DNA of 64,000 nucleotides, taken from positions 124,001 through 188,000 of the forward strand of contig JAAXCX010000001.1 of the NCBI GenBank assembly GCA_013036105.1, given 5' to 3'. Below the pieces are notes generated by a model. That model was not told the origin of the DNA, ran no database searches, and saw nothing but the letters and a program-made list of their open reading frames with translations. This document shows positions 1 to 64,000 of the stretch, in pieces; the stretch's first letter is position 1, and every line of letters starts with the position of its first letter. The DNA comes from Vulcanimicrobiota bacterium (GTDB lineage Bacteria; Vulcanimicrobiota; Vulcanimicrobiia; Vulcanimicrobiales; Vulcanimicrobiaceae). The translations under genes were made by a program, and so were the position numbers.

Positions 1-206
1 GCATCGACGACGACGGGCGCTTTGTCCGTTTTCTGCCGGCCTCGGGAAAAATCGACCTGACGCGCAACGAACGCTTCGCTGAAGGGGAAGCCGAGCGTGA
101 GAATTTCGCGAAGTTCAGCGACTTCGTCCTCACCTCCAAAGCCGAAACCCTCGAACGTATTGTGAATCGTCCGATTTATCCGCAGGGTCAACCGCTCATT
201 CGCTGA
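1..206 (+). CDS. C-terminal end of an unidentified protein (partial)
   Basis: An open frame runs in from the left edge (first full codon at base 3) and stops with TGA at 204-206, leaving the last 67 residues. The fragment is charged and has no membrane segment; it ends in a Pro/Gln-rich tail. I do not recognise a family. It is followed after 50 bp by the metalloprotease gene on the same strand and could share its transcript. The frame is supported by its uninterrupted run and GC-rich third positions. Confidence 0.55.
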   Translation, partial: IDDDGRFVRFLPASGKIDLTRNERFAEGEAERENFAKFSDFVLTSKAETLERIVNRPIYPQGQPLIR

Positions 207-256
207 AATTCATAGGTCTGGGCGCCTGAGGCGCCCCTAACTAATCCGGAGGGTTC

Positions 257-2821
257 ATGACGACCAGTCTCTTTCGCGTTATACTCGGCGGCTTTTTTGT
301 GTTGGCTTTGGCCGCTCCGGCCGCCGCACAAACGGCTCCGCCACCGGGCGCCGCCGCGGCGGCAGCGGCAGCCGCGGCAGCAGCAGCGGCACAGCAAGGC
401 GGCCCCGCGCCTTACGATAGTTTCATGCGGGGCGCGACGTTCCAAGACGGACTCATTCCGATCATTCATAAAGCCGGCCGCGTCTATTTGGCGCTCAAGC
501 GCTCGCAACTCGGCGCCGACTTCATCCAAACTTCCGTGCCCTCCAGTGGACTTGGCGGATTGGGTCCGGCCCAAGGCGAGCCGTACGTTGCGCCGGCCCG
601 CGTGCTCCGTTTTGAAAAGGTTGACGACACCGTCGTCATTCGCTGGCCCAACACGTACACGATCACGCGGCCGAACACGCCTGAAGCCGCAGGCGTGGGA
701 CAGTCGCTGCCCAGTTCGGTCGTCGCGGTAGCGCCGATTGCGGCCGCCGATGACAGTACCGTCGTCATTCCGGCGTCTTTCTTACTCGGCGACATCGCGG
801 ACTTTGACGCGAGCATCAACACCGGTCCGCCCAGCTTGGGATCGTACCGGCTCGATCCGACGCGCTCGTTTTTTGCGGTGACCAAAGCTTTTCCGCAAAA
901 CGACGTCTTGCGCGTCGATCAGACGTGGCAATCGGCCGCGCCCAACCGCATCGATAATGCGCCCGACCCGCGCAGTCTCGAAATCTTGATGACCTATAAC
1001 ATTATCCAGGCGCCATCGGACGGGTACGTTCCGCGCTTGGCCGATGCGCGCGTTGGCTACTTTACGCAGCCGCTGGTCAACTTCTCGACCGATCAGCTGG
1101 CGGCGGGCCGCACCGTTCATTACATCATGCGCTGGAACTTTGGAAAGCGTACGTCATCGGCGCCGATGCGCGCCACGAACCCGCTGATCTTTTATCTCAG
1201 CAGCGATATTCCGTACCAGTATCGCAATACGGTAAAGTCGGCGCTGCTCACCTGGAACAATGCGTTCCGGAAGATCGGCATCTTGGATGCGGTGCAGGTC
1301 ATGCAGCAGCCCAGCGATGCGTCGTTCGACCCGGAAGACATCCGTCACAACATGCTTCGCTGGCTGAACACCACGTCGCCGGCGTTCGGCGCCGAAGCCC
1401 TGCTCGTTACCGATCCGCGTACGGGCGAAGAACTCAATATCGGCGTGAACTTCGACGCGGTCGAGGGTCTCGCGGGCCGGACCTACCGGTATGTCGTCGC
1501 TCCCGCGCGCGGAATTCCCGATACGGCAGCTGCTGAGAACCAATTCGTGCAAGACCTGATCGGTTCGGTCATCTTGCATGAATCGGGACACGATTTCGGA
1601 TTGCAGCACAACTTCATCGGTACGTACGCGTACACGGCGAAGCAAATGCAGAGCAAGGCCTTTACGTCACGCTACGGCGTATCAAATTCCGTCATGGAAT
1701 ACAGTCCGGTCAACCTGTGGCCAAAAGGCACGCCGCAAGGCGATTATTTCCAAACGGCACTCGGACCGTACGACTATTATGCTATCCGTTATGGATACGG
1801 CTACATCCCCAACGCCTCGTCGCCAAATGCCGAACTCCCGACACTCCGGCGATGGGCGTCGAGCTGGTCGAACCCCTGGTATCGCTTTGCCAGCGACGAG
1901 GACAACTCGCATCAAAGCGGTCACGCGATCGATCCGCGCGTCGTCACCTACGATCTTACGAATCACCCGCTGGAATGGTGCGACGTGCAGATGAAGACGA
2001 TGCACAACGTCATGAACGCGGTCAGCCAACGCTTTCCGGCGCCGGGACATTCGTTCGACGAAGCCCGTCTGGCTTTTACCGCACCCCTGACGACCTATCT
2101 GCGCTGCGCAGCAATGCCGGCGAACTGGATCGGGGGCGAGTATATCTCGCGTGCGGCCAAGGGCGATCCGGGAGCGGCGCAACCGCTTAGCCCGGTTTCG
2201 ATTGCGGACGAACGCGCAGCATGGACTCGGCTCGCCAACGGATTGTTTTCCGAGTCAGCTTGGCATTTCAACCCCAACGTCCTCAATAAGCTCACCTACT
2301 CCGAGTGGTCGGATTTCCTAGGCGCCTCATGGGCGTACAATCCATCACCGCGGCACGACATCCCCGTCACCTCGATCATCAACGCCAGCCAAAACCAGGT
2401 GCTGAGCGAATTGTTCGCTCCGCTCACGCTGCAGCGCATCGACGATCTGCAGACCAAGTACAGTCCGGGCGCGACCATGTCGCTGACCAATCTCTTCGAT
2501 TGGGCCCGCGCCAGTATCTTCGGCGATCTAACCGGCGGCATTAACAGCGCCGGCCCGATCCGCCGCAATCTGCAATTGGCCTACGCGAAACGCTTGTCGG
2601 ACCTGTGGCTCTCGCCGGCGACCGGCACTCCGGCCGACGCGCAAGCCCTCGCGCGCATACAGCTCGAGCAGTTGAAGCAGCTCGCAGCGCAAGGGTTGCA
2701 AAACTCGGGACTGAACGAACTGACGCGCGCGCATCTCGAAGCGCTCTCGGCACTCGCTCAGCAAGCCTTAGACGCAAAGGCGAACATCATCACGCTCCCG
2801 GCGTTCCTGCGAGGGCAGTAA
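257..2821 (+). CDS. exported zinc-dependent metalloprotease (metzincin-like, DUF4953/DUF5117 type)
   Basis: This 854-residue protein has a signal peptide (about residues 1-25, Ala-rich end after APAAAQ) and then an Ala/Pro linker with 14 consecutive alanines near residues 33-46. The active site HESGHDFGLQH lies at residues 441-451; the two His and Glu of HExxH plus a third His six residues on are the metzincin zinc site, and SVMEYSP near residue 480 supplies the expected Met-turn. Length and layout match the large secreted DUF4953/DUF5117 zinc peptidases. GGAGGG lies six bases before the ATG, and a strong terminator follows the stop. Substrate is unknown; it probably acts in the periplasm or outside the cell. 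Confidence 0.88.
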   Translation: MTTSLFRVILGGFFVLALAAPAAAQTAPPPGAAAAAAAAAAAAAAQQGGPAPYDSFMRGATFQDGLIPIIHKAGRVYLALKRSQLGADFIQTSVPSSGLGGLGPAQGEPYVAPARVLRFEKVDDTVVIRWPNTYTITRPNTPEAAGVGQSLPSSVVAVAPIAAADDSTVVIPASFLLGDIADFDASINTGPPSLGSYRLDPTRSFFAVTKAFPQNDVLRVDQTWQSAAPNRIDNAPDPRSLEILMTYNIIQAPSDGYVPRLADARVGYFTQPLVNFSTDQLAAGRTVHYIMRWNFGKRTSSAPMRATNPLIFYLSSDIPYQYRNTVKSALLTWNNAFRKIGILDAVQVMQQPSDASFDPEDIRHNMLRWLNTTSPAFGAEALLVTDPRTGEELNIGVNFDAVEGLAGRTYRYVVAPARGIPDTAAAENQFVQDLIGSVILHESGHDFGLQHNFIGTYAYTAKQMQSKAFTSRYGVSNSVMEYSPVNLWPKGTPQGDYFQTALGPYDYYAIRYGYGYIPNASSPNAELPTLRRWASSWSNPWYRFASDEDNSHQSGHAIDPRVVTYDLTNHPLEWCDVQMKTMHNVMNAVSQRFPAPGHSFDEARLAFTAPLTTYLRCAAMPANWIGGEYISRAAKGDPGAAQPLSPVSIADERAAWTRLANGLFSESAWHFNPNVLNKLTYSEWSDFLGASWAYNPSPRHDIPVTSIINASQNQVLSELFAPLTLQRIDDLQTKYSPGATMSLTNLFDWARASIFGDLTGGINSAGPIRRNLQLAYAKRLSDLWLSPATGTPADAQALARIQLEQLKQLAAQGLQNSGLNELTRAHLEALSALAQQALDAKANIITLPAFLRGQ

Positions 2822-2842
2822 CTCCGAAGCGGATCGAAACGC

Positions 2843-2874
2843 GAGGCCGGTCGTAAAACGACCGGCCTCTTTTT
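2843..2874 (+). terminator. Rho-independent terminator after the metalloprotease gene
   Basis: A perfect 11-bp stem (GAGGCCGGTCG / CGACCGGCCTC) with a five-base TAAAA loop is followed by five T residues. It lies 21 bp after the metalloprotease stop and separates it from the convergent C11 peptidase gene. Confidence 0.92.
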
Positions 2875-3008
2875 AAGTGCATCTTATCTCACGCGAGTTT
2901 ATCAGGCGCGAGTGGTTCGAAGCGGCTGAACCAGAGGCGAAGCTGCGCCTCGGCTGGGTTCGTCATCTGTAGAGATCGCGAATTGTGAACCTGCTTCATG
3001 TCTCCCTT

Positions 3009-4190
3009 TTATGCCAAAACGCGCTCTGCCGCGGCGGCGTCGGTTTCGGCAAAAAACGCGTTGTGCGTTTCGGTGACGCGCGGCGCCCACGGGTCCACGG
3101 ATCGTTTCGTCACCGGAAAGTGCACCGTCGGACCGATCGCGTCGCGGTAATCCGATCCGCCGAACGGTTCGAACGAGTCGCTTTCGCCGTGCGCGACAAC
3201 GAGCGCGCGCACGGACGCTCCGGCATCCGCCGCGGCCTCGCGCAACGGCGCATCTAATCGAGCATCGCTCGCGATTTTCGAATAGAGGGCGAGCGCCGGA
3301 CGGTCGGCGTGCCACGGCATGTCCGGCGTCGCGTCGGAAAAGCGCACCATGCCGCGCACCGAACGCGCGTCGTCGCGCAGCGATTCAACCGTCGTCGCAT
3401 CTGCGGAGCGCGAAGCGACCGTATCGTTGAATGTCTTGACGCTGCGCTCGACGTCCGCGCGCTTGCGCGGATCGAGATCGAGCACGTCGAACGCGGCTGC
3501 CGGTTTCCAAGCGAAGGCGCCCGTGCCATAGTTCTGTTGCATGACGTCGCGCACGATTGCCGCGCCCATCGCCCGCGGATCGTCAGCCTTTTTTGCGATC
3601 GCGTCGGCGACGCTGCTCGGGACGCCTGGAGAAACCATCGTCTCCGGACTGGCTGCAAGCCATTTGACGCCCGCGTGCGAAAGCGCATCGGCAAAGCCGA
3701 GCGACGCCATCAAGCACTGGTTCGCGACCACGCCATCCACGGTGCGGTTCGCGTCCTCCGGGTGTGCGGTTGCGTGAATCTTTATGCCGGTGGCAATCGC
3801 TCGCGCGATCTGCGGCATCGGCATGATCTGGTGAAACGAATCGGCTTCCAGGCCGCCGCCGTCACCTGCGCCGTGATCGACCAGCTCGATCCACGTCTGC
3901 TTTGCGCCGGATCGCTCGGCGTTGTCCAGCGTCCGCGCTACGAAGTTCGCCAAAGTCTTCGGCGACGCCATGTCGTCGAGCGATGACGGCGCGCCGTCGG
4001 GAGTCTCGATTCCATCCTGGATCGTCGTGCGCCGTGTGGCAGCGCCACCGAACGTGCCGCTCGACGTATCTTCGACCGTGAATTGGATCGCGGTATTTTC
4101 CGCGCTCGCGATTCGCGCTTGGCGGATCACCGCGCTTTGCGATTGATCCAAGTTGTTGTCGCCGTCGCGGTAGATTCCGAACTCTAGCAT
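3009..4190 (-). CDS. clostripain-like cysteine peptidase (family C11)
   Basis: The 393-residue protein has the C11 signature. A VDHGAGDGG motif carries the catalytic His (about residue 106), and VANQCLMASLG carries the catalytic Cys (about residue 159). No signal peptide is visible at the chosen start, so the protein may be cytoplasmic, or exported by another route. I chose the ATG at 4190 rather than the in-frame GTG at 4202 because GGGAGG lies between them at the correct distance from the ATG. An 8-bp inverted repeat directly in front of the ATG contains this ribosome site. C11 enzymes cut after Arg or Lys; the target here is unknown. Confidence 0.82.
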   Translation of the reverse strand: MLEFGIYRDGDNNLDQSQSAVIRQARIASAENTAIQFTVEDTSSGTFGGAATRRTTIQDGIETPDGAPSSLDDMASPKTLANFVARTLDNAERSGAKQTWIELVDHGAGDGGGLEADSFHQIMPMPQIARAIATGIKIHATAHPEDANRTVDGVVANQCLMASLGFADALSHAGVKWLAASPETMVSPGVPSSVADAIAKKADDPRAMGAAIVRDVMQQNYGTGAFAWKPAAAFDVLDLDPRKRADVERSVKTFNDTVASRSADATTVESLRDDARSVRGMVRFSDATPDMPWHADRPALALYSKIASDARLDAPLREAAADAGASVRALVVAHGESDSFEPFGGSDYRDAIGPTVHFPVTKRSVDPWAPRVTETHNAFFAETDAAAAERVLA

Positions 4191-4220
4191 ATAGCCTCCC
4201 ACAAGTCTGCGAGAGGCTAT
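4191..4220 (-). promoter_or_regulatory. hairpin covering the ribosome-binding site of the C11 peptidase gene
   Basis: Perfect 8-bp arms, ATAGCCTC and GAGGCTAT, are separated by 14 bases and end exactly one base before the ATG. In the minus-strand transcript the downstream arm contains the GAGG ribosome-binding sequence, so the hairpin would hide it. It could equally be a protein operator in DNA. Confidence 0.5.
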
Positions 4221-4251
4221 CCCACTGAGCGCGGTATTTAGAAAGGCCTTG

Positions 4252-5772
4252 CTACGGAATTGTTCCGAACGCGCACGACTTGAAGTCGTTGTTGACTTGC
4301 AGATTGTAGTGGAGGTTGTTGAGCAGCGTTATCGTGCTGTTGGGTCCGATACCGTTGGCGTTAGCCGGACAGAGCCACGCCACGCCGGTGCTCGGCGTAA
4401 CCTGAACCGTGAACGTTGCCGCGCCGATCGTGTCGAGGATGAAACTATCCGGGCAGGTGCCGCTGCTGGCCGCCTGCGTGCACCACACGGTGAAGCTTGA
4501 CGGATTGACCGACGGGAAGGGATAGTAGGCTTGTGCCGACGTGATCAGGGTCGTCACTGCCGAAGCGCTCGACGAGTTGTTGGTCAATTGCAGCAGAATG
4601 TTCGGACCCGCCGGCGGCGCGGCCGCGCCGAAGATCCTCGTGCTGAAAGCGCCGTTGACGGCGTACGCGTCGCCATAGAGGCGCGGCGCGTAATCGTTGC
4701 CGAGCTGCCATACGACTACGCCGTTGATGTGCGAATAGACCGGGCGATTCGCCGAGAAGATGTAGTTCAGTTCGCTTGCGAGCGTGTTTAGAATTGCGGT
4801 CTGATCGTACTGGACGGGCGGAGCGGCCGGAGCGGCGGGATTGAAGATCGTATAGGTGCCGCCCGCGCCTTGGTTGACGGGCTCGCCGACCAGGATCTTC
4901 GACGAAGCCGGAATGCAGAGCGTCGTAGCGCCCGCGCAGCTGGTCTGCACGGCGTTGTTGAGCGCCTGCGCGATGCCTTGAGCGAAAAGAATATTGCTTT
5001 CATCGATGCCGTTGACCACTTGTCCGTTTGTATTGGTGACGTTGTTGAGCACGATGCCGGTCGGACCGGTATTATAGGTTTGCGCCAAGACGTCGTCAAC
5101 GAAGCCGTTTGCCACGGCCGCTCCAAAATTGTTGTTGAGCCCGCCCGCGCTAAGCCCGAGATTGGCCGGAGTCGTAGCATCGACGTTGACGCCGGTGACG
5201 CCGACGACTTGCGGTGCGATGGATACCAGCAGCGGCTTGCCGTTGGCGAGCGTTTGAGATTTCATCGCCTGCGCGATGCTGTTGACGGTTGCAGACGTGA
5301 ACCCGTTCTCGAGGTCGAGATCGACGCCGGCAACTTGATTGTTGCCGGTGAGCGAGGCGTTGTAGGTATTGATTTGCGCCGCCATGTTCGCAGCGAGCGT
5401 GGCGGGCGATTGCGGCCACGAAGACGGAACGACGGTCGCGCCGCCGATGCTCAAGAACGTTTGGTTGCCGCTCGCCGAAGCGGAGCGGTTCGATGCCGCC
5501 GTGCTGAGCGCGCTTGCGATCGTTGCGTTGCTCGATGACGTCGTCGGGTCAGCGAAAGCGATCAGCAAAATGTTCGGCGTTTGCCAGCCCGATGCGGTGA
5601 TTTGGCCCATCGCGCCGGTCGCGAATGCGTCAACGTACGCCGCCTTGGCGAAAGAAAGCGGCGCGCCCAGTTGAAGTTTGCCGGACACCGGCGGAGCCAC
5701 GTTATTCGCGCCGCCGCATGCGGCCAGAGCGAGCGCTGCCGCCGCGGCCAGCGCGATGCTGCGGATATTCAT
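4252..5772 (-). CDS. GH18-like (chitinase-fold) lipoprotein
   Basis: The 506-residue product begins with a lipoprotein signal ending LAACGG (lipidated Cys19). FLSIGGA at residues 106-112 matches the SxGG strand of glycoside hydrolase family 18, and GVDLDLEN (149-156) matches the DxxDxDxE catalytic strand, with Glu155 as the likely acid. A later QTYN and VVVWQLGNDY suit the last barrel strands. The C-terminal 120 residues look like a separate beta domain. Likely an envelope-anchored chitinase or related glycosidase. It starts six bases after the end of the DUF4097 gene, in the same direction. Confidence 0.75.
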   Translation of the reverse strand: MNIRSIALAAAAALALAACGGANNVAPPVSGKLQLGAPLSFAKAAYVDAFATGAMGQITASGWQTPNILLIAFADPTTSSSNATIASALSTAASNRSASASGNQTFLSIGGATVVPSSWPQSPATLAANMAAQINTYNASLTGNNQVAGVDLDLENGFTSATVNSIAQAMKSQTLANGKPLLVSIAPQVVGVTGVNVDATTPANLGLSAGGLNNNFGAAVANGFVDDVLAQTYNTGPTGIVLNNVTNTNGQVVNGIDESNILFAQGIAQALNNAVQTSCAGATTLCIPASSKILVGEPVNQGAGGTYTIFNPAAPAAPPVQYDQTAILNTLASELNYIFSANRPVYSHINGVVVWQLGNDYAPRLYGDAYAVNGAFSTRIFGAAAPPAGPNILLQLTNNSSSASAVTTLITSAQAYYPFPSVNPSSFTVWCTQAASSGTCPDSFILDTIGAATFTVQVTPSTGVAWLCPANANGIGPNSTITLLNNLHYNLQVNNDFKSCAFGTIP

Positions 5773-5777
5773 AGGAG

Positions 5778-6482
5778 TTACTCCGGTTCTACAGCGATTG
5801 GGCCGCTGACGGTGTGAAGAGTCATAGAGGATGTGCCGTTGCCGATCTGTCCGGTCGCGGAATTTCCGACTACGCCTTGGTGAAGGTCCGACGGGAAAAA
5901 GAGATTGACCGACCCGCTGAGCGTGCTCGCGTTGACGCGCGCACTGCTGTCGCGAGCGATGCGAACGGTAATGCGCCCGCTCACGGCGTCCAACTTAATG
6001 CTCCTGGGGCCGGCAAGGCGCCCGAGGCCGGCGTCGAGCCGCCCGCTGATTTCATTTGCGTCAACGTCGCCGGCGAGTCCGTTCAATGTTGTCGGGCCGC
6101 TGACGTTGGTAACCGAAACCGCGATCGTCTTGGGAACCCGAATCGTGTAGTCTACCTGGGCGCCGTTGTGATTTCCAAAAACGCCGTTGTTGTCGTACTC
6201 GGTCTTGATCGTGATGCCGGATCCGCCTTGCGTGACGACGTGCGTCCGGTTTACGGAGTCCTGATCGGCTCCGTAGACGAGCGCGCTCACGTCGACGTCG
6301 CGACGATCCCACGCGGTGACGTTGATCGAGCCCGAAACGTTCACCACGCTGATGTGCGTGGCGCCGGCGGCCGGGATCGCGCGGTGGAACCGTGTCTCGA
6401 CGTTGTGACTGGAAAAGGTCGATGCATCGATGCATCCCGTCAGGCAAAGCGCCGCGAGCAATGCAAAATACCGTAGGCTCAT
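5778..6482 (-). CDS. DUF4097-family lipoprotein (beta-helix adhesin-like)
   Basis: This product of about 234 residues has a lipoprotein signal, LCLTGC, and a body of repeated short beta strands (VNVSGSINV, VTNVSGPTTL, AVSGRITV, TLSGSVNL, TVSGPIAV) typical of DUF4097/DUF4098 right-handed beta-helix proteins. Start placement: the ATG at 6482 gives a clean signal peptide and has AAGGG close upstream; an ATG at 6503 would add seven residues. It is followed by the GH18-like gene five bases on. A second member of the family lies at 24911-25711. Function unknown. Confidence 0.72.
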   Translation of the reverse strand: MSLRYFALLAALCLTGCIDASTFSSHNVETRFHRAIPAAGATHISVVNVSGSINVTAWDRRDVDVSALVYGADQDSVNRTHVVTQGGSGITIKTEYDNNGVFGNHNGAQVDYTIRVPKTIAVSVTNVSGPTTLNGLAGDVDANEISGRLDAGLGRLAGPRSIKLDAVSGRITVRIARDSSARVNASTLSGSVNLFFPSDLHQGVVGNSATGQIGNGTSSMTLHTVSGPIAVEPE

Positions 6483-6554
6483 AGGCCCTTTTCTACGACA
6501 CATAAGAGATTTAACCGCTCTCTTGCTATGCGGGTTTCACTAACGAAAAGAAAG

Positions 6555-7388
6555 TTAGCCCGTTGGGCACGTCTTGAGTTTTGTGTTGCCTGCCGGCGTC
6601 GTGTGATCCATGACGTATTGCACGAGGGCGGGCACGCTCTGGCCTGACGGCGGGAATTGGAAGAGCGCGGTTTTCGCGGTCGTTATCCTGAACGGGTCCG
6701 CCGAACTGGACGGGTAAAACCACGGGTAATCCAAATCGATGCTCTGCGCGGTCCCGTCGGGGAAACGCACCGTCATCGAGATATGCTCCCAGACGCGCCC
6801 CGTGCTGCTGTCTATGGTCGGCTGATCGTAAGGAATGAAATCCACATAGCCGCACGGTTCGTGGGCGGCCGGCGCTCCGCCGGTGCCGTTCCCCGTTCCG
6901 CTTTCGCCGGTTCCGGTGCCGCCCGTACCGACGCCGCCGGTTAGAGCTTTAGCCTTGCCGGTGCCCGCGCCTTGGCCGCCGGTGGGGATGTGAATGCGTG
7001 CGATCGCCTTATGATATATCGTGTGGACCATCGGGCGCGCGGCGGCGACGCGGCGGATATGCTCGTTTTGCGAAGGCTTGCCCGGGTTCACTACCTTCGG
7101 CTGCACGTTGGTCGGCGCGATCACGTGCGCGTGCACGATGGGTTTGGGAGTGGGCGTCGGTTTGCGCTCGATGCGCACCAATTTCGCAATCGTGATGATC
7201 TCGGGCTGCTCGGGCGGGATCGTGGTCGTTCGCCAAGGGACCAGCTGCGCGAGAACCATCTCCAGCGCCAAGGCAGCGGCGAAGGCCATCACCAGCCGCT
7301 GGCGGTGGTCGTCCTGGGTGAGCAGTGAAAACGGCTGCGACTCCGCGGGCTCTTCCCGCGAGTGCTTGCCCTGTCCGGTGTGATTCAT
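6555..7388 (-). CDS. TonB-like protein with Pro- and Gly-rich periplasmic linker
   Basis: The 277-residue protein has a short charged cytoplasmic start and one membrane segment (about residues 31-50). A Pro/Lys linker (KPTPTPKP) and a Gly/Thr-rich stretch around residues 150-185 come next, followed by a compact C-terminal domain with two Cys. This is the TonB/TolA layout, although the C-terminal domain lacks an obvious canonical TonB YP motif. No ExbB or ExbD gene is next to it. It could serve the TonB receptor at 56877-59741. Confidence 0.55.
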   Translation of the reverse strand: MNHTGQGKHSREEPAESQPFSLLTQDDHRQRLVMAFAAALALEMVLAQLVPWRTTTIPPEQPEIITIAKLVRIERKPTPTPKPIVHAHVIAPTNVQPKVVNPGKPSQNEHIRRVAAARPMVHTIYHKAIARIHIPTGGQGAGTGKAKALTGGVGTGGTGTGESGTGNGTGGAPAAHEPCGYVDFIPYDQPTIDSSTGRVWEHISMTVRFPDGTAQSIDLDYPWFYPSSSADPFRITTAKTALFQFPPSGQSVPALVQYVMDHTTPAGNTKLKTCPTG

Positions 7389-7436
7389 GGATAGTCCAGC
7401 TTTAGATCATCCCCAGGAACAACGGAAAGGCCGCAT

Positions 7437-7976
7437 GTGCCGGCTCGCGGAAGCCCGTGCTTCGTGGAAATTCAGAGCCATATCCGCGCTATCCCCGATT
7501 TCCCATTGCCGGGGATCCTGTTCCGTGACATTACCCCACTGCTCAAGGACAAGCAAGCCTTCAAGGCTGCGATCGATCTCTTTGTAGACAAGTACAAGCA
7601 GGCGGGGATCAACCACGTGGTCGGCATCGAAGCCCGTGGATACATGCTCGGAGCGCCGCTCGCCTACGCAATTGGCGCGGGCTTCGTCCCGGTGCGTAAG
7701 CCCGGCAAACTGCCTTACAGCAAGCTCAGCGAATCGTACGCGCTGGAGTACGGCACCAATTCGCTCGAGATTCACGCCGACGCTCTGGGCAACGGCGACC
7801 GCGTTCTGGTGGTGGACGATCTGCTTGCCACGGGCGGGACCGCGGCGGCCACACGCCGCTTGCTCGAACGCCTAGGTGCCGACGTCGCCGGGTTCGCTTT
7901 CCTGATCGAGCTCGAGGCGCTCAAGGGCCGAGACGCTTTGAAGGGCGCCGACGTTACCTCATTCATCACGTACTAA
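7437..7976 (+). CDS. apt: adenine phosphoribosyltransferase
   Basis: Converts adenine and PRPP to AMP in purine salvage. The family features are clear: the N-terminal PDFPLPGILFRDITPLL, the GIEARGYMLGAPLA segment, and the PRPP loop VLVVDDLLATGGT. GTG at 7437 has GGAAAGG six bases upstream; a second GTG at 7464 would begin right at the conserved region and is a real alternative. It lies two bases upstream of a small secreted-protein gene and upstream of the (p)ppGpp synthetase; apt-relA neighbourhoods are common in bacteria. Confidence 0.95.
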   Translation: MPARGSPCFVEIQSHIRAIPDFPLPGILFRDITPLLKDKQAFKAAIDLFVDKYKQAGINHVVGIEARGYMLGAPLAYAIGAGFVPVRKPGKLPYSKLSESYALEYGTNSLEIHADALGNGDRVLVVDDLLATGGTAAATRRLLERLGADVAGFAFLIELEALKGRDALKGADVTSFITY

Positions 7977-7978
7977 AC

Positions 7979-8449
7979 ATGAAACGCAGCCTCATATTTT
8001 TCGCCTCCGCCTTGGGCGTGGCGCTCTTCCCCGTGACGACGACTCACGCGCAAACCGTGCCGGCTTCGCCATCGCCTGCGCCTTCGGTCGAAGTCTCGGC
8101 GCCGCCGGCTGACAACTCGCCGCCGCCGCTGCCTCCGCCCAAGCCGGCGCCCGACGATCCGAAAATGCACAAGCTCGCGGTGCAGCAGTTCGTGGCGTGG
8201 CAAGGCGGCGCGGTCGACCGCACGCGGTACTCCGACGACGTCAATGCGCAGCTGAGCGACGACGTGCTCGACGCCTCTGAAAAAGCCTTGGCGGCCCTGG
8301 GGGCGCTGCAAAGCGCGACCTTCAAGGGGATCAGCCAGGCCAAGGGTATCCGCGTCTACGTCTACACGATGCTCTGCGAGCACGGCAGCATCGATATGAA
8401 ATTCGCGCTCCAGCCCGACGGCAAGATCGCGCTCGTCTTTTTCACCTAG
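7979..8449 (+). CDS. small secreted protein of unknown function
   Basis: The 156-residue protein has a signal peptide (cleavage after THAQ, about residue 25), a Pro-rich linker (residues 27-60) and one compact domain. The domain ending (ALGALQSATF, then YVYTMLCEHGSIDM, GKIALVFF) resembles the C-terminal part of the M56 protein at 21184-22440: both show LG..S, a Y.Y strand, an HGS..M strand and a G.I..F strand. That suggests an NTF2-like or DUF3887-like fold. The start lies two bases after the apt stop, so the genes are probably cotranscribed. Confidence 0.6.
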   Translation: MKRSLIFFASALGVALFPVTTTHAQTVPASPSPAPSVEVSAPPADNSPPPLPPPKPAPDDPKMHKLAVQQFVAWQGGAVDRTRYSDDVNAQLSDDVLDASEKALAALGALQSATFKGISQAKGIRVYVYTMLCEHGSIDMKFALQPDGKIALVFFT

Positions 8450-8497
8450 CCGCTTTGCGTTCGGCCCCGGCCCTATGGCATGATGCAGGTGAGTATC

Positions 8498-10663
8498 ATG
8501 ACCTTTGAGGAGCTCGCCTCCGCCGTCAAAACCTACGACTCGTCGCTCGACGTCGCGTGGCTGCAGCGCGTGTATTCCACCGCGGTGCAAGCCCACGAAG
8601 GGCAGCGCCGCGCCTCGGGCGAGTCCTACGTCGAACACCCCCTGGCGGTCGCCGGCATTTTGGCCGAGCTCGAAATGGATCGGCAGACGATCGCCGCCGC
8701 GCTGCTGCACGACGTCGTCGAAGATACCAGCATCACCACCGAGCAAGTCGCTGCCGAATTCGGCAAAGAGATCGCGAGTTTGGTGGACGGCGTCACCAAA
8801 CTCACGCGTATTCCGTATCAATCGAAGGAAGAAGCGCAGGTCGAAAACTTGCGCAAGATGTTCATGGCGATGGCTAAGGACATCCGCGTCATCATCATCA
8901 AGCTCGCCGATCGCCTGCACAACATGCGCACCCTCTCGAGTTTGCCGCCGGCCAAGCAGCTGGCGATCGCGCGCGAAACGCTGGACATCTACACGCCCAT
9001 CGCGCACCGCTTGGGAATCTGGAAGATCAAGTGGGACATGGAGGACCTGTGTCTGCGCGTGCTCGATCCCGAGCGCTACCGCGAGATCGTCGAGCGCGTA
9101 GCCAAGACGCGAAAAGAACGCGAAGGTGTTGTGTCGTCGGTCATCACCAAACTCAACGCCGAGTTCGGCGTGCTGGGCGTCAACGCGAAGATCGAGGGCC
9201 GGCCCAAACACTTCTACTCGATCTATACGAAGATGAAGACCGGGCGCGATTTTTCGACGATTTACGATTTAACGGCGATCCGCATCATCGTCGATTCGGT
9301 CAAAGACTGTTACGCCGCGCTCGGCGCGGTGCACGCGCTCTGGACGCCGCTGCCCGGCCGCTTCAAAGACTACATCGCGATGCCTAAACCCAATATGTAT
9401 CAATCGCTGCACACCACCGTGGTCGGCCCCGAAGGTGAAGCGCTCGAAATTCAAATTCGCACCTGGGAGATGCACCGCACGAGCGAGTACGGCATCGCCG
9501 CGCACTGGCGCTACAAAGAGGGCGGCAAAGCCGACCAATTCGAGAACAAACTCTCGTGGCTGCGCGCGCTGCTCGAATGGCAGAAAGATATGCGCGACTC
9601 CCGGGTTTTCATGGAAAACCTCAAACTCGATCTCTTCGATTCGCAAGCCTTCATCTTTTCGCCGCGGGGCGACGTCTTCAGCATGCCGGCCGGCGGCACG
9701 CCGCTCGATTTCGCTTACGCCGTTCACACCGACGTGGGCAACCACTGCGTCGGCGCGCGCGTCAACGGACGCATCGTTCCACTGGATTCGGCGCTGCAGA
9801 ACGGCGACATCTGCGAAATCCTCGTCAACAAATCGAGCGGACGGCCGTCGCTCGACTGGCTTTCGACCGTCAAAACCAGCAGCGCAAAACACAAGATCAA
9901 GCAGTGGTTCCGCAAGGAACGGCGTGAAGAGAACGTGCTTGCGGGCCAAGAGGCCGTCGAACGCGAGTTAGCGCGCCGCCACATCGGCTTCGAAGTGCTG
10001 CGCGGTGAACTCATCGAGCGCATCGCGCGCCGCATGAACTATACGGCGCCGAGCGATCTCTTCGCGGCGATCGGCTTCGGCGACGCCTCGGCGCTTTCGG
10101 TCATCAACCGTATCAAGGACGAACTCAAAGCTTCCAAAGTCGTCGAGTTCGATACGATCGCGCGTCCGCCGTCGGTTTCACGGCGCACGGTGCGCAAGAG
10201 CAGCGGCATCCGGATAGCGGGCGTTGACGACGTGCTCGTCCGGCTTTCGAAGTGCTGTAGCCCCGTTCCGGGCGATCATATCGTTGGGTACGTCACGATC
10301 GGCAAGGGCGTCTCCGTGCACCGGGCTGATTGCCCCAACGTTGCCTACATGACCGCGACGCCCGAGCGCATGCTCGAGGCGAGCTGGATCGGCAAGACGG
10401 AGATCACGCACGCGGTTGACATCGAAGTCGAGGCGCTCGATCGCGCGGCGCTGCTGCAAGACGTGATGGCCGTTTTTGCCGAGCTCAAGACTGCCGTCAG
10501 TTCGGTCACCGCGCGCGTCAAACGCGACCGCCATGCCGTGGTCAGCCTCACGGTGCAAATCCACGATTTGGATCATTTGCACAAAATTCTGCGCAAACTC
10601 GAAACGCTCAAAGACGTTCGCCGCGTCTATCGCGTAACCAAGCGCGAAACGAAGTCGTCGTAG
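8498..10663 (+). CDS. relA: bifunctional (p)ppGpp synthetase/hydrolase (RelA/SpoT homologue)
   Basis: A full-length RSH protein of 721 residues that makes and degrades the stringent-response alarmone. The domain order is HD hydrolase (HPLAVA, LLHDVVEDT and LADRLHNMRTL motifs intact), synthetase (GRPKHFYSIYTKM, YDLTAIRII, EIQIRTWEMH), TGS (SPRGDVFSMPAGGTPLDFAYAVHTDVG is the region), a zinc-finger/helical part containing CCSPVPGD, and a C-terminal ACT domain. The intact HDxxED implies active hydrolysis. Of three close ATGs, the one at 8498 was chosen because AGGTGAG sits just before it. Confidence 0.95.
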   Translation: MTFEELASAVKTYDSSLDVAWLQRVYSTAVQAHEGQRRASGESYVEHPLAVAGILAELEMDRQTIAAALLHDVVEDTSITTEQVAAEFGKEIASLVDGVTKLTRIPYQSKEEAQVENLRKMFMAMAKDIRVIIIKLADRLHNMRTLSSLPPAKQLAIARETLDIYTPIAHRLGIWKIKWDMEDLCLRVLDPERYREIVERVAKTRKEREGVVSSVITKLNAEFGVLGVNAKIEGRPKHFYSIYTKMKTGRDFSTIYDLTAIRIIVDSVKDCYAALGAVHALWTPLPGRFKDYIAMPKPNMYQSLHTTVVGPEGEALEIQIRTWEMHRTSEYGIAAHWRYKEGGKADQFENKLSWLRALLEWQKDMRDSRVFMENLKLDLFDSQAFIFSPRGDVFSMPAGGTPLDFAYAVHTDVGNHCVGARVNGRIVPLDSALQNGDICEILVNKSSGRPSLDWLSTVKTSSAKHKIKQWFRKERREENVLAGQEAVERELARRHIGFEVLRGELIERIARRMNYTAPSDLFAAIGFGDASALSVINRIKDELKASKVVEFDTIARPPSVSRRTVRKSSGIRIAGVDDVLVRLSKCCSPVPGDHIVGYVTIGKGVSVHRADCPNVAYMTATPERMLEASWIGKTEITHAVDIEVEALDRAALLQDVMAVFAELKTAVSSVTARVKRDRHAVVSLTVQIHDLDHLHKILRKLETLKDVRRVYRVTKRETKSS

Positions 10664-10692
10664 CGCCTCTGAACCACTACCTCGTTCTCATT

Positions 10693-11406
10693 GTGGCGGC
10701 GCTGGCCGGCGGCGCGATCAACAGCGTCGCGGGCGGCGGCAGTTTCTTGACCTTCCCCGCCCTGGTGCTCACCGGCGTGGCGCCGATTCCGGCCAACGCT
10801 ACCAACAACACGGCGATGTGGCTGGGCGTTGTCGCGTCCGCGCGCGGCTATCGCGAAGAGGTGCGCGGATACCGCCGGATGCTCGTGCCGGCGCTCATTG
10901 TGAGCTCGGTCGGCGCGCTAGCCGGCGCGATTCTCTTGCTCAAGACGCCGCCCGCGATCTTCGTGCGCATGATCCCGTGGCTGCTGCTGTTTGCGACGGT
11001 GGTCTTCGCGATCAGTCCGTGGCTGACAAACAAAAGCGTTTCGGGAGCGCGCGCTCATACGCCGTGGCAGCTCGCGGCGCAATTCGCGGTCGCTGTGTAC
11101 GGGGGCTATTTCGGCGCGGGCATCGGAATATTGATGCTCGCTATTCTGTCTTTTTCGGGCTTGCCGAACCTGAACGTGATGAACGGCTTGAAGACGGTGC
11201 TCTCGGTGGCCATCAACGGCGTTGCGCTCGTGCCGTTTATCATCGCCGGCATCATCGTGTGGCAGGTCGCGCTCGTGATGGCGATCTTTACGATGTTAGG
11301 CGGTTACTTTGGCGCGCGCTTTTTCCGGCAAGTGCCTTCCTCGATCACGCGCATCGTCGTGCTGTGCATCGGCGTGGGAATGTCGGCCTACTTTTTTGTG
11401 CGCTAG
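10693..11406 (+). CDS. TauE/SafE family sulfite/sulfonate exporter-like permease
   Basis: The 237-residue membrane protein has about seven to eight hydrophobic segments and the family N-terminus AGGAINSVAGGGSFLTFPAL, followed by the second repeat GGYFGAGIGILMLAILS. The family moves sulfite, sulfonates or other anions. The GTG at 10693 cuts into the first membrane helix; a CTG at 10669, just after the relA stop, would give the fuller start and may be the real one. Its TAG overlaps the TAG of the convergent RND gene. Confidence 0.85.
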   Translation: MAALAGGAINSVAGGGSFLTFPALVLTGVAPIPANATNNTAMWLGVVASARGYREEVRGYRRMLVPALIVSSVGALAGAILLLKTPPAIFVRMIPWLLLFATVVFAISPWLTNKSVSGARAHTPWQLAAQFAVAVYGGYFGAGIGILMLAILSFSGLPNLNVMNGLKTVLSVAINGVALVPFIIAGIIVWQVALVMAIFTMLGGYFGARFFRQVPSSITRIVVLCIGVGMSAYFFVR

Positions 11407-14400
11407 CTGGCCGGTGCGCCCGAAGGCGCCGGCGTTTCGCCGACGTGCGCACGGCGCTCGCGTTTAGCGCGCCGTTTGGCAAAGCGCGATTCGATGTTGT
11501 TGACCGACCACAGGTACAGCGTCGGAATGACGATGAGCGAGAGGACCGTCGAGCAGAGCAATCCGCCGACCACGACGGTTCCGAGCGGAGCTTGCGTCTG
11601 GCTTCCCGCTTCGATGCCTGAGGCGATCGGAAGCATACCGCCCACCGTGGCGAGCGTGGTCATGAGAATCGGACGCAGCCGCATCGGCGCGGCTTGCAGC
11701 AGCGCGTCGCGCGCGGGCAGCCCGCGGCGGCGCAATTGATTGGTAAACTCGACGACCAAGATCGCGTTCTTCACGACGATGCCGACGAGCATCAAAATTC
11801 CGATGAAAGCCGTCAGCCCAAACGAGCGCTGCGTGACCACCAGCGCGATCACGACACCCGCCAGCGACAGCGGCACGGCGACCATGATGATGATCGGATG
11901 CAGCAGCGATTCAAATTGCGCCGCCAGCAGCATGTAGATGAGCAGAATGGCGAGCAGTACGATCAGACCCAGGCTGCCGAATGTTTGATTCTGCTGTTGG
12001 ACCGATTGGCCGAACTCCCAGAAATATCCGGGCGGCAGCGTGATCGAGTTCATGATGTTTTGCGCTTGTGCCACAACCGCGCCCAGCGGCGCGCCCGCAA
12101 CCGAAGCGGTCACGTCGATCTCGCGCTGTTTGTCCTGGCGAGTGATTTGCGACGGTCCCTGACCCACGGCGATGGTCGCGAGGTCGGCCAGCGGAATCGT
12201 CGGCAGAGCGTATTGCTGACTGAGGTTCTGCGTTCCGGTGCTTGAAAGCAGACTGCCTGCGCCGCCAATCGTTCCACCGGCGACGAGCGATCCGGCTCCC
12301 GGAGCAGGCACTTGAAGATTCAGGATCGACTCGTACGATCGGCGCTGATCCGGCGGCAGTTGCACGATGATCGGATACTGCGTTCCGTTCGTCTGAAGAT
12401 ATGATGCGATGCTGCCGCTAGTGCCGGTATCGATGGTCTGGGTGATCGTCTGCGTCGAAAGTCCGAGCGCGGCCGCTTTCACCCGGTCGACGTTGATGTT
12501 CAGCAGCGGCTGAGACGGTGTGATGCCGGTGTCGGGGCGCGTGACGCCGGGCACCTGCGCGAGCTTCGGAATAATTTGTGTCTGCGAGATGTTGTAGAGC
12601 GTGTTGAAGTCCGGACCGTATATCTGAATGTCCAGGCTGTCTTGTCCGCGCGCAATGATACTCTGCACGATGTCTTGCGTGCGCCCGAACGCCTGAAGTC
12701 CCGGAATAGGCTTTCCGAAGATCGCGCGCATCTTCGCAAATTGCGGGTTGCTGGGACGCGCGGACGAACCGCTCGAACTTCCGCCTCCGGCTCCGCCGCC
12801 GCCTGCGCCGCGGCGTCCGCCGAAGGTGCCGTTGAGCGCGCCTTGCCATTGCGTGACGAACTGGCCGGCCTGCGCGCTGGTCGTGTTGGGTTTGAGCGCG
12901 ATTGAAACGTTTGCGCTGTTGCCCCCGCCTCCGCCGCCGAATCCGCCGCCTCCGCCGCCGACTTGTACCGCCAGAACGTCAACGCGCGGATCTTTGCGCA
13001 TCCGGCTTTCGACGTCTTTGGCTACGGCGTTGGTGACGTTGAGCGCCGTTCCGTTTGGCATGCGCAAGGTAAAACGCACGAACGGGGAGTTCGAGGCGGG
13101 GAAAAGCTCTGTCGCAACCGCGCCGAGGCGCAGCGCGAGCAAGGTGACGATCAAGATCGCGCCGGCCGCCGCCAGGACTGGCCCGGGGTGGTCGAGCGAC
13201 CACGAAAGCCGGCCGCGGTACCATCCGGCAAAGCGTTCGTACGTTTTGTCGAACTTTTGCGTAAAGCGCGCGTAGGCGCCTTGACTGTGGCCGTTGGTGT
13301 GAGGTTTTTCGTCTTGCAGTAAAATCGTGGAGAGCATCGGCACGGTGGTTAGCGCGACCAACAGGGAGATTGCGACTGCCGACATCACCATCAGCGCAAA
13401 CGGCATGAACAGCAGCCCTTGCAGCCCCGGAATCAGCAGCAGCGGTACGAAGACCGTGATAACCGTTACCGACGACGCGAGCACGGCTGAAAAGATCTCG
13501 GTAACGGCGCTTTCGGCAGCTTCTTTGACATGCTGGCCGCGCGCCATGTGCCGGTAGATGTTCTCGATGACGACGATCGCGTCGTCCACAATCAGGCCGA
13601 CGGCCAGTGCCAAACCTCCCAGCGTCATCGTGTTGAGCGTGAAACCGAACATGTACGCCGCAAAGAGCGTTCCGAGCACCGAGATCGGAAGCGAGACCGC
13701 GACGATCACCGTTGAGCGCCACGAGTGTAAGAAGAGCAGGATGATGAGGATGGCGAGCACCGCGCCGTACAGGGCCGTGTGTTCAAGTGCGGTGACGGCC
13801 TGCGTGATGAAGCCTTTTTGATCGAAGGTCACAGCGAACTGCATGCCGGGGTAGCGTTGCTTAATCTGATCGATCTTGGCGTAGATTCCTTGCGCCGCTT
13901 GTACGACGTTGGCATTCGGCTGCGCGGTCACCGAGACGCCCAGTGCTTCGATTCCATTCACGCGTTGGAACGTGCGCTGCTCTTCGATCGAGTCGCTGAC
14001 GTTGGCGACGTCGCGTAAAAAGACGGGCGCGCCGTTCTTGGTCGCCACGACGATGTTCGCGATCTGCGTAGGATCGGTGAAGAGCGCGTTGGTTTGAACT
14101 TGATACTCGTTCTTGGCGATCTGCACGACGCCGGCCGGCAGGTTGACGTTTTCTTGGCCTATGCGCTGGACGATCTGCGCCATCGTGAGATTGTAGCCCG
14201 CGAGCTTATTGGGGTCGGGCTGAACCATGATCGCACGCGTTTGATCGTTGCTGACCGAGACCGATGCGACGCCGGAGACGGCCGAGAATTCGTCGGAAAG
14301 CGTGTTCGTCCACAGATCGCCCAAATCGCGCATCGACATGTTCGGGTCGGTGACGAACATGCGGACGACCGGCAGCGAGTTCGGATTGAATTTACTGATC

Positions 14401-14786
14401 TGCGGCTGAGAGAGGTTCGGATCGTTTGGAAGGCTGCTGAACGCGCGCGAGACCTGCTGCTGCACGTCGACTGCGGCCGTGTCGATATTCACGCCGTAGT
14501 AGAACTGCGCGGTGATATTGCTGCTGCCTTCGGACGACGTTGAATTGATCTGCTGGATGCCCGCAACGCGGCTGACCGCGTTTTCGAGCGGCCGCGTGAT
14601 AAGCGTCTCCATCTGCTGAGGCGCCACGTTGGTGTAGCTGACGCTCACGTTGATGACGGGCGGCGAGAAGCTGGGGAGCAGATCGATGGGCAGCCGCGGG
14701 AAAGCGAAAATTCCGAGCACGACAATCGCGCAGGCGATCATCGCTACGGTCACGCGCCGGTTGACGGCGAAGCGGGCGATAGGCAT
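11403..14786 (-). CDS. RND efflux transporter, AcrB/HAE1-like inner-membrane pump
   Basis: The 1127-residue protein has the RND architecture: an N-terminal helix, a large periplasmic loop, helices 2-6 (with VGLIVDDAIVVIEN carrying the paired Asp of proton relay), a second periplasmic loop and helices 8-12. Two glycine-rich inserts sit in the second half (around residues 608-620 and 650-675). They fall in the porter-domain region and are not part of the usual AcrB sequence. No membrane-fusion or TolC gene lies beside it, so partners must be encoded elsewhere. It is convergent with the TauE gene and divergent from rpsF. Confidence 0.9.
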   Translation of the reverse strand: MPIARFAVNRRVTVAMIACAIVVLGIFAFPRLPIDLLPSFSPPVINVSVSYTNVAPQQMETLITRPLENAVSRVAGIQQINSTSSEGSSNITAQFYYGVNIDTAAVDVQQQVSRAFSSLPNDPNLSQPQISKFNPNSLPVVRMFVTDPNMSMRDLGDLWTNTLSDEFSAVSGVASVSVSNDQTRAIMVQPDPNKLAGYNLTMAQIVQRIGQENVNLPAGVVQIAKNEYQVQTNALFTDPTQIANIVVATKNGAPVFLRDVANVSDSIEEQRTFQRVNGIEALGVSVTAQPNANVVQAAQGIYAKIDQIKQRYPGMQFAVTFDQKGFITQAVTALEHTALYGAVLAILIILLFLHSWRSTVIVAVSLPISVLGTLFAAYMFGFTLNTMTLGGLALAVGLIVDDAIVVIENIYRHMARGQHVKEAAESAVTEIFSAVLASSVTVITVFVPLLLIPGLQGLLFMPFALMVMSAVAISLLVALTTVPMLSTILLQDEKPHTNGHSQGAYARFTQKFDKTYERFAGWYRGRLSWSLDHPGPVLAAAGAILIVTLLALRLGAVATELFPASNSPFVRFTLRMPNGTALNVTNAVAKDVESRMRKDPRVDVLAVQVGGGGGGFGGGGGGNSANVSIALKPNTTSAQAGQFVTQWQGALNGTFGGRRGAGGGGAGGGSSSGSSARPSNPQFAKMRAIFGKPIPGLQAFGRTQDIVQSIIARGQDSLDIQIYGPDFNTLYNISQTQIIPKLAQVPGVTRPDTGITPSQPLLNINVDRVKAAALGLSTQTITQTIDTGTSGSIASYLQTNGTQYPIIVQLPPDQRRSYESILNLQVPAPGAGSLVAGGTIGGAGSLLSSTGTQNLSQQYALPTIPLADLATIAVGQGPSQITRQDKQREIDVTASVAGAPLGAVVAQAQNIMNSITLPPGYFWEFGQSVQQQNQTFGSLGLIVLLAILLIYMLLAAQFESLLHPIIIMVAVPLSLAGVVIALVVTQRSFGLTAFIGILMLVGIVVKNAILVVEFTNQLRRRGLPARDALLQAAPMRLRPILMTTLATVGGMLPIASGIEAGSQTQAPLGTVVVGGLLCSTVLSLIVIPTLYLWSVNNIESRFAKRRAKRERRAHVGETPAPSGAPAS

Positions 14787-14841
14787 CGGTTAGTGCTCTG
14801 TTCCCATCCTTCCTTAGAATGTGCCAAACACGGGTGAGAAG

Positions 14842-14880
14842 CCCCTGAGAGGCCCTCCGGCCCCCCTCGGGGAACACCGC
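14842..14880 (+). promoter_or_regulatory. structured rpsF leader, possible S6:S18 autoregulatory element
   Basis: A GC-rich nested hairpin (CCCC-T-GAG-A-GGCC, loop CTCC, GGCC-CCC-CTC-GGGG) is followed by AACACCGC nine bases before the rpsF ATG. Known S6:S18 leader motifs combine a hairpin with CCG and CACCG elements, both of which occur here. The GGGG arm also includes the only ribosome-site-like purine run. The match is by eye only. Confidence 0.35.
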
Positions 14881-14888
14881 GACCCGCC

Positions 14889-15251
14889 ATGGCAAACGAA
14901 TATGAAGTGACCTATCTGCTGCGCCCCAACCTGGAAGAGGCCGAAGCCGACCAGCGCGCGGCCGCGATCGCCCAATCCCTCACCTCCAACGGCGGCGAAG
15001 TGCTCAACGTCGACAAGCTCGGCAAGAAGCGCCTCGCCTACGAGATGCACGACGTGCGCGAGGGGATTTACGTCATCATGCGGTTCCGCAGCGAGACGTC
15101 GGCCGCCAAAGAACTCGAGCGCCAATTGGGGTTGAACGAAGACGTTCTGCGGGCACTTCTGATTCGGCTCGACAAGCAAGCCCTCGAGGCCGAAAAAGTG
15201 GCCGCGGCGGCGCCCCCGGTTCCGCCGCAGGCACCGACTCCCGCCGAATAG
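14889..15251 (+). CDS. rpsF: 30S ribosomal protein S6
   Basis: This 120-residue protein matches bS6 along its length: start ANEYEVTYLLRPNL, middle GGEVLNVDKLGKKRLAYEM, then GIYVIMRF and the LNEDVLRALLIR helix. The last 20 or so residues are an Ala/Pro-rich tail. S6 binds the central domain of 16S rRNA with S18. It is followed by ssb, but rpsR (S18), normally next in the cluster, is 27.7 kb away. Confidence 0.97.
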   Translation: MANEYEVTYLLRPNLEEAEADQRAAAIAQSLTSNGGEVLNVDKLGKKRLAYEMHDVREGIYVIMRFRSETSAAKELERQLGLNEDVLRALLIRLDKQALEAEKVAAAAPPVPPQAPTPAE

Positions 15252-15322
15252 AGTGCCAGACTGGTGGCAGTCTGAGGGCCTATCATGGCAGTAACGAGCA
15301 TCTGAAGAAAAGGTAAGGCATC

Positions 15323-15754
15323 ATGGCGGCATCGTTTAACAGAGTGATTTTGGTCGGCACGCTGGTGCGCGACCCGGAGATTCGCTACATCCCTTCCGGC
15401 GCTGGCGTCACCAAGTTTCGCATCGCGGTTAATCCCAACAAGCGCGACCCAAAACCCGAAGACACGCTCTTCGTGGACATCGTCGCTTGGGAGAAACTTG
15501 CCGAAACGTGCAACACCTATTTAAAGAAGGGCATGTCGTGTCTGGTCGAAGGCCGGCTTTCGATTCGTCAATACGACGACAAGGAAGGCAACAAGCGCCA
15601 AGCGACCGAGATCGTGATCAACACGATGCAAATGCTGGGCTCGCGCCAAGATCGTCAGCAGCAAGAAGCAAGCGAAGGTTTCGGCAACGGCACGCCGGTT
15701 GCAGCGGGCGCGGCCCCGTTAGGCGATGCGCTGGACGAAGAGATCCCGTTTTAG
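15323..15754 (+). CDS. ssb: single-stranded DNA-binding protein
   Basis: The 143-residue SSB has an N-terminal OB fold (NRVILVGTLVRDPEIRY, FVDIVAWEKLAE, LVEGRL), a short Gln/Gly-rich linker and the acidic protein-docking tip DEEIPF. It coats single-stranded DNA and recruits replication and repair proteins. AAAGGTAAG precedes the ATG. The last codons and stop (CCGTTTTAGCGTTTTAGCGC) run into the first copy of the intergenic repeat described below; the same string recurs at 17262. Confidence 0.97.
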   Translation: MAASFNRVILVGTLVRDPEIRYIPSGAGVTKFRIAVNPNKRDPKPEDTLFVDIVAWEKLAETCNTYLKKGMSCLVEGRLSIRQYDDKEGNKRQATEIVINTMQMLGSRQDRQQQEASEGFGNGTPVAAGAAPLGDALDEEIPF

Positions 15755-15830
15755 CGTTTTAGCGCTGTCTCACGGTATCTAGCGAAAAACCGTGAGATAC
15801 TGTGAAAATAACCAGATAATGTGAAATTAG
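15750..15830. repeat. intergenic repeat cluster, copy A (after ssb)
   Basis: This copy contains GTTTTAGCGTTTTAGCGCTG, a 9-bp stem TCTCACGGT / ACCGTGAGA (15768-15797, 12-base loop holding ATCTAGCGAAAA), and two copies of the core GAGATACTGTGAAAT (15794 and 15813, the second diverged). Other copies lie at 17193, 19575 and 20219. The hairpin has no T-run, so it is not a typical terminator. Confidence 0.75.
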
Positions 15831-15888
15831 GGAAACCCGAACCATACGACTTGAAAGCTCAATAACCGCGGACGCTTTCGGCAGACTA

Positions 15889-17151
15889 TTAGCTCGCGAC
15901 GTGCACCTGCGGAAAGAACAGGATCGCATCGAACGCTTTAGGCACGATGAGTTTGTCGGGGCGGCCCCCCTCGACGGGGCGCATCGTATTCATCCAAACG
16001 GCCACCGGGCCCGCAACCGGTATTTTCCGCAGATCGATCCAGCAAGCGGTGCGGCATACTTTGGAAAGCAACGCCGCAACACTGTTTTCGTCCGGCGCGG
16101 TGTCCGCTCCATTTATTCGCCCGAACGATGTTGCAAGAGCAACATAATCCTGGCCGAGACTTGCATGAAGATACTCGCCGAGGCCCGATGTGAACTTATC
16201 GGTGACCATCGGACCTTTACTGACATGCCAATTAGCCTGATACAACAAAATGCGTCCTTGCGCGCCTTCACGACGCAACGCCCAGGCGAGTTCTTTTGCC
16301 ATCGCGGGCTCACGCTGCGCTTGGGGATTGCTTTCCGAGCCGGTAGCTCGAAAGTTTGCGTTCAAGTCTCTTGCAACAATCGCCGAGCGGTACGCCTTTT
16401 CGAATTCGTCGCTGGTCGTGGCGGCCGGCCAAGAGACTGCCCGCCGCTCGAAGAGCGAGACGAGATCGTCAATCGCGGCGGTCAGCGTGTTCTGTTGATC
16501 AGCGGTGAGTGAGTCGTACGATGTGGACGCGAAACTTGTCTCAAGCGGTCCGATGCGCACGCGTAACGCAGTAGCCTGAGCCGAATCGACCTGATCAACA
16601 TAGGCAAGGGCCGAATCGATGGCAGTCCGGGCTTCGGTAAATTGCCCGCTGCGTCCACCTGTTAGGTCAATGCCGTAAAAATGAATCTTTCTCTTGGTGG
16701 TACTCCGCTCATTATATTGGCGCAGCCATTTCAGGAGAGCCTCATTCTCTGAGTAGGCAACAGGACTCGACCATGAAAACACCGAGGCGATTACTGCCGT
16801 TGAGAGCTCGCCACGTCCTGAAATATACTCGTCTACGGCCGTGGATTCGTTGTATCCGGTCTCAGCCGCGAGCGCGGTCACGCCGAGTGACGTGACGGCG
16901 AATTCTAACAGTTGGTTTCGAAGCCCGAGAAACTCGTCCACCCCGTGTTGCGATTCACCCAGCCCGATCACTCGTGCGTGTGCGACGAGCGGCCGAATCG
17001 CGCTGATGTCCATGGGCATCGCGTTCACTTTAGCCCACTGCAGCACGGAAGGGGGAACGGTTGGCGCATTTCCTTGCGCTTGCATCGCAGCGGGCAAAAA
17101 CACCATTACCGCGAGCGTAATCAGGCCAGCGAAGTATCGCGCAAGGTTCAT
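15889..17151 (-). CDS. exported erythromycin-esterase family protein
   Basis: The 420-residue protein has a signal peptide (about residues 1-25) and the erythromycin-esterase signature: ARVIGLGESQHGVDEF near residues 59-74, the AAETGYNES segment, the FYGIDLTGG strand, and REPAMAKELAWAL near residue 290. The Ere/succinoglycan-biosynthesis family hydrolyses macrolide lactones or related esters, but export and the environmental setting leave the substrate open. Its C-terminal GGRPDKLIVPKAFDAI is repeated, with only synonymous changes, in the pseudogene at 19698-20217. A 16-bp palindrome abuts the ATG. Confidence 0.8.
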   Translation of the reverse strand: MNLARYFAGLITLAVMVFLPAAMQAQGNAPTVPPSVLQWAKVNAMPMDISAIRPLVAHARVIGLGESQHGVDEFLGLRNQLLEFAVTSLGVTALAAETGYNESTAVDEYISGRGELSTAVIASVFSWSSPVAYSENEALLKWLRQYNERSTTKRKIHFYGIDLTGGRSGQFTEARTAIDSALAYVDQVDSAQATALRVRIGPLETSFASTSYDSLTADQQNTLTAAIDDLVSLFERRAVSWPAATTSDEFEKAYRSAIVARDLNANFRATGSESNPQAQREPAMAKELAWALRREGAQGRILLYQANWHVSKGPMVTDKFTSGLGEYLHASLGQDYVALATSFGRINGADTAPDENSVAALLSKVCRTACWIDLRKIPVAGPVAVWMNTMRPVEGGRPDKLIVPKAFDAILFFPQVHVAS

Positions 17152-17167
17152 ACCTATAACTATAGGT
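17152..17167 (-). promoter_or_regulatory. 16-bp palindrome abutting the esterase start codon
   Basis: ACCTATAGTTATAGGT (7-bp arms, two-base centre) ends one base before the ATG. A two-base loop cannot form a stable RNA hairpin, so a dimeric repressor site is more likely. It contains TATAGT, a passable -10 hexamer, and no Shine-Dalgarno sequence is visible, so the message may be leaderless or nearly so. Confidence 0.4.
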
Positions 17168-17192
17168 GACGCATTACTTCCCTGTCAAGGCA

Positions 17193-17282
17193 GCGAGATA
17201 TTGTGAAATGCGGGACAAAACGGCGAGATACTGTGAAATTCGGCCAAATCGTGAGACAACGCCGTTTTAGCGTTTTAGCGCA
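17193..17282. repeat. intergenic repeat cluster, copy between esterase genes
   Basis: Two units with a 30-bp period each begin GCGAGATAYTGTGAAAT (17193, 17223). They are followed by CGGCCAAATCGTGAGACAAC and by GCCGTTTTAGCGTTTTAGCG, the latter overlapping the 3' end of the alpha/beta-hydrolase gene. The layout is shared with 19575-19660. Confidence 0.75.
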
Positions 17283-18184
17283 AGAAAAAAAGCGACGATC
17301 GTTTTACTTGCCTCGAGCTGCGTGCTCGCGCGTCCGATGATGAGCTTCGGAGCGTACTGTGGCCCGCCGGGCCACGCGTGTCCGCCACCAATGACCGTAT
17401 AGAGCACGACGCTCGCGTCGCTGGCGCATGAAGTGTAGGTGGTACGCGTGATGTTGGTACCGTCGTTCGGCGCGATCGGCGCCAGCGCGGCAAACTGTGG
17501 CGGTCCCTTGCACTTTGCGTTCTTCGTCCATATCGAAAGCGTCTGCTTGGCTGAAAGCACCGGCGATCCGCGGTTGAAGCCCAAGAGTTTGATCTGGCCA
17601 CCGGTGAACGGCATGACCGGATCCGTGGTTGCCGCAATCTCGAGCAGCGGTATCGGGCGTACCGGATGACATCCGGCTGCGTCTTCGGCGGGCATGTAGC
17701 CTTCCACCGTTGCAATCGCCGCGATTTGGTTGGCCAGCGTGCATCCGACATAGTTAGAGAACATCGCGCCATTCGAAAATCCGTTGACGTAAATACGTTT
17801 TGGATCGATCGGGTAGCGTCGCGAGAAATCGGCAATCAGCGCCTTCACGAGACCGATGTCGTTGGCGCCCCCGCGCCCGTCGTTCCAGCTCCGATTGATT
17901 CCATCGGGATAGACGACGACGAAGCCGTACCTGTCGCTGAGCGCACTGAAATTCGTGAGGCGAGCTTGACCTGCGCCGGTTCCAAAATGTCCATGGAACG
18001 AAAGCACGAGCGGAACGCTCGAACCAAGCTTCGCAGGAACGTGCGCCACGTAGGTGCGCGTCACGCCCCCGACGACGATTGATCCGGGTGTATCATTTGC
18101 CTTGCCTGCGCATGCCCCAAGCGCGAATGCCAGGACTGCGGCAATAGCGGCGAGCGTAGTCTTGCGAATTCGTGCCGGTGTCAC
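17267..18184 (-). CDS. PHB-depolymerase/LpqC-like alpha/beta hydrolase, exported
   Basis: The 305-residue protein has an N-terminal signal with a possible lipobox (LGACAG) and a polyhydroxybutyrate-depolymerase-like alpha/beta-hydrolase domain: oxyanion segment LVLSFHGHFGTG, YPDGINRSWNDGRG, nucleophile elbow NGFSNGAMFS (Ser), acid region TTDPVMPFTGG, and catalytic His in GGGHAWPGG. The family cleaves polyesters, feruloyl esters or acetylxylan; substrate unknown. GTG at 18184 overlaps the TGA of the TetR gene (GTGA), so the two are translationally coupled. Its last codons lie within the repeat cluster. Confidence 0.82.
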   Translation of the reverse strand: MTPARIRKTTLAAIAAVLAFALGACAGKANDTPGSIVVGGVTRTYVAHVPAKLGSSVPLVLSFHGHFGTGAGQARLTNFSALSDRYGFVVVYPDGINRSWNDGRGGANDIGLVKALIADFSRRYPIDPKRIYVNGFSNGAMFSNYVGCTLANQIAAIATVEGYMPAEDAAGCHPVRPIPLLEIAATTDPVMPFTGGQIKLLGFNRGSPVLSAKQTLSIWTKNAKCKGPPQFAALAPIAPNDGTNITRTTYTSCASDASVVLYTVIGGGHAWPGGPQYAPKLIIGRASTQLEASKTIVAFFLALKR

Positions 18185-18726
18185 TTGGCGACCCCATCGG
18201 AGAGAATGTCGACGATTTCACGCACGAGCCGATCCGCCGGTTGTTTGCGGCCGCCCGCGCGCCATTGCATGGCCGAGCCCACTATCGCCGTAGCTATCAC
18301 GTGCGCGGTGCAAGCGGTGAATCTTGGCGCTAGGAATTCGCCAAGTTCGGCCTCCATCGCGCGCTCGAACTGCGGCTCGAAATCGCGATCGACTTTGCAT
18401 CTACCGTGCGCCGTGACAAACCCGAATACGCTTTTCGCAACGGCAGAAAGCAGGGAGCGCAAGTCGGATGTTATCGGATCAGGATCGTTTTCGGCAAGGT
18501 GCTGCCGTAGAGCGTCGCGGATGACCACGTCCAAAAGCGCGAACTTATCCTGAAAGTGGGCGTAAAACGTCGCGCGGTTCACCGTCGCCCGCTCGGCAAT
18601 GTCTTGTACGCTGGTCGATTCGAAGCTCTTCTCCGATAACAGCGACTTGAACGCGTTGCGAATCAGGGTTTGCGTGCGAGTAACCCGCGGATCGACGCGA
18701 GGCTCGTCTAGGGTCTTGATTGTCAT
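18181..18726 (-). CDS. TetR-family transcriptional regulator
   Basis: The 181-residue regulator has a TetR helix-turn-helix near residues 18-65 (TSVQDIAERATVNRATFYAHF) and a divergent ligand domain. I chose ATG at 18726 because the protein then starts about where TetR proteins normally do; an upstream in-frame ATG at 18807 would run into the shared promoter. It is divergent from the nitroreductase and translationally coupled to the hydrolase at 17267, so it probably represses itself, the hydrolase and the nitroreductase. Confidence 0.88.
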   Translation of the reverse strand: MTIKTLDEPRVDPRVTRTQTLIRNAFKSLLSEKSFESTSVQDIAERATVNRATFYAHFQDKFALLDVVIRDALRQHLAENDPDPITSDLRSLLSAVAKSVFGFVTAHGRCKVDRDFEPQFERAMEAELGEFLAPRFTACTAHVIATAIVGSAMQWRAGGRKQPADRLVREIVDILSDGVAK

Positions 18727-18774
18727 CAGTTTTCCGTCAGTGTCGGCTAAGCGACAAGTTCCCGGGTTTGTCGG

Positions 18775-18803
18775 TTGACTTGGCCGTCCGACGCTAGTAG
18801 TAT
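18775..18803 (+). promoter_or_regulatory. sigma70-like promoter for the nitroreductase
   Basis: TTGACT (18775-18780), a 17-bp spacer and TAGTAT (18798-18803) lie 66 bp upstream of the nitroreductase ATG. The -10 overlaps that of the opposing TetR promoter. Confidence 0.6.
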
Positions 18804-18827
18804 ACACAACACCAGCCGTTTAGACAA
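18799..18827 (-). promoter_or_regulatory. sigma70-like promoter for the TetR-hydrolase operon
   Basis: On the minus strand TTGTCT (18827-18822), a 17-bp spacer and TATACT (18804-18799) form a near-consensus promoter. Its -10 shares five bases with the opposing promoter, so the two polymerases would exclude each other and one bound regulator could silence both. Confidence 0.6.
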
Positions 18828-18869
18828 CATCCGTCGCCTGCTTGCCCCCGGTTGGGAAAGGACCCCCCC

Positions 18870-19562
18870 ATGAGCATCGAGACATTGCCCGCCGCCGACG
18901 CCGCCGGCCGTATCTACGACGCGACCGTAAACCTGACAAAGGGCCAAATCGTCTACCTGAAGGCAGCCCGAGAACTCGACGAAGCTGCGCTACGAACGCT
19001 CTTTCTCGAAGCCCGAACGCCAAACGGTTTCCTTGATCACCCAGTAGATCGCGAAATGCTCGCACGCGCGGTGGACCTTGCCCTGCTTGGGCCAACCAGC
19101 GCCAACGGGCTCCCGTTGCGTCTGGTTTTCGTCGAATCCGCCGAGGCCAAAGAGAAGCTGCGCCCGTCACTTCAAGCCGGAAATATCGAGAAGACCATGG
19201 CAGCGCCGGTCACGGCGATCATCGCGACCGACTTGAAATTTTACGAACAGTTTCCGCGGACGTTCCCCGATCGCGGTGAGATGCTCAAGGGGACGCTGGC
19301 GGCGATGGGACCCGCGGCGCAACGCGAATTCGCGTGGGACAACGCGGTCTTGCAGATGGCGTACTTCATCGTCGCACTTCGATCGCTCGGCCTCGACGCT
19401 GGCCCGATGGCCGGCTTTGACCGGAAGATCGTCGATGAAGCCTTTTTCCCCGACGGCAATTGGACGTCGCAATACTTGATCAATATCGGCTATGGCGACG
19501 ACAGCAAGCTCTTCCCGCGCCTGCCGCGCTTTAACTTCGACGAGATCGCACGGTTTGCTTAG
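18870..19562 (+). CDS. nitroreductase-family protein, RutE/malonic-semialdehyde-reductase-like
   Basis: The 230-residue flavoprotein carries the features of the HadB/RutE subgroup: LFLEARTPNGFLDHPVDR, LALLGPTSANGLPLRLVFV and the conserved DLKFYEQFPRTFP region. These enzymes use FMN and NAD(P)H to reduce malonic semialdehyde or nitro and quinone compounds. It has an extra N-terminal extension of about 30 residues. ATG at 18870 follows GAAAGGA. It is transcribed divergently from a TetR regulator, which suggests an inducible detoxification role. The gene ends just before a repeat cluster. Confidence 0.85.
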   Translation: MSIETLPAADAAGRIYDATVNLTKGQIVYLKAARELDEAALRTLFLEARTPNGFLDHPVDREMLARAVDLALLGPTSANGLPLRLVFVESAEAKEKLRPSLQAGNIEKTMAAPVTAIIATDLKFYEQFPRTFPDRGEMLKGTLAAMGPAAQREFAWDNAVLQMAYFIVALRSLGLDAGPMAGFDRKIVDEAFFPDGNWTSQYLINIGYGDDSKLFPRLPRFNFDEIARFA

Positions 19563-19574
19563 ATGGAGATCGTG

Positions 19575-19707
19575 GCGAGTTACTGTGAAATGCAGGCGAA
19601 AACGGGGAGATACTGTGAAATGCGGCCAAATCGTGAGACAGCGCGATTTTAGCGTTCTGACGCTCTAGTGCTGTCTTGCATTATCTAGGGAAAACCGCTA
19701 GATAATG
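19575..19707. repeat. intergenic repeat cluster, longest copy, with nested stems
   Basis: Two 30-bp-period units (GCGAGTTACTGTGAAAT at 19575; GGGAGATACTGTGAAAT at 19605) are followed by a 12-pair stem, GTGAGACAGCGC (19633-19644) with GTGCTGTCTTGC (19668-19679), three of its pairs being G-U on the plus strand. A smaller AGCGT / ACGCT stem lies inside it. A perfect 10-bp palindrome CATTATCTAG / CTAGATAATG (19679-19707) then follows, its right arm supplying the stop codon of the DJ-1 remnant. Confidence 0.78.
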
Positions 19708-20217
19708 GCCCATCGCGACGGACGCTCCGTGCGAACGTGCTCCATGTTTTCAGCTGACGAATTGGCAGCGGCTGTTCCAAAATAGCGCTCGACGACGCGC
19801 AGACCAAGCTCGATGTCCGAAGTTTCACCGCCGGAACTGGCCACGTTGCGATCTTCGACAAAGCGCGGTCCACGAACCAGCTTTACCTTGGGATACCATT
19901 TTGCGAAAATGTCATAGTACCCGTGATGCGTGGTGGCAAATTGTCCATCGAACAGTCCGGCCTTCGCCATGAAAAATGCGCCGGTGCAGATCGACATTGT
20001 AATGTCGGCACGTTTGCTTGCTGTCTTTACCCATGCGAGGGATTCGGGCAAAGCTTTGGTTGCCGGCACGACGATAACGTTCGGTTGGGGCGCGTTGGCG
20101 AATATGTAATCCGGGAGAACCTTGAGACCCCCGAGGTAAACAGCCTCCATGCTCGGCGCAACAGTGAATCGCATCGAACGCTTTCGGGACGATGAGTTTG
20201 TCTGGGCGACCCCCCTC
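19698..20217 (-). pseudogene. chimeric remnant: esterase fragment fused to 5'-truncated DJ-1/PfpI gene
   Basis: Bases 20168-20217 match the 3' part of the erythromycin-esterase gene (15923-15972) at 46 of 50 positions and keep the peptide GGRPDKLIVPKAFDAI. Directly after, in another frame, comes the C-terminal half of a DJ-1/PfpI protein: IFANAPQPNVIVVPA, the nucleophile elbow SICTGAFFMAKAGLFDG, TTHHGYYD and SSGGETSDIELGLRVVERYFGT. It parallels the intact protein at 27012-27740 but lacks its first 90 or so residues, including signal and first strand. The right end terminates in the repeat. Not expected to be functional. Confidence 0.78.
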
Positions 20218-20218
20218 A

Positions 20219-20250
20219 TGCTGTCTCACGGTTATCTAGCGAAAAAACGC
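20219..20250. repeat. intergenic repeat, partial copy C
   Basis: TGCTGTCTCACGGTTATCTA and the following GCGAAAAAACGCGAG match copy A (15765-15796) with few changes, including a weaker stem. It directly bounds the esterase fragment of the chimeric pseudogene. Confidence 0.65.
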
Positions 20251-20260
20251 GAGGGGAACT

Positions 20261-21184
20261 TCATAAGAATGCTCCTAGATCCAAAGCCGGCGAAAAGTAA
20301 TGCAGGCGCCACCCCGGCTTGAGCGCATCGAGCAGCAACGCTTCAGCGCCACCCAATGCGTAAAAGTTCACACGATCGTCGTCGGAAAGGGCTTTGGTTT
20401 CCAAGCGTTTGAGCGTACGCTCATACGTGGCCGCTGAATCTTGCGCCAATCCGGCGGCGTCCGCATCGGTCAGGAATGAGGGATCGCGCCCGTGTTCCGC
20501 GGCCGCTAGGCGCGCTACCATGATCTCGGTGTAGCGCGCGGTGCCTTCCTGCCAGCACTGGAAGGCGAAATACTTATAGTCGTCGGGTTTGAGCATCGTT
20601 TTGAAATGATCGCGCGCTAGCACGTACGCAGCCGCGTCCCTCCGAAACTCGTTTTTGCCGATCGCGCGAACCGCGCGCGCCAAAGCGTGCGTCATCGTGA
20701 CGTAGGTAGCGTTCGTCTTCGGATCCTTGTAAGGAAACGGATAGTTCAGCATCCACATCGCGTTGGTATCGCCGGGCGGCGCGAGATTCAAGGCCTTGAT
20801 CGTCGCAGTGTACTGCGGCCACGAATACTGCCACTGATGGAAATGCTCGTGCAGCAGGGTCACGCTCCAGCGGATCGGCGTGGAGGCCTGTGTAAATTGC
20901 GGTTCACCGATAACGATCGTCGGCACGCCATTGGGAAACGGGAATGTGGCTTCCAGCTGCGGCGGAAAAGACGGTATGGCAACCGGCTGCGGAAAATTGA
21001 TCGCTATCGGACCGGCCGCCGTCACCAAATCGACCGCAAACGGCGTCTGCGTCCAGTTCGGCCAGAGTTTGTCGCCGATGCGCTGCACGATCGCGGTGCT
21101 TAGCGCGATGTTCCGCATATCTTCGGGCGTAGCTGTCCCCGGCGCGGCGGTCGCCGCGATCAGGGTCAGTGCGAACAGCATCAT
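20261..21184 (-). CDS. exported HExxH metallopeptidase-like protein
   Basis: The 307-residue protein begins with a short signal peptide (about 15-18 residues). It contains TLLHEHFHQWQYSWPQY with the zinc motif H112-E113-H114-F-H116, and EGTARYTE at 213-220, where a Glu could be the third zinc ligand as in gluzincins. I do not recognise a named family. Its ATG overlaps the M56 gene's TGA by one base (TGATG), so it is the third gene of the BlaI-M56 operon and probably its regulated or partner product. Confidence 0.65.
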   Translation of the reverse strand: MMLFALTLIAATAAPGTATPEDMRNIALSTAIVQRIGDKLWPNWTQTPFAVDLVTAAGPIAINFPQPVAIPSFPPQLEATFPFPNGVPTIVIGEPQFTQASTPIRWSVTLLHEHFHQWQYSWPQYTATIKALNLAPPGDTNAMWMLNYPFPYKDPKTNATYVTMTHALARAVRAIGKNEFRRDAAAYVLARDHFKTMLKPDDYKYFAFQCWQEGTARYTEIMVARLAAAEHGRDPSFLTDADAAGLAQDSAATYERTLKRLETKALSDDDRVNFYALGGAEALLLDALKPGWRLHYFSPALDLGAFL

Positions 21185-22440
21185 CAGTTCTCCTTGCTGC
21201 GCGGCTCGGTGGTCATGAACGCGCGAAGATACCGTCCGTCCTCGAGCGTTCCGTTTACGTTCACGGTAAATGCGCTGATGCGCATGCCGCTATCCATCCG
21301 AACGCGCATCGATGCGCTGCCATGGGAAGTGCGCACGTCGTAAAAATATTCCATTGTGGCGCCTACGCTCAAGACATGGTTGATACGCAGACTCGTTATG
21401 GGGCCGAGCTGCCTGAGCACTGTCTCCGCGCGCCCGAAACCGTTGCCGTGATAGCGCCCGCGGCGCATGTCGTCATATAACGCTGCCACGCGCGTGTGCA
21501 CCGCGCCGTCATCCGGCGGAAGCGTGAAGGCTTGCGTGGCAACCGGCGTGAGCGCCCTGATTGCAAAGAATGTGGCCAGCAAGATCGCGGCATACGAGGT
21601 TGCGGCTGGACGCGAAAACGAGCGCGAGATGATTGCCGGCTGCAACAGTCGTTCTACTCGGCGCGAGAGCGTGCGGCGCGCGGCAAAGAGGCTCGGCGCC
21701 AGCGAAAAACGGCTAGCCCATGAAACCGCGCGCGCGAGGCGCGTCAACGACTCAGCATAAGTGATCGCATCGCTGCCGGCTTGCACCGCCGCGTCGTCGC
21801 AGGCGACTTCACGTTCCACCTCCGCCTGAACGCTGATCCAGCGCACTGCCGGATTGAAGAACATGAGCGACGCCAGGATATTCTGCAACAGTTTCGTCCA
21901 GTCGTCGTAGCGCTCCAAATGCGCGAGTTCATGCATCGCCAGCCGATCGAGCTCGGCTACCGGTAACGAGTTCACCAGCCATTCCGGCAACAGAATCAAA
22001 TCATCGAATAGACCGATGGCAACGGGAGTGTCCACGTCGGTGCTGACGCAGAGACGCACATCGCGATGGGTAAGGCCGCGATTGTTCCAAAGCGTCAGGC
22101 CTTCGCGCGCCGGAACATCCAATGGATAGGCCAATCGTTTGATGCGCGAGAGCGTCTGCGCAGCCAGGCCCGTGCGCGCCAGCAATATTGCTGCGCCGGC
22201 CACCCATGCGATCTCAATGGCCTGCAACAACCCTTCGGGAATGCGCAGCGAGATCTCCATCGGCGTCGTCAACGGGGGAAAGAATGCGCAGCCGATCAGC
22301 GCCGTCAGCCAGACAGCGTAACGCGTCGAGGCACTAACACGCGGCACGGCCCGCAATAGCAAACAGCCGGCCAACGCAATCAGCGGCGCTTGCCACAAGC
22401 TGTTGAGCAGCGCCGCTCCCAAGTAATCGTGTGAAGTCAT
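21184..22440 (-). CDS. M56-family (BlaR1/MecR1-like) membrane metallopeptidase
   Basis: The 418-residue protein has about four membrane segments: three before, and one after, the zinc site MHELAHLERYDDW (H170, E171, H174). This is the arrangement of BlaR1-type signal transducers, which cleave or inactivate a BlaI repressor. Instead of a penicillin-binding sensor it ends in a short domain of about 110 residues after the last helix (residue 310 on). That domain resembles the secreted protein at 7979-8449. Its ATG overlaps the BlaI stop (ATGA) and its stop overlaps the next start. Confidence 0.85.
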   Translation of the reverse strand: MTSHDYLGAALLNSLWQAPLIALAGCLLLRAVPRVSASTRYAVWLTALIGCAFFPPLTTPMEISLRIPEGLLQAIEIAWVAGAAILLARTGLAAQTLSRIKRLAYPLDVPAREGLTLWNNRGLTHRDVRLCVSTDVDTPVAIGLFDDLILLPEWLVNSLPVAELDRLAMHELAHLERYDDWTKLLQNILASLMFFNPAVRWISVQAEVEREVACDDAAVQAGSDAITYAESLTRLARAVSWASRFSLAPSLFAARRTLSRRVERLLQPAIISRSFSRPAATSYAAILLATFFAIRALTPVATQAFTLPPDDGAVHTRVAALYDDMRRGRYHGNGFGRAETVLRQLGPITSLRINHVLSVGATMEYFYDVRTSHGSASMRVRMDSGMRISAFTVNVNGTLEDGRYLRAFMTTEPRSKEN

Positions 22441-22820
22441 GACCGCGTCCTTGTCTTTTTCACGATGGCGGCTTCGAGTTGCGCCAACTCGGAATCCGTC
22501 ATTTTTTCTTCGTCAATCACGCGTAGCGCAAGCATGCTGCCCGTGTCGAAGAAACGAGAAACCAATTGCTTTACCGCCGAGGAAACGACCCGCTCGCGTT
22601 CGACCGCCGGCCGATAGATAATCGCGCGTCCGTGCTCGTCGCGGCGGGCTAGGCCCTTATCCGCTAGGATGTTGAGCCGCGTCTGCACGCTGTTGTAGCT
22701 CGGCCGCGGGGGCGGCAGCTGTTCGCGCACCTCCGCCACGGTGGCGCGTTTCTTACTCCACAGCGCTTCCATGAGCAGCAGCTCCGCGTCGGTGAGGGCA
22801 GAAGCCCGTTTTCGTCCCAT
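22437..22820 (-). CDS. blaI: BlaI/MecI/CopY-family repressor
   Basis: The 127-residue protein has a winged helix (LTDAELLLMEALWSKKRATVAEVREQL, residues 8-34, then YNSVQTRLNILADKGL) and a C-terminal dimer helix. In known systems the membrane peptidase encoded beside it triggers its removal from DNA. It is the first gene of the three-gene operon and faces two direct repeats just upstream. No beta-lactamase is in this operon; the class A enzyme is 8 kb away. Confidence 0.93.
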   Translation of the reverse strand: MGRKRASALTDAELLLMEALWSKKRATVAEVREQLPPPRPSYNSVQTRLNILADKGLARRDEHGRAIIYRPAVERERVVSSAVKQLVSRFFDTGSMLALRVIDEEKMTDSELAQLEAAIVKKTRTRS

Positions 22821-22830
22821 CGCAACCCCG

Positions 22831-22865
22831 AATTCCTTCGGAGTACTCCTAATTCCTTCGGACTA
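22831..22865 (-). promoter_or_regulatory. paired direct-repeat operator upstream of blaI
   Basis: AATTCCTTCGGAGTA (22831) and AATTCCTTCGGACTA (22851) are the same 15 bases with one change, spaced 20 bp start to start, about two helix turns. Each contains the imperfect palindrome TCCTTCGGA, and an AGTACT palindrome lies between them. Placement 11-45 bp before the blaI start fits autorepression. Confidence 0.6.
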
Positions 22866-22930
22866 AAAATGGGCCGTTACGGGTGAAACGAATACGCCGC
22901 AGGACCGTAACTATTCCGTGGGAGGCCGAC

Positions 22931-23071
22931 ATGCGTGACATCAAGGAGCGGTTGTCTTTTTTATGGCTCTTCGCGCTACTCAACTACCTTTATGCAGACG
23001 TGGTCGCCCTGTGGGCTATCGAGTCGGCCTCACGTTCTGGTTGCTCTTTACGCCCCGGTTCAACGGAGTAG
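22931..23071 (+). pseudogene. probable DUF6326 membrane-protein remnant
   Basis: GGGAGG six bases before the ATG drives a 46-codon frame. Its first 28 residues (DIKERLSFLWLFALLNYLYA is the diagnostic part) match the N-terminus of small DUF6326-type membrane proteins. The match then stops and a short unrelated tail follows, although another frame of the tail encodes a hydrophobic VGLTFWLLF piece. An internal deletion is the simplest explanation. The family call is from memory. Confidence 0.45.
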
Positions 23072-23078
23072 CGGCACA

Positions 23079-23840
23079 ATGAGGCGGGCGAAATGGGCAT
23101 TTTTTCAGTTGCTGTTGGTTTCCGCCCTCGCGACAAGCCCGCTACGAGCTGAGGCCGATCCCTTCGTTGGGCAATGGAAGCTCGTTAAGCAAACCGATCA
23201 GATGACCGTGACGAAGGTCGGCGCTAACACATATGGGTTTGACTTCGGCGGCGGTGTCGAGACGATTGTGGTCAATGGAACCCAACAGCCCGCCAGTGCA
23301 GGCACTACGCTCTCCGTTGCCGCCGACGGACCAAACTGGCGGGTCGTACGCACGAAGGGTGGTCGAAAGATCCTCGCGGCGACATGGACGCTTTCCAAAA
23401 ACGGCAAATCGCTCAAAGACAACTACACGGCTTTCAGTCCAGACGGCTCGCCGTCGAGCGCCAATTATGTGTACGAGCGAAGGGCAGCCGGATCAGGTTT
23501 TGCGGGTCGGTGGCTCAGCGTAATAACGCCGCTCGGTTCGGAGATAACCCTGCAGGTCCGTCACTACGAGAGCAACGGCCTTTCCTTTGCCATCCCATCT
23601 CTGAGCAACTGGATTATCAACGCGAATTTCGACGGCAAGGAGCGTCCCAACGCGGGCGCAAGTTCTTCATCGTCGGCGCGGCGGCTAAGCGCGCATGCCG
23701 TGGAGATAACGCGCAAATCCAAAGGCAAGATCACACAGACTCGGCGGTTTGAACTTTCTCGCGATCTCAAGACTCTTACAATGATCGTGAATACGGTAGG
23801 CACTGACGAGCCGCTCATCTATATCTTTGAACGGCGGTAG
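23079..23840 (+). CDS. exported protein of unknown function
   Basis: A 253-residue protein with a clear signal peptide (FFQLLLVSALATSPLRAEA, about 25 residues). The mature part is predicted beta-rich and made of two similar halves that open FVGQWKLV and FAGRWLSV and close YVYERR and YIFERR, so it is probably an internally duplicated lipocalin-like domain. The longer frame from 22935 was rejected because it would translate the DUF6326 remnant out of frame. Role unknown. Confidence 0.6.
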   Translation: MRRAKWAFFQLLLVSALATSPLRAEADPFVGQWKLVKQTDQMTVTKVGANTYGFDFGGGVETIVVNGTQQPASAGTTLSVAADGPNWRVVRTKGGRKILAATWTLSKNGKSLKDNYTAFSPDGSPSSANYVYERRAAGSGFAGRWLSVITPLGSEITLQVRHYESNGLSFAIPSLSNWIINANFDGKERPNAGASSSSSARRLSAHAVEITRKSKGKITQTRRFELSRDLKTLTMIVNTVGTDEPLIYIFERR

Positions 23841-23865
23841 CTTTGCGCCCTCAATCTGGCGACAC

Positions 23866-24789
23866 CTAAGGACTCCGTCGGACAAAGCCCGGCGGGATCG
23901 CAAAAAGTCCCGCGTCCGCATCGGTAAGCACTTTGATATGGCCGCGCATCATGACATCCGCTGATATATTAGCGGGCAAAGACATAAGTTCGGTGCCTGG
24001 TCCGCCTACTTCCAACATCATCGCGCGGTAGAGCAAAAAGCCCGGATATCCGCTCAACTGATCGACGAGCGAGGCGGCGCGCACGGAACAGTGCGTCAAC
24101 GCAGCGAGGTGAGCCCATATGAGCGCCGCGCCACCGAGATAAAATTCTTCCTGATACCGTTGCTCGGGCACAGCGGGCGCTGAAAAAATCGTCGTTTCGA
24201 CGACACCGGTTGCCGGGCGGCATGGTGGGGCGGCGTTCGTTTGAATAATTGTTCGCGTTGTCGTTCCATCGAAGGTCATTCCGGAGACCGTCATCTTCGG
24301 CCAACTATCCGAAACTGGATGCACCGTAGCGTTTAGCACCGGCGTTCCGGCGATGGTCAAGACGCCGATATCGCCCGCACTAAATGGCCGTAGGTAGCTT
24401 GACGAATTGCCCGTCCAATATGTACGAGCTGCCAGATTCAAAAACACGGCATTCGCTTGGCCGAGCGTGTCAATCTCTACGAGTTCAGGCTGAAAGACAT
24501 TTTCAATGCGAATCTTGTTTCCGAGTATCGCAACATGCTCGAGAAGACCGGCTTTCGGCGAGACGACCTTAGGATCGTACGGTTGAAACGTACGACCAAG
24601 AGCCAATGCGTTGGTCCACACGCGCTCGAAGTCGGACGGAAGCGGAAGGGGACGAGAAACAACATTGGCGTTTTCAAATTCATCGAACGCTATGCCGGAC
24701 TGAGCCGCCGCTGGCGCGCTCTGCGCCAAAAGCAGTCCGATGAGGAAACCCGCGCAGACTCCGGGCAGCTGCATGAAAGCGCCATTCAA
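23866..24789 (-). CDS. exported protein of unknown function
   Basis: The product has 307 residues (302 if it starts at the internal ATG 24774) and a signal peptide ending APAAAQ. The mature part is mixed alpha/beta with four Cys and no catalytic motif I recognise; FQPELVEI and SYLRPFSAGDIGVL are its most distinctive strings. It is convergent with the gene at 23079, and its start region faces the promoter of the DUF4097 gene at 24911. Confidence 0.55.
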   Translation of the reverse strand: MNGAFMQLPGVCAGFLIGLLLAQSAPAAAQSGIAFDEFENANVVSRPLPLPSDFERVWTNALALGRTFQPYDPKVVSPKAGLLEHVAILGNKIRIENVFQPELVEIDTLGQANAVFLNLAARTYWTGNSSSYLRPFSAGDIGVLTIAGTPVLNATVHPVSDSWPKMTVSGMTFDGTTTRTIIQTNAAPPCRPATGVVETTIFSAPAVPEQRYQEEFYLGGAALIWAHLAALTHCSVRAASLVDQLSGYPGFLLYRAMMLEVGGPGTELMSLPANISADVMMRGHIKVLTDADAGLFAIPPGFVRRSP

Positions 24790-24850
24790 CCGCGCAGTCC
24801 GAGAAACTCTTCAGCCAGCGGCGTTCCGGCACCGGCTCTTAATTCCATAG

Positions 24851-24879
24851 TTGACATTGGACGCAGAACGCCGTACCAT
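24851..24879 (+). promoter_or_regulatory. sigma70-like promoter for the DUF4097 gene
   Basis: A consensus TTGACA (24851-24856), a 17-bp spacer and TACCAT (24874-24879) lie 31 bp before the chosen GTG start. Confidence 0.6.
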
Positions 24880-24910
24880 TGGACTACTAATTCTTTAAGA
24901 GGTGTTCGCG

Positions 24911-25711
24911 GTGCGCATATTTCTCTGTAGCCTTCTCGCCTTGGCCTTTGCCGGCGCTTCGGCCGTGGCCGGCGCAGGTGCCCCTCCCTACCAATGGGGC
25001 GAGCGGCTCGCCCCCGGCCAAACGCTGGAAATCGAAAACGTAAATGGCCCGATAACGGTGCAGCGCGCCCCCGGAGACCAGGTAACGGTCACTGCGCTGC
25101 GGACAGCTGATCGTTCAGATCCAAATTCCGTACAGATCCATATGGAACACACGAGCCAGGGCGTGTTGATCTGCGCAGTGTATCCGCAAAGCGGCGACGC
25201 CGGCCAAACGTGCCGCCAAAACGGCGGCAGCCATTATCACGATCACGATTCCGGAGGGAACGATACGCGCGTCGCGTTCAGCGTGCGACTGCCCGCGCCG
25301 ACAGCAGCGACTCTGCGCACCGTCAATGGTTCGATTGACGTGAACGATGTCTCAAGTCCAATCGATGCAGCGGCCGTGAATGGTCACGTGTACGTCACCA
25401 CCTCGTCGTACGCGCAAGCAAAAACAGTGCAGGGCGCCATTCGCGTAGCCATGCAAAGTCCGAACTGGCCGAGCGGCGGATTGGAGTTCGCATCGGTAAA
25501 CGGGCCGATCGACGTCATGGTTCCGCGTTCCGCAAGCGCGCAAGTGCATCTAAAAACCTTGAATGGCTCGATTTCCAGCGCCCTTCCGCTCAGAGCGCGG
25601 CGCGGCCAAATGCGTATTTTGAACTACGCTGACGGCACGATTGGGTCGGGCAAGAGTCGCCTAACCATTTCGACGTTAAACGGCAGCATTCGACTCGCGC
25701 AGACGCCCTAA
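24911..25711 (+). CDS. exported DUF4097-family protein
   Basis: The 266-residue protein has a signal peptide and then the repetitive DUF4097 pattern: IENVNGPITV, RTVNGSIDV, AAVNGHVYV, ASVNGPIDV, KTLNGSISS, STLNGSIRL. It also has a His-rich loop (HYHDHD near residue 115) that could bind metal. GTG at 24911 is preferred over GTG at 24902 because AAGAGGTG lies six bases before it. It is a paralogue of the lipoprotein at 5778-6482 but lacks a lipobox. Confidence 0.72.
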   Translation: MRIFLCSLLALAFAGASAVAGAGAPPYQWGERLAPGQTLEIENVNGPITVQRAPGDQVTVTALRTADRSDPNSVQIHMEHTSQGVLICAVYPQSGDAGQTCRQNGGSHYHDHDSGGNDTRVAFSVRLPAPTAATLRTVNGSIDVNDVSSPIDAAAVNGHVYVTTSSYAQAKTVQGAIRVAMQSPNWPSGGLEFASVNGPIDVMVPRSASAQVHLKTLNGSISSALPLRARRGQMRILNYADGTIGSGKSRLTISTLNGSIRLAQTP

Positions 25712-25727
25712 GGGCCCTCAGGTCGCG

Positions 25728-26999
25728 TCACGGCGTTTCGAAGTAGATGACCTTTCGGCGGTAGTCGATCGTCGTCGTGAATTGTGAAAGTACGCCATAG
25801 CCGAGCAAGCCGGCTTCAGTTGCTCCGGCGATTGCGCCGGTGCGAGGTGGCCCAACTCGCGTCGCGACGTTAGCCAGTGTTTTCCGCGCAACCGTCAGCG
25901 TCGCAACGCCGTCGAAGGTGCTTGGATAGCGTTGCGCGAGCCCGCTGCGCTGAAGGAACGGCTCGAATAAGTAGAGCCCGGGGCGCGCGCGAACATCGTA
26001 CTGAAAAATACCGGAGACGCCGTCCACTGTAGCGGCAATCAGTGGGATGTCGTCACTCTGTATCGTGAAAGGCACGGCTACTCCGGGACCGGCATAGGCG
26101 AACGTTTCCAGCGGCGTTAGCGTCATGGTCTGCGCTCGGTAATCGAGCCGCACGGCGAAGCGATTGAGGATCTCGGGCCCAAGCGCGCCCGCGACCGCCG
26201 GCTCATTTGGACTCGGCTTAAAAATGTCCGCGGGGTCTCCCTCATATACCGGAAGCGGCACGTCGCGAAACTCGATGTCCCCGATACGCAGCGATTGTAT
26301 CTTTGCGGTCGCGCCCGCTTTCAATCCGAGCGGCACCGCTGCAACGCTGGTAAGAACGCCCTGCGCACCCGGATCGAATACGATGTCGAACGGGCCGCGG
26401 CCGTTCATGCTCGCTTGGAAAACGATGACGCCGCGGTCGATATGGAAGGGAACCTTCGTTTCGGCGGCATTCTGCGCGGCGGCGTCGTCAAGAAGTGCCC
26501 AAGCCTGCGCGGCGATACGCCAACCCGATGACGTGCGGACCTCGGCTACCGTCCAATCCAGGTGCTGAAGACGCGGTTTGCCGCTTTGCATATAGTGCAG
26601 GCGAGTTGCGAGAACGGCATATGCGTTCGATCCCCGCTGACGGATGATGCGCGCATTCTCTAAAGTCAGCGTTTCATGTGCGTCCAGAAAGTGCCGGTAC
26701 CCGCGTGTGGTGCCGCCGGTTGTTTCGCGGTACCACACGCGGATCGATCCGCTCCCATGCCACGCGAACGGATCGAATTCGTCAATAGTGGTGCAATCGC
26801 CGGTGAAAGCGGCCGACGGAAAATTTCGATCACCGGCGTTGAAGGCGGCGGCAAACGCTTTTAGTGGAGCGAGCACCGCAGCTTGCGTATCCGTCACGGC
26901 CGAGGCGTGCGCACGAGCAGCCGCGATCAGAAGAAGACACGCGATGAGCGCGCCGGCAACGCCAAGACCGGCGGGTGAAAGAAGGTCGCGACGTTTCAT
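25728..26999 (-). CDS. exported NTF2-like domain fused to a retropepsin-like aspartyl protease domain
   Basis: The 423-residue protein has a twin-Arg-like N-terminus (MKRRDLLSP) with a hydrophobic segment. A SnoaL/NTF2-like domain (about residues 38-170, ending WRIAAQAWALLDD) is followed by a pepsin/retropepsin-like domain (175-423). In the latter VFDPGAQGVLTS takes the place of the usual D[TS]GA active-site loop; the Asp is kept but the next residue is Pro. A second flap-like LGPEILNRFAVRLDYRAQ is typical of bacterial aspartyl proteases. It follows the DJ-1 gene by 12 bp. Protease activity is uncertain. Confidence 0.65.
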   Translation of the reverse strand: MKRRDLLSPAGLGVAGALIACLLLIAAARAHASAVTDTQAAVLAPLKAFAAAFNAGDRNFPSAAFTGDCTTIDEFDPFAWHGSGSIRVWYRETTGGTTRGYRHFLDAHETLTLENARIIRQRGSNAYAVLATRLHYMQSGKPRLQHLDWTVAEVRTSSGWRIAAQAWALLDDAAAQNAAETKVPFHIDRGVIVFQASMNGRGPFDIVFDPGAQGVLTSVAAVPLGLKAGATAKIQSLRIGDIEFRDVPLPVYEGDPADIFKPSPNEPAVAGALGPEILNRFAVRLDYRAQTMTLTPLETFAYAGPGVAVPFTIQSDDIPLIAATVDGVSGIFQYDVRARPGLYLFEPFLQRSGLAQRYPSTFDGVATLTVARKTLANVATRVGPPRTGAIAGATEAGLLGYGVLSQFTTTIDYRRKVIYFETP

Positions 27000-27011
27000 C
27001 CCGGGGCCTTT

Positions 27012-27740
27012 CTAGACGTCGTTAATGTTTTGCGGCCTAGCGCTTCGACGATACTCCATGTTGTACGCCGTGTTTTTTAGAGCTTGCGTGCCGTAGTAGC
27101 GCTCGATGACACGCAACGCGAGATCGATGCCTGAGGATTCGCCTCCCGACGCCGAAACAGCCGCGTTCTCGACGAATTTTGCTCCGCGAATTAACGTGAC
27201 TTTGGGAAAGGCCTTTTCGAACTCATCATACGCGGTGTGGTGCGTGGTCGCTTTCAGGCCATCGAACAATCCCGCGCGCGCAACCAGAAATGCTCCGGTG
27301 CAGACGGACATGGTCACGTCCGCCCGCGAGCCCACGTCCTTGATGTAGGCAACGGCCGCGGCGGATCCGCGTTGTCCAGGCACAACTAACACGTGCGGCT
27401 GCGGAGCATTCGCGAACGAGTATTGCGGTCCGATTTTTGCGCCGTCCATGATGGTCGGCTCGCCCGTCTCGGTCATCGCGTAATAATCGAAGAGCCCAGG
27501 GCCCGACATATCCATGACCGTTCCCAAATACGCGTCGCCGAAGGCCTGCCACGGGCCGATCCAATCGATCGCGACGAGACCAGGTCCGATCACGAATCCC
27601 ACCCGGATCGGCCCTTGAGCCGGCGGAGTCAAGGGTTTGCCAAGGTTTGGAACCGAGGCGGCCGCCGCCGGCATGGCCGACGAAGCCGCAAGAGCGCCGG
27701 CGAGTCCGGCGATCGTCGCGAGGGCATGTTTACGCTGCAT
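27012..27740 (-). CDS. exported DJ-1/PfpI-family (isonitrile-hydratase-like) protein
   Basis: A 242-residue protein with a signal peptide (about residues 1-29) followed by a class I glutamine-amidotransferase-like domain. VGFVIGPGLVAIDWIGPWQAFGD is the region matching AraC-type DJ-1 domains, the nucleophile elbow is SVCTGAFLVARAGLFDG, and TTHH and ASGGESSGIDLAL follow. Export is unusual for this family. I chose ATG 27740 because it begins the signal peptide; an in-frame extension to 27902 would overlap the divergent regulator. A truncated paralogue lies at 19698-20217. Confidence 0.8.
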   Translation of the reverse strand: MQRKHALATIAGLAGALAASSAMPAAAASVPNLGKPLTPPAQGPIRVGFVIGPGLVAIDWIGPWQAFGDAYLGTVMDMSGPGLFDYYAMTETGEPTIMDGAKIGPQYSFANAPQPHVLVVPGQRGSAAAVAYIKDVGSRADVTMSVCTGAFLVARAGLFDGLKATTHHTAYDEFEKAFPKVTLIRGAKFVENAAVSASGGESSGIDLALRVIERYYGTQALKNTAYNMEYRRSARPQNINDV

Positions 27741-27808
27741 GTGCTTTCGTCCGTTCCTTGTGCGCCGCCGAGCTGGGATAACTGACTGCAAGTCGAATAG
27801 ATTTCGGA

Positions 27809-28414
27809 GTGCCTGTTCGCGATAGTGGACACTCGTCCTCTCGTAAGTCAAATGACCTAGCCGAAGCGGTCGGGCGCCGCATTTCCCAGCTGCGCGCGGC
27901 ACGCAGGGTCAGTCTGCGGACCCTGGCCGAACAGAGCGGAGTATCATCTTCGATGATCTGCGACGTTGAAAACGGCACCAAATCCCCGACCATCGCCGTC
28001 CTCTCCGCGATTGCAGAATCGTTCGGAATTCGCTTGTCGGATTTGGTCGCCGACGCCGGTGCGGTGTCGGGCCGGGTTTCGATCCGGCGTAAGAAGGGTG
28101 CGAAAAAGCTGGTCGATGCTCACGGTATCGAACGCAGGCAGTTGGCGCCCGATCTGCCGGGCGGCAGTTGCGAGATCGTCCAGATTGCGATTCCGGCGCA
28201 CAAAGGCACCGGCACGGTTGCGCCGCATGCCGCCGGAACGACCGAATACGTACATGTGACGCAAGGTTCGCTCGAAGTGCGGGTCGGCAATCGCGATTAC
28301 GAGCTGAAGACGGGTGACTCGATCGCATTTCAGGCCGATGAACGCCATGCGTATTCCAATACCGGCTCTTCCCGCGCGATGCTCTACGTGGTTATCGAGC
28401 ACACGAGCTCGTAG
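27809..28414 (+). CDS. XRE-family regulator with C-terminal cupin domain
   Basis: The 201-residue protein has a helix-turn-helix (residues 18-73, LRTLAEQSGVSSSMICDVENG) and a cupin barrel (residues 110-195, TTEYVHVTQGSLEV and GDSIAFQADERHAYSN). These PuuR/SutR-type regulators sense small molecules with the cupin. GTG start at 27809. It is divergent, 68 bp apart, from the DJ-1 gene and upstream of the peptidase-aldolase-beta-lactamase genes, either of which may be its target. Confidence 0.9.
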   Translation: MPVRDSGHSSSRKSNDLAEAVGRRISQLRAARRVSLRTLAEQSGVSSSMICDVENGTKSPTIAVLSAIAESFGIRLSDLVADAGAVSGRVSIRRKKGAKKLVDAHGIERRQLAPDLPGGSCEIVQIAIPAHKGTGTVAPHAAGTTEYVHVTQGSLEVRVGNRDYELKTGDSIAFQADERHAYSNTGSSRAMLYVVIEHTSS

Positions 28415-28455
28415 GCAGAAGTCGACCGGTCCTATGGCGCGAATAACGGTCGAAA

Positions 28456-29400
28456 ATGAGCGTTCAATTTCCCATTATCGAGCCTTATGATTGTGGGCTG
28501 CTCGATGCCGGCGACGGTCATCGAGTCTATTGGGAATGCTGCGGGAATCCGAAGGGCAAGCCGGCGCTGTATCTACACGGCGGTCCCGGCGCAGGGTCTA
28601 CACCGGGATCGCGCCGGTATTTTGATCCGCAGATTTACCGCATCGTGCTTTTTGACCAGCGCGGATGCGGTCGCAGCATGCCGCTGGCGAGCGATCCGCG
28701 CGCCGATCTTCGCGCGAATACAACAGCGCATCTTATAAGCGACATCGAAAAGCTGCGAGAGCTCCTGGGAATCGAGAGTTGGACGGTACTCGGAATTTCT
28801 TGGGGGACAACTCTCGCTCTCGCCTATGCGCAGACCCACCGCAAGCGAGTGGATGCGCTGGTGCTCGCGCTCGTGACGACTACTTCGCAGCGCGAAGTCG
28901 AGTGGCTTACCGAAGGCGTTGGACGGATTTTCCCGCGGGAATGGGAACGTTTTGCCGCTGCGGTTCCGAGCGCTTTGCAAGGCCGCCCGCTCGTTGAGGC
29001 GTATGCGGCAATGCTGTTCGATCAGGATCAGTCAGTTCGCGACCGGGCAGCCATTGAGTGGTGCGCTTGGGAGGATGCTCACGTTTCACTTGCCGCAGAC
29101 CATAGACCGAATCCGCGGTTCGAAGACGCGCAGTTTCGCCTGTGCTTCGCGCGTCTGGTCACCCATTATTGGAAGAATGCCGCGTTTCTTGAAGACGAAC
29201 AATTGCTCAGAAATGTGTCGATTCTCAACGGCATTCCCGGCGAACTGATTCACGGCCGCTTCGACGTGAGTAGCCCGTTGGATATTCCGTGGCGTCTCTC
29301 CAAAATGTGGACCACCAGTAAGCTGCATCTGTTAGACGACGCCGGGCACGGTGGCGGCGAGTCATTCGTGAGCGCAATCATCGAGGCTTTGGAGCACTAA
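28456..29400 (+). CDS. pip: proline iminopeptidase
   Basis: The 314-residue alpha/beta hydrolase of peptidase family S33 removes N-terminal proline. The family oxyanion loop is HGGPGAGSTPG (residues 41-51). FDQRGCGRS (67-74) follows, then the nucleophile elbow GISWGTTL (Ser115), HGRFDVSSP with the acid, and DAGHGG with the catalytic His. GISWG replaces the commoner GGSWG. Its stop is two bases from the next ATG, so it is the first gene of a three-gene operon. Confidence 0.93.
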   Translation: MSVQFPIIEPYDCGLLDAGDGHRVYWECCGNPKGKPALYLHGGPGAGSTPGSRRYFDPQIYRIVLFDQRGCGRSMPLASDPRADLRANTTAHLISDIEKLRELLGIESWTVLGISWGTTLALAYAQTHRKRVDALVLALVTTTSQREVEWLTEGVGRIFPREWERFAAAVPSALQGRPLVEAYAAMLFDQDQSVRDRAAIEWCAWEDAHVSLAADHRPNPRFEDAQFRLCFARLVTHYWKNAAFLEDEQLLRNVSILNGIPGELIHGRFDVSSPLDIPWRLSKMWTTSKLHLLDDAGHGGGESFVSAIIEALEH

Positions 29401-29402
29401 GC

Positions 29403-30488
29403 ATGGATCGAGATCACGTTATGCGATCGTGCCGGCAGTTTTTTGGACATCCGCCGCGCCCGGTTCGGGCGCGACTGGCCGAGATCGCCCAAGCGGCCGG
29501 CGATGACGAATACGCCGATGTCTACGGAGCCGGCGCGCTCGTTGAGTCGTTCGAGAGCGAGATCGCGCAGCTGCTCGGAAAAGAGGCGGCGGTCTTTATG
29601 CCCAGCGGCACGATGGCGCAGCAGATCGCTCTGCGCATCCATTCCGACCGGCGCGATTCCCGCAATGTGGCGGTGCATCCGCAGAGCCATCTCGTGGTAT
29701 CGGAAAACAACGCCATGCAAATGATGCATGGCTTGCAACCGGTTCTGCTAGGCGATCGCAACGCGCTTTACACGCTGACCGACTTGCAGGCCGTAGCTGA
29801 TCGGCTTTCCGCTCTCGTGCTGGAACTGCCCGAGCGAAACATCGGCGGCGCATTACGCCCTTGGGACGACGTGTTGGATATATGCCGATGGGCGAAGGAC
29901 GCCGGCATCGTGATGCATCTCGACGGCGCGCGGCTGTGGGAGTCGCAGCCATTTTATGGCCGGCCGTTGCCGGAGCTGGCGCAGCCGTTCGATACCGTGT
30001 ATGTATCTTTTTACAAGATTTTGAATGCGGTAGCCGGCGCTGCACTTGCCGGTCCGAAAGCGGTCATCGATGAAGCGCGCGCTTGGCAATGGCGCCACGG
30101 CGGGCGGCTCGTGCAACAGTATCCGATGATCGTCTCCGCGCGGGACGGCCTGCGCCGCTATCTGCCGAGAGTCCCGCTTTACTGTAAACGCGCCCGAGAA
30201 ATAGCCGCTATCTTATCGGAGTTTCAGGACGTCGTAGTCACGCCGAAGGTTCCGCAAACAAATATGATGCACGTGTACGTACGCGGTGAGGCCGAACGGT
30301 TACGCGAGGGCGCGTTACGGGTTTCGCAGGAAAGCGGCGTATGGATGCCCGCCCGATGGAATCGAACGGAACTCCCCGGCTGGACGATGTTTGAACTCAG
30401 CTGTGCCGATGGTTCTTTGAAGATCAGCGACGATCAGGTGCGCGAATTATTCGGTCGCTTGTTTATGGGAGACGGTGAAGTCATATAG
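29403..30488 (+). CDS. threonine-aldolase-like PLP enzyme (beta-eliminating lyase family)
   Basis: The 361-residue fold-type I PLP protein contains YGAGALVESFESEIAQLLGKE, a PSGTMAQQIALR cofactor loop, HLDGARLWE with the ring-stacking Asp, and YVSFYKILNAVAGAAL with the Schiff-base Lys. Low-specificity L-threonine aldolase is the closest known activity (threonine to glycine plus acetaldehyde), but the family also includes other lyases. Tightly packed: two bases after pip and two bases before the beta-lactamase gene. Confidence 0.85.
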   Translation: MDRDHVMRSCRQFFGHPPRPVRARLAEIAQAAGDDEYADVYGAGALVESFESEIAQLLGKEAAVFMPSGTMAQQIALRIHSDRRDSRNVAVHPQSHLVVSENNAMQMMHGLQPVLLGDRNALYTLTDLQAVADRLSALVLELPERNIGGALRPWDDVLDICRWAKDAGIVMHLDGARLWESQPFYGRPLPELAQPFDTVYVSFYKILNAVAGAALAGPKAVIDEARAWQWRHGGRLVQQYPMIVSARDGLRRYLPRVPLYCKRAREIAAILSEFQDVVVTPKVPQTNMMHVYVRGEAERLREGALRVSQESGVWMPARWNRTELPGWTMFELSCADGSLKISDDQVRELFGRLFMGDGEVI

Positions 30489-30490
30489 CC

Positions 30491-31387
30491 ATGCGTCGAA
30501 AAAGATTTCTGACAAGCGGAATGGCAGCTCTTGCGCTGGCGGCAGCAAGCGCGGCGGCTCGGCGCAACGAGGAACCGGGCGGCGAGTTTAGCAGCCTGGA
30601 AAAAAGTACGGGCGGACGGCTTGGCGTCTTCGCGCTCGACACCGGAACGGGGGCGTCCGTTTCGTATCGAGCTGACGAACGCTTTGCGATGTGCAGCACG
30701 TTCAAACTCGTCGCTGTTGCGGCCGTTCTTTCAAGAGTCGACCGGGGCGACGAGCATCTCGAACGGCGCATTGCCTATTCGCGCGCAGACATTTTTGCTT
30801 ATGCTCCGGTCGCGCTCGAACACCTCAAGGACGGATTCATGACGGTCGGCGTAATGTGCGAGGCCGCGATGGAGTGGAGCGACAACACTGCCGCGAATTT
30901 GCTGCTCAAGTCGATTGGCGGACCCCAAGGATTCACGTCGTATGCGCGCGCGATTGGCGATGCGGTGACGACTTTAGATCGTAACGAACCTGCATTGAAT
31001 AGTGCGCTGCCGGGCGATCCACGTGATACCACGACGCCGCGCGCGATGGCCACGAACATGCAGAAACTCGTTCTGGGCGACGCGCTGTCGCCGGGCTCGC
31101 GCACAAACCTTGCGCAATGGCTGGTGAATTCTAAAACGGGCGCGACGTGTTTGCGAGCCGGACTGCCGTCTGTCTGGACTGTGGGCGACAAAACCGGTAC
31201 GGGCGGCCCTAATAATGCCACAGGTGACAGCAACACCCGCAACGATGTCGCAGTGGTGTGGCGGAAACGAGGGGCGGCGCCGCTCGTTATCGCGGCCTAT
31301 TTGACCGGCTCCCTGCTAGCCGCAGAGGCTCGCGACGCGGCTCTCGCTAACGTGGGTCGAATCGTTGCGGCGCATTGGCAGCCATGA
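30491..31387 (+). CDS. bla: class A beta-lactamase
   Basis: The 298-residue serine beta-lactamase has every catalytic motif: S69-T-F-K72, S130-D-N132, E166-P-A-L-N170 and K234-T-G236. Linear positions happen to fall close to standard numbering. The N-terminus MRRKRFLTSG plus a hydrophobic Ala-rich stretch looks like a Tat signal. A Cys sits just before the active-site Ser (MCSTFK), as in CTX-M-type enzymes. It lies two bases after the aldolase-like gene; no dedicated AmpR or BlaI gene is adjacent. Most likely an intrinsic environmental penicillinase. Confidence 0.95.
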   Translation: MRRKRFLTSGMAALALAAASAAARRNEEPGGEFSSLEKSTGGRLGVFALDTGTGASVSYRADERFAMCSTFKLVAVAAVLSRVDRGDEHLERRIAYSRADIFAYAPVALEHLKDGFMTVGVMCEAAMEWSDNTAANLLLKSIGGPQGFTSYARAIGDAVTTLDRNEPALNSALPGDPRDTTTPRAMATNMQKLVLGDALSPGSRTNLAQWLVNSKTGATCLRAGLPSVWTVGDKTGTGGPNNATGDSNTRNDVAVVWRKRGAAPLVIAAYLTGSLLAAEARDAALANVGRIVAAHWQP

Positions 31388-32070
31388 CCGCCTGCGGTTT
31401 TTGTCTTGCGCCCATGACTAACAGCCACAGCATTATCGCGATCTCTCCAAACAGTATGGGGGACGTGATGTTGCCGACGGCGTCTGAATATTGTGGAAAC
31501 AGAAATCCTGAAACCGTGATGGCCAGATACGCAAATCCGTTTACGATGAGCCAGATGCCGAGAATTCGCGGGAGAAAACCTGATTTGAACACGAGGATTC
31601 CGAACGGAAAGAGCCATAGCCCGGCAAAAATAAAGCTTGCCAACAGCTCGTAGTGGTGCAGCCGCAGGAACAGCATTGCCAGCGCATAGCGCTGAGGCGC
31701 GCTGAATATCGATAAGAAATCGGCGCCGCGTACGAGTATCAGAGCGGCAATATAGTTCAGCGCATTCAGAAAATAGAGTGGAACCGGCATGAGTCCGCCC
31801 AAAATAACGAGCAGCAGCGCTTGGAGCCGGTCGACACTCTCGAATAAGCGGTAAAGCGCCGACAAAGAGTTCCAAAACAATTGCGACCAATTCGCTGAAG
31901 ATGGCGAGACGGAAAAGCGTCTCATGCGTGGCGATGTTATGGGCAGTTGCCGCCGCATTTCCGGTCACAAAGAGCATTGAGGGAACGTACTCGAGGCCGA
32001 ATAAGCCGAGCAGCGTCAGCAGCAGGTACAGGAAGCCCGCAAACCTCGCGTCCCGATCGGTAGAGCTCAT
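31347..32070 (-). pseudogene. DUF4386 membrane protein interrupted by a frameshift
   Basis: The N-terminal part (ARFAGFLYLLLTLLGLFGL, then LFRLAIFSELVAIVLELFV) is read in one frame from ATG 32070. The rest (ALYRLFESVDRLQALLLV, FLNALNYIAALILV, GLWLFPFGILVFKSGFLPR) continues in another frame to 31347. Together they make one DUF4386 protein of about 240 residues with six membrane helices. The switch falls near 31855-31868. No homopolymer is present there, so a true mutation or a sequencing error are both possible. Its 3' end overlaps the beta-lactamase 3' end by about 40 bp. Confidence 0.75.
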
Positions 32071-32156
32071 ATGCGCGACTTACGGCCTATGAGACATGAT
32101 TGTTTCACACTGTGGATGGCCGTCACGCAGAGCGTCTTCCGCGCGTTTCCAAAAAC

Positions 32157-32825
32157 GTGCGACTCGCAATCATATCACTGTGCTTGGCCCTGTGCGCCTG
32201 TCAGGGACAAGGGCTCTCGACCTACGGGAGCGAGAAGCAGCACCGCTCGAGCGGCATGGGCATGGACGCGTTCGGTCACACACGCATGAGCGAAGAGCGC
32301 ACCACGCTCGACGAGCGCCAAAGCGCGCACGTCAATCGGCTGATGCGGTACTTGCGAACGAGTCTGTTGAAATATCGCGACGTGCACGACGCCGAAGCTG
32401 CGGGATACGTTCCCGAAGGTAAAGACGTACCGGCCGGCGCGCTCAAACATTTTGTCAACGCGCGCAACCTGGTTGCCAACGCGCGCCATCTGGATCCCGA
32501 CAAACCGATGGCGCTGCTGTATCGCCGGACGGCCACCGGTTTCGAGCTCGCGGGCGTCATGTTTTCGGCGCCGATCACCGCATCGATGGACGATCTCGAT
32601 CGCCGCATTCCTCTTGTGTACGGGCACTGGCACTCACATAGGGATGTCTGTCAGCCGCATCCCGATCGGCCGCTAAACGCGCAGGAGAGCCGCGAGTTCG
32701 GTTTTAGCGGATCGATCAATACGCGCGCGGCGTGCGAAGCCGCCGGCGGATATTTCTTCGACAACGTCTACGGCTGGATGGTGCACGTATACCCGTTCGA
32801 GCGCGACGTAGCCAAACAATTTTAA
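32157..32825 (+). CDS. putative lipoprotein of unknown function
   Basis: From GTG 32157 the product has 222 residues and begins with a lipoprotein-like signal (ISLCLALCAC). The body is rich in His and aromatic residues, with VYGHWHSHRDVCQPHPD near the middle and GWMVHVYPFERD at the end. I recall similar unnamed proteins in Acidobacteria and relatives but no assigned function. The reading frame is open from a TTG at 32100, so the start is uncertain. The clustered His and Cys might bind a metal. Confidence 0.55.
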   Translation: MRLAIISLCLALCACQGQGLSTYGSEKQHRSSGMGMDAFGHTRMSEERTTLDERQSAHVNRLMRYLRTSLLKYRDVHDAEAAGYVPEGKDVPAGALKHFVNARNLVANARHLDPDKPMALLYRRTATGFELAGVMFSAPITASMDDLDRRIPLVYGHWHSHRDVCQPHPDRPLNAQESREFGFSGSINTRAACEAAGGYFFDNVYGWMVHVYPFERDVAKQF

Positions 32826-32904
32826 CCGATCAGTTTTTTTCGTCGTCACACAGCCCGAACCCAATTCGTTTTGCATGCAACATTCTTCCGACCGGAGGCT
32901 TTGT

Positions 32905-34338
32905 ATGTTACGCATCGCGTCGATCATTCTTTCGTTACTAGCGCTGCTCGTGCCGGCCGGGAACGCTGCGGCGGCTCCGCGCGAGCGCACGAGCACCGTC
33001 GCGCAGCGCGAACTCGTGAATCTCACGGTGTACAACGCCGGTACCGCGCTCGTGCACGATCGGCGGCGCGTCTATCTGGATGAAGGCGCCAACCGCATTG
33101 CGTGGCGAGACGTGAGCGCGGTCATGGACCCCACCAGTGCGTTGCTCGATTCGCTTGGACCCATGGGAGGCGTCAGCGTCACCGAGCAAAATTTCGACTA
33201 CGATCTCTTCAATCCAAGCGCGTTACTCGACAAATACATCGGGCGCGACGTCATCGTCGTTCACGATCCGCGCTTCGCCGGGGAGCGGGAAACGCGCGAA
33301 AGGGCGCGCGTGCTCAGTACCAGCGGCGGGATCGTGCTGCAGTACCGCGACCGCATCGAAACGGACCTGCGCGGGCACATTGCCTTTCCGGTTTCATCGA
33401 GCAATTTTCGCGACCGTCCGACGCTCGTGCTGAATATGCAGAGTGGACGCGCGGGCCCACACATACTCGATCTGAGCTACCTTACCGGCGGTTTGAGCTG
33501 GCGCGCGGACTATGTGGGCTTACTCACTTCCGACGAGCGGCGGTTGCAGCTTACCGGGCTTATTACCCTTTCGAACAACAGCGGAACCGGTTACGACAAC
33601 GCCCGCCTGCAGCTGGTCGCCGGAAACGTCAATATCATCCAGCCCCAAGCGCTTCGCACGATTGCCAACGTTACGGCGCGCGCCGCGGGGAATCTTGTCC
33701 AGGCGGATACGTTCCAGCAAGAAAACTATTTTGAATACCACCTGTATACGTTGACTCGCCCCACGACGGTCTTGGATAAACAAACCAAACAGATCTCGCT
33801 CCTTAGCGCGCGGGACGTGCCGGTGCACAAGACCTTGGAGTTGCGTGGATCGCAAAGCTATTATCGTAACGAAGACGCCGATTTGGGCGACCGGCTCCCG
33901 GTCGGCGTTTACGTGACGTTTCAAAATCGCGGCGGCGATCTCGGTATTCCCTTGCCCGCCGGCATCGTGCGGCTCTACCAGAACGATTCCCACAATCTTT
34001 CGCAACTGTTGGGGACCGATCAAATCGGTCACACGCCTCGGAACGAATCCGTCCGGCTCCATCTTGGGGATTCGTTCGATGTGACGGCCCGCAAGCGGCA
34101 GACGAACTTCGAAGAGCACGACTGCTGGGACGATTCGGCGTACGAGATTACGATCTCAAACGCAAAAGAGATACCGCAGGACGTGCTGGTCGTAGAATCG
34201 ATTCCCGGCACGTGGCAGATTCTGACAGAGAGTTTGCCGCACACCAAGAGCTCCTCCTCGACCGCGACGTGGACCGTGGACGTTCCGGCCGACAGCCATA
34301 CCGTGCTGACGTACACGGCGCGCAGCTCTTGGTGCTAA
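32905..34338 (+). CDS. exported DUF4139-family protein
   Basis: The 477-residue protein has a signal peptide and the DUF4139 core: the VYNAGTALVHDRRRVYL start domain, then LSYLTGGLSWRADYVGLL and LSNNSGTGYDNARLQLVAG. DUF4139 proteins are mostly secreted beta-rich proteins of unknown role. A GGAGG six bases before ATG 32905 decides the start over the upstream in-frame ATG at 32875. The next gene begins 18 bp after its stop. Confidence 0.85.
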   Translation: MLRIASIILSLLALLVPAGNAAAAPRERTSTVAQRELVNLTVYNAGTALVHDRRRVYLDEGANRIAWRDVSAVMDPTSALLDSLGPMGGVSVTEQNFDYDLFNPSALLDKYIGRDVIVVHDPRFAGERETRERARVLSTSGGIVLQYRDRIETDLRGHIAFPVSSSNFRDRPTLVLNMQSGRAGPHILDLSYLTGGLSWRADYVGLLTSDERRLQLTGLITLSNNSGTGYDNARLQLVAGNVNIIQPQALRTIANVTARAAGNLVQADTFQQENYFEYHLYTLTRPTTVLDKQTKQISLLSARDVPVHKTLELRGSQSYYRNEDADLGDRLPVGVYVTFQNRGGDLGIPLPAGIVRLYQNDSHNLSQLLGTDQIGHTPRNESVRLHLGDSFDVTARKRQTNFEEHDCWDDSAYEITISNAKEIPQDVLVVESIPGTWQILTESLPHTKSSSSTATWTVDVPADSHTVLTYTARSSWC

Positions 34339-34356
34339 ATAGGGTATACGGCCGTT

Positions 34357-34569
34357 ATGGAAACGACGTATTACACATGTCTCAACCAGCACTGCGCCAA
34401 GCATCGCAACATTTTTCTCGACGGCGACTCGGAGCACGAGCACTGCGAGCGCACCGTGCTTCGTTTCGATGAGGAAAGCAAGCGTCCGGGCTGGCTGCGC
34501 TGGGCCGTACCCGCAGCCGCGCTCGTAGCGGCGGTGGTCGCGGTTCAAGCCGTCAGACGCAGCGCGTAA
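34357..34569 (+). CDS. small membrane protein with a Cys/His-rich N-terminus
   Basis: The 70-residue product has Cys8, Cys13, Cys30 and several His in the first 32 residues, which may hold a metal. A C-terminal membrane helix (about residues 48-66) ends in RRSA. It sits between the DUF4139 and YihY genes, seven bases before the latter, so it is probably cotranscribed. No family recognised. Confidence 0.55.
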   Translation: METTYYTCLNQHCAKHRNIFLDGDSEHEHCERTVLRFDEESKRPGWLRWAVPAAALVAAVVAVQAVRRSA

Positions 34570-34576
34570 TGTCCGG

Positions 34577-35347
34577 TTGAAGATTCTTCGGAAGACCTTC
34601 GAGAACTGGCGGCGGCACCGGGTTTCCCGGCTGGCCGCCGCGCTTTCATTTTACATGGTTTTTTCGCTGGCGCCCTTGCTGTTTATCATCATCGTGCTGG
34701 CCGGCACAGTGCTGGGCGCTGTTCACACCGAGCATCTGGTGAAGAATCAGCTGCAACTGATGGTCGGGACCCAAGGCGCGCAACTGGTCGACATGCTGGT
34801 TTCAGCGTCGTCACACCGCACCAGTCCAGTGGCGATAGTCGCCGGCGGCGCGCTGGTGGTGCTCTCGGCATTTGGAATCTTCATGCAGGTTCAGGAAGCG
34901 CTCGACGAGATTTGGGAGATTCCCGAACGGCGGCGCGGCGGCTGGTGGCAAACGATCGTGTTGCGGCTTCATGCCCTCGTGATCGTCGGCGCGCTGGCGG
35001 TATTGGCGATGATATCGCTCGTCGTGGCCGACGCCGCCGGCCTAAAGACGGGCATCGTTGTGAATATTCTGGCGCTCGTCTTATTTCTGACGCTCACGTA
35101 TCGCGTGCTGCCTCAGACCGACGTCGGCTGGAAGAGTTCGGCTCTGGGAGCGGCGATTACCGGCGTCGTGCTGCTCCTGGGCGAAGCGGCCATCTCCATT
35201 TACTTCACGCACGCGCGCCCGGCCTCGAGTTACGGCAGTGTCGGAGCGTTCATCCTGGTGCTTCTCTGGATCTACTATTCGGCGCAGCTGCTCTTGTTCG
35301 GGGCGGAACTGACGCGCACCGTTGAGACCACTTTAGCCAAACGCTAG
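34577..35347 (+). CDS. YihY/BrkB-family membrane protein
   Basis: The 256-residue protein has six membrane segments and the family signature: [21 protein letters not shown] at the start, ALDEIWEIP in the first half and a [23 protein letters not shown] ending region. Once called ribonuclease BN, the family now has no accepted enzymatic role. Start is TTG at 34577; no better codon lies upstream. Its TAG overlaps the TAG of the convergent MoaD-like gene. Confidence 0.9.
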
Positions 35348-35640
35348 CCGCCCGCTATCGCTCCGACGATCAGGAGCGGTTCGTTTCCGGCTGCAACCGG
35401 CTCCGGGAGCGGCGCGTCGAGCGAATCGTGCGAGAGATCTTTCTCGCAGGCGAAAAAGCGTATATAGGGACGGCGTTTTTTCGTCGCCTGGTCGCGAATC
35501 GTGCCGCGCAGCGTCGGATAACGCTCTTCGAGCGCGTCGACCACGGAGCGTTGCGTGATTTTCCCATCTACCGGGAGCTCGAGCTCGCCGCTGATCCGCG
35601 CGAGCGTGCGCAGATGCGCCGGCAGCACGACCCGGATCAT
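35344..35640 (-). CDS. MoaD/ThiS-family ubiquitin-like protein
   Basis: The 98-residue beta-grasp protein ends in Gly-Gly (GAIAGG), the tail that E1-like enzymes adenylate in sulfur carriers. [13 protein letters not shown], the [14 protein letters not shown] helix and the [17 protein letters not shown] strand fit the fold. No MoeB/ThiF, MoaE or ThiG gene is nearby, so it need not act in molybdopterin or thiamine synthesis. ATG at 35640 overlaps the BNR-propeller gene's TGA (ATGA), so the two are translationally coupled. Confidence 0.82.
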
Positions 35641-36752
35641 GCCAGCGTCTGCACCTCGACCGAGAGCACCGCCGGCAGATCGCGAACGATCGGCTTCCAA
35701 CTGTCGCCTGAGTCGGAAGAAGCGTAAACCTGACCGCCGGTCGTTCCGAAATAAATTCCGCACGAGTCGAGTGAATCCACGGCCATGGCGTCGCGTAAAA
35801 CGTTGACGTAGCAATCTTTCTGCGGCAAACCGTTGGTGAGCGCTTCCCATTCGTTACCGCCGGTGCGGCTGCGATACGCTCGCAGCTTTCCTTCGGGTGG
35901 GAAGTGCTCACCGTCGCTTTTGATGGGCACGACATAGACGGTTTCCGGCTCGTGTGCGTGTACGTCGATGGGAAAACCGAAGTCGCTTGGCAGATTGCCG
36001 CTGACTTCGGTCCACATCTCGCCGGCATTGTCGCTGCGCAGCACGTCCCAGTGTTTCTGCATGAACAAGACGTCGGGGCGTGACGGATGCATCGCGATGC
36101 GGTGCACGCAGTGTCCAACCTCCGCGGCGGGGTCCGGAATATACTCCGAGTGAAGGCCTTGGTTGATCGGCTTCCACGTTGTGCCGGCGTCGTCGCTGCG
36201 AAACGCGCCCGCGGCCGAGATCGCGACGAACATGCGCTGCGCATTCACCGGATCGAGCAGTATCGTGTGCAGACACATGCCGCCCGCGCCGGGCTGCCAC
36301 GAGCTTCCCGTTTTATGCTCGCGTAATCCGGCAAGTTCTTCCCAGTTCTGGCCGCCATCGGTGGTGCGGAAGAGCGCGGCGTCTTCGACGCCGGCATACA
36401 CCGTATCGGGATCGTTGAGCGATGGTTCGAAATGCCAGACGCGTTTGAATTCCCACGGCCGCGCGGTTCCGTCATACCATTGATGGGTTCCGGGAACGCC
36501 GGCATATTCGAACTTGTTGCCCACAGGCTCCCAGGTTTGGCCGCCGTCGTTCGAGCGCTGCACGACCTGGCCGAACCAGCTGCTCGTTTGCGAGGCATAC
36601 AAACGCTGCGGATCGACGGGAGATCCTTTTACGTGATAGATTTCCCAGCCCGCGAAGTGCGGGCCGCTGACGTCCCAGGTGTCGCGTTTGCCATCCGCAG
36701 TGAGAATGAAGGCGCCCTTGCGCGTTCCGACCAAAACTCGAACCGAACTCAT
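35637..36752 (-). CDS. BNR/VPS10-like beta-propeller protein
   Basis: The 371-residue protein is built of repeated Asp-box strands ([55 protein letters not shown]), the hallmark of exo-alpha-sialidase-like and photosystem-assembly-like propellers. There is no signal peptide, so it is cytoplasmic, which argues against a secreted sialidase. AAGGAG seven bases before the ATG. Its coupling to a MoaD-like gene is a pairing I recall from other genomes; the joint role is unknown. Confidence 0.85.
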
Positions 36753-36803
36753 CGCTCACTCCTTATGGCGGGGCTTTTTAAGACGCCGAGCTGGGACGAA
36801 GGA

Positions 36804-37070
36804 CTAACGTTTCGCCCAGGCGATGCACCAGCCGTTTGGACTGATCGTGCCGTGCACGATCGAGCAGCCGTTCGGCTTTTTGAAGAAGCGGCAGCCCGAA
36901 CATTTCTGGCCGTGCGGCCCCGGCTTATCTTGGTACTTGAATTGCTTTTTGTTGTCGGCGGCGTCGGCGGTCGAAAACGAACCGGCCGCGAGCAGTCCGG
37001 CTAGAGCCGGAAGCACGACGAGCGCCTTGAGCGCCTCGCCGCGCGATACGTTTTTGTTCTCATGATCCAT
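36804..37070 (-). CDS. high-potential iron-sulfur protein (HiPIP)
   Basis: The 88-residue protein carries an N-terminal export signal (VLPALAGLLAAGSFSTADA) and four Cys, at 57, 60, 69 and 82, in the HiPIP order CxxC-x8-C-x12-C with aromatic neighbours (CRFF, GWCIAW). HiPIPs hold one 4Fe-4S cluster and shuttle single electrons in the periplasm. ATG 37070 follows GGAGGT by ten bases; an in-frame extension to 37199 lacks support. It lies divergent from the rhodanese-MBL gene. Confidence 0.88.
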   Translation of the reverse strand: MDHENKNVSRGEALKALVVLPALAGLLAAGSFSTADAADNKKQFKYQDKPGPHGQKCSGCRFFKKPNGCSIVHGTISPNGWCIAWAKR

Positions 37071-37154
37071 GGACGCGGGTACCTCCATAGTGAAAAAGGC
37101 GGAGGCTTGAATCTTGCTTAAAAGCGTTCCGGAAGACCTTCCGGAGAGCCGAAG

Positions 37155-38288
37155 ATGAATCACTCCGTTGACATCGCGCACTTCGACCGGCTGCTGCAAG
37201 GCGCGGCGGACCCCGGCACCGTCTTATTGGATGCGCGCAATGCTGAAGATTCGCAGCAGTGGCGGCCCGAAGGGCCGGGCATCCCGGCGTTCGCCAACGT
37301 TTCGTACACGGAGTTTGTCGAAGATGAAGACGGCGCGCTTTCCCGGCTTCCCCAAGCAGATTCTGTTTACGTGATTTGCGCGCGCGGCCGGTCTTCGCAG
37401 TACGTCGCGGGAGTACTGCGTCAACGCGGCATCAACGCGATCAATGTCGATGGCGGAATGCTTGCGTGGGCCGCGCATCACCGCATCGTTCGCTTGAACG
37501 GCGACGCAGACGCCTTTGCGATCTACCAAGTGGTGCGTCCGGCCAAAGGCTGTCTTTCCTATATTGTTGCATCGGGCGGCGAAGCGCTCATCGTCGACGC
37601 AACGCGTTATGGTGACGTGTATTTGGAATTTGCGGCTCGAAACGGCTTGCGCATCGGCGCCACGGCCGACACGCATTTGCACGCCGATCATCTCTCCGGA
37701 AGTTCCGGACTCTCGCACGATTCGGGCTCGGGTTATCACTTGGCAGACGAAGATGCGCAAGGCAGCGCGCTGACGCGCGATGCGATGCCCAAGCAGTTCG
37801 ATATCGGCGGCGCGAAGATTCGCGTGCTCACGCTTCCCGTTCCCGGTCATACGCTTGGCAGCACCGCACTGTTGGTGGACGATCGCTATTTAGTCAGCGG
37901 CGACACGCTGCTGCCCGAGGGCGTCGGGCGCCCGGACCTCGGAAACAAAGCTCGCGAATGGACGCGGTTTCTTTACGAGTCGCTTTCGGGAGTGCTCGGC
38001 AAACTCGATCCGCAAACGGTCGTTCTTCCCGCGCACGCGGCTTCGGCGGCGCAATTCGACGTACGCGGCGCCTGCGAACGCCGGCTTGGCCCGCTGCTGG
38101 CGGCCGCGGCAATCGCCGACCGCGATGCGTTTCTGGAAAGCGTCGAGGAGCGCGTTTCCCATTCGAGTCAGCCTGCTGCTTATGCCGAGATCAGAAAGAT
38201 CAATCTTGGGGCGCCGGTCACTGCCGCGCGCGCTGAAGAGCTCGAAGTCGGCATGAACAAGTGCGCTCTCTCGTCAGCTCCGGCCTAG
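37155..38288 (+). CDS. rhodanese fused to a metallo-beta-lactamase-fold hydrolase (persulfide dioxygenase-like)
   Basis: The 377-residue fusion has an N-terminal rhodanese domain with active Cys75 in YVICARGRSS, then an MBL domain with zinc/iron ligands DTHLHADHLSG (H174, H176, D178, H179), PVPGHTLGS and SGDTLLPEGVGRPDL. ETHE1-like MBL enzymes oxidise glutathione persulfide, and rhodanese moves sulfane sulfur, so the fusion probably handles sulfane sulfur. The usual order is MBL then rhodanese; here rhodanese comes first. One base separates it from the MFS gene. Confidence 0.88.
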   Translation: MNHSVDIAHFDRLLQGAADPGTVLLDARNAEDSQQWRPEGPGIPAFANVSYTEFVEDEDGALSRLPQADSVYVICARGRSSQYVAGVLRQRGINAINVDGGMLAWAAHHRIVRLNGDADAFAIYQVVRPAKGCLSYIVASGGEALIVDATRYGDVYLEFAARNGLRIGATADTHLHADHLSGSSGLSHDSGSGYHLADEDAQGSALTRDAMPKQFDIGGAKIRVLTLPVPGHTLGSTALLVDDRYLVSGDTLLPEGVGRPDLGNKAREWTRFLYESLSGVLGKLDPQTVVLPAHAASAAQFDVRGACERRLGPLLAAAAIADRDAFLESVEERVSHSSQPAAYAEIRKINLGAPVTAARAEELEVGMNKCALSSAPA

Positions 38289-38289
38289 C

Positions 38290-39828
38290 TTGCACGTAAC
38301 GCCGGTCCGGCCGCGGCTGCCCGTTCGCGGTGCCGCGACCGATTGGCGCACGCCTTTCGCCCGAACGGGCCTCTATCTGGCCGCATTCATCTCCGTCCTC
38401 AACGTGAGCATCGTGTATCTCGCGTTGCCGGCCATGCGTCAGGCGCTCCATGCGGGCATTAGCGATCAGCAGTGGATCGTCAGCATCTATCCGTTGATGG
38501 AGGGCAGTTTTACGCTGGCCGCCGGCACGCTTGGGGATCAGTATGGACGCAAGCGCATCTTGGCGTGGAGCATCGGGCTCTTCGTGCTCGCGTCGATTGC
38601 CTGTGCGCTCTCGCGCGATCCGGCCGAGCTCATCGTTGCACGCGCGGCGCAGGGCATCGGCGGAGCCGCGCTGCTCTCGCTACCGTTAGCGTTACTGCTG
38701 GAAAGCGCGCATGATTCCAAGGCGAGCGATTCGACCGTCGCGCTTTTCTCGACCGTCGCCGCACTTGCGGCGGGCATCGCCCCGCTGGCGGGCGGCGCGC
38801 TGGTCCAGTGGCTGGCGTGGCCGGCGATCTTTTATTTTTCGGCGGCCCTCGGCATTGTCGTCATGGCGAGCCTATTCTTCGTGACCGAAACTACGCCGCA
38901 TGCCCAAACGGGCAGTGACTTTCCGGGACAACTGCTCAGTATCGCTGCGATCGTCGCAATCAGTTACGCGATGATCGAAGGAAACCATAATGGCTGGACT
39001 TCGCCGGTCATCCTGACCGCGTTCGGTATCGCCGTTGCGGGCTTTGCGCTCTTTCTGGTCGTTGAGCGCTACGCAAAATGGCCGATGATACACCTGCGCT
39101 ATTTCAAACTGCGCACGTTCAATATCTGCGTATTGCTCTTGGGCATTGTAAACTTCGCGTGGTACGGGGTCATGCTGCTCGTCTCGCTTTTTATGCAAGA
39201 CATCCAGGGGCTTTCAGAAATTTCCTCCGGCTTGTATTTGATACCGTGCAACGCCGCATACTTCGCGGCGAATGTCTTTAGCAACAGGCTTCGCGAAAAG
39301 CTGGGGTTCCCGTGGAACATCGTTCTCAGCTTCGTGTTCTCCATAGCCGGGATCGTTTGGCTGTCGGCGATCGAACAAAATACGCCGCCGTGGGAAATCG
39401 CGGCGGCTCTCGCGCTGGCGGGCCTGGGGTGGGGCATCATCTGCACGCCGGCGTCGGCGGTCGGGCTTTCGGTTATCGAAGCCTCGGACGAAGGCTTCGC
39501 GTCGGGAACGCTGGCGTTCGGGCGGTCGATTTTCGGCGTGTTCGGGATCGCCGTGCTAGGCTCGATACTCTCGGCCGTTATGAGCGGCCGGATCGCCGAG
39601 CGCATGGCCAAACTGCACGCGTCCCGCCAAGTTATTGCGCAAACGGTGCGCGCCGTGGTGCACGGCGACTTGTTCGATGTGGCACGAACGTTCACGCCCT
39701 TGGTGGATAAGGCGTTCGTTCACGCGATGCACGACGCGCTGCTCGTCTGCGCGGCGCTTTCGATCGCGATCTGCATCTCGATTTTGATCGCATTTACCGC
39801 GCGCGGGCCGAGCCTTCCGCAATCTTGA
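38290..39828 (+). CDS. MFS drug/proton antiporter, DHA2 (14-helix) type
   Basis: A 512-residue protein with about 14 hydrophobic segments and the MFS loop LGDQYGRKRILAWSI after helix 2, plus QGIGGAALLSLPLALL. This matches the EmrB/QacA group of multidrug exporters. TTG start at 38290, one base after the rhodanese-MBL stop. No EmrA-type adaptor is adjacent. Its last 35 bp overlap the end of the convergent cytochrome gene. Confidence 0.88.
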   Translation: MHVTPVRPRLPVRGAATDWRTPFARTGLYLAAFISVLNVSIVYLALPAMRQALHAGISDQQWIVSIYPLMEGSFTLAAGTLGDQYGRKRILAWSIGLFVLASIACALSRDPAELIVARAAQGIGGAALLSLPLALLLESAHDSKASDSTVALFSTVAALAAGIAPLAGGALVQWLAWPAIFYFSAALGIVVMASLFFVTETTPHAQTGSDFPGQLLSIAAIVAISYAMIEGNHNGWTSPVILTAFGIAVAGFALFLVVERYAKWPMIHLRYFKLRTFNICVLLLGIVNFAWYGVMLLVSLFMQDIQGLSEISSGLYLIPCNAAYFAANVFSNRLREKLGFPWNIVLSFVFSIAGIVWLSAIEQNTPPWEIAAALALAGLGWGIICTPASAVGLSVIEASDEGFASGTLAFGRSIFGVFGIAVLGSILSAVMSGRIAERMAKLHASRQVIAQTVRAVVHGDLFDVARTFTPLVDKAFVHAMHDALLVCAALSIAICISILIAFTARGPSLPQS

Positions 39829-42451
39829 TCTTCCAGCCCGCCAAAGGCGTGTGAACCAGACTCAAGCGATCTACCAGGGCAGCGAAGCGCTGCGCGGCGC
39901 TCCCGGTACCGCTCGAACGCTCAGCGATGAAGACCGGTTCCCACGACTGATAGTAAAGAACCGCCTCGACGCGCACGCGCCGCGGATCGACTGAAGCGGG
40001 AAGCGCGACGACGTAACGGACGATCGCGTGACCCTTTCCGTCCTGATAGCGGGGATCGCGCGCGGCGAGGCCGTGCGGATACGTTGCGCGTAAGAAATAG
40101 GCAGGCATCGTCGGCGGCGGCCCGCTCTTTGTCCACCCTTGCGGCAGCAAACGGTTGTCTTTGACTTCCTGGTCGCGCCGGATAAAGGACGTGGTAAAAC
40201 GTCCGCTGTGATCGCGCACGAGCTCTTCGAATATCTCGACTTGATCGGAACGCGTGATCGGATGCGCTTCGTCAAAATGCTCTTGGTACTGTTGACGGCC
40301 GCCGGGACCCGCGGTAAAGAATTCGCTCGGCAATACGCGGCCGCCGGGCCCTAAGATGCGCCCCTTGGCGTCGGAGCGGCCCGAAACGAAGAGCGGTGTG
40401 GCTCCGTCGCGGACTTCGACGTCGAGAAACGCCCGCCGGAAGCCAACGCCGCTGGGGAAGCGGTGCCCGGTCAGATTGACGACCTCGACGTCGGCGATCA
40501 GTTTCCGGCCCGCAAGGCGCGTGCGCACGTAGACTTTTGCGGTCGCGGTGCGCGCCTGTTGGATGACGTGCGCGATCGCGTCGTCGAGATCGGTGGACGA
40601 TCCGCTCATGTAATCGCTCGTACGCACGCCCAGGACGTCGGGATACTGTTTGAAGAGCGAGAGTAAGAAGGCGTTCAACCCCAACAGTTCGTGCCGCCGG
40701 AAACCGGTTTTGCGAAACCGCACGTTACGATCGGCATGGGTCGCAGCTCCGGTTGTTGCCGGATAGCTCGTATCTTCGATGAGCGCGATCTTCGTCGCAA
40801 TATGTGTCAGTGCGACTCCGCTCGCGTCGTCGCGAACGCCGGAGGGCATGTGGCAGTCTTGGCACGACTTCGCGCCGGGAAGCGCGCCGTATTCGTTTTG
40901 GAAGCGGCTGTTGAGCCATTCCAGATAGGTCGCCTGTTCCACGTTGTGTTCTTTCGGAACGGCGGCGACGGGCGGAGCGTCCACGACCGGCAGATTGATC
41001 GTGTGGCAACTGCCGCAGAGACGCGACGACGTCACGTAGGGTGAGTAGCGCGGTTTGGCGCCGAGCGCTTCGTTCATTGCGTGCGTGACGATTTCGTTGT
41101 CCTTAAACGGACCGTAGATTCTATCGGGCGCTCCCAGGTCGTACGTGCCGTTGATCTTATGATTCAGGAAGTAGGCCAGCGGCGCTTGCTCCGCGGGCGT
41201 CTTGGTTTGCACGATATGATGGCAGACGGCGCAGCTGATGCCGTCGCGTGCCAGGCCGCCGTAGTGGTAGCTCCAGTGCGAAGGGTCGGCGTCGAATACC
41301 ATCTGCGGCGTGAACGTCAGCTTCGGATGATCGACCGCGAGCGCGCGCTTGGCCATGACGCTGTGACACGTCGAACAGATCGCTGTGACTTGTCCGCGTA
41401 GCGCGTTCCTCGCGTGCGCATCTTTCATGGTGCGCAGGTATGCCAGCTCGGATTCGAATTGCGCGTAAAAGACCGGGTCGCGGCCCGCCAGCGCCATCGG
41501 AGACCAGCGCCATTCGCCGTATTCGGAGACGTTGAAGCCGCGCACCCACATCACCGGTCCGAACGGCAGCGTGCGAGCGGCGCTGTGACATCCCATGCAC
41601 TGATCGGACGTCACAAAAATATGTGCTCCGTGCGCCTTTGCGAGATACGTGTCGACGGACTCGGGCGGAAAGGTTTGCACGGCGAGCGGCGTTCGGGACG
41701 GCGGAGCAGTTGGTTGCGAAGCGGCGGCGGCCTGGGGCGGCGCCGGCTTTTTGACGCGCCACGAATTGTCCACGAAATAATGAAGCGGCTCGCCGGGATA
41801 ACCTTCGATATTTTCCAGCGAAACGAACGTCAGCGCCTTTTCCGCCGACGCATGGCAGCGCAAACAGTAGATGCCGAAGCCCGCGCTCGGATACTGCGTC
41901 TGAGCCGCATTCTGGGCGCCGAACATGCCCTGATACACCTCCGCCCAGAACCAGCCGTCGCGCGACGCCGATGCCCGCCTGATCATGATCGTCCAGTCCG
42001 CCGGCCGGAGCTGCGCGTTCGTTTCGCCCGCAAATGCTAACGCAGGTTTACCGCTCTCGTACTGTTCTTTGATGATCACCGCGCCGTCCGCCGGCGTGCC
42101 GCGCCGTCCGTTGCGCAGCCAGGCCATCATTTCGGGCGAATAATAGATGCGCACCGTGGGATGCACGCCGTAAGCGACGCCGTGAATATACGGCCCGGTG
42201 TCGCGCAGGCTCTTGTCTACGCACCAACCCAGGTCGCGGTAGCGGTAAGAGCTCAAGTAATCGAGCAGGGCGTGCTCGATGGCGATCGGTTCGCCCGATG
42301 GAACGGTCGCGGGCAGACGCAGAGCCCATGGAACCGGAAGCGCGCGTCCGCACGGATTGCGGTCGCTCGAACCGGTCAGCGCTTGAAGTGCCGGCCGTGC
42401 GCCAAATAGCACGGCGGCAATAAGCCCCGCAGCTAAGATAAAGGACCGCAC
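39794..42451 (-). CDS. exported six-haem cytochrome c
   Basis: The 885-residue protein has a signal peptide (FILAAGLIAAVLFGA) and six CxxCH haem sites, at Cys 196 (CLRCH), 285 (CMGCH), 359 (CSTCH), 407 (CAVCHH), 479 (CGSCH) and 530 (CQDCH). A beta-rich C-terminal domain follows (about residues 600-885, LTGHRFPSGVGFRRAFLDVEV region). This layout is seen in large, poorly described periplasmic cytochromes related to multihaem cyt c552/c554 proteins. Histidines between sites could serve as distal ligands. No partner oxidase or quinone module is adjacent; the periplasmic HiPIP gene is 2.7 kb away. Confidence 0.88.
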   Translation of the reverse strand: MRSFILAAGLIAAVLFGARPALQALTGSSDRNPCGRALPVPWALRLPATVPSGEPIAIEHALLDYLSSYRYRDLGWCVDKSLRDTGPYIHGVAYGVHPTVRIYYSPEMMAWLRNGRRGTPADGAVIIKEQYESGKPALAFAGETNAQLRPADWTIMIRRASASRDGWFWAEVYQGMFGAQNAAQTQYPSAGFGIYCLRCHASAEKALTFVSLENIEGYPGEPLHYFVDNSWRVKKPAPPQAAAASQPTAPPSRTPLAVQTFPPESVDTYLAKAHGAHIFVTSDQCMGCHSAARTLPFGPVMWVRGFNVSEYGEWRWSPMALAGRDPVFYAQFESELAYLRTMKDAHARNALRGQVTAICSTCHSVMAKRALAVDHPKLTFTPQMVFDADPSHWSYHYGGLARDGISCAVCHHIVQTKTPAEQAPLAYFLNHKINGTYDLGAPDRIYGPFKDNEIVTHAMNEALGAKPRYSPYVTSSRLCGSCHTINLPVVDAPPVAAVPKEHNVEQATYLEWLNSRFQNEYGALPGAKSCQDCHMPSGVRDDASGVALTHIATKIALIEDTSYPATTGAATHADRNVRFRKTGFRRHELLGLNAFLLSLFKQYPDVLGVRTSDYMSGSSTDLDDAIAHVIQQARTATAKVYVRTRLAGRKLIADVEVVNLTGHRFPSGVGFRRAFLDVEVRDGATPLFVSGRSDAKGRILGPGGRVLPSEFFTAGPGGRQQYQEHFDEAHPITRSDQVEIFEELVRDHSGRFTTSFIRRDQEVKDNRLLPQGWTKSGPPPTMPAYFLRATYPHGLAARDPRYQDGKGHAIVRYVVALPASVDPRRVRVEAVLYYQSWEPVFIAERSSGTGSAAQRFAALVDRLSLVHTPLAGWKIKIAEGSARAR

Positions 42452-42510
42452 GAAGCGGCCCTTTATGGTAGTGAGTCTCCCTCCCTTTTACGGAAGAGCG
42501 CTTACTTTAT

Positions 42511-42825
42511 TTAGCGGTAGCTGGGGCGTTGGGCGAAGCAGTCGCGGCAATACACGGGCTTGTCGCCACGCGGTTGGAACGGGACTTCCGCTACGCCGCC
42601 GCATTGGCTGCACGTTGCAGTGAACATTTCGCGCTGACGGCCGTAGCCTTCACCGCCGCCGCCGCCGCCGCTTCCCGAGCGGCCCGACTTGCGGGCTGCG
42701 CGGCAATCGGTGCACCGGCTGGGTTTGTTGGTGAAGCCTTTGCTGGCGAAGAATTCTTGCTCGCCGGTCGTGAATGTGAACTGACGTCCACAATCCACAC
42801 AGGTCAGCGTTTCATCGGTATACAT
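42511..42825 (-). CDS. zinc-ribbon protein with three CxxC pairs
   Basis: A 104-residue protein beginning TLTCVDCGRQFTFTTGEQEF, then CTDC, CSQCG and a final YCRDCF. A Gly-rich loop separates the two ribbons. The sequence matches the small 'CxxC-type zinc finger' proteins common in Chloroflexota and relatives, thought to bind nucleic acid or protein. ATG 42825 starts at the conserved region; the open frame extends to 42906 without clear ribosome site. GGAG lies 13 bases upstream. Confidence 0.75.
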   Translation of the reverse strand: MYTDETLTCVDCGRQFTFTTGEQEFFASKGFTNKPSRCTDCRAARKSGRSGSGGGGGGEGYGRQREMFTATCSQCGGVAEVPFQPRGDKPVYCRDCFAQRPSYR

Positions 42826-42940
42826 ATTTCTAACGAGTCTCCTAGTTTTTAGTTTGGTTTTGAGTTTCTCTGGATCCGACTCGCTAGTACTTGGAACGTA
42901 GACCATGCGGACTTCGAAGCCTGATAACCCTCCTGCAACG

Positions 42941-42957
42941 CTTCGCCATCGGCGAAG
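42941..42957. other. short inverted repeat upstream of infA
   Basis: CTTCGCC-ATC-GGCGAAG forms a perfect 7-bp stem with a three-base loop in the 223-bp gap between the zinc-ribbon and infA genes. It has no T-run on either side, so it is not a convincing terminator. The rest of this gap shows nothing else clear. Confidence 0.3.
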
Positions 42958-43048
42958 GTTTCACTAGGAGGCTGGATGGGCCAGGGTGACCCCCCGGGGG
43001 GCTCGAACTTCCTCCGGTCGCCCCCGCACCTCTCCCGCGAAGGAATCA

Positions 43049-43339
43049 TTGCCCTTGAGACGAGGCTCCAAGCAACCGCTCGAACGCCGCAAACCCAGCG
43101 CCACGAAAGAAGCGCCCCTCGAGGTTTTCGGCACGATCGTGCAGGTTTTTCCCAGCGCCAGCTTCTCCGTTGAACTGGAGAACTCGCATACGGTCCTGGC
43201 CCACGTTGCCGGCCGCCTGCGCCGCCACCGCATCAGAATTCTGCCTGGGGACCGGGTCGAGCTCGAAATTTCGCCCTACGACCTGACCAAAGGGCGAATC
43301 GTCTACCGCTACCGGGCGGGAGAGCCGCGCCGGATTTAA
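43049..43339 (+). CDS. infA: translation initiation factor IF-1 with an N-terminal extension
   Basis: The last 67 or so residues match IF-1: [18 protein letters not shown], then [33 protein letters not shown] and [10 protein letters not shown] basic extension of about 27 residues precedes the OB fold. GAAGGA lies four bases before TTG 43049, which I chose; TTG 43055 and GTG 42986 are also in frame. infA usually sits near rpmJ or the S10 operon; here it leads the rpsR-rplI cluster. Confidence 0.85.
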
Positions 43340-43428
43340 CCCTCCAAAGGCAGTGGCGCTTGCCGTCACTTCGCTAGGCTCTTGTCATCTGGACGAGGGC
43401 GTTTACCACCTAGTGTAAAGGAAACTTG

Positions 43429-43686
43429 ATGCCTCCCAAAACCAAACTGAAGACCAAGCGCGTGGTCAAAGATCGCCGCGTGAAAAAGAAGCCGTGCACG
43501 TTCTGCACCGAGCGCACCATCGACATCAATTATAAAGACGTCATGCGCTTGCGAAAATACGTCTCCGAACGCGGCAAGATCTTGCCGCGCCGCATCTCCG
43601 GAAATTGCGCCAAACATCAGCGGCTGTTAACCGTCGCCGTGAAGCGCGCGCGCATTATCGCCTTTTTACCGTTCGTCACCGAGTAG
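43429..43686 (+). CDS. rpsR: 30S ribosomal protein S18
   Basis: This 85-residue protein is typical bS18: a basic start, [19 protein letters not shown] (with the zinc-type CxxC), the [10 protein letters not shown] loop and [23 protein letters not shown] 43429 lies six bases after AAAGGA; a TTG three bases earlier is less likely. It leads straight into rplI. The usual upstream neighbours rpsF and ssb are 27.7 kb away. Confidence 0.97.
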
Positions 43687-43690
43687 GGCC

Positions 43691-44143
43691 GTGCGCCTGA
43701 TCTTGTTGAGCGATGTAAAGCCGCTCGGCAAAAAAGGCCAGGTCGTCGACGTCGCCGAGGGCTACGCGCGTAATTTCTTGCTGCCCCGCAAACTGGCGAC
43801 CGAAGCCAGCAAGGGCGCACTGACCGTGCTCGACGAGCAGAAGAAAGCGCACGACAAGCGCGAGGCCGAGTCGCTGGCCGAAACTCGCGCACTTGCGGCG
43901 CTGTTGGAAAGCAAGCCGGTCGTCGTGCGCGCCAAAGCCGGTGAAAACGGCCGGCTCTTCGGCGCAGTAACGGGCGCCGACGTTGCCCGAGCCTTCACGC
44001 AGACGTTTTCGGCGCCGGTCGACAAACACAAAATTGAGATGAAGACGGCCATCAAAGCGGTGGGCACCTATCCGGTCGAGATTCGACTCGGAAGGAGCGT
44101 CGTTGCCAAAGCGACAGTTGACGTCGTCGCGGAGCCGGCATGA
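43691..44143 (+). CDS. rplI: 50S ribosomal protein L9
   Basis: The 150-residue bL9 has the conserved N-terminal domain (MRLILLSDVKPLGKKG, VVDVAEGYARNFLLPRKLA), the connecting helix and the C-terminal RNA-binding domain (LFGAVTGADVARAF). GTG start at 43691, four bases after the rpsR stop. Its TGA overlaps the lonC ATG (ATGA). Confidence 0.97.
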   Translation: MRLILLSDVKPLGKKGQVVDVAEGYARNFLLPRKLATEASKGALTVLDEQKKAHDKREAESLAETRALAALLESKPVVVRAKAGENGRLFGAVTGADVARAFTQTFSAPVDKHKIEMKTAIKAVGTYPVEIRLGRSVVAKATVDVVAEPA

Positions 44144-46098
44144 TCCGGTTCCGTCGTAAATTCGGCAGCGAAGACGAGATGGGCCGTTATGTTTCGGCGC
44201 TCTATGACGTGCTCGCCAACACGATTGGTTCGGATAAGCTCGTCCTGCGCGCCGGCAAAATGAACGCGCTAAAAATGATGCGCTCGGGTGCGCTTCCCGA
44301 CCGGGTTTGCGCGCTGCAGCGCCTGGTCTTCGAAGACCCGACCATCGAACGGGTCACGGGCCGGGCCAGCTTCCGGCGCGTCTTGGGTGAGATCGAGGAG
44401 CAGCTGGCCGATCTGATCGCGCAGAAGAACGTCGAAGACTCGATCGAGCGCAAAATCAACACCAAGATGATCGAGCGCCACCAGGATTATCTCAAGGACT
44501 TAAAGCTCGAGGCGCTGCGCGAAGATGCGGGTCCGGAAACGCCGGCGACGCAGAAGAAGCTCGAAGAACTGCAGCAACTCAACGATCGCGGTTTGGCGGC
44601 TTCGGCGTTGCAATTGCTGCGGCCGCAGTCGTTTAAAGAGATCGTCGGGCAAGAAGCCGCGATCCGTTCCCTGCTGGCCAAGATTTCGTCGCCTTATCCG
44701 CAGCACGTGATTTTGTACGGCCCGCCCGGTGTCGGTAAGACGACCGTGGCGCGGCTGGCGCTCGAGGTCGCCAAGGCACGGGCGTACACGCCGTTTGCCA
44801 AAGACGCACCCTTCATCGAAGCCAGCGGCACGACGCTGCGCTGGGACCCGCGCGAGACGACCAATCCGCTGCTGGGCAGCGTTCACGATCCGATTTACCA
44901 GGGCAGCCGGCGCGAGTTCGCCGACAGCGGCATTCCGGAGCCCAAGCTCGGCATGGTGACGCGCGCGCACGGCGGCGTGCTCTTCATCGACGAGATCGGC
45001 GAGATGGACGCGCTTCTCCAAACGAAGCTGCTCAAAGTCCTCGAGGACAAACGCGTCACGTTCGAGTCTTCCTATTATGACGAGAGCTCGGCCAACGTGC
45101 CGGAGTACATCAAGCGGCTGTTCCGGGAAGGCGCTCCGGCCGATTTCATTCTGATCGGCGCGACGACGCGCGAACCTGAAGACATCGATCCGGCGATTCG
45201 TTCGCGCGCGGCCGCCGTCTACTTCGAACCGCTGACGCAGTCGCAGATCGTCTCTATTGTGGGCGCCGCTATCAAGCGGCTGGGCGCCAAAGCGGAGCGC
45301 CGCGTGCCGCAACTGATCGCTTCCTACACGATCGAAGGCCGCCAAGCGGTGCAAATCGTCGCCGACGCTTTCGGTGAAGCGCTCTATCGCGCCAAAGCCC
45401 CCGCCAAGACTGCCAAATCCGGCCGCGCCGAGAACGTCATCATCACCGAAGAGCACGTGCGTAACGTGGTTCAGGCCGGGCGGCTGGTACCGCACACGCT
45501 GGTGCGCGGGCGAGCGGCTCGCGAGATCGGAAAAACGTTCGGTTTAGGGGTGCTGCACTATTTGGGCAGCATCATCGAGATCGAAGCGGTCGCATTTAGC
45601 GCCGGTGCGCCCGGAAAAGGCTCGGTCCGCTTCAACGATGCGGCCGGCAAGATGGCCAAAGACAGCGTCTTTAACGCGGCCGCCGTTTTGCGCGCGGTCA
45701 CCGGACTCGATACCGCCAACTACGATTTGCACATCAACGTGATCGGCGGCGGCAACATCGACGGTCCGTCGGCGGGCCTCGCAATTTTTCTCGCTCTTTA
45801 CTCGGCGTTAAGCAAGACGCCGGTTCCTCAAGACGTCGCGATGACCGGTGAGCTCTCGATTCAAGGCAAGGTCCGCCCGGTCGGCGGCATCGTCGAAAAA
45901 CTCTACGCCGCACGTCAGGCGGGCATGCGCGCGATTCTCGTCCCCAAGGAAAACATGCGCGAAATCGATCGGGCGCTGGCGGGAATCGAAGTGATTCCGG
46001 TCGCCTCCATCGAGCAGGCGTTTAAAGCTTTAGCTCTCCACAAGAAATCCACAAGGCAAGCGCCCAAGGCCCGGCGGAGTATGTCAGCCCGCTCATGA
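44140..46098 (+). CDS. lonC: ATP-dependent protease LonC
   Basis: The 652-residue AAA+ serine protease has a charged N-terminal helical domain and Walker A GPPGVGKT near residue 194. LFIDEIGEMD is the Walker B, and the C-terminal Lon protease domain carries the Ser544-Lys587 dyad (GPSAGLAIF and GGIVEKLYAA). LonC proteins have an insertion within the AAA+ module and no Lon N-domain, and several degrade unfolded protein with little ATP need. It overlaps rplI and dnaB by four bases at either end, so all three are translationally coupled. Confidence 0.92.
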   Translation: MIRFRRKFGSEDEMGRYVSALYDVLANTIGSDKLVLRAGKMNALKMMRSGALPDRVCALQRLVFEDPTIERVTGRASFRRVLGEIEEQLADLIAQKNVEDSIERKINTKMIERHQDYLKDLKLEALREDAGPETPATQKKLEELQQLNDRGLAASALQLLRPQSFKEIVGQEAAIRSLLAKISSPYPQHVILYGPPGVGKTTVARLALEVAKARAYTPFAKDAPFIEASGTTLRWDPRETTNPLLGSVHDPIYQGSRREFADSGIPEPKLGMVTRAHGGVLFIDEIGEMDALLQTKLLKVLEDKRVTFESSYYDESSANVPEYIKRLFREGAPADFILIGATTREPEDIDPAIRSRAAAVYFEPLTQSQIVSIVGAAIKRLGAKAERRVPQLIASYTIEGRQAVQIVADAFGEALYRAKAPAKTAKSGRAENVIITEEHVRNVVQAGRLVPHTLVRGRAAREIGKTFGLGVLHYLGSIIEIEAVAFSAGAPGKGSVRFNDAAGKMAKDSVFNAAAVLRAVTGLDTANYDLHINVIGGGNIDGPSAGLAIFLALYSALSKTPVPQDVAMTGELSIQGKVRPVGGIVEKLYAARQAGMRAILVPKENMREIDRALAGIEVIPVASIEQAFKALALHKKSTRQAPKARRSMSARS

Positions 46099-47459
46099 CC
46101 GTAACGAATCTGCCCGTCATCGATCGCATACCGCCGCAAAATCTCGAGGCGGAGATGGCGCTGCTGGGTTCGATTCTGGTCGACCGGGAGATCATGGGAG
46201 CGGCGGGCGAAATCGTGCGCCCGGAAGATTTCTACGCGCACGTCCACGCGACGATCTATTCCGTGCTCTTGCATTTGTACGATCGCGCCGAGCCGCTCGA
46301 CAAAATCACGATCGCCGAAGAGCTCAAACGCCGCGACCAACTCGAAAAGGTCGGCGGCATTTCCTATCTTTCTTCGCTCATGGATACGGTGCAAACCGCG
46401 GCGTCGGCGACATACTACGCCAAAATCGTGCGTGAAAAAGCGGTGCTGCGCGGATTAATCCACGCCGGCACGCAGATCACCCAGTACGGCTACGAAAACG
46501 AAGAAGACGTCGAGGGCGCGCTCGACCGCAGCGAGCAGATGGTCTTTGAAATTGGCCGCCGCCAGCTGCACCGCGACTTTGTCCCGGTGGGTCAGCTCCT
46601 CAAGCCGGCCTTCGAGAACATCGACAAGCTCTTTCACAGCCGCGGCGGCCTCACGGGGCTGACCTCGGGCTTCCGGGACGTCGACGATATGACGACCGGC
46701 TTCCAGCCGGGGAATTTCATCATCCTGGCGGCGCGGCCGGGCATGGGCAAAACGTCGTTCGCGCTCAACATGGCCGTCGCCGCGGCGCGCGTGGAGACCG
46801 AGCCGGTGGCGTTTTTCTCGCTGGAAATGTCCAACGACGAAATCGTGCAGCGCTTGATTTGTGCGGAAGCGCACATCAGCATGCACGACATGCGCCGCGG
46901 CAACATCAAACCACATCACTGGGAGAAGATCTCCGATGCGATGGGCGTGCTCAACGAGCTGCCGATCTATCTCGACGACTCCGGCGCGATCTCGATCGCC
47001 GAGATTCGCAGCCGCTGCCGCCGTCTGCAGTCGGGCGCCGGCCTGTCGGCCGTTTTCATCGACTACTTGCAGTTGGTCAGGCCAAACGTCTTGAGCCGAA
47101 ACTCCAACCGCAACGAAGAGCTCTCCGACATCTGCCGCACGCTGAAAACGACGGCCAAAGATCTCGGCGTGCCCGTCATCGCGCTCGCGCAACTCAACCG
47201 CGGCGTCGAGACGCGCTCCGAGAAGCGCCCAATGCTGGCAGACCTTCGGGACAGCGGATCCCTCGAGCAAGAATCTGATATCGTCGCGTTTCTTTATCGC
47301 GAAGGCTATTACAAAGAAGAAACGCCCGAGCCCGATCTCACGGAATTCATCATCGCCAAACATCGCAACGGGCCCACGGGCACGGTCAAACTACGCTTCC
47401 AGCGCGAGTACACGCTCTTCTTACCGTACGGGGACGAGTCGCACTTCCCAGCCGCCTAG
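46095..47459 (+). CDS. dnaB: replicative DNA helicase DnaB
   Basis: The 454-residue hexameric helicase has the N-terminal helical domain (PPQNLEAEMALLGSI onward) and the RecA-like motor. Walker A is ARPGMGKTSFALNMA, the H1a Glu is in FFSLEMSNDE, and FIDYLQLV is Walker B; the arginine finger region lies near LEQESDIVAFLYR. No intein or insertion. Its start overlaps the lonC stop by four bases (ATGA). It ends convergent with korB, three bases apart. Confidence 0.97.
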   Translation: MTVTNLPVIDRIPPQNLEAEMALLGSILVDREIMGAAGEIVRPEDFYAHVHATIYSVLLHLYDRAEPLDKITIAEELKRRDQLEKVGGISYLSSLMDTVQTAASATYYAKIVREKAVLRGLIHAGTQITQYGYENEEDVEGALDRSEQMVFEIGRRQLHRDFVPVGQLLKPAFENIDKLFHSRGGLTGLTSGFRDVDDMTTGFQPGNFIILAARPGMGKTSFALNMAVAAARVETEPVAFFSLEMSNDEIVQRLICAEAHISMHDMRRGNIKPHHWEKISDAMGVLNELPIYLDDSGAISIAEIRSRCRRLQSGAGLSAVFIDYLQLVRPNVLSRNSNRNEELSDICRTLKTTAKDLGVPVIALAQLNRGVETRSEKRPMLADLRDSGSLEQESDIVAFLYREGYYKEETPEPDLTEFIIAKHRNGPTGTVKLRFQREYTLFLPYGDESHFPAA

Positions 47460-47462
47460 CGG

Positions 47463-48500
47463 TTAGGCGAAAGACTCCATCAGCGACTTCCAATCTTCGC
47501 GTGAAATCCGGAGATCGTCTTCGGCGAGCTGCGCCAGCGGTTTCTTCGGAAGTTTCTCGCGTTCGCACAAATCGCGCGCTTGCGTGTCGACGTAAAGAAG
47601 GCCCGTCACGAATTCGCCGCGATCGCGCGCCTGATTGAGGACGGTCAGCGCGCCGACGCGATCGGCCGGATCGTACTCGATCTCGAGTTTTCGCAGCAAA
47701 ATGCGCGAGCCGTCGTCGAACTGCACTTCCTTGACCGTACCCGGCTCGTAATCGACGGTGATTTCCCGACCGCCTACGATGTAGTCGGGCGTATGCAAGA
47801 TCGCGTGGTGCTCTTTGACGTAGGCATAGCTCTTGGTCGAGCCCTCGTGATCGTTGAACGTGACGCAGGGGCTGATGATGTCGAGCACCGCAGTGCCGCG
47901 GTGTGAAAACGCCGCTTGCAGCAACGGAATCAGTTGCTTGCCGTCGCCGGAGAAGGAGCGCGCCACGAACGTCGCGCCCAGTTCGATCGCCAGTCCGCAG
48001 ACGTCGATCGTTTCGAGCTCGTTGACCTGCCCTTTCTTCAGCACCGAACCGCGGTCGGCCGTCGCCGAGAACTGGCCTTTGGTCAACCCGTAGCAGCCGT
48101 TGTCTTCAATGATATAGGTGCAGTCGACGTTGCGGCGGATCATGTGGCAGTACTGGCCGAGGCCGATGCTGGCCGTATCGCCGTCGCCGCTGATGCCGAG
48201 CACCATCAACTCGCGGTTGGCGATCTTTGCGCCGGTGGCGAGCGAGGGCATGCGCCCGTGCACGCCGTTGAAGCCGTGCGCGCGTTCGACGAAGTAAGCC
48301 GGCGTCTTCGAGGAGCAGCCGATGCCGCTCATCTTGGCCAGTTTGTGCGGCTCGACGCCGTATTCGTAGAGCGCTTTGATTAGATGATTGGTGATGGAGT
48401 TGTGCCCGCAGCCCGCGCAAAGCGTGCTGGGCAAACCTTTGTAGACGTCGCGTGTAAGGCCGGCTGCGTTCACGTTGGCCGGAGGTGCTCCGCTGGTCAT
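47463..48500 (-). CDS. korB: 2-oxoacid:ferredoxin oxidoreductase, beta subunit
   Basis: The 345-residue protein binds thiamine diphosphate (GDGDTASIGLG through EDNGCYGLTKGQ) and has the cluster-linked Cys motifs CAGCGH and GIGCSSKTPAYF. With the alpha subunit it oxidises a 2-oxoacid, probably 2-oxoglutarate, to the CoA thioester and reduced ferredoxin, or runs in reverse. ATG overlaps the korA stop (ATGA). No ferredoxin gene is adjacent. Confidence 0.93.
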   Translation of the reverse strand: MTSGAPPANVNAAGLTRDVYKGLPSTLCAGCGHNSITNHLIKALYEYGVEPHKLAKMSGIGCSSKTPAYFVERAHGFNGVHGRMPSLATGAKIANRELMVLGISGDGDTASIGLGQYCHMIRRNVDCTYIIEDNGCYGLTKGQFSATADRGSVLKKGQVNELETIDVCGLAIELGATFVARSFSGDGKQLIPLLQAAFSHRGTAVLDIISPCVTFNDHEGSTKSYAYVKEHHAILHTPDYIVGGREITVDYEPGTVKEVQFDDGSRILLRKLEIEYDPADRVGALTVLNQARDRGEFVTGLLYVDTQARDLCEREKLPKKPLAQLAEDDLRISREDWKSLMESFA

Positions 48501-50302
48501 GCCGGGACGAGCTCCGTTCGTTCGGATTCGAGTAATGGCTCGAAGATCGCCGACGCGTCGATCGGCACGCCGTTGTAATGCCGGATGGAACGCAATTTCT
48601 CGATCGCGCTCGCCGGCAATTCGGTGCGGAGTATTCCGTAGAGTTGGCCGTCCCGATTCTGCTCGACGACATAGACGCGCTCGTGACGCTCGATGAATGC
48701 GAGCACGTCCGAGTTCAACGGCAGCGCGCGTATGCGTAAGTAGCCGGTTTCGACGCCCGCTGCGCGCAGCTGCTCGCGCGCTTCTACGATTGCGTGATGC
48801 GTCGTTCCGTAGGCGATCAATCCGCAGGCGGTTCCCGTCTCTTCCGCGATTGGTTCCGGCACCGCCGAGCGCGCCGTGTCGAATTTACGCCAGAGGCGAT
48901 CCAAATTGTTGCGGTAGACGTTGGGATCTTCGGAATAGCGCGCCGTTTCGTCGTGACCGGAGCCGCGCGTGAAGAAGCCGGCATTGGCGTGTTCGGTACC
49001 CGGCAGCGTGCGATAGGCAATGCCGTCGGAATCGACGTCGCGGTAGCGCCCCCACGACCCGGCCGCCTCCAACTCTTGCGCGCTCAACACTTTACCGCGA
49101 TCGAAGCCCTGCTCGGGATAGGGCAAGGGTTTGGTCATCCAAAGATTCATGCCGAGATCCAAATCGCTGAGCACGAAGACCGGCGTCTGGAAGCGATCGG
49201 CCAGATCGAATGCTTGGCTTCCGAACTCGTAGGCTTCGATTGGTGTAGCCGGGAGCAGCACGATGTGCTTGGTGTCGCCGTGCGAAAGCGTGTACGCGAA
49301 AGCGACGTCGCCCTGCATCGTGCGGGTCGGCAAACCCGTCGATGGGCCGGCGCGCTGCACGTCAAAAATGACGCCGGGAAGTTCGGCGTAGTAACCGAGT
49401 CCGGCGAATTCGGCCATCAATGAAAGACCCGGTCCGGATGTCGAGGTCATGGCGCGTGCGCCCGCCCACGTGGCGCCGAAGACCATGCCGATCGCGGCAA
49501 GTTCGTCTTCGGCCTGCAATACGGCGACTTTGCGCTCGCCGGTCGCTTTGTCGACGCGGTAGCGATCGCAGTACGCGATGAACGACTCGCAGAGCGACGA
49601 CGAAGGCGTGATCGGGTACCACGCGGCGACGGTGCAGCCGGCCATCACGCAGCCGAGCGCCGCGGCAGAGTTGCCTTCGATCAGCATCAAGCCGTCGTTG
49701 TGGCCGGGCATCGCTTCGAGCGTGTAAGGATCGTTTTTCGGCAGATGTTCGCGCGCGTAATTCGCGCCCAAGCGAACGGCTTCCATGTTCGTATCGACCG
49801 CTTTGAGCTTGCGGCGGAACTGCGCGCGCAGCGCGGCCTCGATGGACTCTTCGCTTATACCGAGGAGCTCCGCCAGTGCACCGACGTAGATCATGTTGGT
49901 CAGGTACTTGCGCAGGGCCGCGTCGGCCACGTTTTCCTTGGCCAGTTTCGCGAACGGAACAGGATAGTACGTTACGTCGTCGCGTTTCGTGGCGCCGGTC
50001 ACCGCGAACGTCTCTTCGTACAGGATCGCGCCGCCGGATTTGACGGCGAGAACATCGGCGTGCCACGTCGCGGGGTTGAGCGCGATCAACATATCGATGC
50101 TGCTGCTGCGGCACTGGTAGCCCTGCGGCGAAACGCGCACGTCAAACCACGTCGGCAGCCCCTCGATGTTCGACGGGAAAACGTTTTTGGGAGCGACGGG
50201 AATGCCCAAACGAAAAATCGCGTTGGTGAGAACCAAATTCGCGGATTGACTACCCGAGCCGTTTACCGTGGCGGCGCGGATCGTCAAATCGTTGACTTGC
50301 AC
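48497..50302 (-). CDS. korA: 2-oxoacid:ferredoxin oxidoreductase, fused gamma-alpha subunit
   Basis: The 601-residue protein joins an N-terminal gamma domain (GSGSQSANLVLTNAIFRLGI) to the alpha subunit pyrimidine-binding part (AAALGCVMAGCTVAAWYPITPSSS, TSTSGPGLSLM), the organisation of aerobic KorA proteins. It is made just before korB with a four-base overlap. In aerobes this enzyme often replaces the NAD-linked 2-oxoglutarate dehydrogenase in the TCA cycle. Confidence 0.93.
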   Translation of the reverse strand: MQVNDLTIRAATVNGSGSQSANLVLTNAIFRLGIPVAPKNVFPSNIEGLPTWFDVRVSPQGYQCRSSSIDMLIALNPATWHADVLAVKSGGAILYEETFAVTGATKRDDVTYYPVPFAKLAKENVADAALRKYLTNMIYVGALAELLGISEESIEAALRAQFRRKLKAVDTNMEAVRLGANYAREHLPKNDPYTLEAMPGHNDGLMLIEGNSAAALGCVMAGCTVAAWYPITPSSSLCESFIAYCDRYRVDKATGERKVAVLQAEDELAAIGMVFGATWAGARAMTSTSGPGLSLMAEFAGLGYYAELPGVIFDVQRAGPSTGLPTRTMQGDVAFAYTLSHGDTKHIVLLPATPIEAYEFGSQAFDLADRFQTPVFVLSDLDLGMNLWMTKPLPYPEQGFDRGKVLSAQELEAAGSWGRYRDVDSDGIAYRTLPGTEHANAGFFTRGSGHDETARYSEDPNVYRNNLDRLWRKFDTARSAVPEPIAEETGTACGLIAYGTTHHAIVEAREQLRAAGVETGYLRIRALPLNSDVLAFIERHERVYVVEQNRDGQLYGILRTELPASAIEKLRSIRHYNGVPIDASAIFEPLLESERTELVPA

Positions 50303-50359
50303 GGCCGAATTCTTCGGGACGGCGAGCGCGTTCGCCTAGCGCTCGCCGTCCATCGCCTG

Positions 50360-50548
50360 CTAACCCTGCTGGTCGACTTCCCCCGTGTCGCCTTGCTCGA
50401 CCGGTTGCGGGCCGCGCGCGCGGTCGTCTGAATCGGTTGCGGCCAAATTATCTTCCGGGATTTCGCCGCGGCTGGAGGGGCTACGCGTTACGATCAAGCT
50501 TGCTAGCCGTTTTGAGATGTTTTCTTCGTTGTACTGGCGGTCGGCCAT
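50360..50548 (-). CDS. small acidic protein of unknown function
   Basis: A 62-residue hydrophilic product starting ADRQYNEENISKRLASL and ending in an Asp/Glu/Gln-rich tail (VEQGDTGEVDQQG). GAGGAG six bases before ATG 50548 supports the start. It is probably disordered at the C-terminus. It sits between korA and the carbonic anhydrase gene in the same direction. Confidence 0.6.
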   Translation of the reverse strand: MADRQYNEENISKRLASLIVTRSPSSRGEIPEDNLAATDSDDRARGPQPVEQGDTGEVDQQG

Positions 50549-50600
50549 TGGGTTCTCCTCATTTTCCTGTGTATTATGCAATACCCATCGACGGCGCGTG

Positions 50601-51155
50601 CTAACGTGGCGAGCGCTGGTCTTCACGAATGCCGATGCCCTGCGACCGGTAGGAGCGCGAAAGCTTTACATACTCGCGCGCGCTGATCGCGATCCACTTG
50701 GCCGACTCGCCGTTCAGTTGCTTCTTCACCTTGGCCGGAGAGCCGGCAACCAGCACGCCGTCGGGAATCTCGGAACCCTCGCCGACAACGCTTCCGGCGG
50801 CTACGAGTGAGCGTTCGCCGACCGTCGCATTTGTCAGTACGACGGCATTGCTGCCGATGAGTGCGTGAGATTTGATGTGGCAGTCTTCCATGATGGCCGC
50901 GTGTCCGACCGTCACGTCGTCGTCGATTTGCGTGAGGCCGCCTTCGCTGACGTGAATCACGGCGTTATCTTGGATCGACGTCCGCGCACCGATGCGAATA
51001 GGGCCGTTGTCGCCGCGCAGCACCGCTCCGAACCAAATGCTCGAATCGGGCCCGACGACGACGTCGCCGATGAGCACCGCGGTGGGGGCGATAAAGGCCG
51101 ACGGGTCTACTTTCGGACGCTTCCCGTTGTACTCAATGATCGTGGCTTGTTCCAT
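50601..51155 (-). CDS. gamma-carbonic-anhydrase-family protein
   Basis: The 184-residue left-handed beta-helix protein has hexapeptide repeats (VLIGDVVVG, IRIGARTSIQDNAV, VTVGHAAIMEDC, ALIGSNAVV, SLVAAGSVVGEG). Its metal ligands are the expected His residues in NAVIHV, VGHAA and CHIKSH. YrdA/CaiE/PaaY-type proteins are trimers with zinc or iron; activity varies. The Arg and Gln near RGDNGPI and SIQDNA are kept, so carbonic anhydrase activity is possible. Confidence 0.9.
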   Translation of the reverse strand: MEQATIIEYNGKRPKVDPSAFIAPTAVLIGDVVVGPDSSIWFGAVLRGDNGPIRIGARTSIQDNAVIHVSEGGLTQIDDDVTVGHAAIMEDCHIKSHALIGSNAVVLTNATVGERSLVAAGSVVGEGSEIPDGVLVAGSPAKVKKQLNGESAKWIAISAREYVKLSRSYRSQGIGIREDQRSPR

Positions 51156-51173
51156 AGAAAGCGACAGTTTCTA

Positions 51174-51431
51174 ATGCACCGTCATAACACCCCGCTGCGC
51201 GGCGTCAAAGCCGTTCCCCGGCCCAAACCCGACGACGCCGGCTACACTGCCGTCAATTACGCTTATGCCGGCAAATCCGGGCACATTCACGAGGTGGTGA
51301 CGCTCAACGGCCGCGAACTGGCGAAAGTCGGCTTCGATGACCGGAAAATCGTCTATTACTTTTTGGACGATTTAGAGCTCGATGCCGGCGCCAAGCGCGG
51401 AACGTTTCACGATGCCGATAAGAAGGAGTAG
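51174..51431 (+). CDS. small protein of unknown function
   Basis: An 85-residue basic-then-acidic protein with strands (YTAVNYAYAGKSGHIHEVVTLN is the core region, longer than a motif) and a KKE end. It starts 18 bp from the divergent carbonic anhydrase gene, and its stop is three bases before the next ATG, so it is likely cotranscribed with the beta-propeller gene. No family recognised. Confidence 0.5.
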   Translation: MHRHNTPLRGVKAVPRPKPDDAGYTAVNYAYAGKSGHIHEVVTLNGRELAKVGFDDRKIVYYFLDDLELDAGAKRGTFHDADKKE

Positions 51432-51434
51432 ACC

Positions 51435-52352
51435 ATGCCTCTTGTAGCTGCAGCTCCGCCCGTGGTGGTGACGCCTCCCGGCGGTTTCGATTACGTGACG
51501 GTGGATTCGCTGCACCGTCGGGTCTATGCGGCGCACGGCGCGGTTCTGCTGATCGTCGATGCGGATACTGGCGCGGTTACGGGCACGGTGCAGCTTGGCG
51601 GCTCGGCTGGCTCCGCTCCGAATGCTTCCACGGGTCATGTGTACACCGGCAACGGCGACGCGAAGGCGATGTCCGAAGTCGACCCGGCGACGCTGAAAGA
51701 AGTGGCGCGCGTTGCGGTGGGCGGTCCGGTCGATGCTATCGCTTACGACGCGCAGCTCGGTCGGATCTTCGGCGACGAAGACGACGGCACGCGCATTTTC
51801 GTGATCGATTCCAAGACGTTCAAGCAGATCGGCACGGTCACGATTCCGGGCCATAAGCCGGAGTATTTGCAGATCAATCCCGCGACCCACGAGATCTATC
51901 AGAACATCGATAGCGACAGCGAGATCGCCGTCATCGACGGGCAGCGAATGCAGCTGACGCGCGTTATTCCGACGCCGGAGATCAAGCACAACCATCCGCT
52001 GCAGTACGACGCGCCGTACAATATGCTGCTGGTAGCCGGCTCGAATAACAAAATGTCGGGATATTCGACCGCGGGCAAGCTTTTGTGGACGATCGATTAT
52101 CCGTCGCGTGTCGACCAATGCGATCTCGACGTCACACGGCAGATGATGGCTTGCGCGGGCAATGGTATTACGCTGCTCAAAATCAATCAGAACGGCCCGG
52201 CGCAGATCGTCGCGACGTTGCCGATGACGCCCGGTCCGCACACGGTCGCGATCGACCCGAAAACGGGCGATATATGGGTGGTATGGGGAACGCGACCTAC
52301 CGCAACGGCGCCCGCAACCGCTTTTGTGCAGAAGTTCGTGTACCAGCCTTAA
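51435..52352 (+). CDS. YVTN/YncE-like beta-propeller protein
   Basis: The 305-residue protein is composed of repeated four-strand blades (RRVYAAHGAVLLIVDADTG, GRIFGDEDDGTRIFVIDS, HEIYQNIDSDSEIAVIDG), the pattern of YncE-like propellers. AGAAGGAG lies six bases before the ATG. There is only a weakly hydrophobic N-terminus, so location is unclear. Function unknown. Its last 56 bp overlap the convergent HNH nuclease gene. Confidence 0.8.
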   Translation: MPLVAAAPPVVVTPPGGFDYVTVDSLHRRVYAAHGAVLLIVDADTGAVTGTVQLGGSAGSAPNASTGHVYTGNGDAKAMSEVDPATLKEVARVAVGGPVDAIAYDAQLGRIFGDEDDGTRIFVIDSKTFKQIGTVTIPGHKPEYLQINPATHEIYQNIDSDSEIAVIDGQRMQLTRVIPTPEIKHNHPLQYDAPYNMLLVAGSNNKMSGYSTAGKLLWTIDYPSRVDQCDLDVTRQMMACAGNGITLLKINQNGPAQIVATLPMTPGPHTVAIDPKTGDIWVVWGTRPTATAPATAFVQKFVYQP

Positions 52353-52818
52353 ACGGAGCGCGCCAACGGGGCAAGATCAGCGGCGAGAAGTGAACTCCGT
52401 CGATTCCCTTGATGTACCGCGCACGCCGAAGCGCGCGTCCGTTCCCCTTATTGGCGTTGCCAAAGGTTTCGGTGAGCGAATGATGATTCGGACAGAGAAG
52501 GCGCAGGTTCTCGGGCCGATTGTTTCGGGCGTTCCCATCTATGTGGTCGACGTGTAGAGGAACGCGGCCCGTTCTTGGGTTCCGTTCGCCCCATCCGCAG
52601 ATGCTGCAAGCGTAGCCGTTCGATTCCAGGAGGTACCGGCGGACCCGGTGCGTTGGGCCGTCGAAGTTGCTCCTCGATCCTTCGATTTCGCCGGATTTCC
52701 ATTTCCGCACATACTCTGCATAGAGAAAGTCGAACTGGCATCGCTGCGAACAGTAGTACGAAGCGTTGCGTTTGACTTTGTTGTTGCATGTATCTCGTTT
52801 GCATACAGATCTTTTCAT
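52297..52818 (-). CDS. HNH endonuclease
   Basis: The 173-residue protein has an N-terminal zinc-knuckle-like set of Cys (6, 11, 23, 27) and an HNH domain: C71-x2-C74, HVDHIDGNARNNRPENLRLLC with His89, Asp91, His92 and Asn104, then CPNHHS. All HNH catalytic and zinc residues appear present. ATG 52818 was chosen over the frame's earlier ATG. It may be a homing-type or restriction nuclease and lies by a tRNA and a restriction-modification pair. Confidence 0.85.
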   Translation of the reverse strand: MKRSVCKRDTCNNKVKRNASYYCSQRCQFDFLYAEYVRKWKSGEIEGSRSNFDGPTHRVRRYLLESNGYACSICGWGERNPRTGRVPLHVDHIDGNARNNRPENLRLLCPNHHSLTETFGNANKGNGRALRRARYIKGIDGVHFSPLILPRWRAPFKAGTRTSAQKRLRAPLR

Positions 52819-52861
52819 GGGCCTATCGTAGTGCCCGAGAGTGCCATACGCATGGCACAAT

Positions 52862-52894
52862 AAAAAAAACGCAACACAGATCGTGTTGCGTTTT
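52862..52894. terminator. bidirectional terminator after tRNA-Thr
   Basis: An 8-bp stem CGCAACAC / GTGTTGCG with loop AGATC is flanked by eight A on the left and four T on the right. Read on the minus strand it gives a stem followed by eight U, six bases after the tRNA 3' end. Confidence 0.9.
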
Positions 52895-52899
52895 CCACA

Positions 52900-52975
52900 T
52901 GGAGCCGACGGCCGGACTCGAACCGGCGGCCTATAGTTTACGAAACTATTGCTCCACCAACTGAGCTACGTCGGC
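52900..52975 (-). tRNA. tRNA-Thr (anticodon CGT)
   Basis: The minus strand reads GCCGACG (acceptor), GTAGCTCAGTTGGTGGAGC (D region), ATAGT-TTCGTAA-ACTAT (anticodon arm, CGT), AGGCC, CCGGTTCGAACCCGG-type T arm, CGTCGGC, T discriminator, and CCA encoded. Seven acceptor pairs and five anticodon pairs are all matched. 76 nt long. Confidence 0.97.
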
Positions 52976-53089
52976 ACGGCCGAGTCTCGTTCTACCTTGC
53001 GACCAACGGCCCTGCGGCTCGCAAAGTTTCGGCAGACGCCCGGCGCAGAGTGACAGGCAGCTGGCACCCTGCCCGGCAATAATCGCGCC

Positions 53090-53905
53090 ATGGCCGTCGC
53101 AGTCGAGGAGATCGCCTCCGCAGCGCTCTCCCCGCCGTTAAAATGGGCCGGCGGGAAGCGCTGGCTCGTCCCGCATTTGCTCGAAACGTGGGCCGGACAC
53201 CGCGAGCGCCGGCACGTCGAGCCGTTTGCCGGCGGGATGGCGGTCACACTCGGACTGCTGCCGCGCCGCGCGCTCCTGGGCGACGTCAACCCGCACCTGA
53301 TTTCATTCTATCGCTGGCTGCAGCGCGGCTTGGATCTGCGCGCCGCCGGCGTCTCGCTGAAAAACGACCGCGCGATCTACGCGCACAACCGCGCCCGGTT
53401 CAACGAGTTGATCCGCAAAGGCGAAGGCGAAACGGCCGAGGCCGCCGCGCTCTTTTATTATCTCAACCGCACCGGCTACAACGGACTCTGCCGCTTCAAC
53501 GCGCGCGGCTTTTTCAACGTCCCCTTTGGCCGCTACAAGCACGTCGAATGCACGAAAGACTTTCTCCCCTATCGCGCCACGCTTTCGCGCTATGAGATCG
53601 TCCAGGGCGATTTTGAAGCGATCGATATCCGCGACGACGATTTCATCTACGCCGATCCGCCCTACGATGTGGAATTCACATCGTACGCCGCGGGCGGCTT
53701 CACATGGGCCGACCAGCGAAGGCTCGCCAAACGACTTGCGGCTCACCCCGGTCCGGTGATTGCTTCAAACCAGGCAACAAAGCGCGTTCTGCGCCTCTAC
53801 CGCGAGCTGGGATTTGACGTGAAGATCCTCGATGCGCCGCGCCGGATCAGTTGCGACGGCAACCGCGACGACGCGCGCGAGATGCTGGCGATGCGTAACG
53901 TCTGA
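53090..53905 (+). CDS. DNA adenine methylase (Dam/D12 class)
   Basis: The 271-residue N6-adenine methyltransferase has PPLKWAGGKRWLVPHL (SAM-side start motif), EPFAGGMAVTL (motif I) and the catalytic DPPY (residues 189-192) in FIYADPPYDVEF. LYYLNRTGYNGLCRFN is typical of the alpha-class Dam-like group that includes DpnM and MboI-type enzymes. Its TGA overlaps by one base the ATG of a PD-(D/E)XK-like nuclease, so it is probably the modification half of a type II system. Confidence 0.93.
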   Translation: MAVAVEEIASAALSPPLKWAGGKRWLVPHLLETWAGHRERRHVEPFAGGMAVTLGLLPRRALLGDVNPHLISFYRWLQRGLDLRAAGVSLKNDRAIYAHNRARFNELIRKGEGETAEAAALFYYLNRTGYNGLCRFNARGFFNVPFGRYKHVECTKDFLPYRATLSRYEIVQGDFEAIDIRDDDFIYADPPYDVEFTSYAAGGFTWADQRRLAKRLAAHPGPVIASNQATKRVLRLYRELGFDVKILDAPRRISCDGNRDDAREMLAMRNV

Positions 53906-54342
53906 TGCTTTTCCCGGGCAGCGTCGGCACGAAGACCGGTTCCACGCTCGAAGCGGGCGTCGAAGCCGTGCTGCTCAACAACAGTTACGCCGTCGAAAAA
54001 CAGGTCATCGTCGGTACCAAACCGGGCGGCGGAAAACACCGGGCCGATTTGGTCGGCATGCGCCCAAACGGAACCCGTTTTCTTGTCTCGTTGAAGTGGC
54101 AGCAGACCGCCGGCAGCGCCGAAGAAAAAGTGCCGTACGAAGTGATCAAACTCTTGCACGCGCTTCGCGAGAATCCGAGCTACGATAAAGCGTACATCGT
54201 TATCGGCGGAAGCGGCTTCACTTCAGGACTGGTGGCGTTCTATCTCTCCGAAGAGTTCCGGTCGTACATTCGCGAGTCGGAAAAAATCGAAATCCTGACA
54301 CTCAATGACGTCATGGCCCGCGCCAACAAAGGCGCGCTCTAG
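53905..54342 (+). CDS. PD-(D/E)XK-like nuclease, probable restriction enzyme
   Basis: The 145-residue protein contains GGGKHRADLVG (Asp48) and FLVSLKWQQTAGSAEEKVPYEVI, where S62-L-K64 takes the place of ExK. An SxKWQ...EEKVPxE motif occurs in a set of small type II restriction endonucleases and PD-(D/E)XK-superfamily proteins. It overlaps the methylase gene by one base, as in compact restriction-modification operons. Recognition site not predictable from sequence. It ends in a four-base overlap with msrB. Confidence 0.72.
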   Translation: MLFPGSVGTKTGSTLEAGVEAVLLNNSYAVEKQVIVGTKPGGGKHRADLVGMRPNGTRFLVSLKWQQTAGSAEEKVPYEVIKLLHALRENPSYDKAYIVIGGSGFTSGLVAFYLSEEFRSYIRESEKIEILTLNDVMARANKGAL

Positions 54343-54818
54343 GCGGCTTTTCCCGGCGCGAATTTGAGCGCCAAGCCGTCGATGCAGTAGCGTTTTCCCG
54401 TGGGCGGCGGTCCGTCGTCAAAAATATGTCCGAGGTGCGAACCGCAGCGGCGGCAGTGCGCTTCGGTGCGCGGATCGGCGAGCTCGTAGTCCGCGCGCGT
54501 GCGAATCGCGTCGGGAAGCGCGGCCCAAAAACTCGGCCAGCCTTCGCCCGCATCGTATTTGGTCCTCGAAGAAAAGTTCGCGAGCCCGCATGCGGCGCAC
54601 GAATAGGTCCCCGAACGGTGCTCGTCGTTGAGCGGGCTGCTGCCCGGCGGTTCGGTCCCGTTCTCGCGCAAGATCGGATAACGCGCCGGTCCGAGCAGTT
54701 GCCGCCATTGGGCGTCGGTGTGCGTGACCGCGTAGCTTTCGCTCGCGTGCGCAGAACGCATAAGCGCCAATGCGCCGACGGCAGAAGCGATGCTGGCGGC
54801 AAACGCCGCGCGCGTCAT
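54339..54818 (-). CDS. msrB: exported methionine-R-sulfoxide reductase
   Basis: The 159-residue MsrB has an N-terminal signal or Tat-like segment ([20 protein letters not shown]). The zinc pairs are CAACG and [25 protein letters not shown] carries the catalytic Cys, and the GEGWPSFW strand is intact. It reduces the R form of oxidised methionine in proteins. ATG 54818 overlaps the msrA stop (ATGA). The first start at 54833 is less likely. Confidence 0.92.
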
Positions 54819-55291
54819 AGTGCTATGTGGCATGCGACACCATTTCTTTCGAAGTAGCGCTGATGATACTCTTCGGCCGGATAAAATTCACCCGCAGCCA
54901 CGATTTCGGTAACGATGGGCTTGGATTGATTGCCTTGCTCGCGCGACCGCGACGCAGCGGCGAGTTTCTGCTGTTCGTCGCCGTGCGTGAAAATCGCAGA
55001 GCGGTATTGCGTTCCGATGTCGGGCCCTTGGCGGTTGGCCGTCGTCGGATCGTGGATCTTCCAGAACGCGTCGAGCAGCGCATCGTACGAAATCTGTTGC
55101 GGATCGTAGAGAATCTCCACGGCCTCAGCGTGTCCGGTGCGCCCGGTGCAGACGTCTTGATAACTCGGCGCGACGGTGTGTCCGCCCGTGTATCCGCTCG
55201 TGACTTCCAGCACGCCCGGAAGCTGCCGGAAAGCCGCTTCGACACCCCAGAAGCATCCGGCCGCGAAGGTCGCTGTTTGGTTGCTCATCAT
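54815..55291 (-). CDS. msrA: methionine-S-sulfoxide reductase
   Basis: The 158-residue MsrA has catalytic Cys in [13 protein letters not shown], plus [48 protein letters not shown] and the YHQRYF end. It lacks an obvious signal peptide, whereas the coupled msrB seems exported, so the pair may act in different compartments or the start of msrA may be mis-set. The MsrA/B operon repairs oxidised methionine. Confidence 0.95.
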
Positions 55292-55322
55292 TGACTAGAA
55301 CGTCTCGGGGCCGCCGTTAGAT

Positions 55323-56807
55323 TCACCAGGGGTGCGCCGCCAGGGCCTCCCACTGATACGGCTGAGTCCCGTCCCAGGCGAAGAAACACTCGCCGATCGC
55401 GCCGACTTCCTTACTGACCTCGAGCGAGGCGGTGATCTCGTCGGCGGGCGGATAGCCGTTGCGTCCCTCCGCCGTCGTTTGGCCGCCGATACTTACCGGC
55501 AGACGGCGCCCGCTGAGCGCTATCAGTTTTGCGTAGGACGCGCTCAGCAGCACCTTCACTTGTGCCGCTGTGGTCGGCGTGCGCCGCATCATGCGCCAGT
55601 ACGCCATCGGCTGCAGCACGTCGCTGGACTGTGCGATTTGGCGGTACGGATATTTCGCGAGATCCAGATGCTCCAGGTAAGGATCCTCAACCGTGGAGAC
55701 CAGCAAATATTTCGGCCCCAGCGCTTCGCGCAGATGCTGCATGTATAACCACAGCGCATTTAACTTTTGCGGGTCGCCGCCCATGAATTCGTCGCCGCGT
55801 TCCAAGTCGACGGCCAGTCCGGTCAGGGGCGTACCTTTGGCCGTGCGGTAGTAAGCGGTGCGCACGCTCGCTTGGAGATCTTCAAACGTCGTGTCGCGCG
55901 GAACCGTCCACCCGATCGTGCCAATGCCGTGCGCCGCCAAGCCGTCGATGATCGCATCGATGGTGCTCTTCGCTTCGGGCGTGATCTCCCAATACGCGCC
56001 GTACGCCGTGCGCAGTTCGACGTAGTGCAAACCGGCGCGCACGGCTTGGTCGACCATGGCTTGCGGATCGAGATGTTTGTAGTACAGCGGATCGAGCGGA
56101 TTCGTTGTAAAGAAAAGCCACATCCCTTTTCCCGAAGCCGCCGAGATCGACGTAGCCGGCGCTGCAGCCGGCGTAACAGCCGCAGCCGTTTTCACCGGCG
56201 GATAGCCGCTCCGGTAGAGCAGATAGCTGTACCGTGCGCCCGGTTCGACCGTCGTGTCGCGAAACGACGAGCTCGGCCCGGCGATGACGCTCATGATCGC
56301 GCGCCTTCCCAAACTGTCGATGCGCACCACGCGGGCCAGGACGTTCTCTTGCGGAAACCAGCCGACTTCGATCGCATGCGGACCGAGCGCTTGCGCGACA
56401 ACGCGCGATCCGGTCCACGTGCGCGTATCGGTCGTCACCGTTACGCTGCCGAGCTTCGGCGTATTCGAACGCACGACGATCTTCAGCGGTCCGTTGCGAT
56501 GCGTTTTGAGAATGGCCGCGGGCTGGCCAAACCGCAGGCGCGTCTGCCACTGCACGTACCCGTCGCGCGAGAGCCAATCCAGGTCGCTGCCCGTCATGAT
56601 GCGGGTCGGTCTGCCCTGCGCGTCGAGAAAACGCGCCACCAGCAGCCAGCGAGCATTTCCGTCGGGATCGAATCCGAGCGGACGCGAGACGATCGTGAGT
56701 TTAGCGGCCGGCTTCCCGTAATAGACCAAGCCCGCCGGCATCGGCGGCGGCGCCGGAGTTGCTTGCGCGAGCAGCGCGCCCAGGAGCAGCGGAAGTGCGG
56801 CTGTCAT
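55323..56807 (-). CDS. exported TIM-barrel-like protein of unknown function
   Basis: From ATG 56807 the 494-residue protein has a signal peptide (ALPLLLGALLAQATPAPPP), a beta-sandwich-like N-terminal half, and a C-terminal half with barrel features: GLHYVELRTAYGAYWEI, GTIGWTVPRDTTFED, TGLAVDLERGDEF, LLVSTVEDPYLE, QPMAYWR and ECFFAWDGTQPYQW. The order of acidic strand ends suggests a glycoside-hydrolase-like clan, but no family is certain. The earlier in-frame ATG at 56849 lies inside the terminator of the TonB receptor gene, so it was not chosen. Confidence 0.65.
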   Translation of the reverse strand: MTAALPLLLGALLAQATPAPPPMPAGLVYYGKPAAKLTIVSRPLGFDPDGNARWLLVARFLDAQGRPTRIMTGSDLDWLSRDGYVQWQTRLRFGQPAAILKTHRNGPLKIVVRSNTPKLGSVTVTTDTRTWTGSRVVAQALGPHAIEVGWFPQENVLARVVRIDSLGRRAIMSVIAGPSSSFRDTTVEPGARYSYLLYRSGYPPVKTAAAVTPAAAPATSISAASGKGMWLFFTTNPLDPLYYKHLDPQAMVDQAVRAGLHYVELRTAYGAYWEITPEAKSTIDAIIDGLAAHGIGTIGWTVPRDTTFEDLQASVRTAYYRTAKGTPLTGLAVDLERGDEFMGGDPQKLNALWLYMQHLREALGPKYLLVSTVEDPYLEHLDLAKYPYRQIAQSSDVLQPMAYWRMMRRTPTTAAQVKVLLSASYAKLIALSGRRLPVSIGGQTTAEGRNGYPPADEITASLEVSKEVGAIGECFFAWDGTQPYQWEALAAHPW

Positions 56808-56822
56808 GCGTGGTGTTTTCGA

Positions 56823-56857
56823 CAAAAGAAAGGGGCGATGCTTTCGCACCGCCCCCG
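56823..56857 (-). terminator. Rho-independent terminator after the TonB receptor gene
   Basis: On the minus strand GGGGCGGTGC-GAAA-GCATCGCCCC is a 10-bp stem with one G-U pair and a GAAA tetraloop, followed by TTTCTTTTG. It lies 21 bp after the receptor stop. Confidence 0.85.
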
Positions 56858-56876
56858 AGCTTCTGCCGCTTCCGGC

Positions 56877-59741
56877 TTACGGAATGCGCTTGACGAAGAA
56901 CAGCTCGAACTGCTGCGCAGTCTGCGAGTAGTCTTGGTACGTGCGGTACGGTCCGGGCGACAAGGCCGGCGAGTTGGGCCAGAATGGACCGCAGCCCGTG
57001 TAAAGCGACGGCGTGCTTCCGAGCTGCGTCGCCGTACATTCGCCGGTCGGGTCATGCGTTTGGTTGAACAGATTCAGGACTTGCAGACCAAGCGTGAAGT
57101 CGTGGGAGGGCCCGAGGTGCACGAGCGCGCTCGTGTTGACCACCCAGTATCCTTGCGTTCTGGTCTCCGATTGTCCGATCTGCGGCGCTTGCACCTGTCC
57201 GTGGAACGTGTTGAGGCAGGTGTTCGCGCTGCTCGTGATACCGATCGTACAGATCGTCTGCACGCCGATATTCGAGTACGAGGGTCCCTGATAATAGATG
57301 AGCGGAATCAAGTGGAAGTTGTTATAGTGCACATCCGCCGTGAGCGTGCCGCTCCAGAGCGGGTCGAACGCCGAGCGGATCAGGTTTCCGCGCGTGACTA
57401 TCGGCGTCGGCAACGGCGCGACGTTATATGAAGACGCCAGTGACGACGTAATCGACGTCCAGAAGTTGTCGTACGTTCCGCTGAGCCACCACGACACGCC
57501 GATCGGTCGCGGGTCGACATGGTTGACTCCGAGCTCGAAGCCGAACGCCTGCCGGATACCGCCGTTCTGCGGCACTTGCGCGCCGAACGTGATTGGCAGC
57601 ACTCCGTCGGCGCTCGTTTGCGGCCGGTAGAGATAGAACGTGTTGGTCGCTTTGTTCATCCACGGTCCGAACTTCAGCGACGTGTTTGCATCGAACTGAT
57701 GCTCCCACTGAAGATCGGCGCTGTGGATACGCGTCGGATCGGCTGCGAAGCCATTCGCTGACGGGTTATACGGCGTGGCCGGCGGCGAGGTTGCGGAGCC
57801 GCCATTGAGGGCGTTGGGCGGAACGATTCGATAGACGTACCCGCTGCCGACGAATGTCGTGGAATCCGTGTACGATCCTCGGATGACGTCATTGGGTCCC
57901 ATCGTGTACGTCGCCGAGAAGGTCGGGTTCAAGATTCCGACCTGGAGCGGGCCGCCCGGATAATCGTAGTACATCCGCTGGTAACGCAAGCCGGGCTGAA
58001 CCAGCCATCTGTTGTTGCGCAGTGAGAGATCGACATACGCGTTTGGAACGTGAGTCGGGTAGTTCGAGATGAAGTTGTTCGCCGGATACGATCCGTTGAG
58101 ATTGAAGAAAAACGTGTAGTAATAATTGTAGAGGTTGATATCGTATTCTTGGCCGATTCCGGCTTTGATCGTCGTGTTGGCGTTCACGGCGTCGGTGTAA
58201 TCGAGCGACGCCAGCCACATATTCGAGCGCCGGTCTCCGTAGAATCCGGTGCTCAGCCAGTTGGCTTGCTGCAAACATGCTCTGCCGCCGAGGCCCGGAC
58301 CGGCAGCTGCGACCGGCGTGCCCGGCAGATACGGCTCGAGTGGGCAGTTCGCGCTCACGCGGAAGTCAGGCGTGTTTTCTTGCGGCAAGTTTGCATCGAC
58401 GATCGGTTGATCGAAGATGTACTGGTTGAAATTCTCGGCAACCCGGAAGCTGAAGAACGAGTGATCGTTGATGATGTGGTTCCATTGAAGCTTGCCGATA
58501 CCCGAGTAGTGGTGCCAAATGTTGCCGTTGTTGTTTGCCGCGGTTCCGAAGTACAGGCCCTCGGGGCAAGGTTGCCCGTTCGGGGCCGTTCCGCCGGTCG
58601 CGCCCGTGTACGTCACGGTTGACGACACATAGCCGGGACATGGAACCGCCGTTACCGGAGGCGCTTCACCCGGCGCGCGCGCCATCAGGTAGTTGAACAT
58701 GAAATCGCCGATGCCGTTTTGCACCAGGAATTGGAAGTCGTCTTTGCTGTTGGGCCGGTAGTGGAAATTCCCGACGATGTCGGTCGTCTTCACCGGGCCC
58801 GGACCGTTTAAGCCTTCGATCAGGACGGCCGGATAGGTCAGGCCGGAGCTGTAGTAGTTCAGCTGATCGGTCTTGTCGATCGCGCCGTACCACGAGAAGC
58901 GCCGGTTCGGAGTGGCTCCGCCGAACTCTGCGGTCAGTTGAGAGTTCTGGCCGTACAGATTCATGCCGAACGAGACCTGGCCGAACGCCGGATATGTGCC
59001 CGACTTCACGACCGTGTTGATGATTCCCAGACCGTTCGCGGCGTCGCCTGCGGAGAGTCCGCCGGTGTAGACTTCGACGTTGGCGATGCCGACGTTTGAG
59101 AGGTTCGTCGTGAAGAAGCCGGTGATGCGCTCCTTGATCGGAATCCCATCGAACTCATAACCGATATCCGTGATGTTGCCGCCGTGAATGCGCGGCTGTG
59201 CGGGAAAGCCGGTCGACGTGACGCCCGGCACGCCTTGCACGTACTGGTACAGTGTTTTGTGCAGGTCGTTTCCCAGCGAAAGCGCGTTCAGCTGCGCTCC
59301 CGAGACGTTGTAAACGTCTGACGTGACGTTCGGCTGCACGAGATTGCCCGCGGCCCGTGAGGTGACGGACGCAATCGTGCGCAACGCGTTCGTCATCGTC
59401 TCGTTGAGCGAAACGGTCTGTCCTTGCTGAACCGTAACGCCGGGTATGACGATGGGTGCGTAACCGTTGATTTGATACGTGACGGTGTACGTGTCCGGAA
59501 AAAGTGCTTGGAGCGTGTAGAACCCGCGCGAGTCCGTCTTCGTCCGCGCCGTCGCAGCCGGTGAAGCCGCCGTGACGTCGACGTTGGCGATCGGTGCGCC
59601 GGTGGCAGTGTTCGTGACCGTACCGACGATGGCGCCCGTGTTGGCCGCCAGGGCAGGTACCGGAATGGCGAAGCTTCCAACGAGGATAGCCGCGGCTATT
59701 GCCGCAGCCGTGCACCGCCACAGGTGTCGTATATGTGTCAT
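56877..59741 (-). CDS. TonB-dependent receptor with carboxypeptidase regulatory-like domain (Oar-like)
   Basis: The 954-residue outer-membrane protein has a signal peptide (about 33 residues) and a carboxypeptidase-D regulatory-like domain (NTGAIVGTVTNTATGAPIANV and PDTYTVTYQINGYAP). A plug domain (near residues 140-260, with LSNVGIANVEVYTGGLSAG) and a long beta barrel follow. This Oar/CarboxypepD_reg-like layout is common in Acidobacteria and Myxococcota; ligand unknown. A 15-bp palindrome lies at its promoter and a terminator follows. No periplasmic-binding partner is adjacent. Confidence 0.92.
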   Translation of the reverse strand: MTHIRHLWRCTAAAIAAAILVGSFAIPVPALAANTGAIVGTVTNTATGAPIANVDVTAASPAATARTKTDSRGFYTLQALFPDTYTVTYQINGYAPIVIPGVTVQQGQTVSLNETMTNALRTIASVTSRAAGNLVQPNVTSDVYNVSGAQLNALSLGNDLHKTLYQYVQGVPGVTSTGFPAQPRIHGGNITDIGYEFDGIPIKERITGFFTTNLSNVGIANVEVYTGGLSAGDAANGLGIINTVVKSGTYPAFGQVSFGMNLYGQNSQLTAEFGGATPNRRFSWYGAIDKTDQLNYYSSGLTYPAVLIEGLNGPGPVKTTDIVGNFHYRPNSKDDFQFLVQNGIGDFMFNYLMARAPGEAPPVTAVPCPGYVSSTVTYTGATGGTAPNGQPCPEGLYFGTAANNNGNIWHHYSGIGKLQWNHIINDHSFFSFRVAENFNQYIFDQPIVDANLPQENTPDFRVSANCPLEPYLPGTPVAAAGPGLGGRACLQQANWLSTGFYGDRRSNMWLASLDYTDAVNANTTIKAGIGQEYDINLYNYYYTFFFNLNGSYPANNFISNYPTHVPNAYVDLSLRNNRWLVQPGLRYQRMYYDYPGGPLQVGILNPTFSATYTMGPNDVIRGSYTDSTTFVGSGYVYRIVPPNALNGGSATSPPATPYNPSANGFAADPTRIHSADLQWEHQFDANTSLKFGPWMNKATNTFYLYRPQTSADGVLPITFGAQVPQNGGIRQAFGFELGVNHVDPRPIGVSWWLSGTYDNFWTSITSSLASSYNVAPLPTPIVTRGNLIRSAFDPLWSGTLTADVHYNNFHLIPLIYYQGPSYSNIGVQTICTIGITSSANTCLNTFHGQVQAPQIGQSETRTQGYWVVNTSALVHLGPSHDFTLGLQVLNLFNQTHDPTGECTATQLGSTPSLYTGCGPFWPNSPALSPGPYRTYQDYSQTAQQFELFFVKRIP

Positions 59742-59858
59742 GCGCCGCTCTCCTTGCTGGCGGCCCCGTCACGTTGCTTCGTACGCATCCCGTGACTGCT
59801 CCGCCGGCAAAATAACAAAAGAAAAGCGACCGGCGTGGTCCCACGCGCGTTCGCTGCT

Positions 59859-59886
59859 ATATTAATCCCTGGTTAAGGACCTTAAC
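59859..59886 (-). promoter_or_regulatory. promoter with overlapping palindrome upstream of the TonB receptor
   Basis: A minus-strand TAATAT (59864-59859) is a good -10 box. Just upstream, GTTAAGG-A-CCTTAAC (59872-59886) is a perfect 7-bp-arm palindrome at the -35 position, where no good -35 hexamer is seen. It also overlaps the stop of the SIS gene. Likely an activator or repressor site. Confidence 0.45.
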
Positions 59887-60898
59887 TCCTGCGCGGTGAA
59901 CCGGCCTCCAAAGTTTTGGCCAGCCCGCGCGGGGCGTCGCTTTCAACGTAGCGCGCCCGGCCGACGTGGAGCGCAACCATTTGCGCGGCGACCAGCCAAG
60001 CCAGCGTATTAAAGGCACTTCCCACAACGGGACCGAGCAGCGGAATGTCACCGATGTGGCCGCCGATGACGTAGCGTAGGCTCTCCGCCTGGGCAGCTTC
60101 CAGCATCGGGCCGTTGACGATGTTACGCGCGACGTCGTCCACGATTCCGATGATCGCGCAGGTGGCGTCGAGCATCGCCGCGCTTCCGTGGCGGAACTCG
60201 CCGGCCGAAAATCCCTCGGCGTGAATGTAGCTGGCCTCTTTGAGTTTGAGCGCGAACTCGTGCGCAACCGGAATCCCGTAGCCCGCCGCCACGATGACGA
60301 CGCTGCGCCGCCGCGCGATGCGTTGCGCCGCTTCGTGCACGGCCTCCACGCCTGGCCCGTCGAGCCAGCTGCGCACGTCCTCGGCGGTTTCGGTCAAACT
60401 GCCGGCGCTGCGCGAGTGCGTGCCCGCCATCAATCCGGCGGCCCAGAGTAGGATCGCGGCCGTCGCGCTGACGCTCTTGCTGGCCGGAACGGCAAGCTCC
60501 GGACCGGCGGCGAGATCGATGGTGAGATTGGCGCGATGCCCGAGCTCCGAATCCGGCGTATTGGTGATTGCGATCAGATCCTTGGGCTGCAGCACATCGA
60601 GCGCTTCGAGCAGGTCTCCCGACCTGCCACTTTGCGAACAGGCGATGATCGCCGCATTTCTGTACGCGACGTTGTCCAGCGGCGCTTCGGTTGCGGCCAG
60701 CGCGTGCGCGCGTATGCCGCGCCGGCGCAGCGCGAGCGCGCCAAGCTGCGCCATGAAGAGCGAACTGCCGCTGCCCAGCAGCACGACGTCGCGTTCGCGA
60801 ATGGCGTGAGCGAGCGTTTCGGCCTTATTCGACGCCGCAAGCGCGCGCCACACATCGGGCTGTTCGCGGATCTCGCTTTCGAAATTGGCGCCGAGCAT
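59882..60898 (-). CDS. SIS-domain protein (GlmS isomerase-domain/AgaS-like)
   Basis: The 338-residue protein has two SIS domains: VVLLGSGSSLFMAQLGALAL with ACSQSGRSGDLLEAL in the first, and VVIVAAGYGIPVAHEFALKLKEA with SAGEFRHGS in the second. These match the isomerase half of glucosamine-6-phosphate synthase and AgaS/NagB-II deaminases. With no glutaminase domain it is more likely a deaminase or sugar-phosphate isomerase acting on amino sugars. Three bases separate it from dacB, suggesting a role in recycling wall amino sugars. Confidence 0.85.
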   Translation of the reverse strand: MLGANFESEIREQPDVWRALAASNKAETLAHAIRERDVVLLGSGSSLFMAQLGALALRRRGIRAHALAATEAPLDNVAYRNAAIIACSQSGRSGDLLEALDVLQPKDLIAITNTPDSELGHRANLTIDLAAGPELAVPASKSVSATAAILLWAAGLMAGTHSRSAGSLTETAEDVRSWLDGPGVEAVHEAAQRIARRRSVVIVAAGYGIPVAHEFALKLKEASYIHAEGFSAGEFRHGSAAMLDATCAIIGIVDDVARNIVNGPMLEAAQAESLRYVIGGHIGDIPLLGPVVGSAFNTLAWLVAAQMVALHVGRARYVESDAPRGLAKTLEAGSPRRS

Positions 60899-60901
60899 AA
60901 G

Positions 60902-62413
60902 CTATTGCGACGCGAGCGCGGCGAGAACGGCGCCGCGCAGCGTTGCGAGGTCGGCTGCGCCGTGCGGCTGATCTTCGCCCATCCACTGGTTAATCATGAA
61001 AGAAAATGTGACCGGGCCGTGCGTCTTGGTTTTTATGTAGCCGGAAATCGTGCGCACGTGGCTGATGCTGCCGGTCTTCGCAAAGACGTTGTTTTCGGCG
61101 GCGGTTCCTTTATATGAGCTCTTGAGCGAACCGCGCACACCCGCTACGGGCAAAGCGTTGAGAACCACGTCGCGGTTCGGCGAGTTCCAATCGTTTTGCA
61201 GGATCAGCAGAAGGTCGCGCGGCGTGATGCGGTCGTATTGCGAGAGTCCCGAACCGTCGGAGATCGTGACCGTGGCGGGATCGACGCCGGCCGACTTCAA
61301 GTACTGATTCTCGAGCGCGATTCCGTTTTCGGCGGTGCCCGGCGCGCCTTTCAGGCGGTAGCCGAGCTCTTTCAAAAACATTTCGCCCATCAAATTGTCG
61401 CTGGGATACCAGAAGTCGGCGAGCAGTTGCGGCATCGCTTCGGAATGCTTGCTCCATAAGATCGTTGCGTAGGCGGGGGTTCTGCCGCTTCCCGGACCCA
61501 GGGCCTGCGTAATGCTGACGCCGTGCGCTTGGAGAGCCTTGAAAAAGACGTCGCCGGCGTAGGCTTCGGGATCCGGGACCGCGGGCCGCACGTCACCGGA
61601 TTCCTTGGCTCCCAGCGGATAGCTCCCGGTGATCTCGATGACGGTGGGAAGATTCCAAGGCCGCACGATCTCCGATGTATCCTTCGATTTGGGAGCGCCC
61701 GTAACGAGGAGATTTTCGACCGCGAACGCGCTGCTCTTCGGCTCGACACGGAGGACGGCGGGAGAGCCCGCTGCCGCGCCGGGTGAAAAATAGACGTGAA
61801 CGATTCCATCCTCCAGCTCGAGCGCACTCACGACCGGCGCATAGTAAAAAGGAAGATCGTCCCACGACCAGCCGTAGCCGTAGCGGACCGAGTCGTAGCG
61901 CGAGGGATCGGTGATAACGCCGCGCGAGACGGCGGTTACGCCTTGCGCGGCCACGGCCGCGGCCGCGTCGTCGAGATCCTTTGCCGTCAATAACGCATCG
62001 CCGCCGCCGCGCAAATAGATATTTCCCGGGACCGTTCCGTTGACCGGCGGACCGTCGGAAGCGACCGTCGTCTCGTAGGAAAAGCCGGTGCCCAGGATCT
62101 TTAGCGCGGCGGAACCCACCAGCAGTTTAAAGTTCGAAGCCGGCATGAATTCCTGGTCGGCGTTTTGCGAGTAGATCGGTGTCCTGCGCACCGTATCGAT
62201 TGCGACCAGCCCGACCTGCGCGCCGCGCAGCGTGGGCGCGGCCAGCAGTTTTTCGATCGTGCGATGCAGCGCCGCAATCTGCGCCGCTTTCCAAGGCGCG
62301 CCGCCGGGCGCGGGCTTCGCCAGCGTCGCGACGGACGACATATCGGCCGCGCGCACGGGCATTGCACCGATGACGAGAACAAGGACCAACGTTGCCATCA
62401 CTTTATTCATCAC
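60902..62413 (-). CDS. dacB: D-alanyl-D-alanine carboxypeptidase/endopeptidase (PBP4, S13 family)
   Basis: The 503-residue periplasmic protein has a signal peptide (LVLVLVIGAMPVRA) and the three penicillin-binding motifs: S-x-x-K in PASNFKLL, S-x-N in YPSDNLMGE and K-T-G in VFAKTGSISHV. A large insert between the first two motifs is typical of PBP4. It trims or cuts cross-links in peptidoglycan. It overlaps lysA by 11 bp, so wall-precursor synthesis and remodelling are encoded together. Confidence 0.93.
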   Translation of the reverse strand: MMNKVMATLVLVLVIGAMPVRAADMSSVATLAKPAPGGAPWKAAQIAALHRTIEKLLAAPTLRGAQVGLVAIDTVRRTPIYSQNADQEFMPASNFKLLVGSAALKILGTGFSYETTVASDGPPVNGTVPGNIYLRGGGDALLTAKDLDDAAAAVAAQGVTAVSRGVITDPSRYDSVRYGYGWSWDDLPFYYAPVVSALELEDGIVHVYFSPGAAAGSPAVLRVEPKSSAFAVENLLVTGAPKSKDTSEIVRPWNLPTVIEITGSYPLGAKESGDVRPAVPDPEAYAGDVFFKALQAHGVSITQALGPGSGRTPAYATILWSKHSEAMPQLLADFWYPSDNLMGEMFLKELGYRLKGAPGTAENGIALENQYLKSAGVDPATVTISDGSGLSQYDRITPRDLLLILQNDWNSPNRDVVLNALPVAGVRGSLKSSYKGTAAENNVFAKTGSISHVRTISGYIKTKTHGPVTFSFMINQWMGEDQPHGAADLATLRGAVLAALASQ

Positions 62414-63704
62414 AGTCGCTCCGCAAGATGTCGTCGATGCTTTCGCGCTTCGCGATGAGCGTGTGTGTTCCGCCGCGCACGGCGACGACCGCCGGGCGCG
62501 GGAAGCGATTGTAATTTCCCGCCATGCTGTACGTATATGCCCCGGTCGTGCACATCGCGATCAGATCGCCCTCGGCCAGGTTCGCCGGCAAGCGTGCGGT
62601 GCCGAGCTCGTCGTTTTCACAGGAACGGCCGCACAGAACGGTTTCCTGCGGCGGCCCGCTTTCACGAGCGGCGTACGTATGATGGTACGCACCATAAAGC
62701 GCGGGGCGTGGATTCTCATAGATGCCGCCGTCGACGATGACGAACGGCTTGCCCGATTCGCGTTTGGCCGACATGACGCGATAGATCGTCGTGCCGGCCT
62801 GCGCGATGAGGGCGCGGCCGGGCTCGACGCCGATCTGGGGAAGCGGAATGTTCCAGCGCTTGGCGTCTTTTCGCGCAGCGTTTGCGATCTCGGCGAGCGT
62901 CTTGTCGGCATCGAACGTGTCGGGCTCGTCGGGATGCATCGAAACGCCGAAACCGCCGCCCACGACGATGCGTTCGGTCACAAAGCCGGCGGCCGCGGCA
63001 AAAGCAGCTCGCTCCATGAGCGCATGCGTGTTTTCGGCGAACGCTTGCGTGTCGTAGATTTGCGAGCCGATGTGCGAGTGCAGGCCCTCAAAGTGTAAGC
63101 CCGGCGATTTCTTGAGCGTCTCCAGGGCGGCCGGCAGAGCGGCCGCATCGAAGCCGAACTTCGTGCGCGCGCCACCCGTGCGCACGAATTCGTGCGTGTG
63201 CGCTTCGATCCCGGAGTTGATGCGCAGCAGCACGGGGATCTTCGCGCCGCCGGAACGGCTTGCCAGGCGCCGCAGCTCTTCGAGGTTATCGACGATCACG
63301 CGCGCGACGCGCCCTTCGGCGGCTGCGTCAAGTTCCTCGGCGGTTTTTCCGCAGCCGTGAAAAGCGATCCGGTCCGGCGGAAACGCAGCGCGTTCCGCCG
63401 TGGCGAGTTCTCCGAGCGAACAGACGTCCAGGTGCAGAGGCGTATGTTTTAAGTGACGGGCGAGCGCGACGAGCAGCAGCGCTTTGCCGGCATAGGCAAT
63501 GTCGATCGCGTGCGGAGCGCACGCCTGCAAGAAATGTGCGATCGCCGCATCGAAGACGTCGTAATCGATGACAAGTGCCGGCGTGCCGTACGCCGTGGCA
63601 AGTTCTTCCGCGGAAACGCCGCCGGCGAACAGCTCGCCGTCGCGCCGCTCATGTCCCGGAGCAAGGCCGCCGCGCCAGCGGACGGGCGCAGAGTTGCCGA
63701 TCAT
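62403..63704 (-). CDS. lysA: diaminopimelate decarboxylase
   Basis: The 433-residue fold-type III PLP enzyme has the cofactor Lys in IAYAGKALLL, HSHIGSQI-type LHSHIGSQIYD, GGGFGVSM, EPGRALIAQAG and the second-subunit motif CGRSCENDELG. It converts meso-diaminopimelate to lysine at the end of the pathway. Although it lies by wall genes, no other dap gene is here. ATG 63704; the product is slightly longer at the N-terminus than usual. It is divergent from the partial amidase-like gene. Confidence 0.94.
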   Translation of the reverse strand: MIGNSAPVRWRGGLAPGHERRDGELFAGGVSAEELATAYGTPALVIDYDVFDAAIAHFLQACAPHAIDIAYAGKALLLVALARHLKHTPLHLDVCSLGELATAERAAFPPDRIAFHGCGKTAEELDAAAEGRVARVIVDNLEELRRLASRSGGAKIPVLLRINSGIEAHTHEFVRTGGARTKFGFDAAALPAALETLKKSPGLHFEGLHSHIGSQIYDTQAFAENTHALMERAAFAAAAGFVTERIVVGGGFGVSMHPDEPDTFDADKTLAEIANAARKDAKRWNIPLPQIGVEPGRALIAQAGTTIYRVMSAKRESGKPFVIVDGGIYENPRPALYGAYHHTYAARESGPPQETVLCGRSCENDELGTARLPANLAEGDLIAMCTTGAYTYSMAGNYNRFPRPAVVAVRGGTHTLIAKRESIDDILRSDCDE

Positions 63705-63763
63705 TGCAACTCTTGGTTTAGCGAAGAACGCATTTTGTCATCCTGTAGTGCACCGGCGCGCGC

Positions 63764-64000
63764 GTGTCGAACGACGACGTCGTGGAGTATCCGTCCTGGA
63801 AGCTGACGCAGTGGGCGCCCGATTTGCCCGATGGCCGCATCGACAACATTTACATCCATTGGTCCGCGCACGACTACCGGTCGGTTTTTCCGGCCTACCA
63901 TTTTTGCGTGGCGCTGGACGATGACGGCGAGATCATCGTCGTCAACACCCACGACGTTCGCGAAAACATGCGCAGTGTGTACGATGCACCCGCGGAGCCA
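63764..64000 (+). CDS. N-terminal part of an amidase-like protein (cut by the window edge)
   Basis: Seventy-nine codons from GTG 63764 to the right edge. RIDNIYIHWSAHDYRSVFPAYHFCV resembles the first strand and zinc-binding His of N-acetylmuramoyl-L-alanine amidases (amidase_2 fold), in which HW and YHF are typical. The rest is missing, so this is tentative. No clear Shine-Dalgarno sequence. It would fit the wall-related neighbours. Confidence 0.55.
   Translation, partial: MSNDDVVEYPSWKLTQWAPDLPDGRIDNIYIHWSAHDYRSVFPAYHFCVALDDDGEIIVVNTHDVRENMRSVYDAPAEP

Follow-up and report, generated by a model that had tools for sequence, protein, structure and literature searches.

A BlaI-M56 operon of a Vulcanimicrobiaceae bacterium with a putative non-penicillin sensor domain and a predicted exported gluzincin-type peptidase

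Signalling of the BlaR1 type is known almost exclusively from responses to beta-lactams. The BlaI-BlaR1 systems of S. aureus and B. licheniformis and the MecI-MecR1 system combine a repressor of one family with a membrane gluzincin protease that has a full catalytic set, and their control region adjoins the repressor gene; in S. aureus BlaI the scissile bond is Asn101-Phe102 (PMC9834060). BlaI regulons in C. thermocellum are confined to one or few operons, one operon comprises BlaI, BlaR1 and two hypothetical proteins, and paired inverted repeats are described as a strict requirement (PMC8457756). The operon described here shares the repressor family, the protease type and the position of the control region with the classical systems but lacks a penicillin-binding sensor and a beta-lactamase or PBP2a output, in place of which it has another external domain and another output. 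It resembles the C. thermocellum BlaI_1845 and BlaI_0696 operons in its small regulon, in the association of BlaI and BlaR1 with extra genes and in the two upstream inverted-repeat operators but differs from them in that no HExxH peptidase is reported among their extra genes and in belonging to a different phylum (PMC8457756).

The window analysed is a stretch of 64,000 nucleotides from a soil-type Vulcanimicrobiota bacterium (GCA_013036105.1, contig JAAXCX010000001.1, positions 124,001 to 188,000). Three genes occupy positions 20261-22865 of its minus strand in the order blaI, M56 and HExxH gene, and their coordinates and overlaps agree with the first-pass annotation. The features are as follows, with the operator pair of the related locus L015 for comparison.

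22846-22862, minus strand: operator-like dyad 1, TCCGAAGGAATTAGGAG, 20 bp from dyad 2
22826-22842, minus strand: operator-like dyad 2, TCCGAAGGAATTCGGGG
22437-22820, minus strand: blaI, encoding a 127-residue BlaI/MecI-family winged-helix repressor
21184-22440, minus strand: gene for an M56 membrane zinc protease of 418 residues, with the BlaR1-type protease and transmembrane part at about residues 1-304
21187-21516, minus strand: external domain at the C terminus of the M56 protein and its putative sensor, about residues 307-410, NTF2/DUF3887-like in the model
20261-21184, minus strand: third gene, encoding a predicted exported gluzincin-type metallopeptidase of 307 residues
L015, 4261-4277 and 4301-4317: operator pair before blaI

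The stop codon of blaI and the start of the M56 gene overlap in ATGA, and the M56 stop and the start of the third gene overlap in TGATG. None of the three genes encodes a beta-lactamase, as had been noted. A divergent gene beside the operator (22935-23840, plus strand) encodes a predicted exported protein of 301 residues or fewer that has no match in Pfam.

The repressor matches PF03965 (Penicillinase_R) over residues 9-119 (E 9e-27; 94.2 bits against a cut-off of 22.6), and the MecI structures 1okr and 1sd6 align with residues 8-121. In the alignment with MecI, Arg100-Val101 occupies the position of the cleavage site Asn101-Phe102, and the operon BlaI has R-V in place of the N-F bond that is cut in S. 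aureus. This counts against a switch that operates by BlaI cleavage. Asn-Phe is likewise absent at this position from the other BlaI sequences of the family that were compared, most of which have no Phe there, and its absence therefore characterizes the lineage as a whole rather than this operon.

The second protein contains a single recognizable family, PF05569 (Peptidase_M56; E 1.9e-26). In the alignment with S. aureus BlaR1, His201-Glu202-His205 and Asp210 correspond to His170-Glu171-His174 and Asp179, and Glu242, Asp246, Tyr261 and Arg294 correspond to Glu211, Asp215, Tyr228 and Arg261, so that every known catalytic residue of BlaR1 is kept (HExxH, ExxxD, the supporting Asp, the Tyr and the Arg). 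The BlaR1 autocleavage bond Ser283-Phe284 corresponds to Ser250-Leu251 here and to Ser-Phe in the L015 relative. The predicted structure (pLDDT 84.8) superimposes on BlaR1 (8exs_A; Z 21.7, 242 residues aligned, 2.7 Å), and by sequence and model the protein is a predicted BlaR1-type membrane protease with a gluzincin fold embedded in transmembrane segments. It is not a BlaR1/MecR1 beta-lactam sensor: the C-terminal class D-like SxxK domain of such sensors is missing, Pfam detects no penicillin-binding domain, and the score for the blaR1_generic profile, 66 bits, is below the cut-off of 400. The description of the first two products as a BlaI repressor and a BlaR1-like M56 protease that lacks the penicillin-binding sensor is thus sound. 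No M56 relatives were found in viral contigs.

In place of the penicillin sensor there is an external domain of about 100-110 residues, modelled as two helices and a five-stranded sheet. It has no Pfam match at E 10; the closest structural match of residues 307-393 is the DUF3887 protein 4hyz_A (Z 8.5, 87 residues aligned, 2.8 Å), followed by NTF2-like folds. The model was built from two sequences only, with a pLDDT of about 80, and the resemblance to the NTF2/DUF3887 fold is assigned with moderate confidence. In 148 genomes of the phylum, strong matches to the domain are confined to two operons, the present one and the one described below (E 2e-61 and 4e-65), the next best match being at 8e-5. 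Sensor swapping among BlaI-M56 pairs is, judging by domain content, common in the Vulcanimicrobiaceae. Other pairs of the family have the same adjacent BlaI and M56 genes and non-penicillin external domains, but those domains consist of pentapeptide repeats, belong to TonB_C or have no assignment, the operator sequence is different, and no HExxH third gene lies beside the pairs examined. Among the BlaI-paired M56 proteases of the source genome and of family members are those at L047 7606-9696, L051 442-2442 and L046 5327-7051, whose external part is either a set of pentapeptide repeats or a C-terminal TonB domain.

The HExxH sequence of the third protein, HEHFH, is at residues 112-116; Glu213 lies in a downstream WQEG motif, and Glu220 is also present, both at the positions given in the first-pass annotation. 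In an alignment of 27 sequences, the operon protein together with relatives from Vulcanimicrobiota/Eremiobacterota, Acidobacteriota, Latescibacterota, Krumholzibacteriota, Gemmatimonadota, Pseudomonadota, Bacteroidota, Planctomycetota and others, every row has HEHFHQ and either WQEG or WKEG; His112, Glu113, His116 and Glu213 are invariant (27 of 27) and Glu220 is present in 26. By analogy with gluzincins, Glu213 is the likelier third zinc ligand. No match to the protein was found in Pfam, NCBIfam, PDB sequences or plasmid annotations. The model is of high quality (pLDDT 92.5, pTM 0.90), and although Foldseek alone gave no significant match in the PDB, realignment with VIA-align separated a best group of 13 rows, at Z 6.4-9.9, from the remainder, which begin at 3.9. 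The 13 comprise M1 aminopeptidases, LTA4 hydrolase, oligoendopeptidase F, collagenase T and MATCAP, together with two uncharacterised putative hydrolase or lipoprotein entries. Because of these matches and the motif, the HExxH sequence, downstream Glu and predicted fold identify the protein as a putative metallopeptidase of the gluzincin type. It shares HExxH and the downstream Glu with M1 aminopeptidases, LTA4 hydrolase and the lipoprotein 3o0y, to which it aligns at Z 9-10, but is smaller than gluzincin peptidases and has no detectable sequence relation to them in PDB, Pfam or NCBIfam. These features point to a widespread, unannotated gluzincin family. The first-pass annotation described the protein as secreted, with its own HExxH motif; the motif is present and conserved, and export is likely from the N-terminal sequences, although less clearly so for the operon copy, which has a hydrophobic N terminus with no positive charge. 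Relatives in other phyla have normal signal-like N termini.

The two dyads upstream of blaI are nearly identical, each with the half-site TCCGAAGG, and the nearer one ends about 5 bp ahead of the start codon. The sequence TCCGAAGGAWTTMGGRG is paired before blaI in both operons of this type, the spacing being 20 bp in the source genome and 40 bp in L015. None of 100 shuffled versions of the window gave two matches at ≤3 mismatches, and the whole source genome contains only these two copies of the longer form at that threshold, in accord with the earlier report of a paired operator just upstream. A wider regulon in the source genome was considered and rejected on the same count. Across 99 genomes of the family, at one mismatch, the paired motif occurs only at the two operons, and around the other, single matches there is, out to about 1.5 kb, no homologue of BlaI, M56 or the third gene. 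Support for the dyad as a BlaI site comes from similarity only: a related dyad, CACCTAAATCATTAGGTG, lies upstream of another BlaI gene of the source genome and resembles CTCCTAAATCCTTCGGAG of L015. The paired dyads are thus a putative BlaI operator of an autoregulated operon that would control little else in the genome. A scan beside the operator found no terminator and no sigma-70-like promoter, the latter a point against the proposed switch.

A full-length third gene is present in 5 of 149 genomes of the phylum, the copy in G018 having an in-frame TAG, and BlaI and M56 genes lie directly upstream of it in two of the five, the source genome and G020 (isolate palsa_1516, locus L015), which belongs to a different genus of the same family. 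The three-gene order sought elsewhere therefore recurs but is rare (2 of 149). The proteins of the two operons are 60% (BlaI), 41% (M56) and 60% (third protein) identical, and the flanking genes are not common to them. In L015 the blaI and M56 genes also overlap, and the third gene begins about 30 bp past the M56 stop. Chance proximity of the three genes can be ruled out because the trio recurs in the second genus with the same sensor domain and operator. The two M56 proteins cluster in a tree (support 93/98). In the tree of the third gene, L015 branches first and the source genome groups with copies that have no switch, a topology that fits either an ancestral trio with at least two later losses of the switch or two independent joinings of the third gene to a switch. 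The third gene lacks adjacent BlaI and M56 genes in G003, G056 and G018 and in every homologue examined from other phyla, and it therefore does not need the switch. No BlaI or M56 remnants were detected beside it by tblastn in G003 and G018, and in other phyla no BlaI or M56 was found in the flanks of 24 loci (up to 6 kb, less at some contig ends). The earlier proposal that the third gene is under the switch is supported by the second genus, but the tie is loose: in most genomes that carry the gene it has no BlaI or M56 neighbour. Genomes G001, G002 and G005, of the same genus as the source, contain remnants of the third gene that lack the HExxH half; such decayed copies are found at L043 5000-5917, L044 6165-6575 and L048 7484-7882.

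Taken together, the operon is probably an autoregulated BlaI-M56 proteolytic switch in which the sensor has been exchanged and the output is a predicted exported peptidase. By analogy, chiefly with BlaR1 (PMC9834060), BlaI dimers would occupy both of the adjacent dyads, which overlap the start of blaI, and hold the operon off. Detection of a signal by the external NTF2/DUF3887-like domain would free the cytoplasmic protease site of M56, which would then cut BlaI and turn the operon on, producing more repressor, more sensor and the predicted exported gluzincin peptidase; the latter would act on proteins or peptides outside the cytoplasm, and once the signal had ended fresh BlaI would shut the operon again. 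Relatives of the third gene adjoin genes for M14, M28 or S33-type hydrolases and peptidases, which favors a switch of this kind, and because peptidase genes neighbour the third gene elsewhere, extracytoplasmic peptides or misfolded protein are a reasonable guess for the signal. In G003 the neighbour is an M28 peptidase, and the gene immediately upstream in G056 encodes an S33-related alpha/beta hydrolase. Of the self-contained stress switch proposed in the first-pass annotation, the self-contained BlaI-M56 unit with its own operator stands, but "stress" is interpretation.

The third gene could instead be a co-transcribed passenger of a real BlaI-M56 unit, with no functional link to the signal. 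Its usual occurrence apart from BlaI and M56, the many BlaI-M56 pairs of the family that lack it, and its decay in G001, G002 and G005 and interruption in G018 would all suit a passenger, but two genera whose operon proteins are 41-60% identical, and whose flanks are unrelated, share the gene order, the sensor domain and the operator, which argues against it, as does the TGATG overlap of M56 and the third gene in the window; we consider a passenger unlikely. A closer involvement, in which the third protein takes part in the sensing step by trimming the M56 external domain in the periplasm or by making the peptide that is detected, would give feedback, positive or negative, like that of a site-1 protease. 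Two proteases are co-encoded, and the genomes with the sensor domain are exactly the two that have the trio. There is, however, no cleavage-site or contact evidence for such a role, the third protein persists in genomes where it has no M56 neighbour, and BlaR1 of S. aureus needs no further component to cut BlaI (PMC9834060), all of which make participation in sensing improbable.

A response to beta-lactams or to the cell wall, in which the external domain would read fragments of peptidoglycan, is very improbable. The ancestry of BlaI and M56 is compatible with such a function, and a peptidoglycan fragment is reported to act in B. licheniformis bla induction (PMC3305447), but the operon has neither a penicillin-binding domain nor a beta-lactamase, and its output is a predicted peptidase. 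With respect to the switch with a swapped sensor, its layout is already known because the C. thermocellum BlaI operons show it (PMC8457756), and the bacterial family has many BlaI-M56 pairs whose external domains are of other kinds; the earlier claim of an undescribed unit therefore fails for the principle and holds for the list of parts. The new parts are the external domain, the gluzincin output and the pairing conserved across genera. A literature search with a limited set of terms found no paper bearing on M56 with BlaI in related phyla. The conserved operator makes a reporter assay simple.

Two other arrangements were observed around homologues of the third gene. In G056 a different BlaI-M56 pair (L041 11649-14150) lies about 3 kb from the homologue and is preceded by a gene for a small protein, predicted to be exported, in which visual inspection suggests a resemblance to the M56 external domain. 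In Krumholzibacteriota and Latescibacterota, genes for an M14 carboxypeptidase and a DUF2269 membrane protein are located upstream of the homologue in a recurrent three-gene arrangement (L016 3296-6990 and L018 3381-6981, and also L019 and L020).
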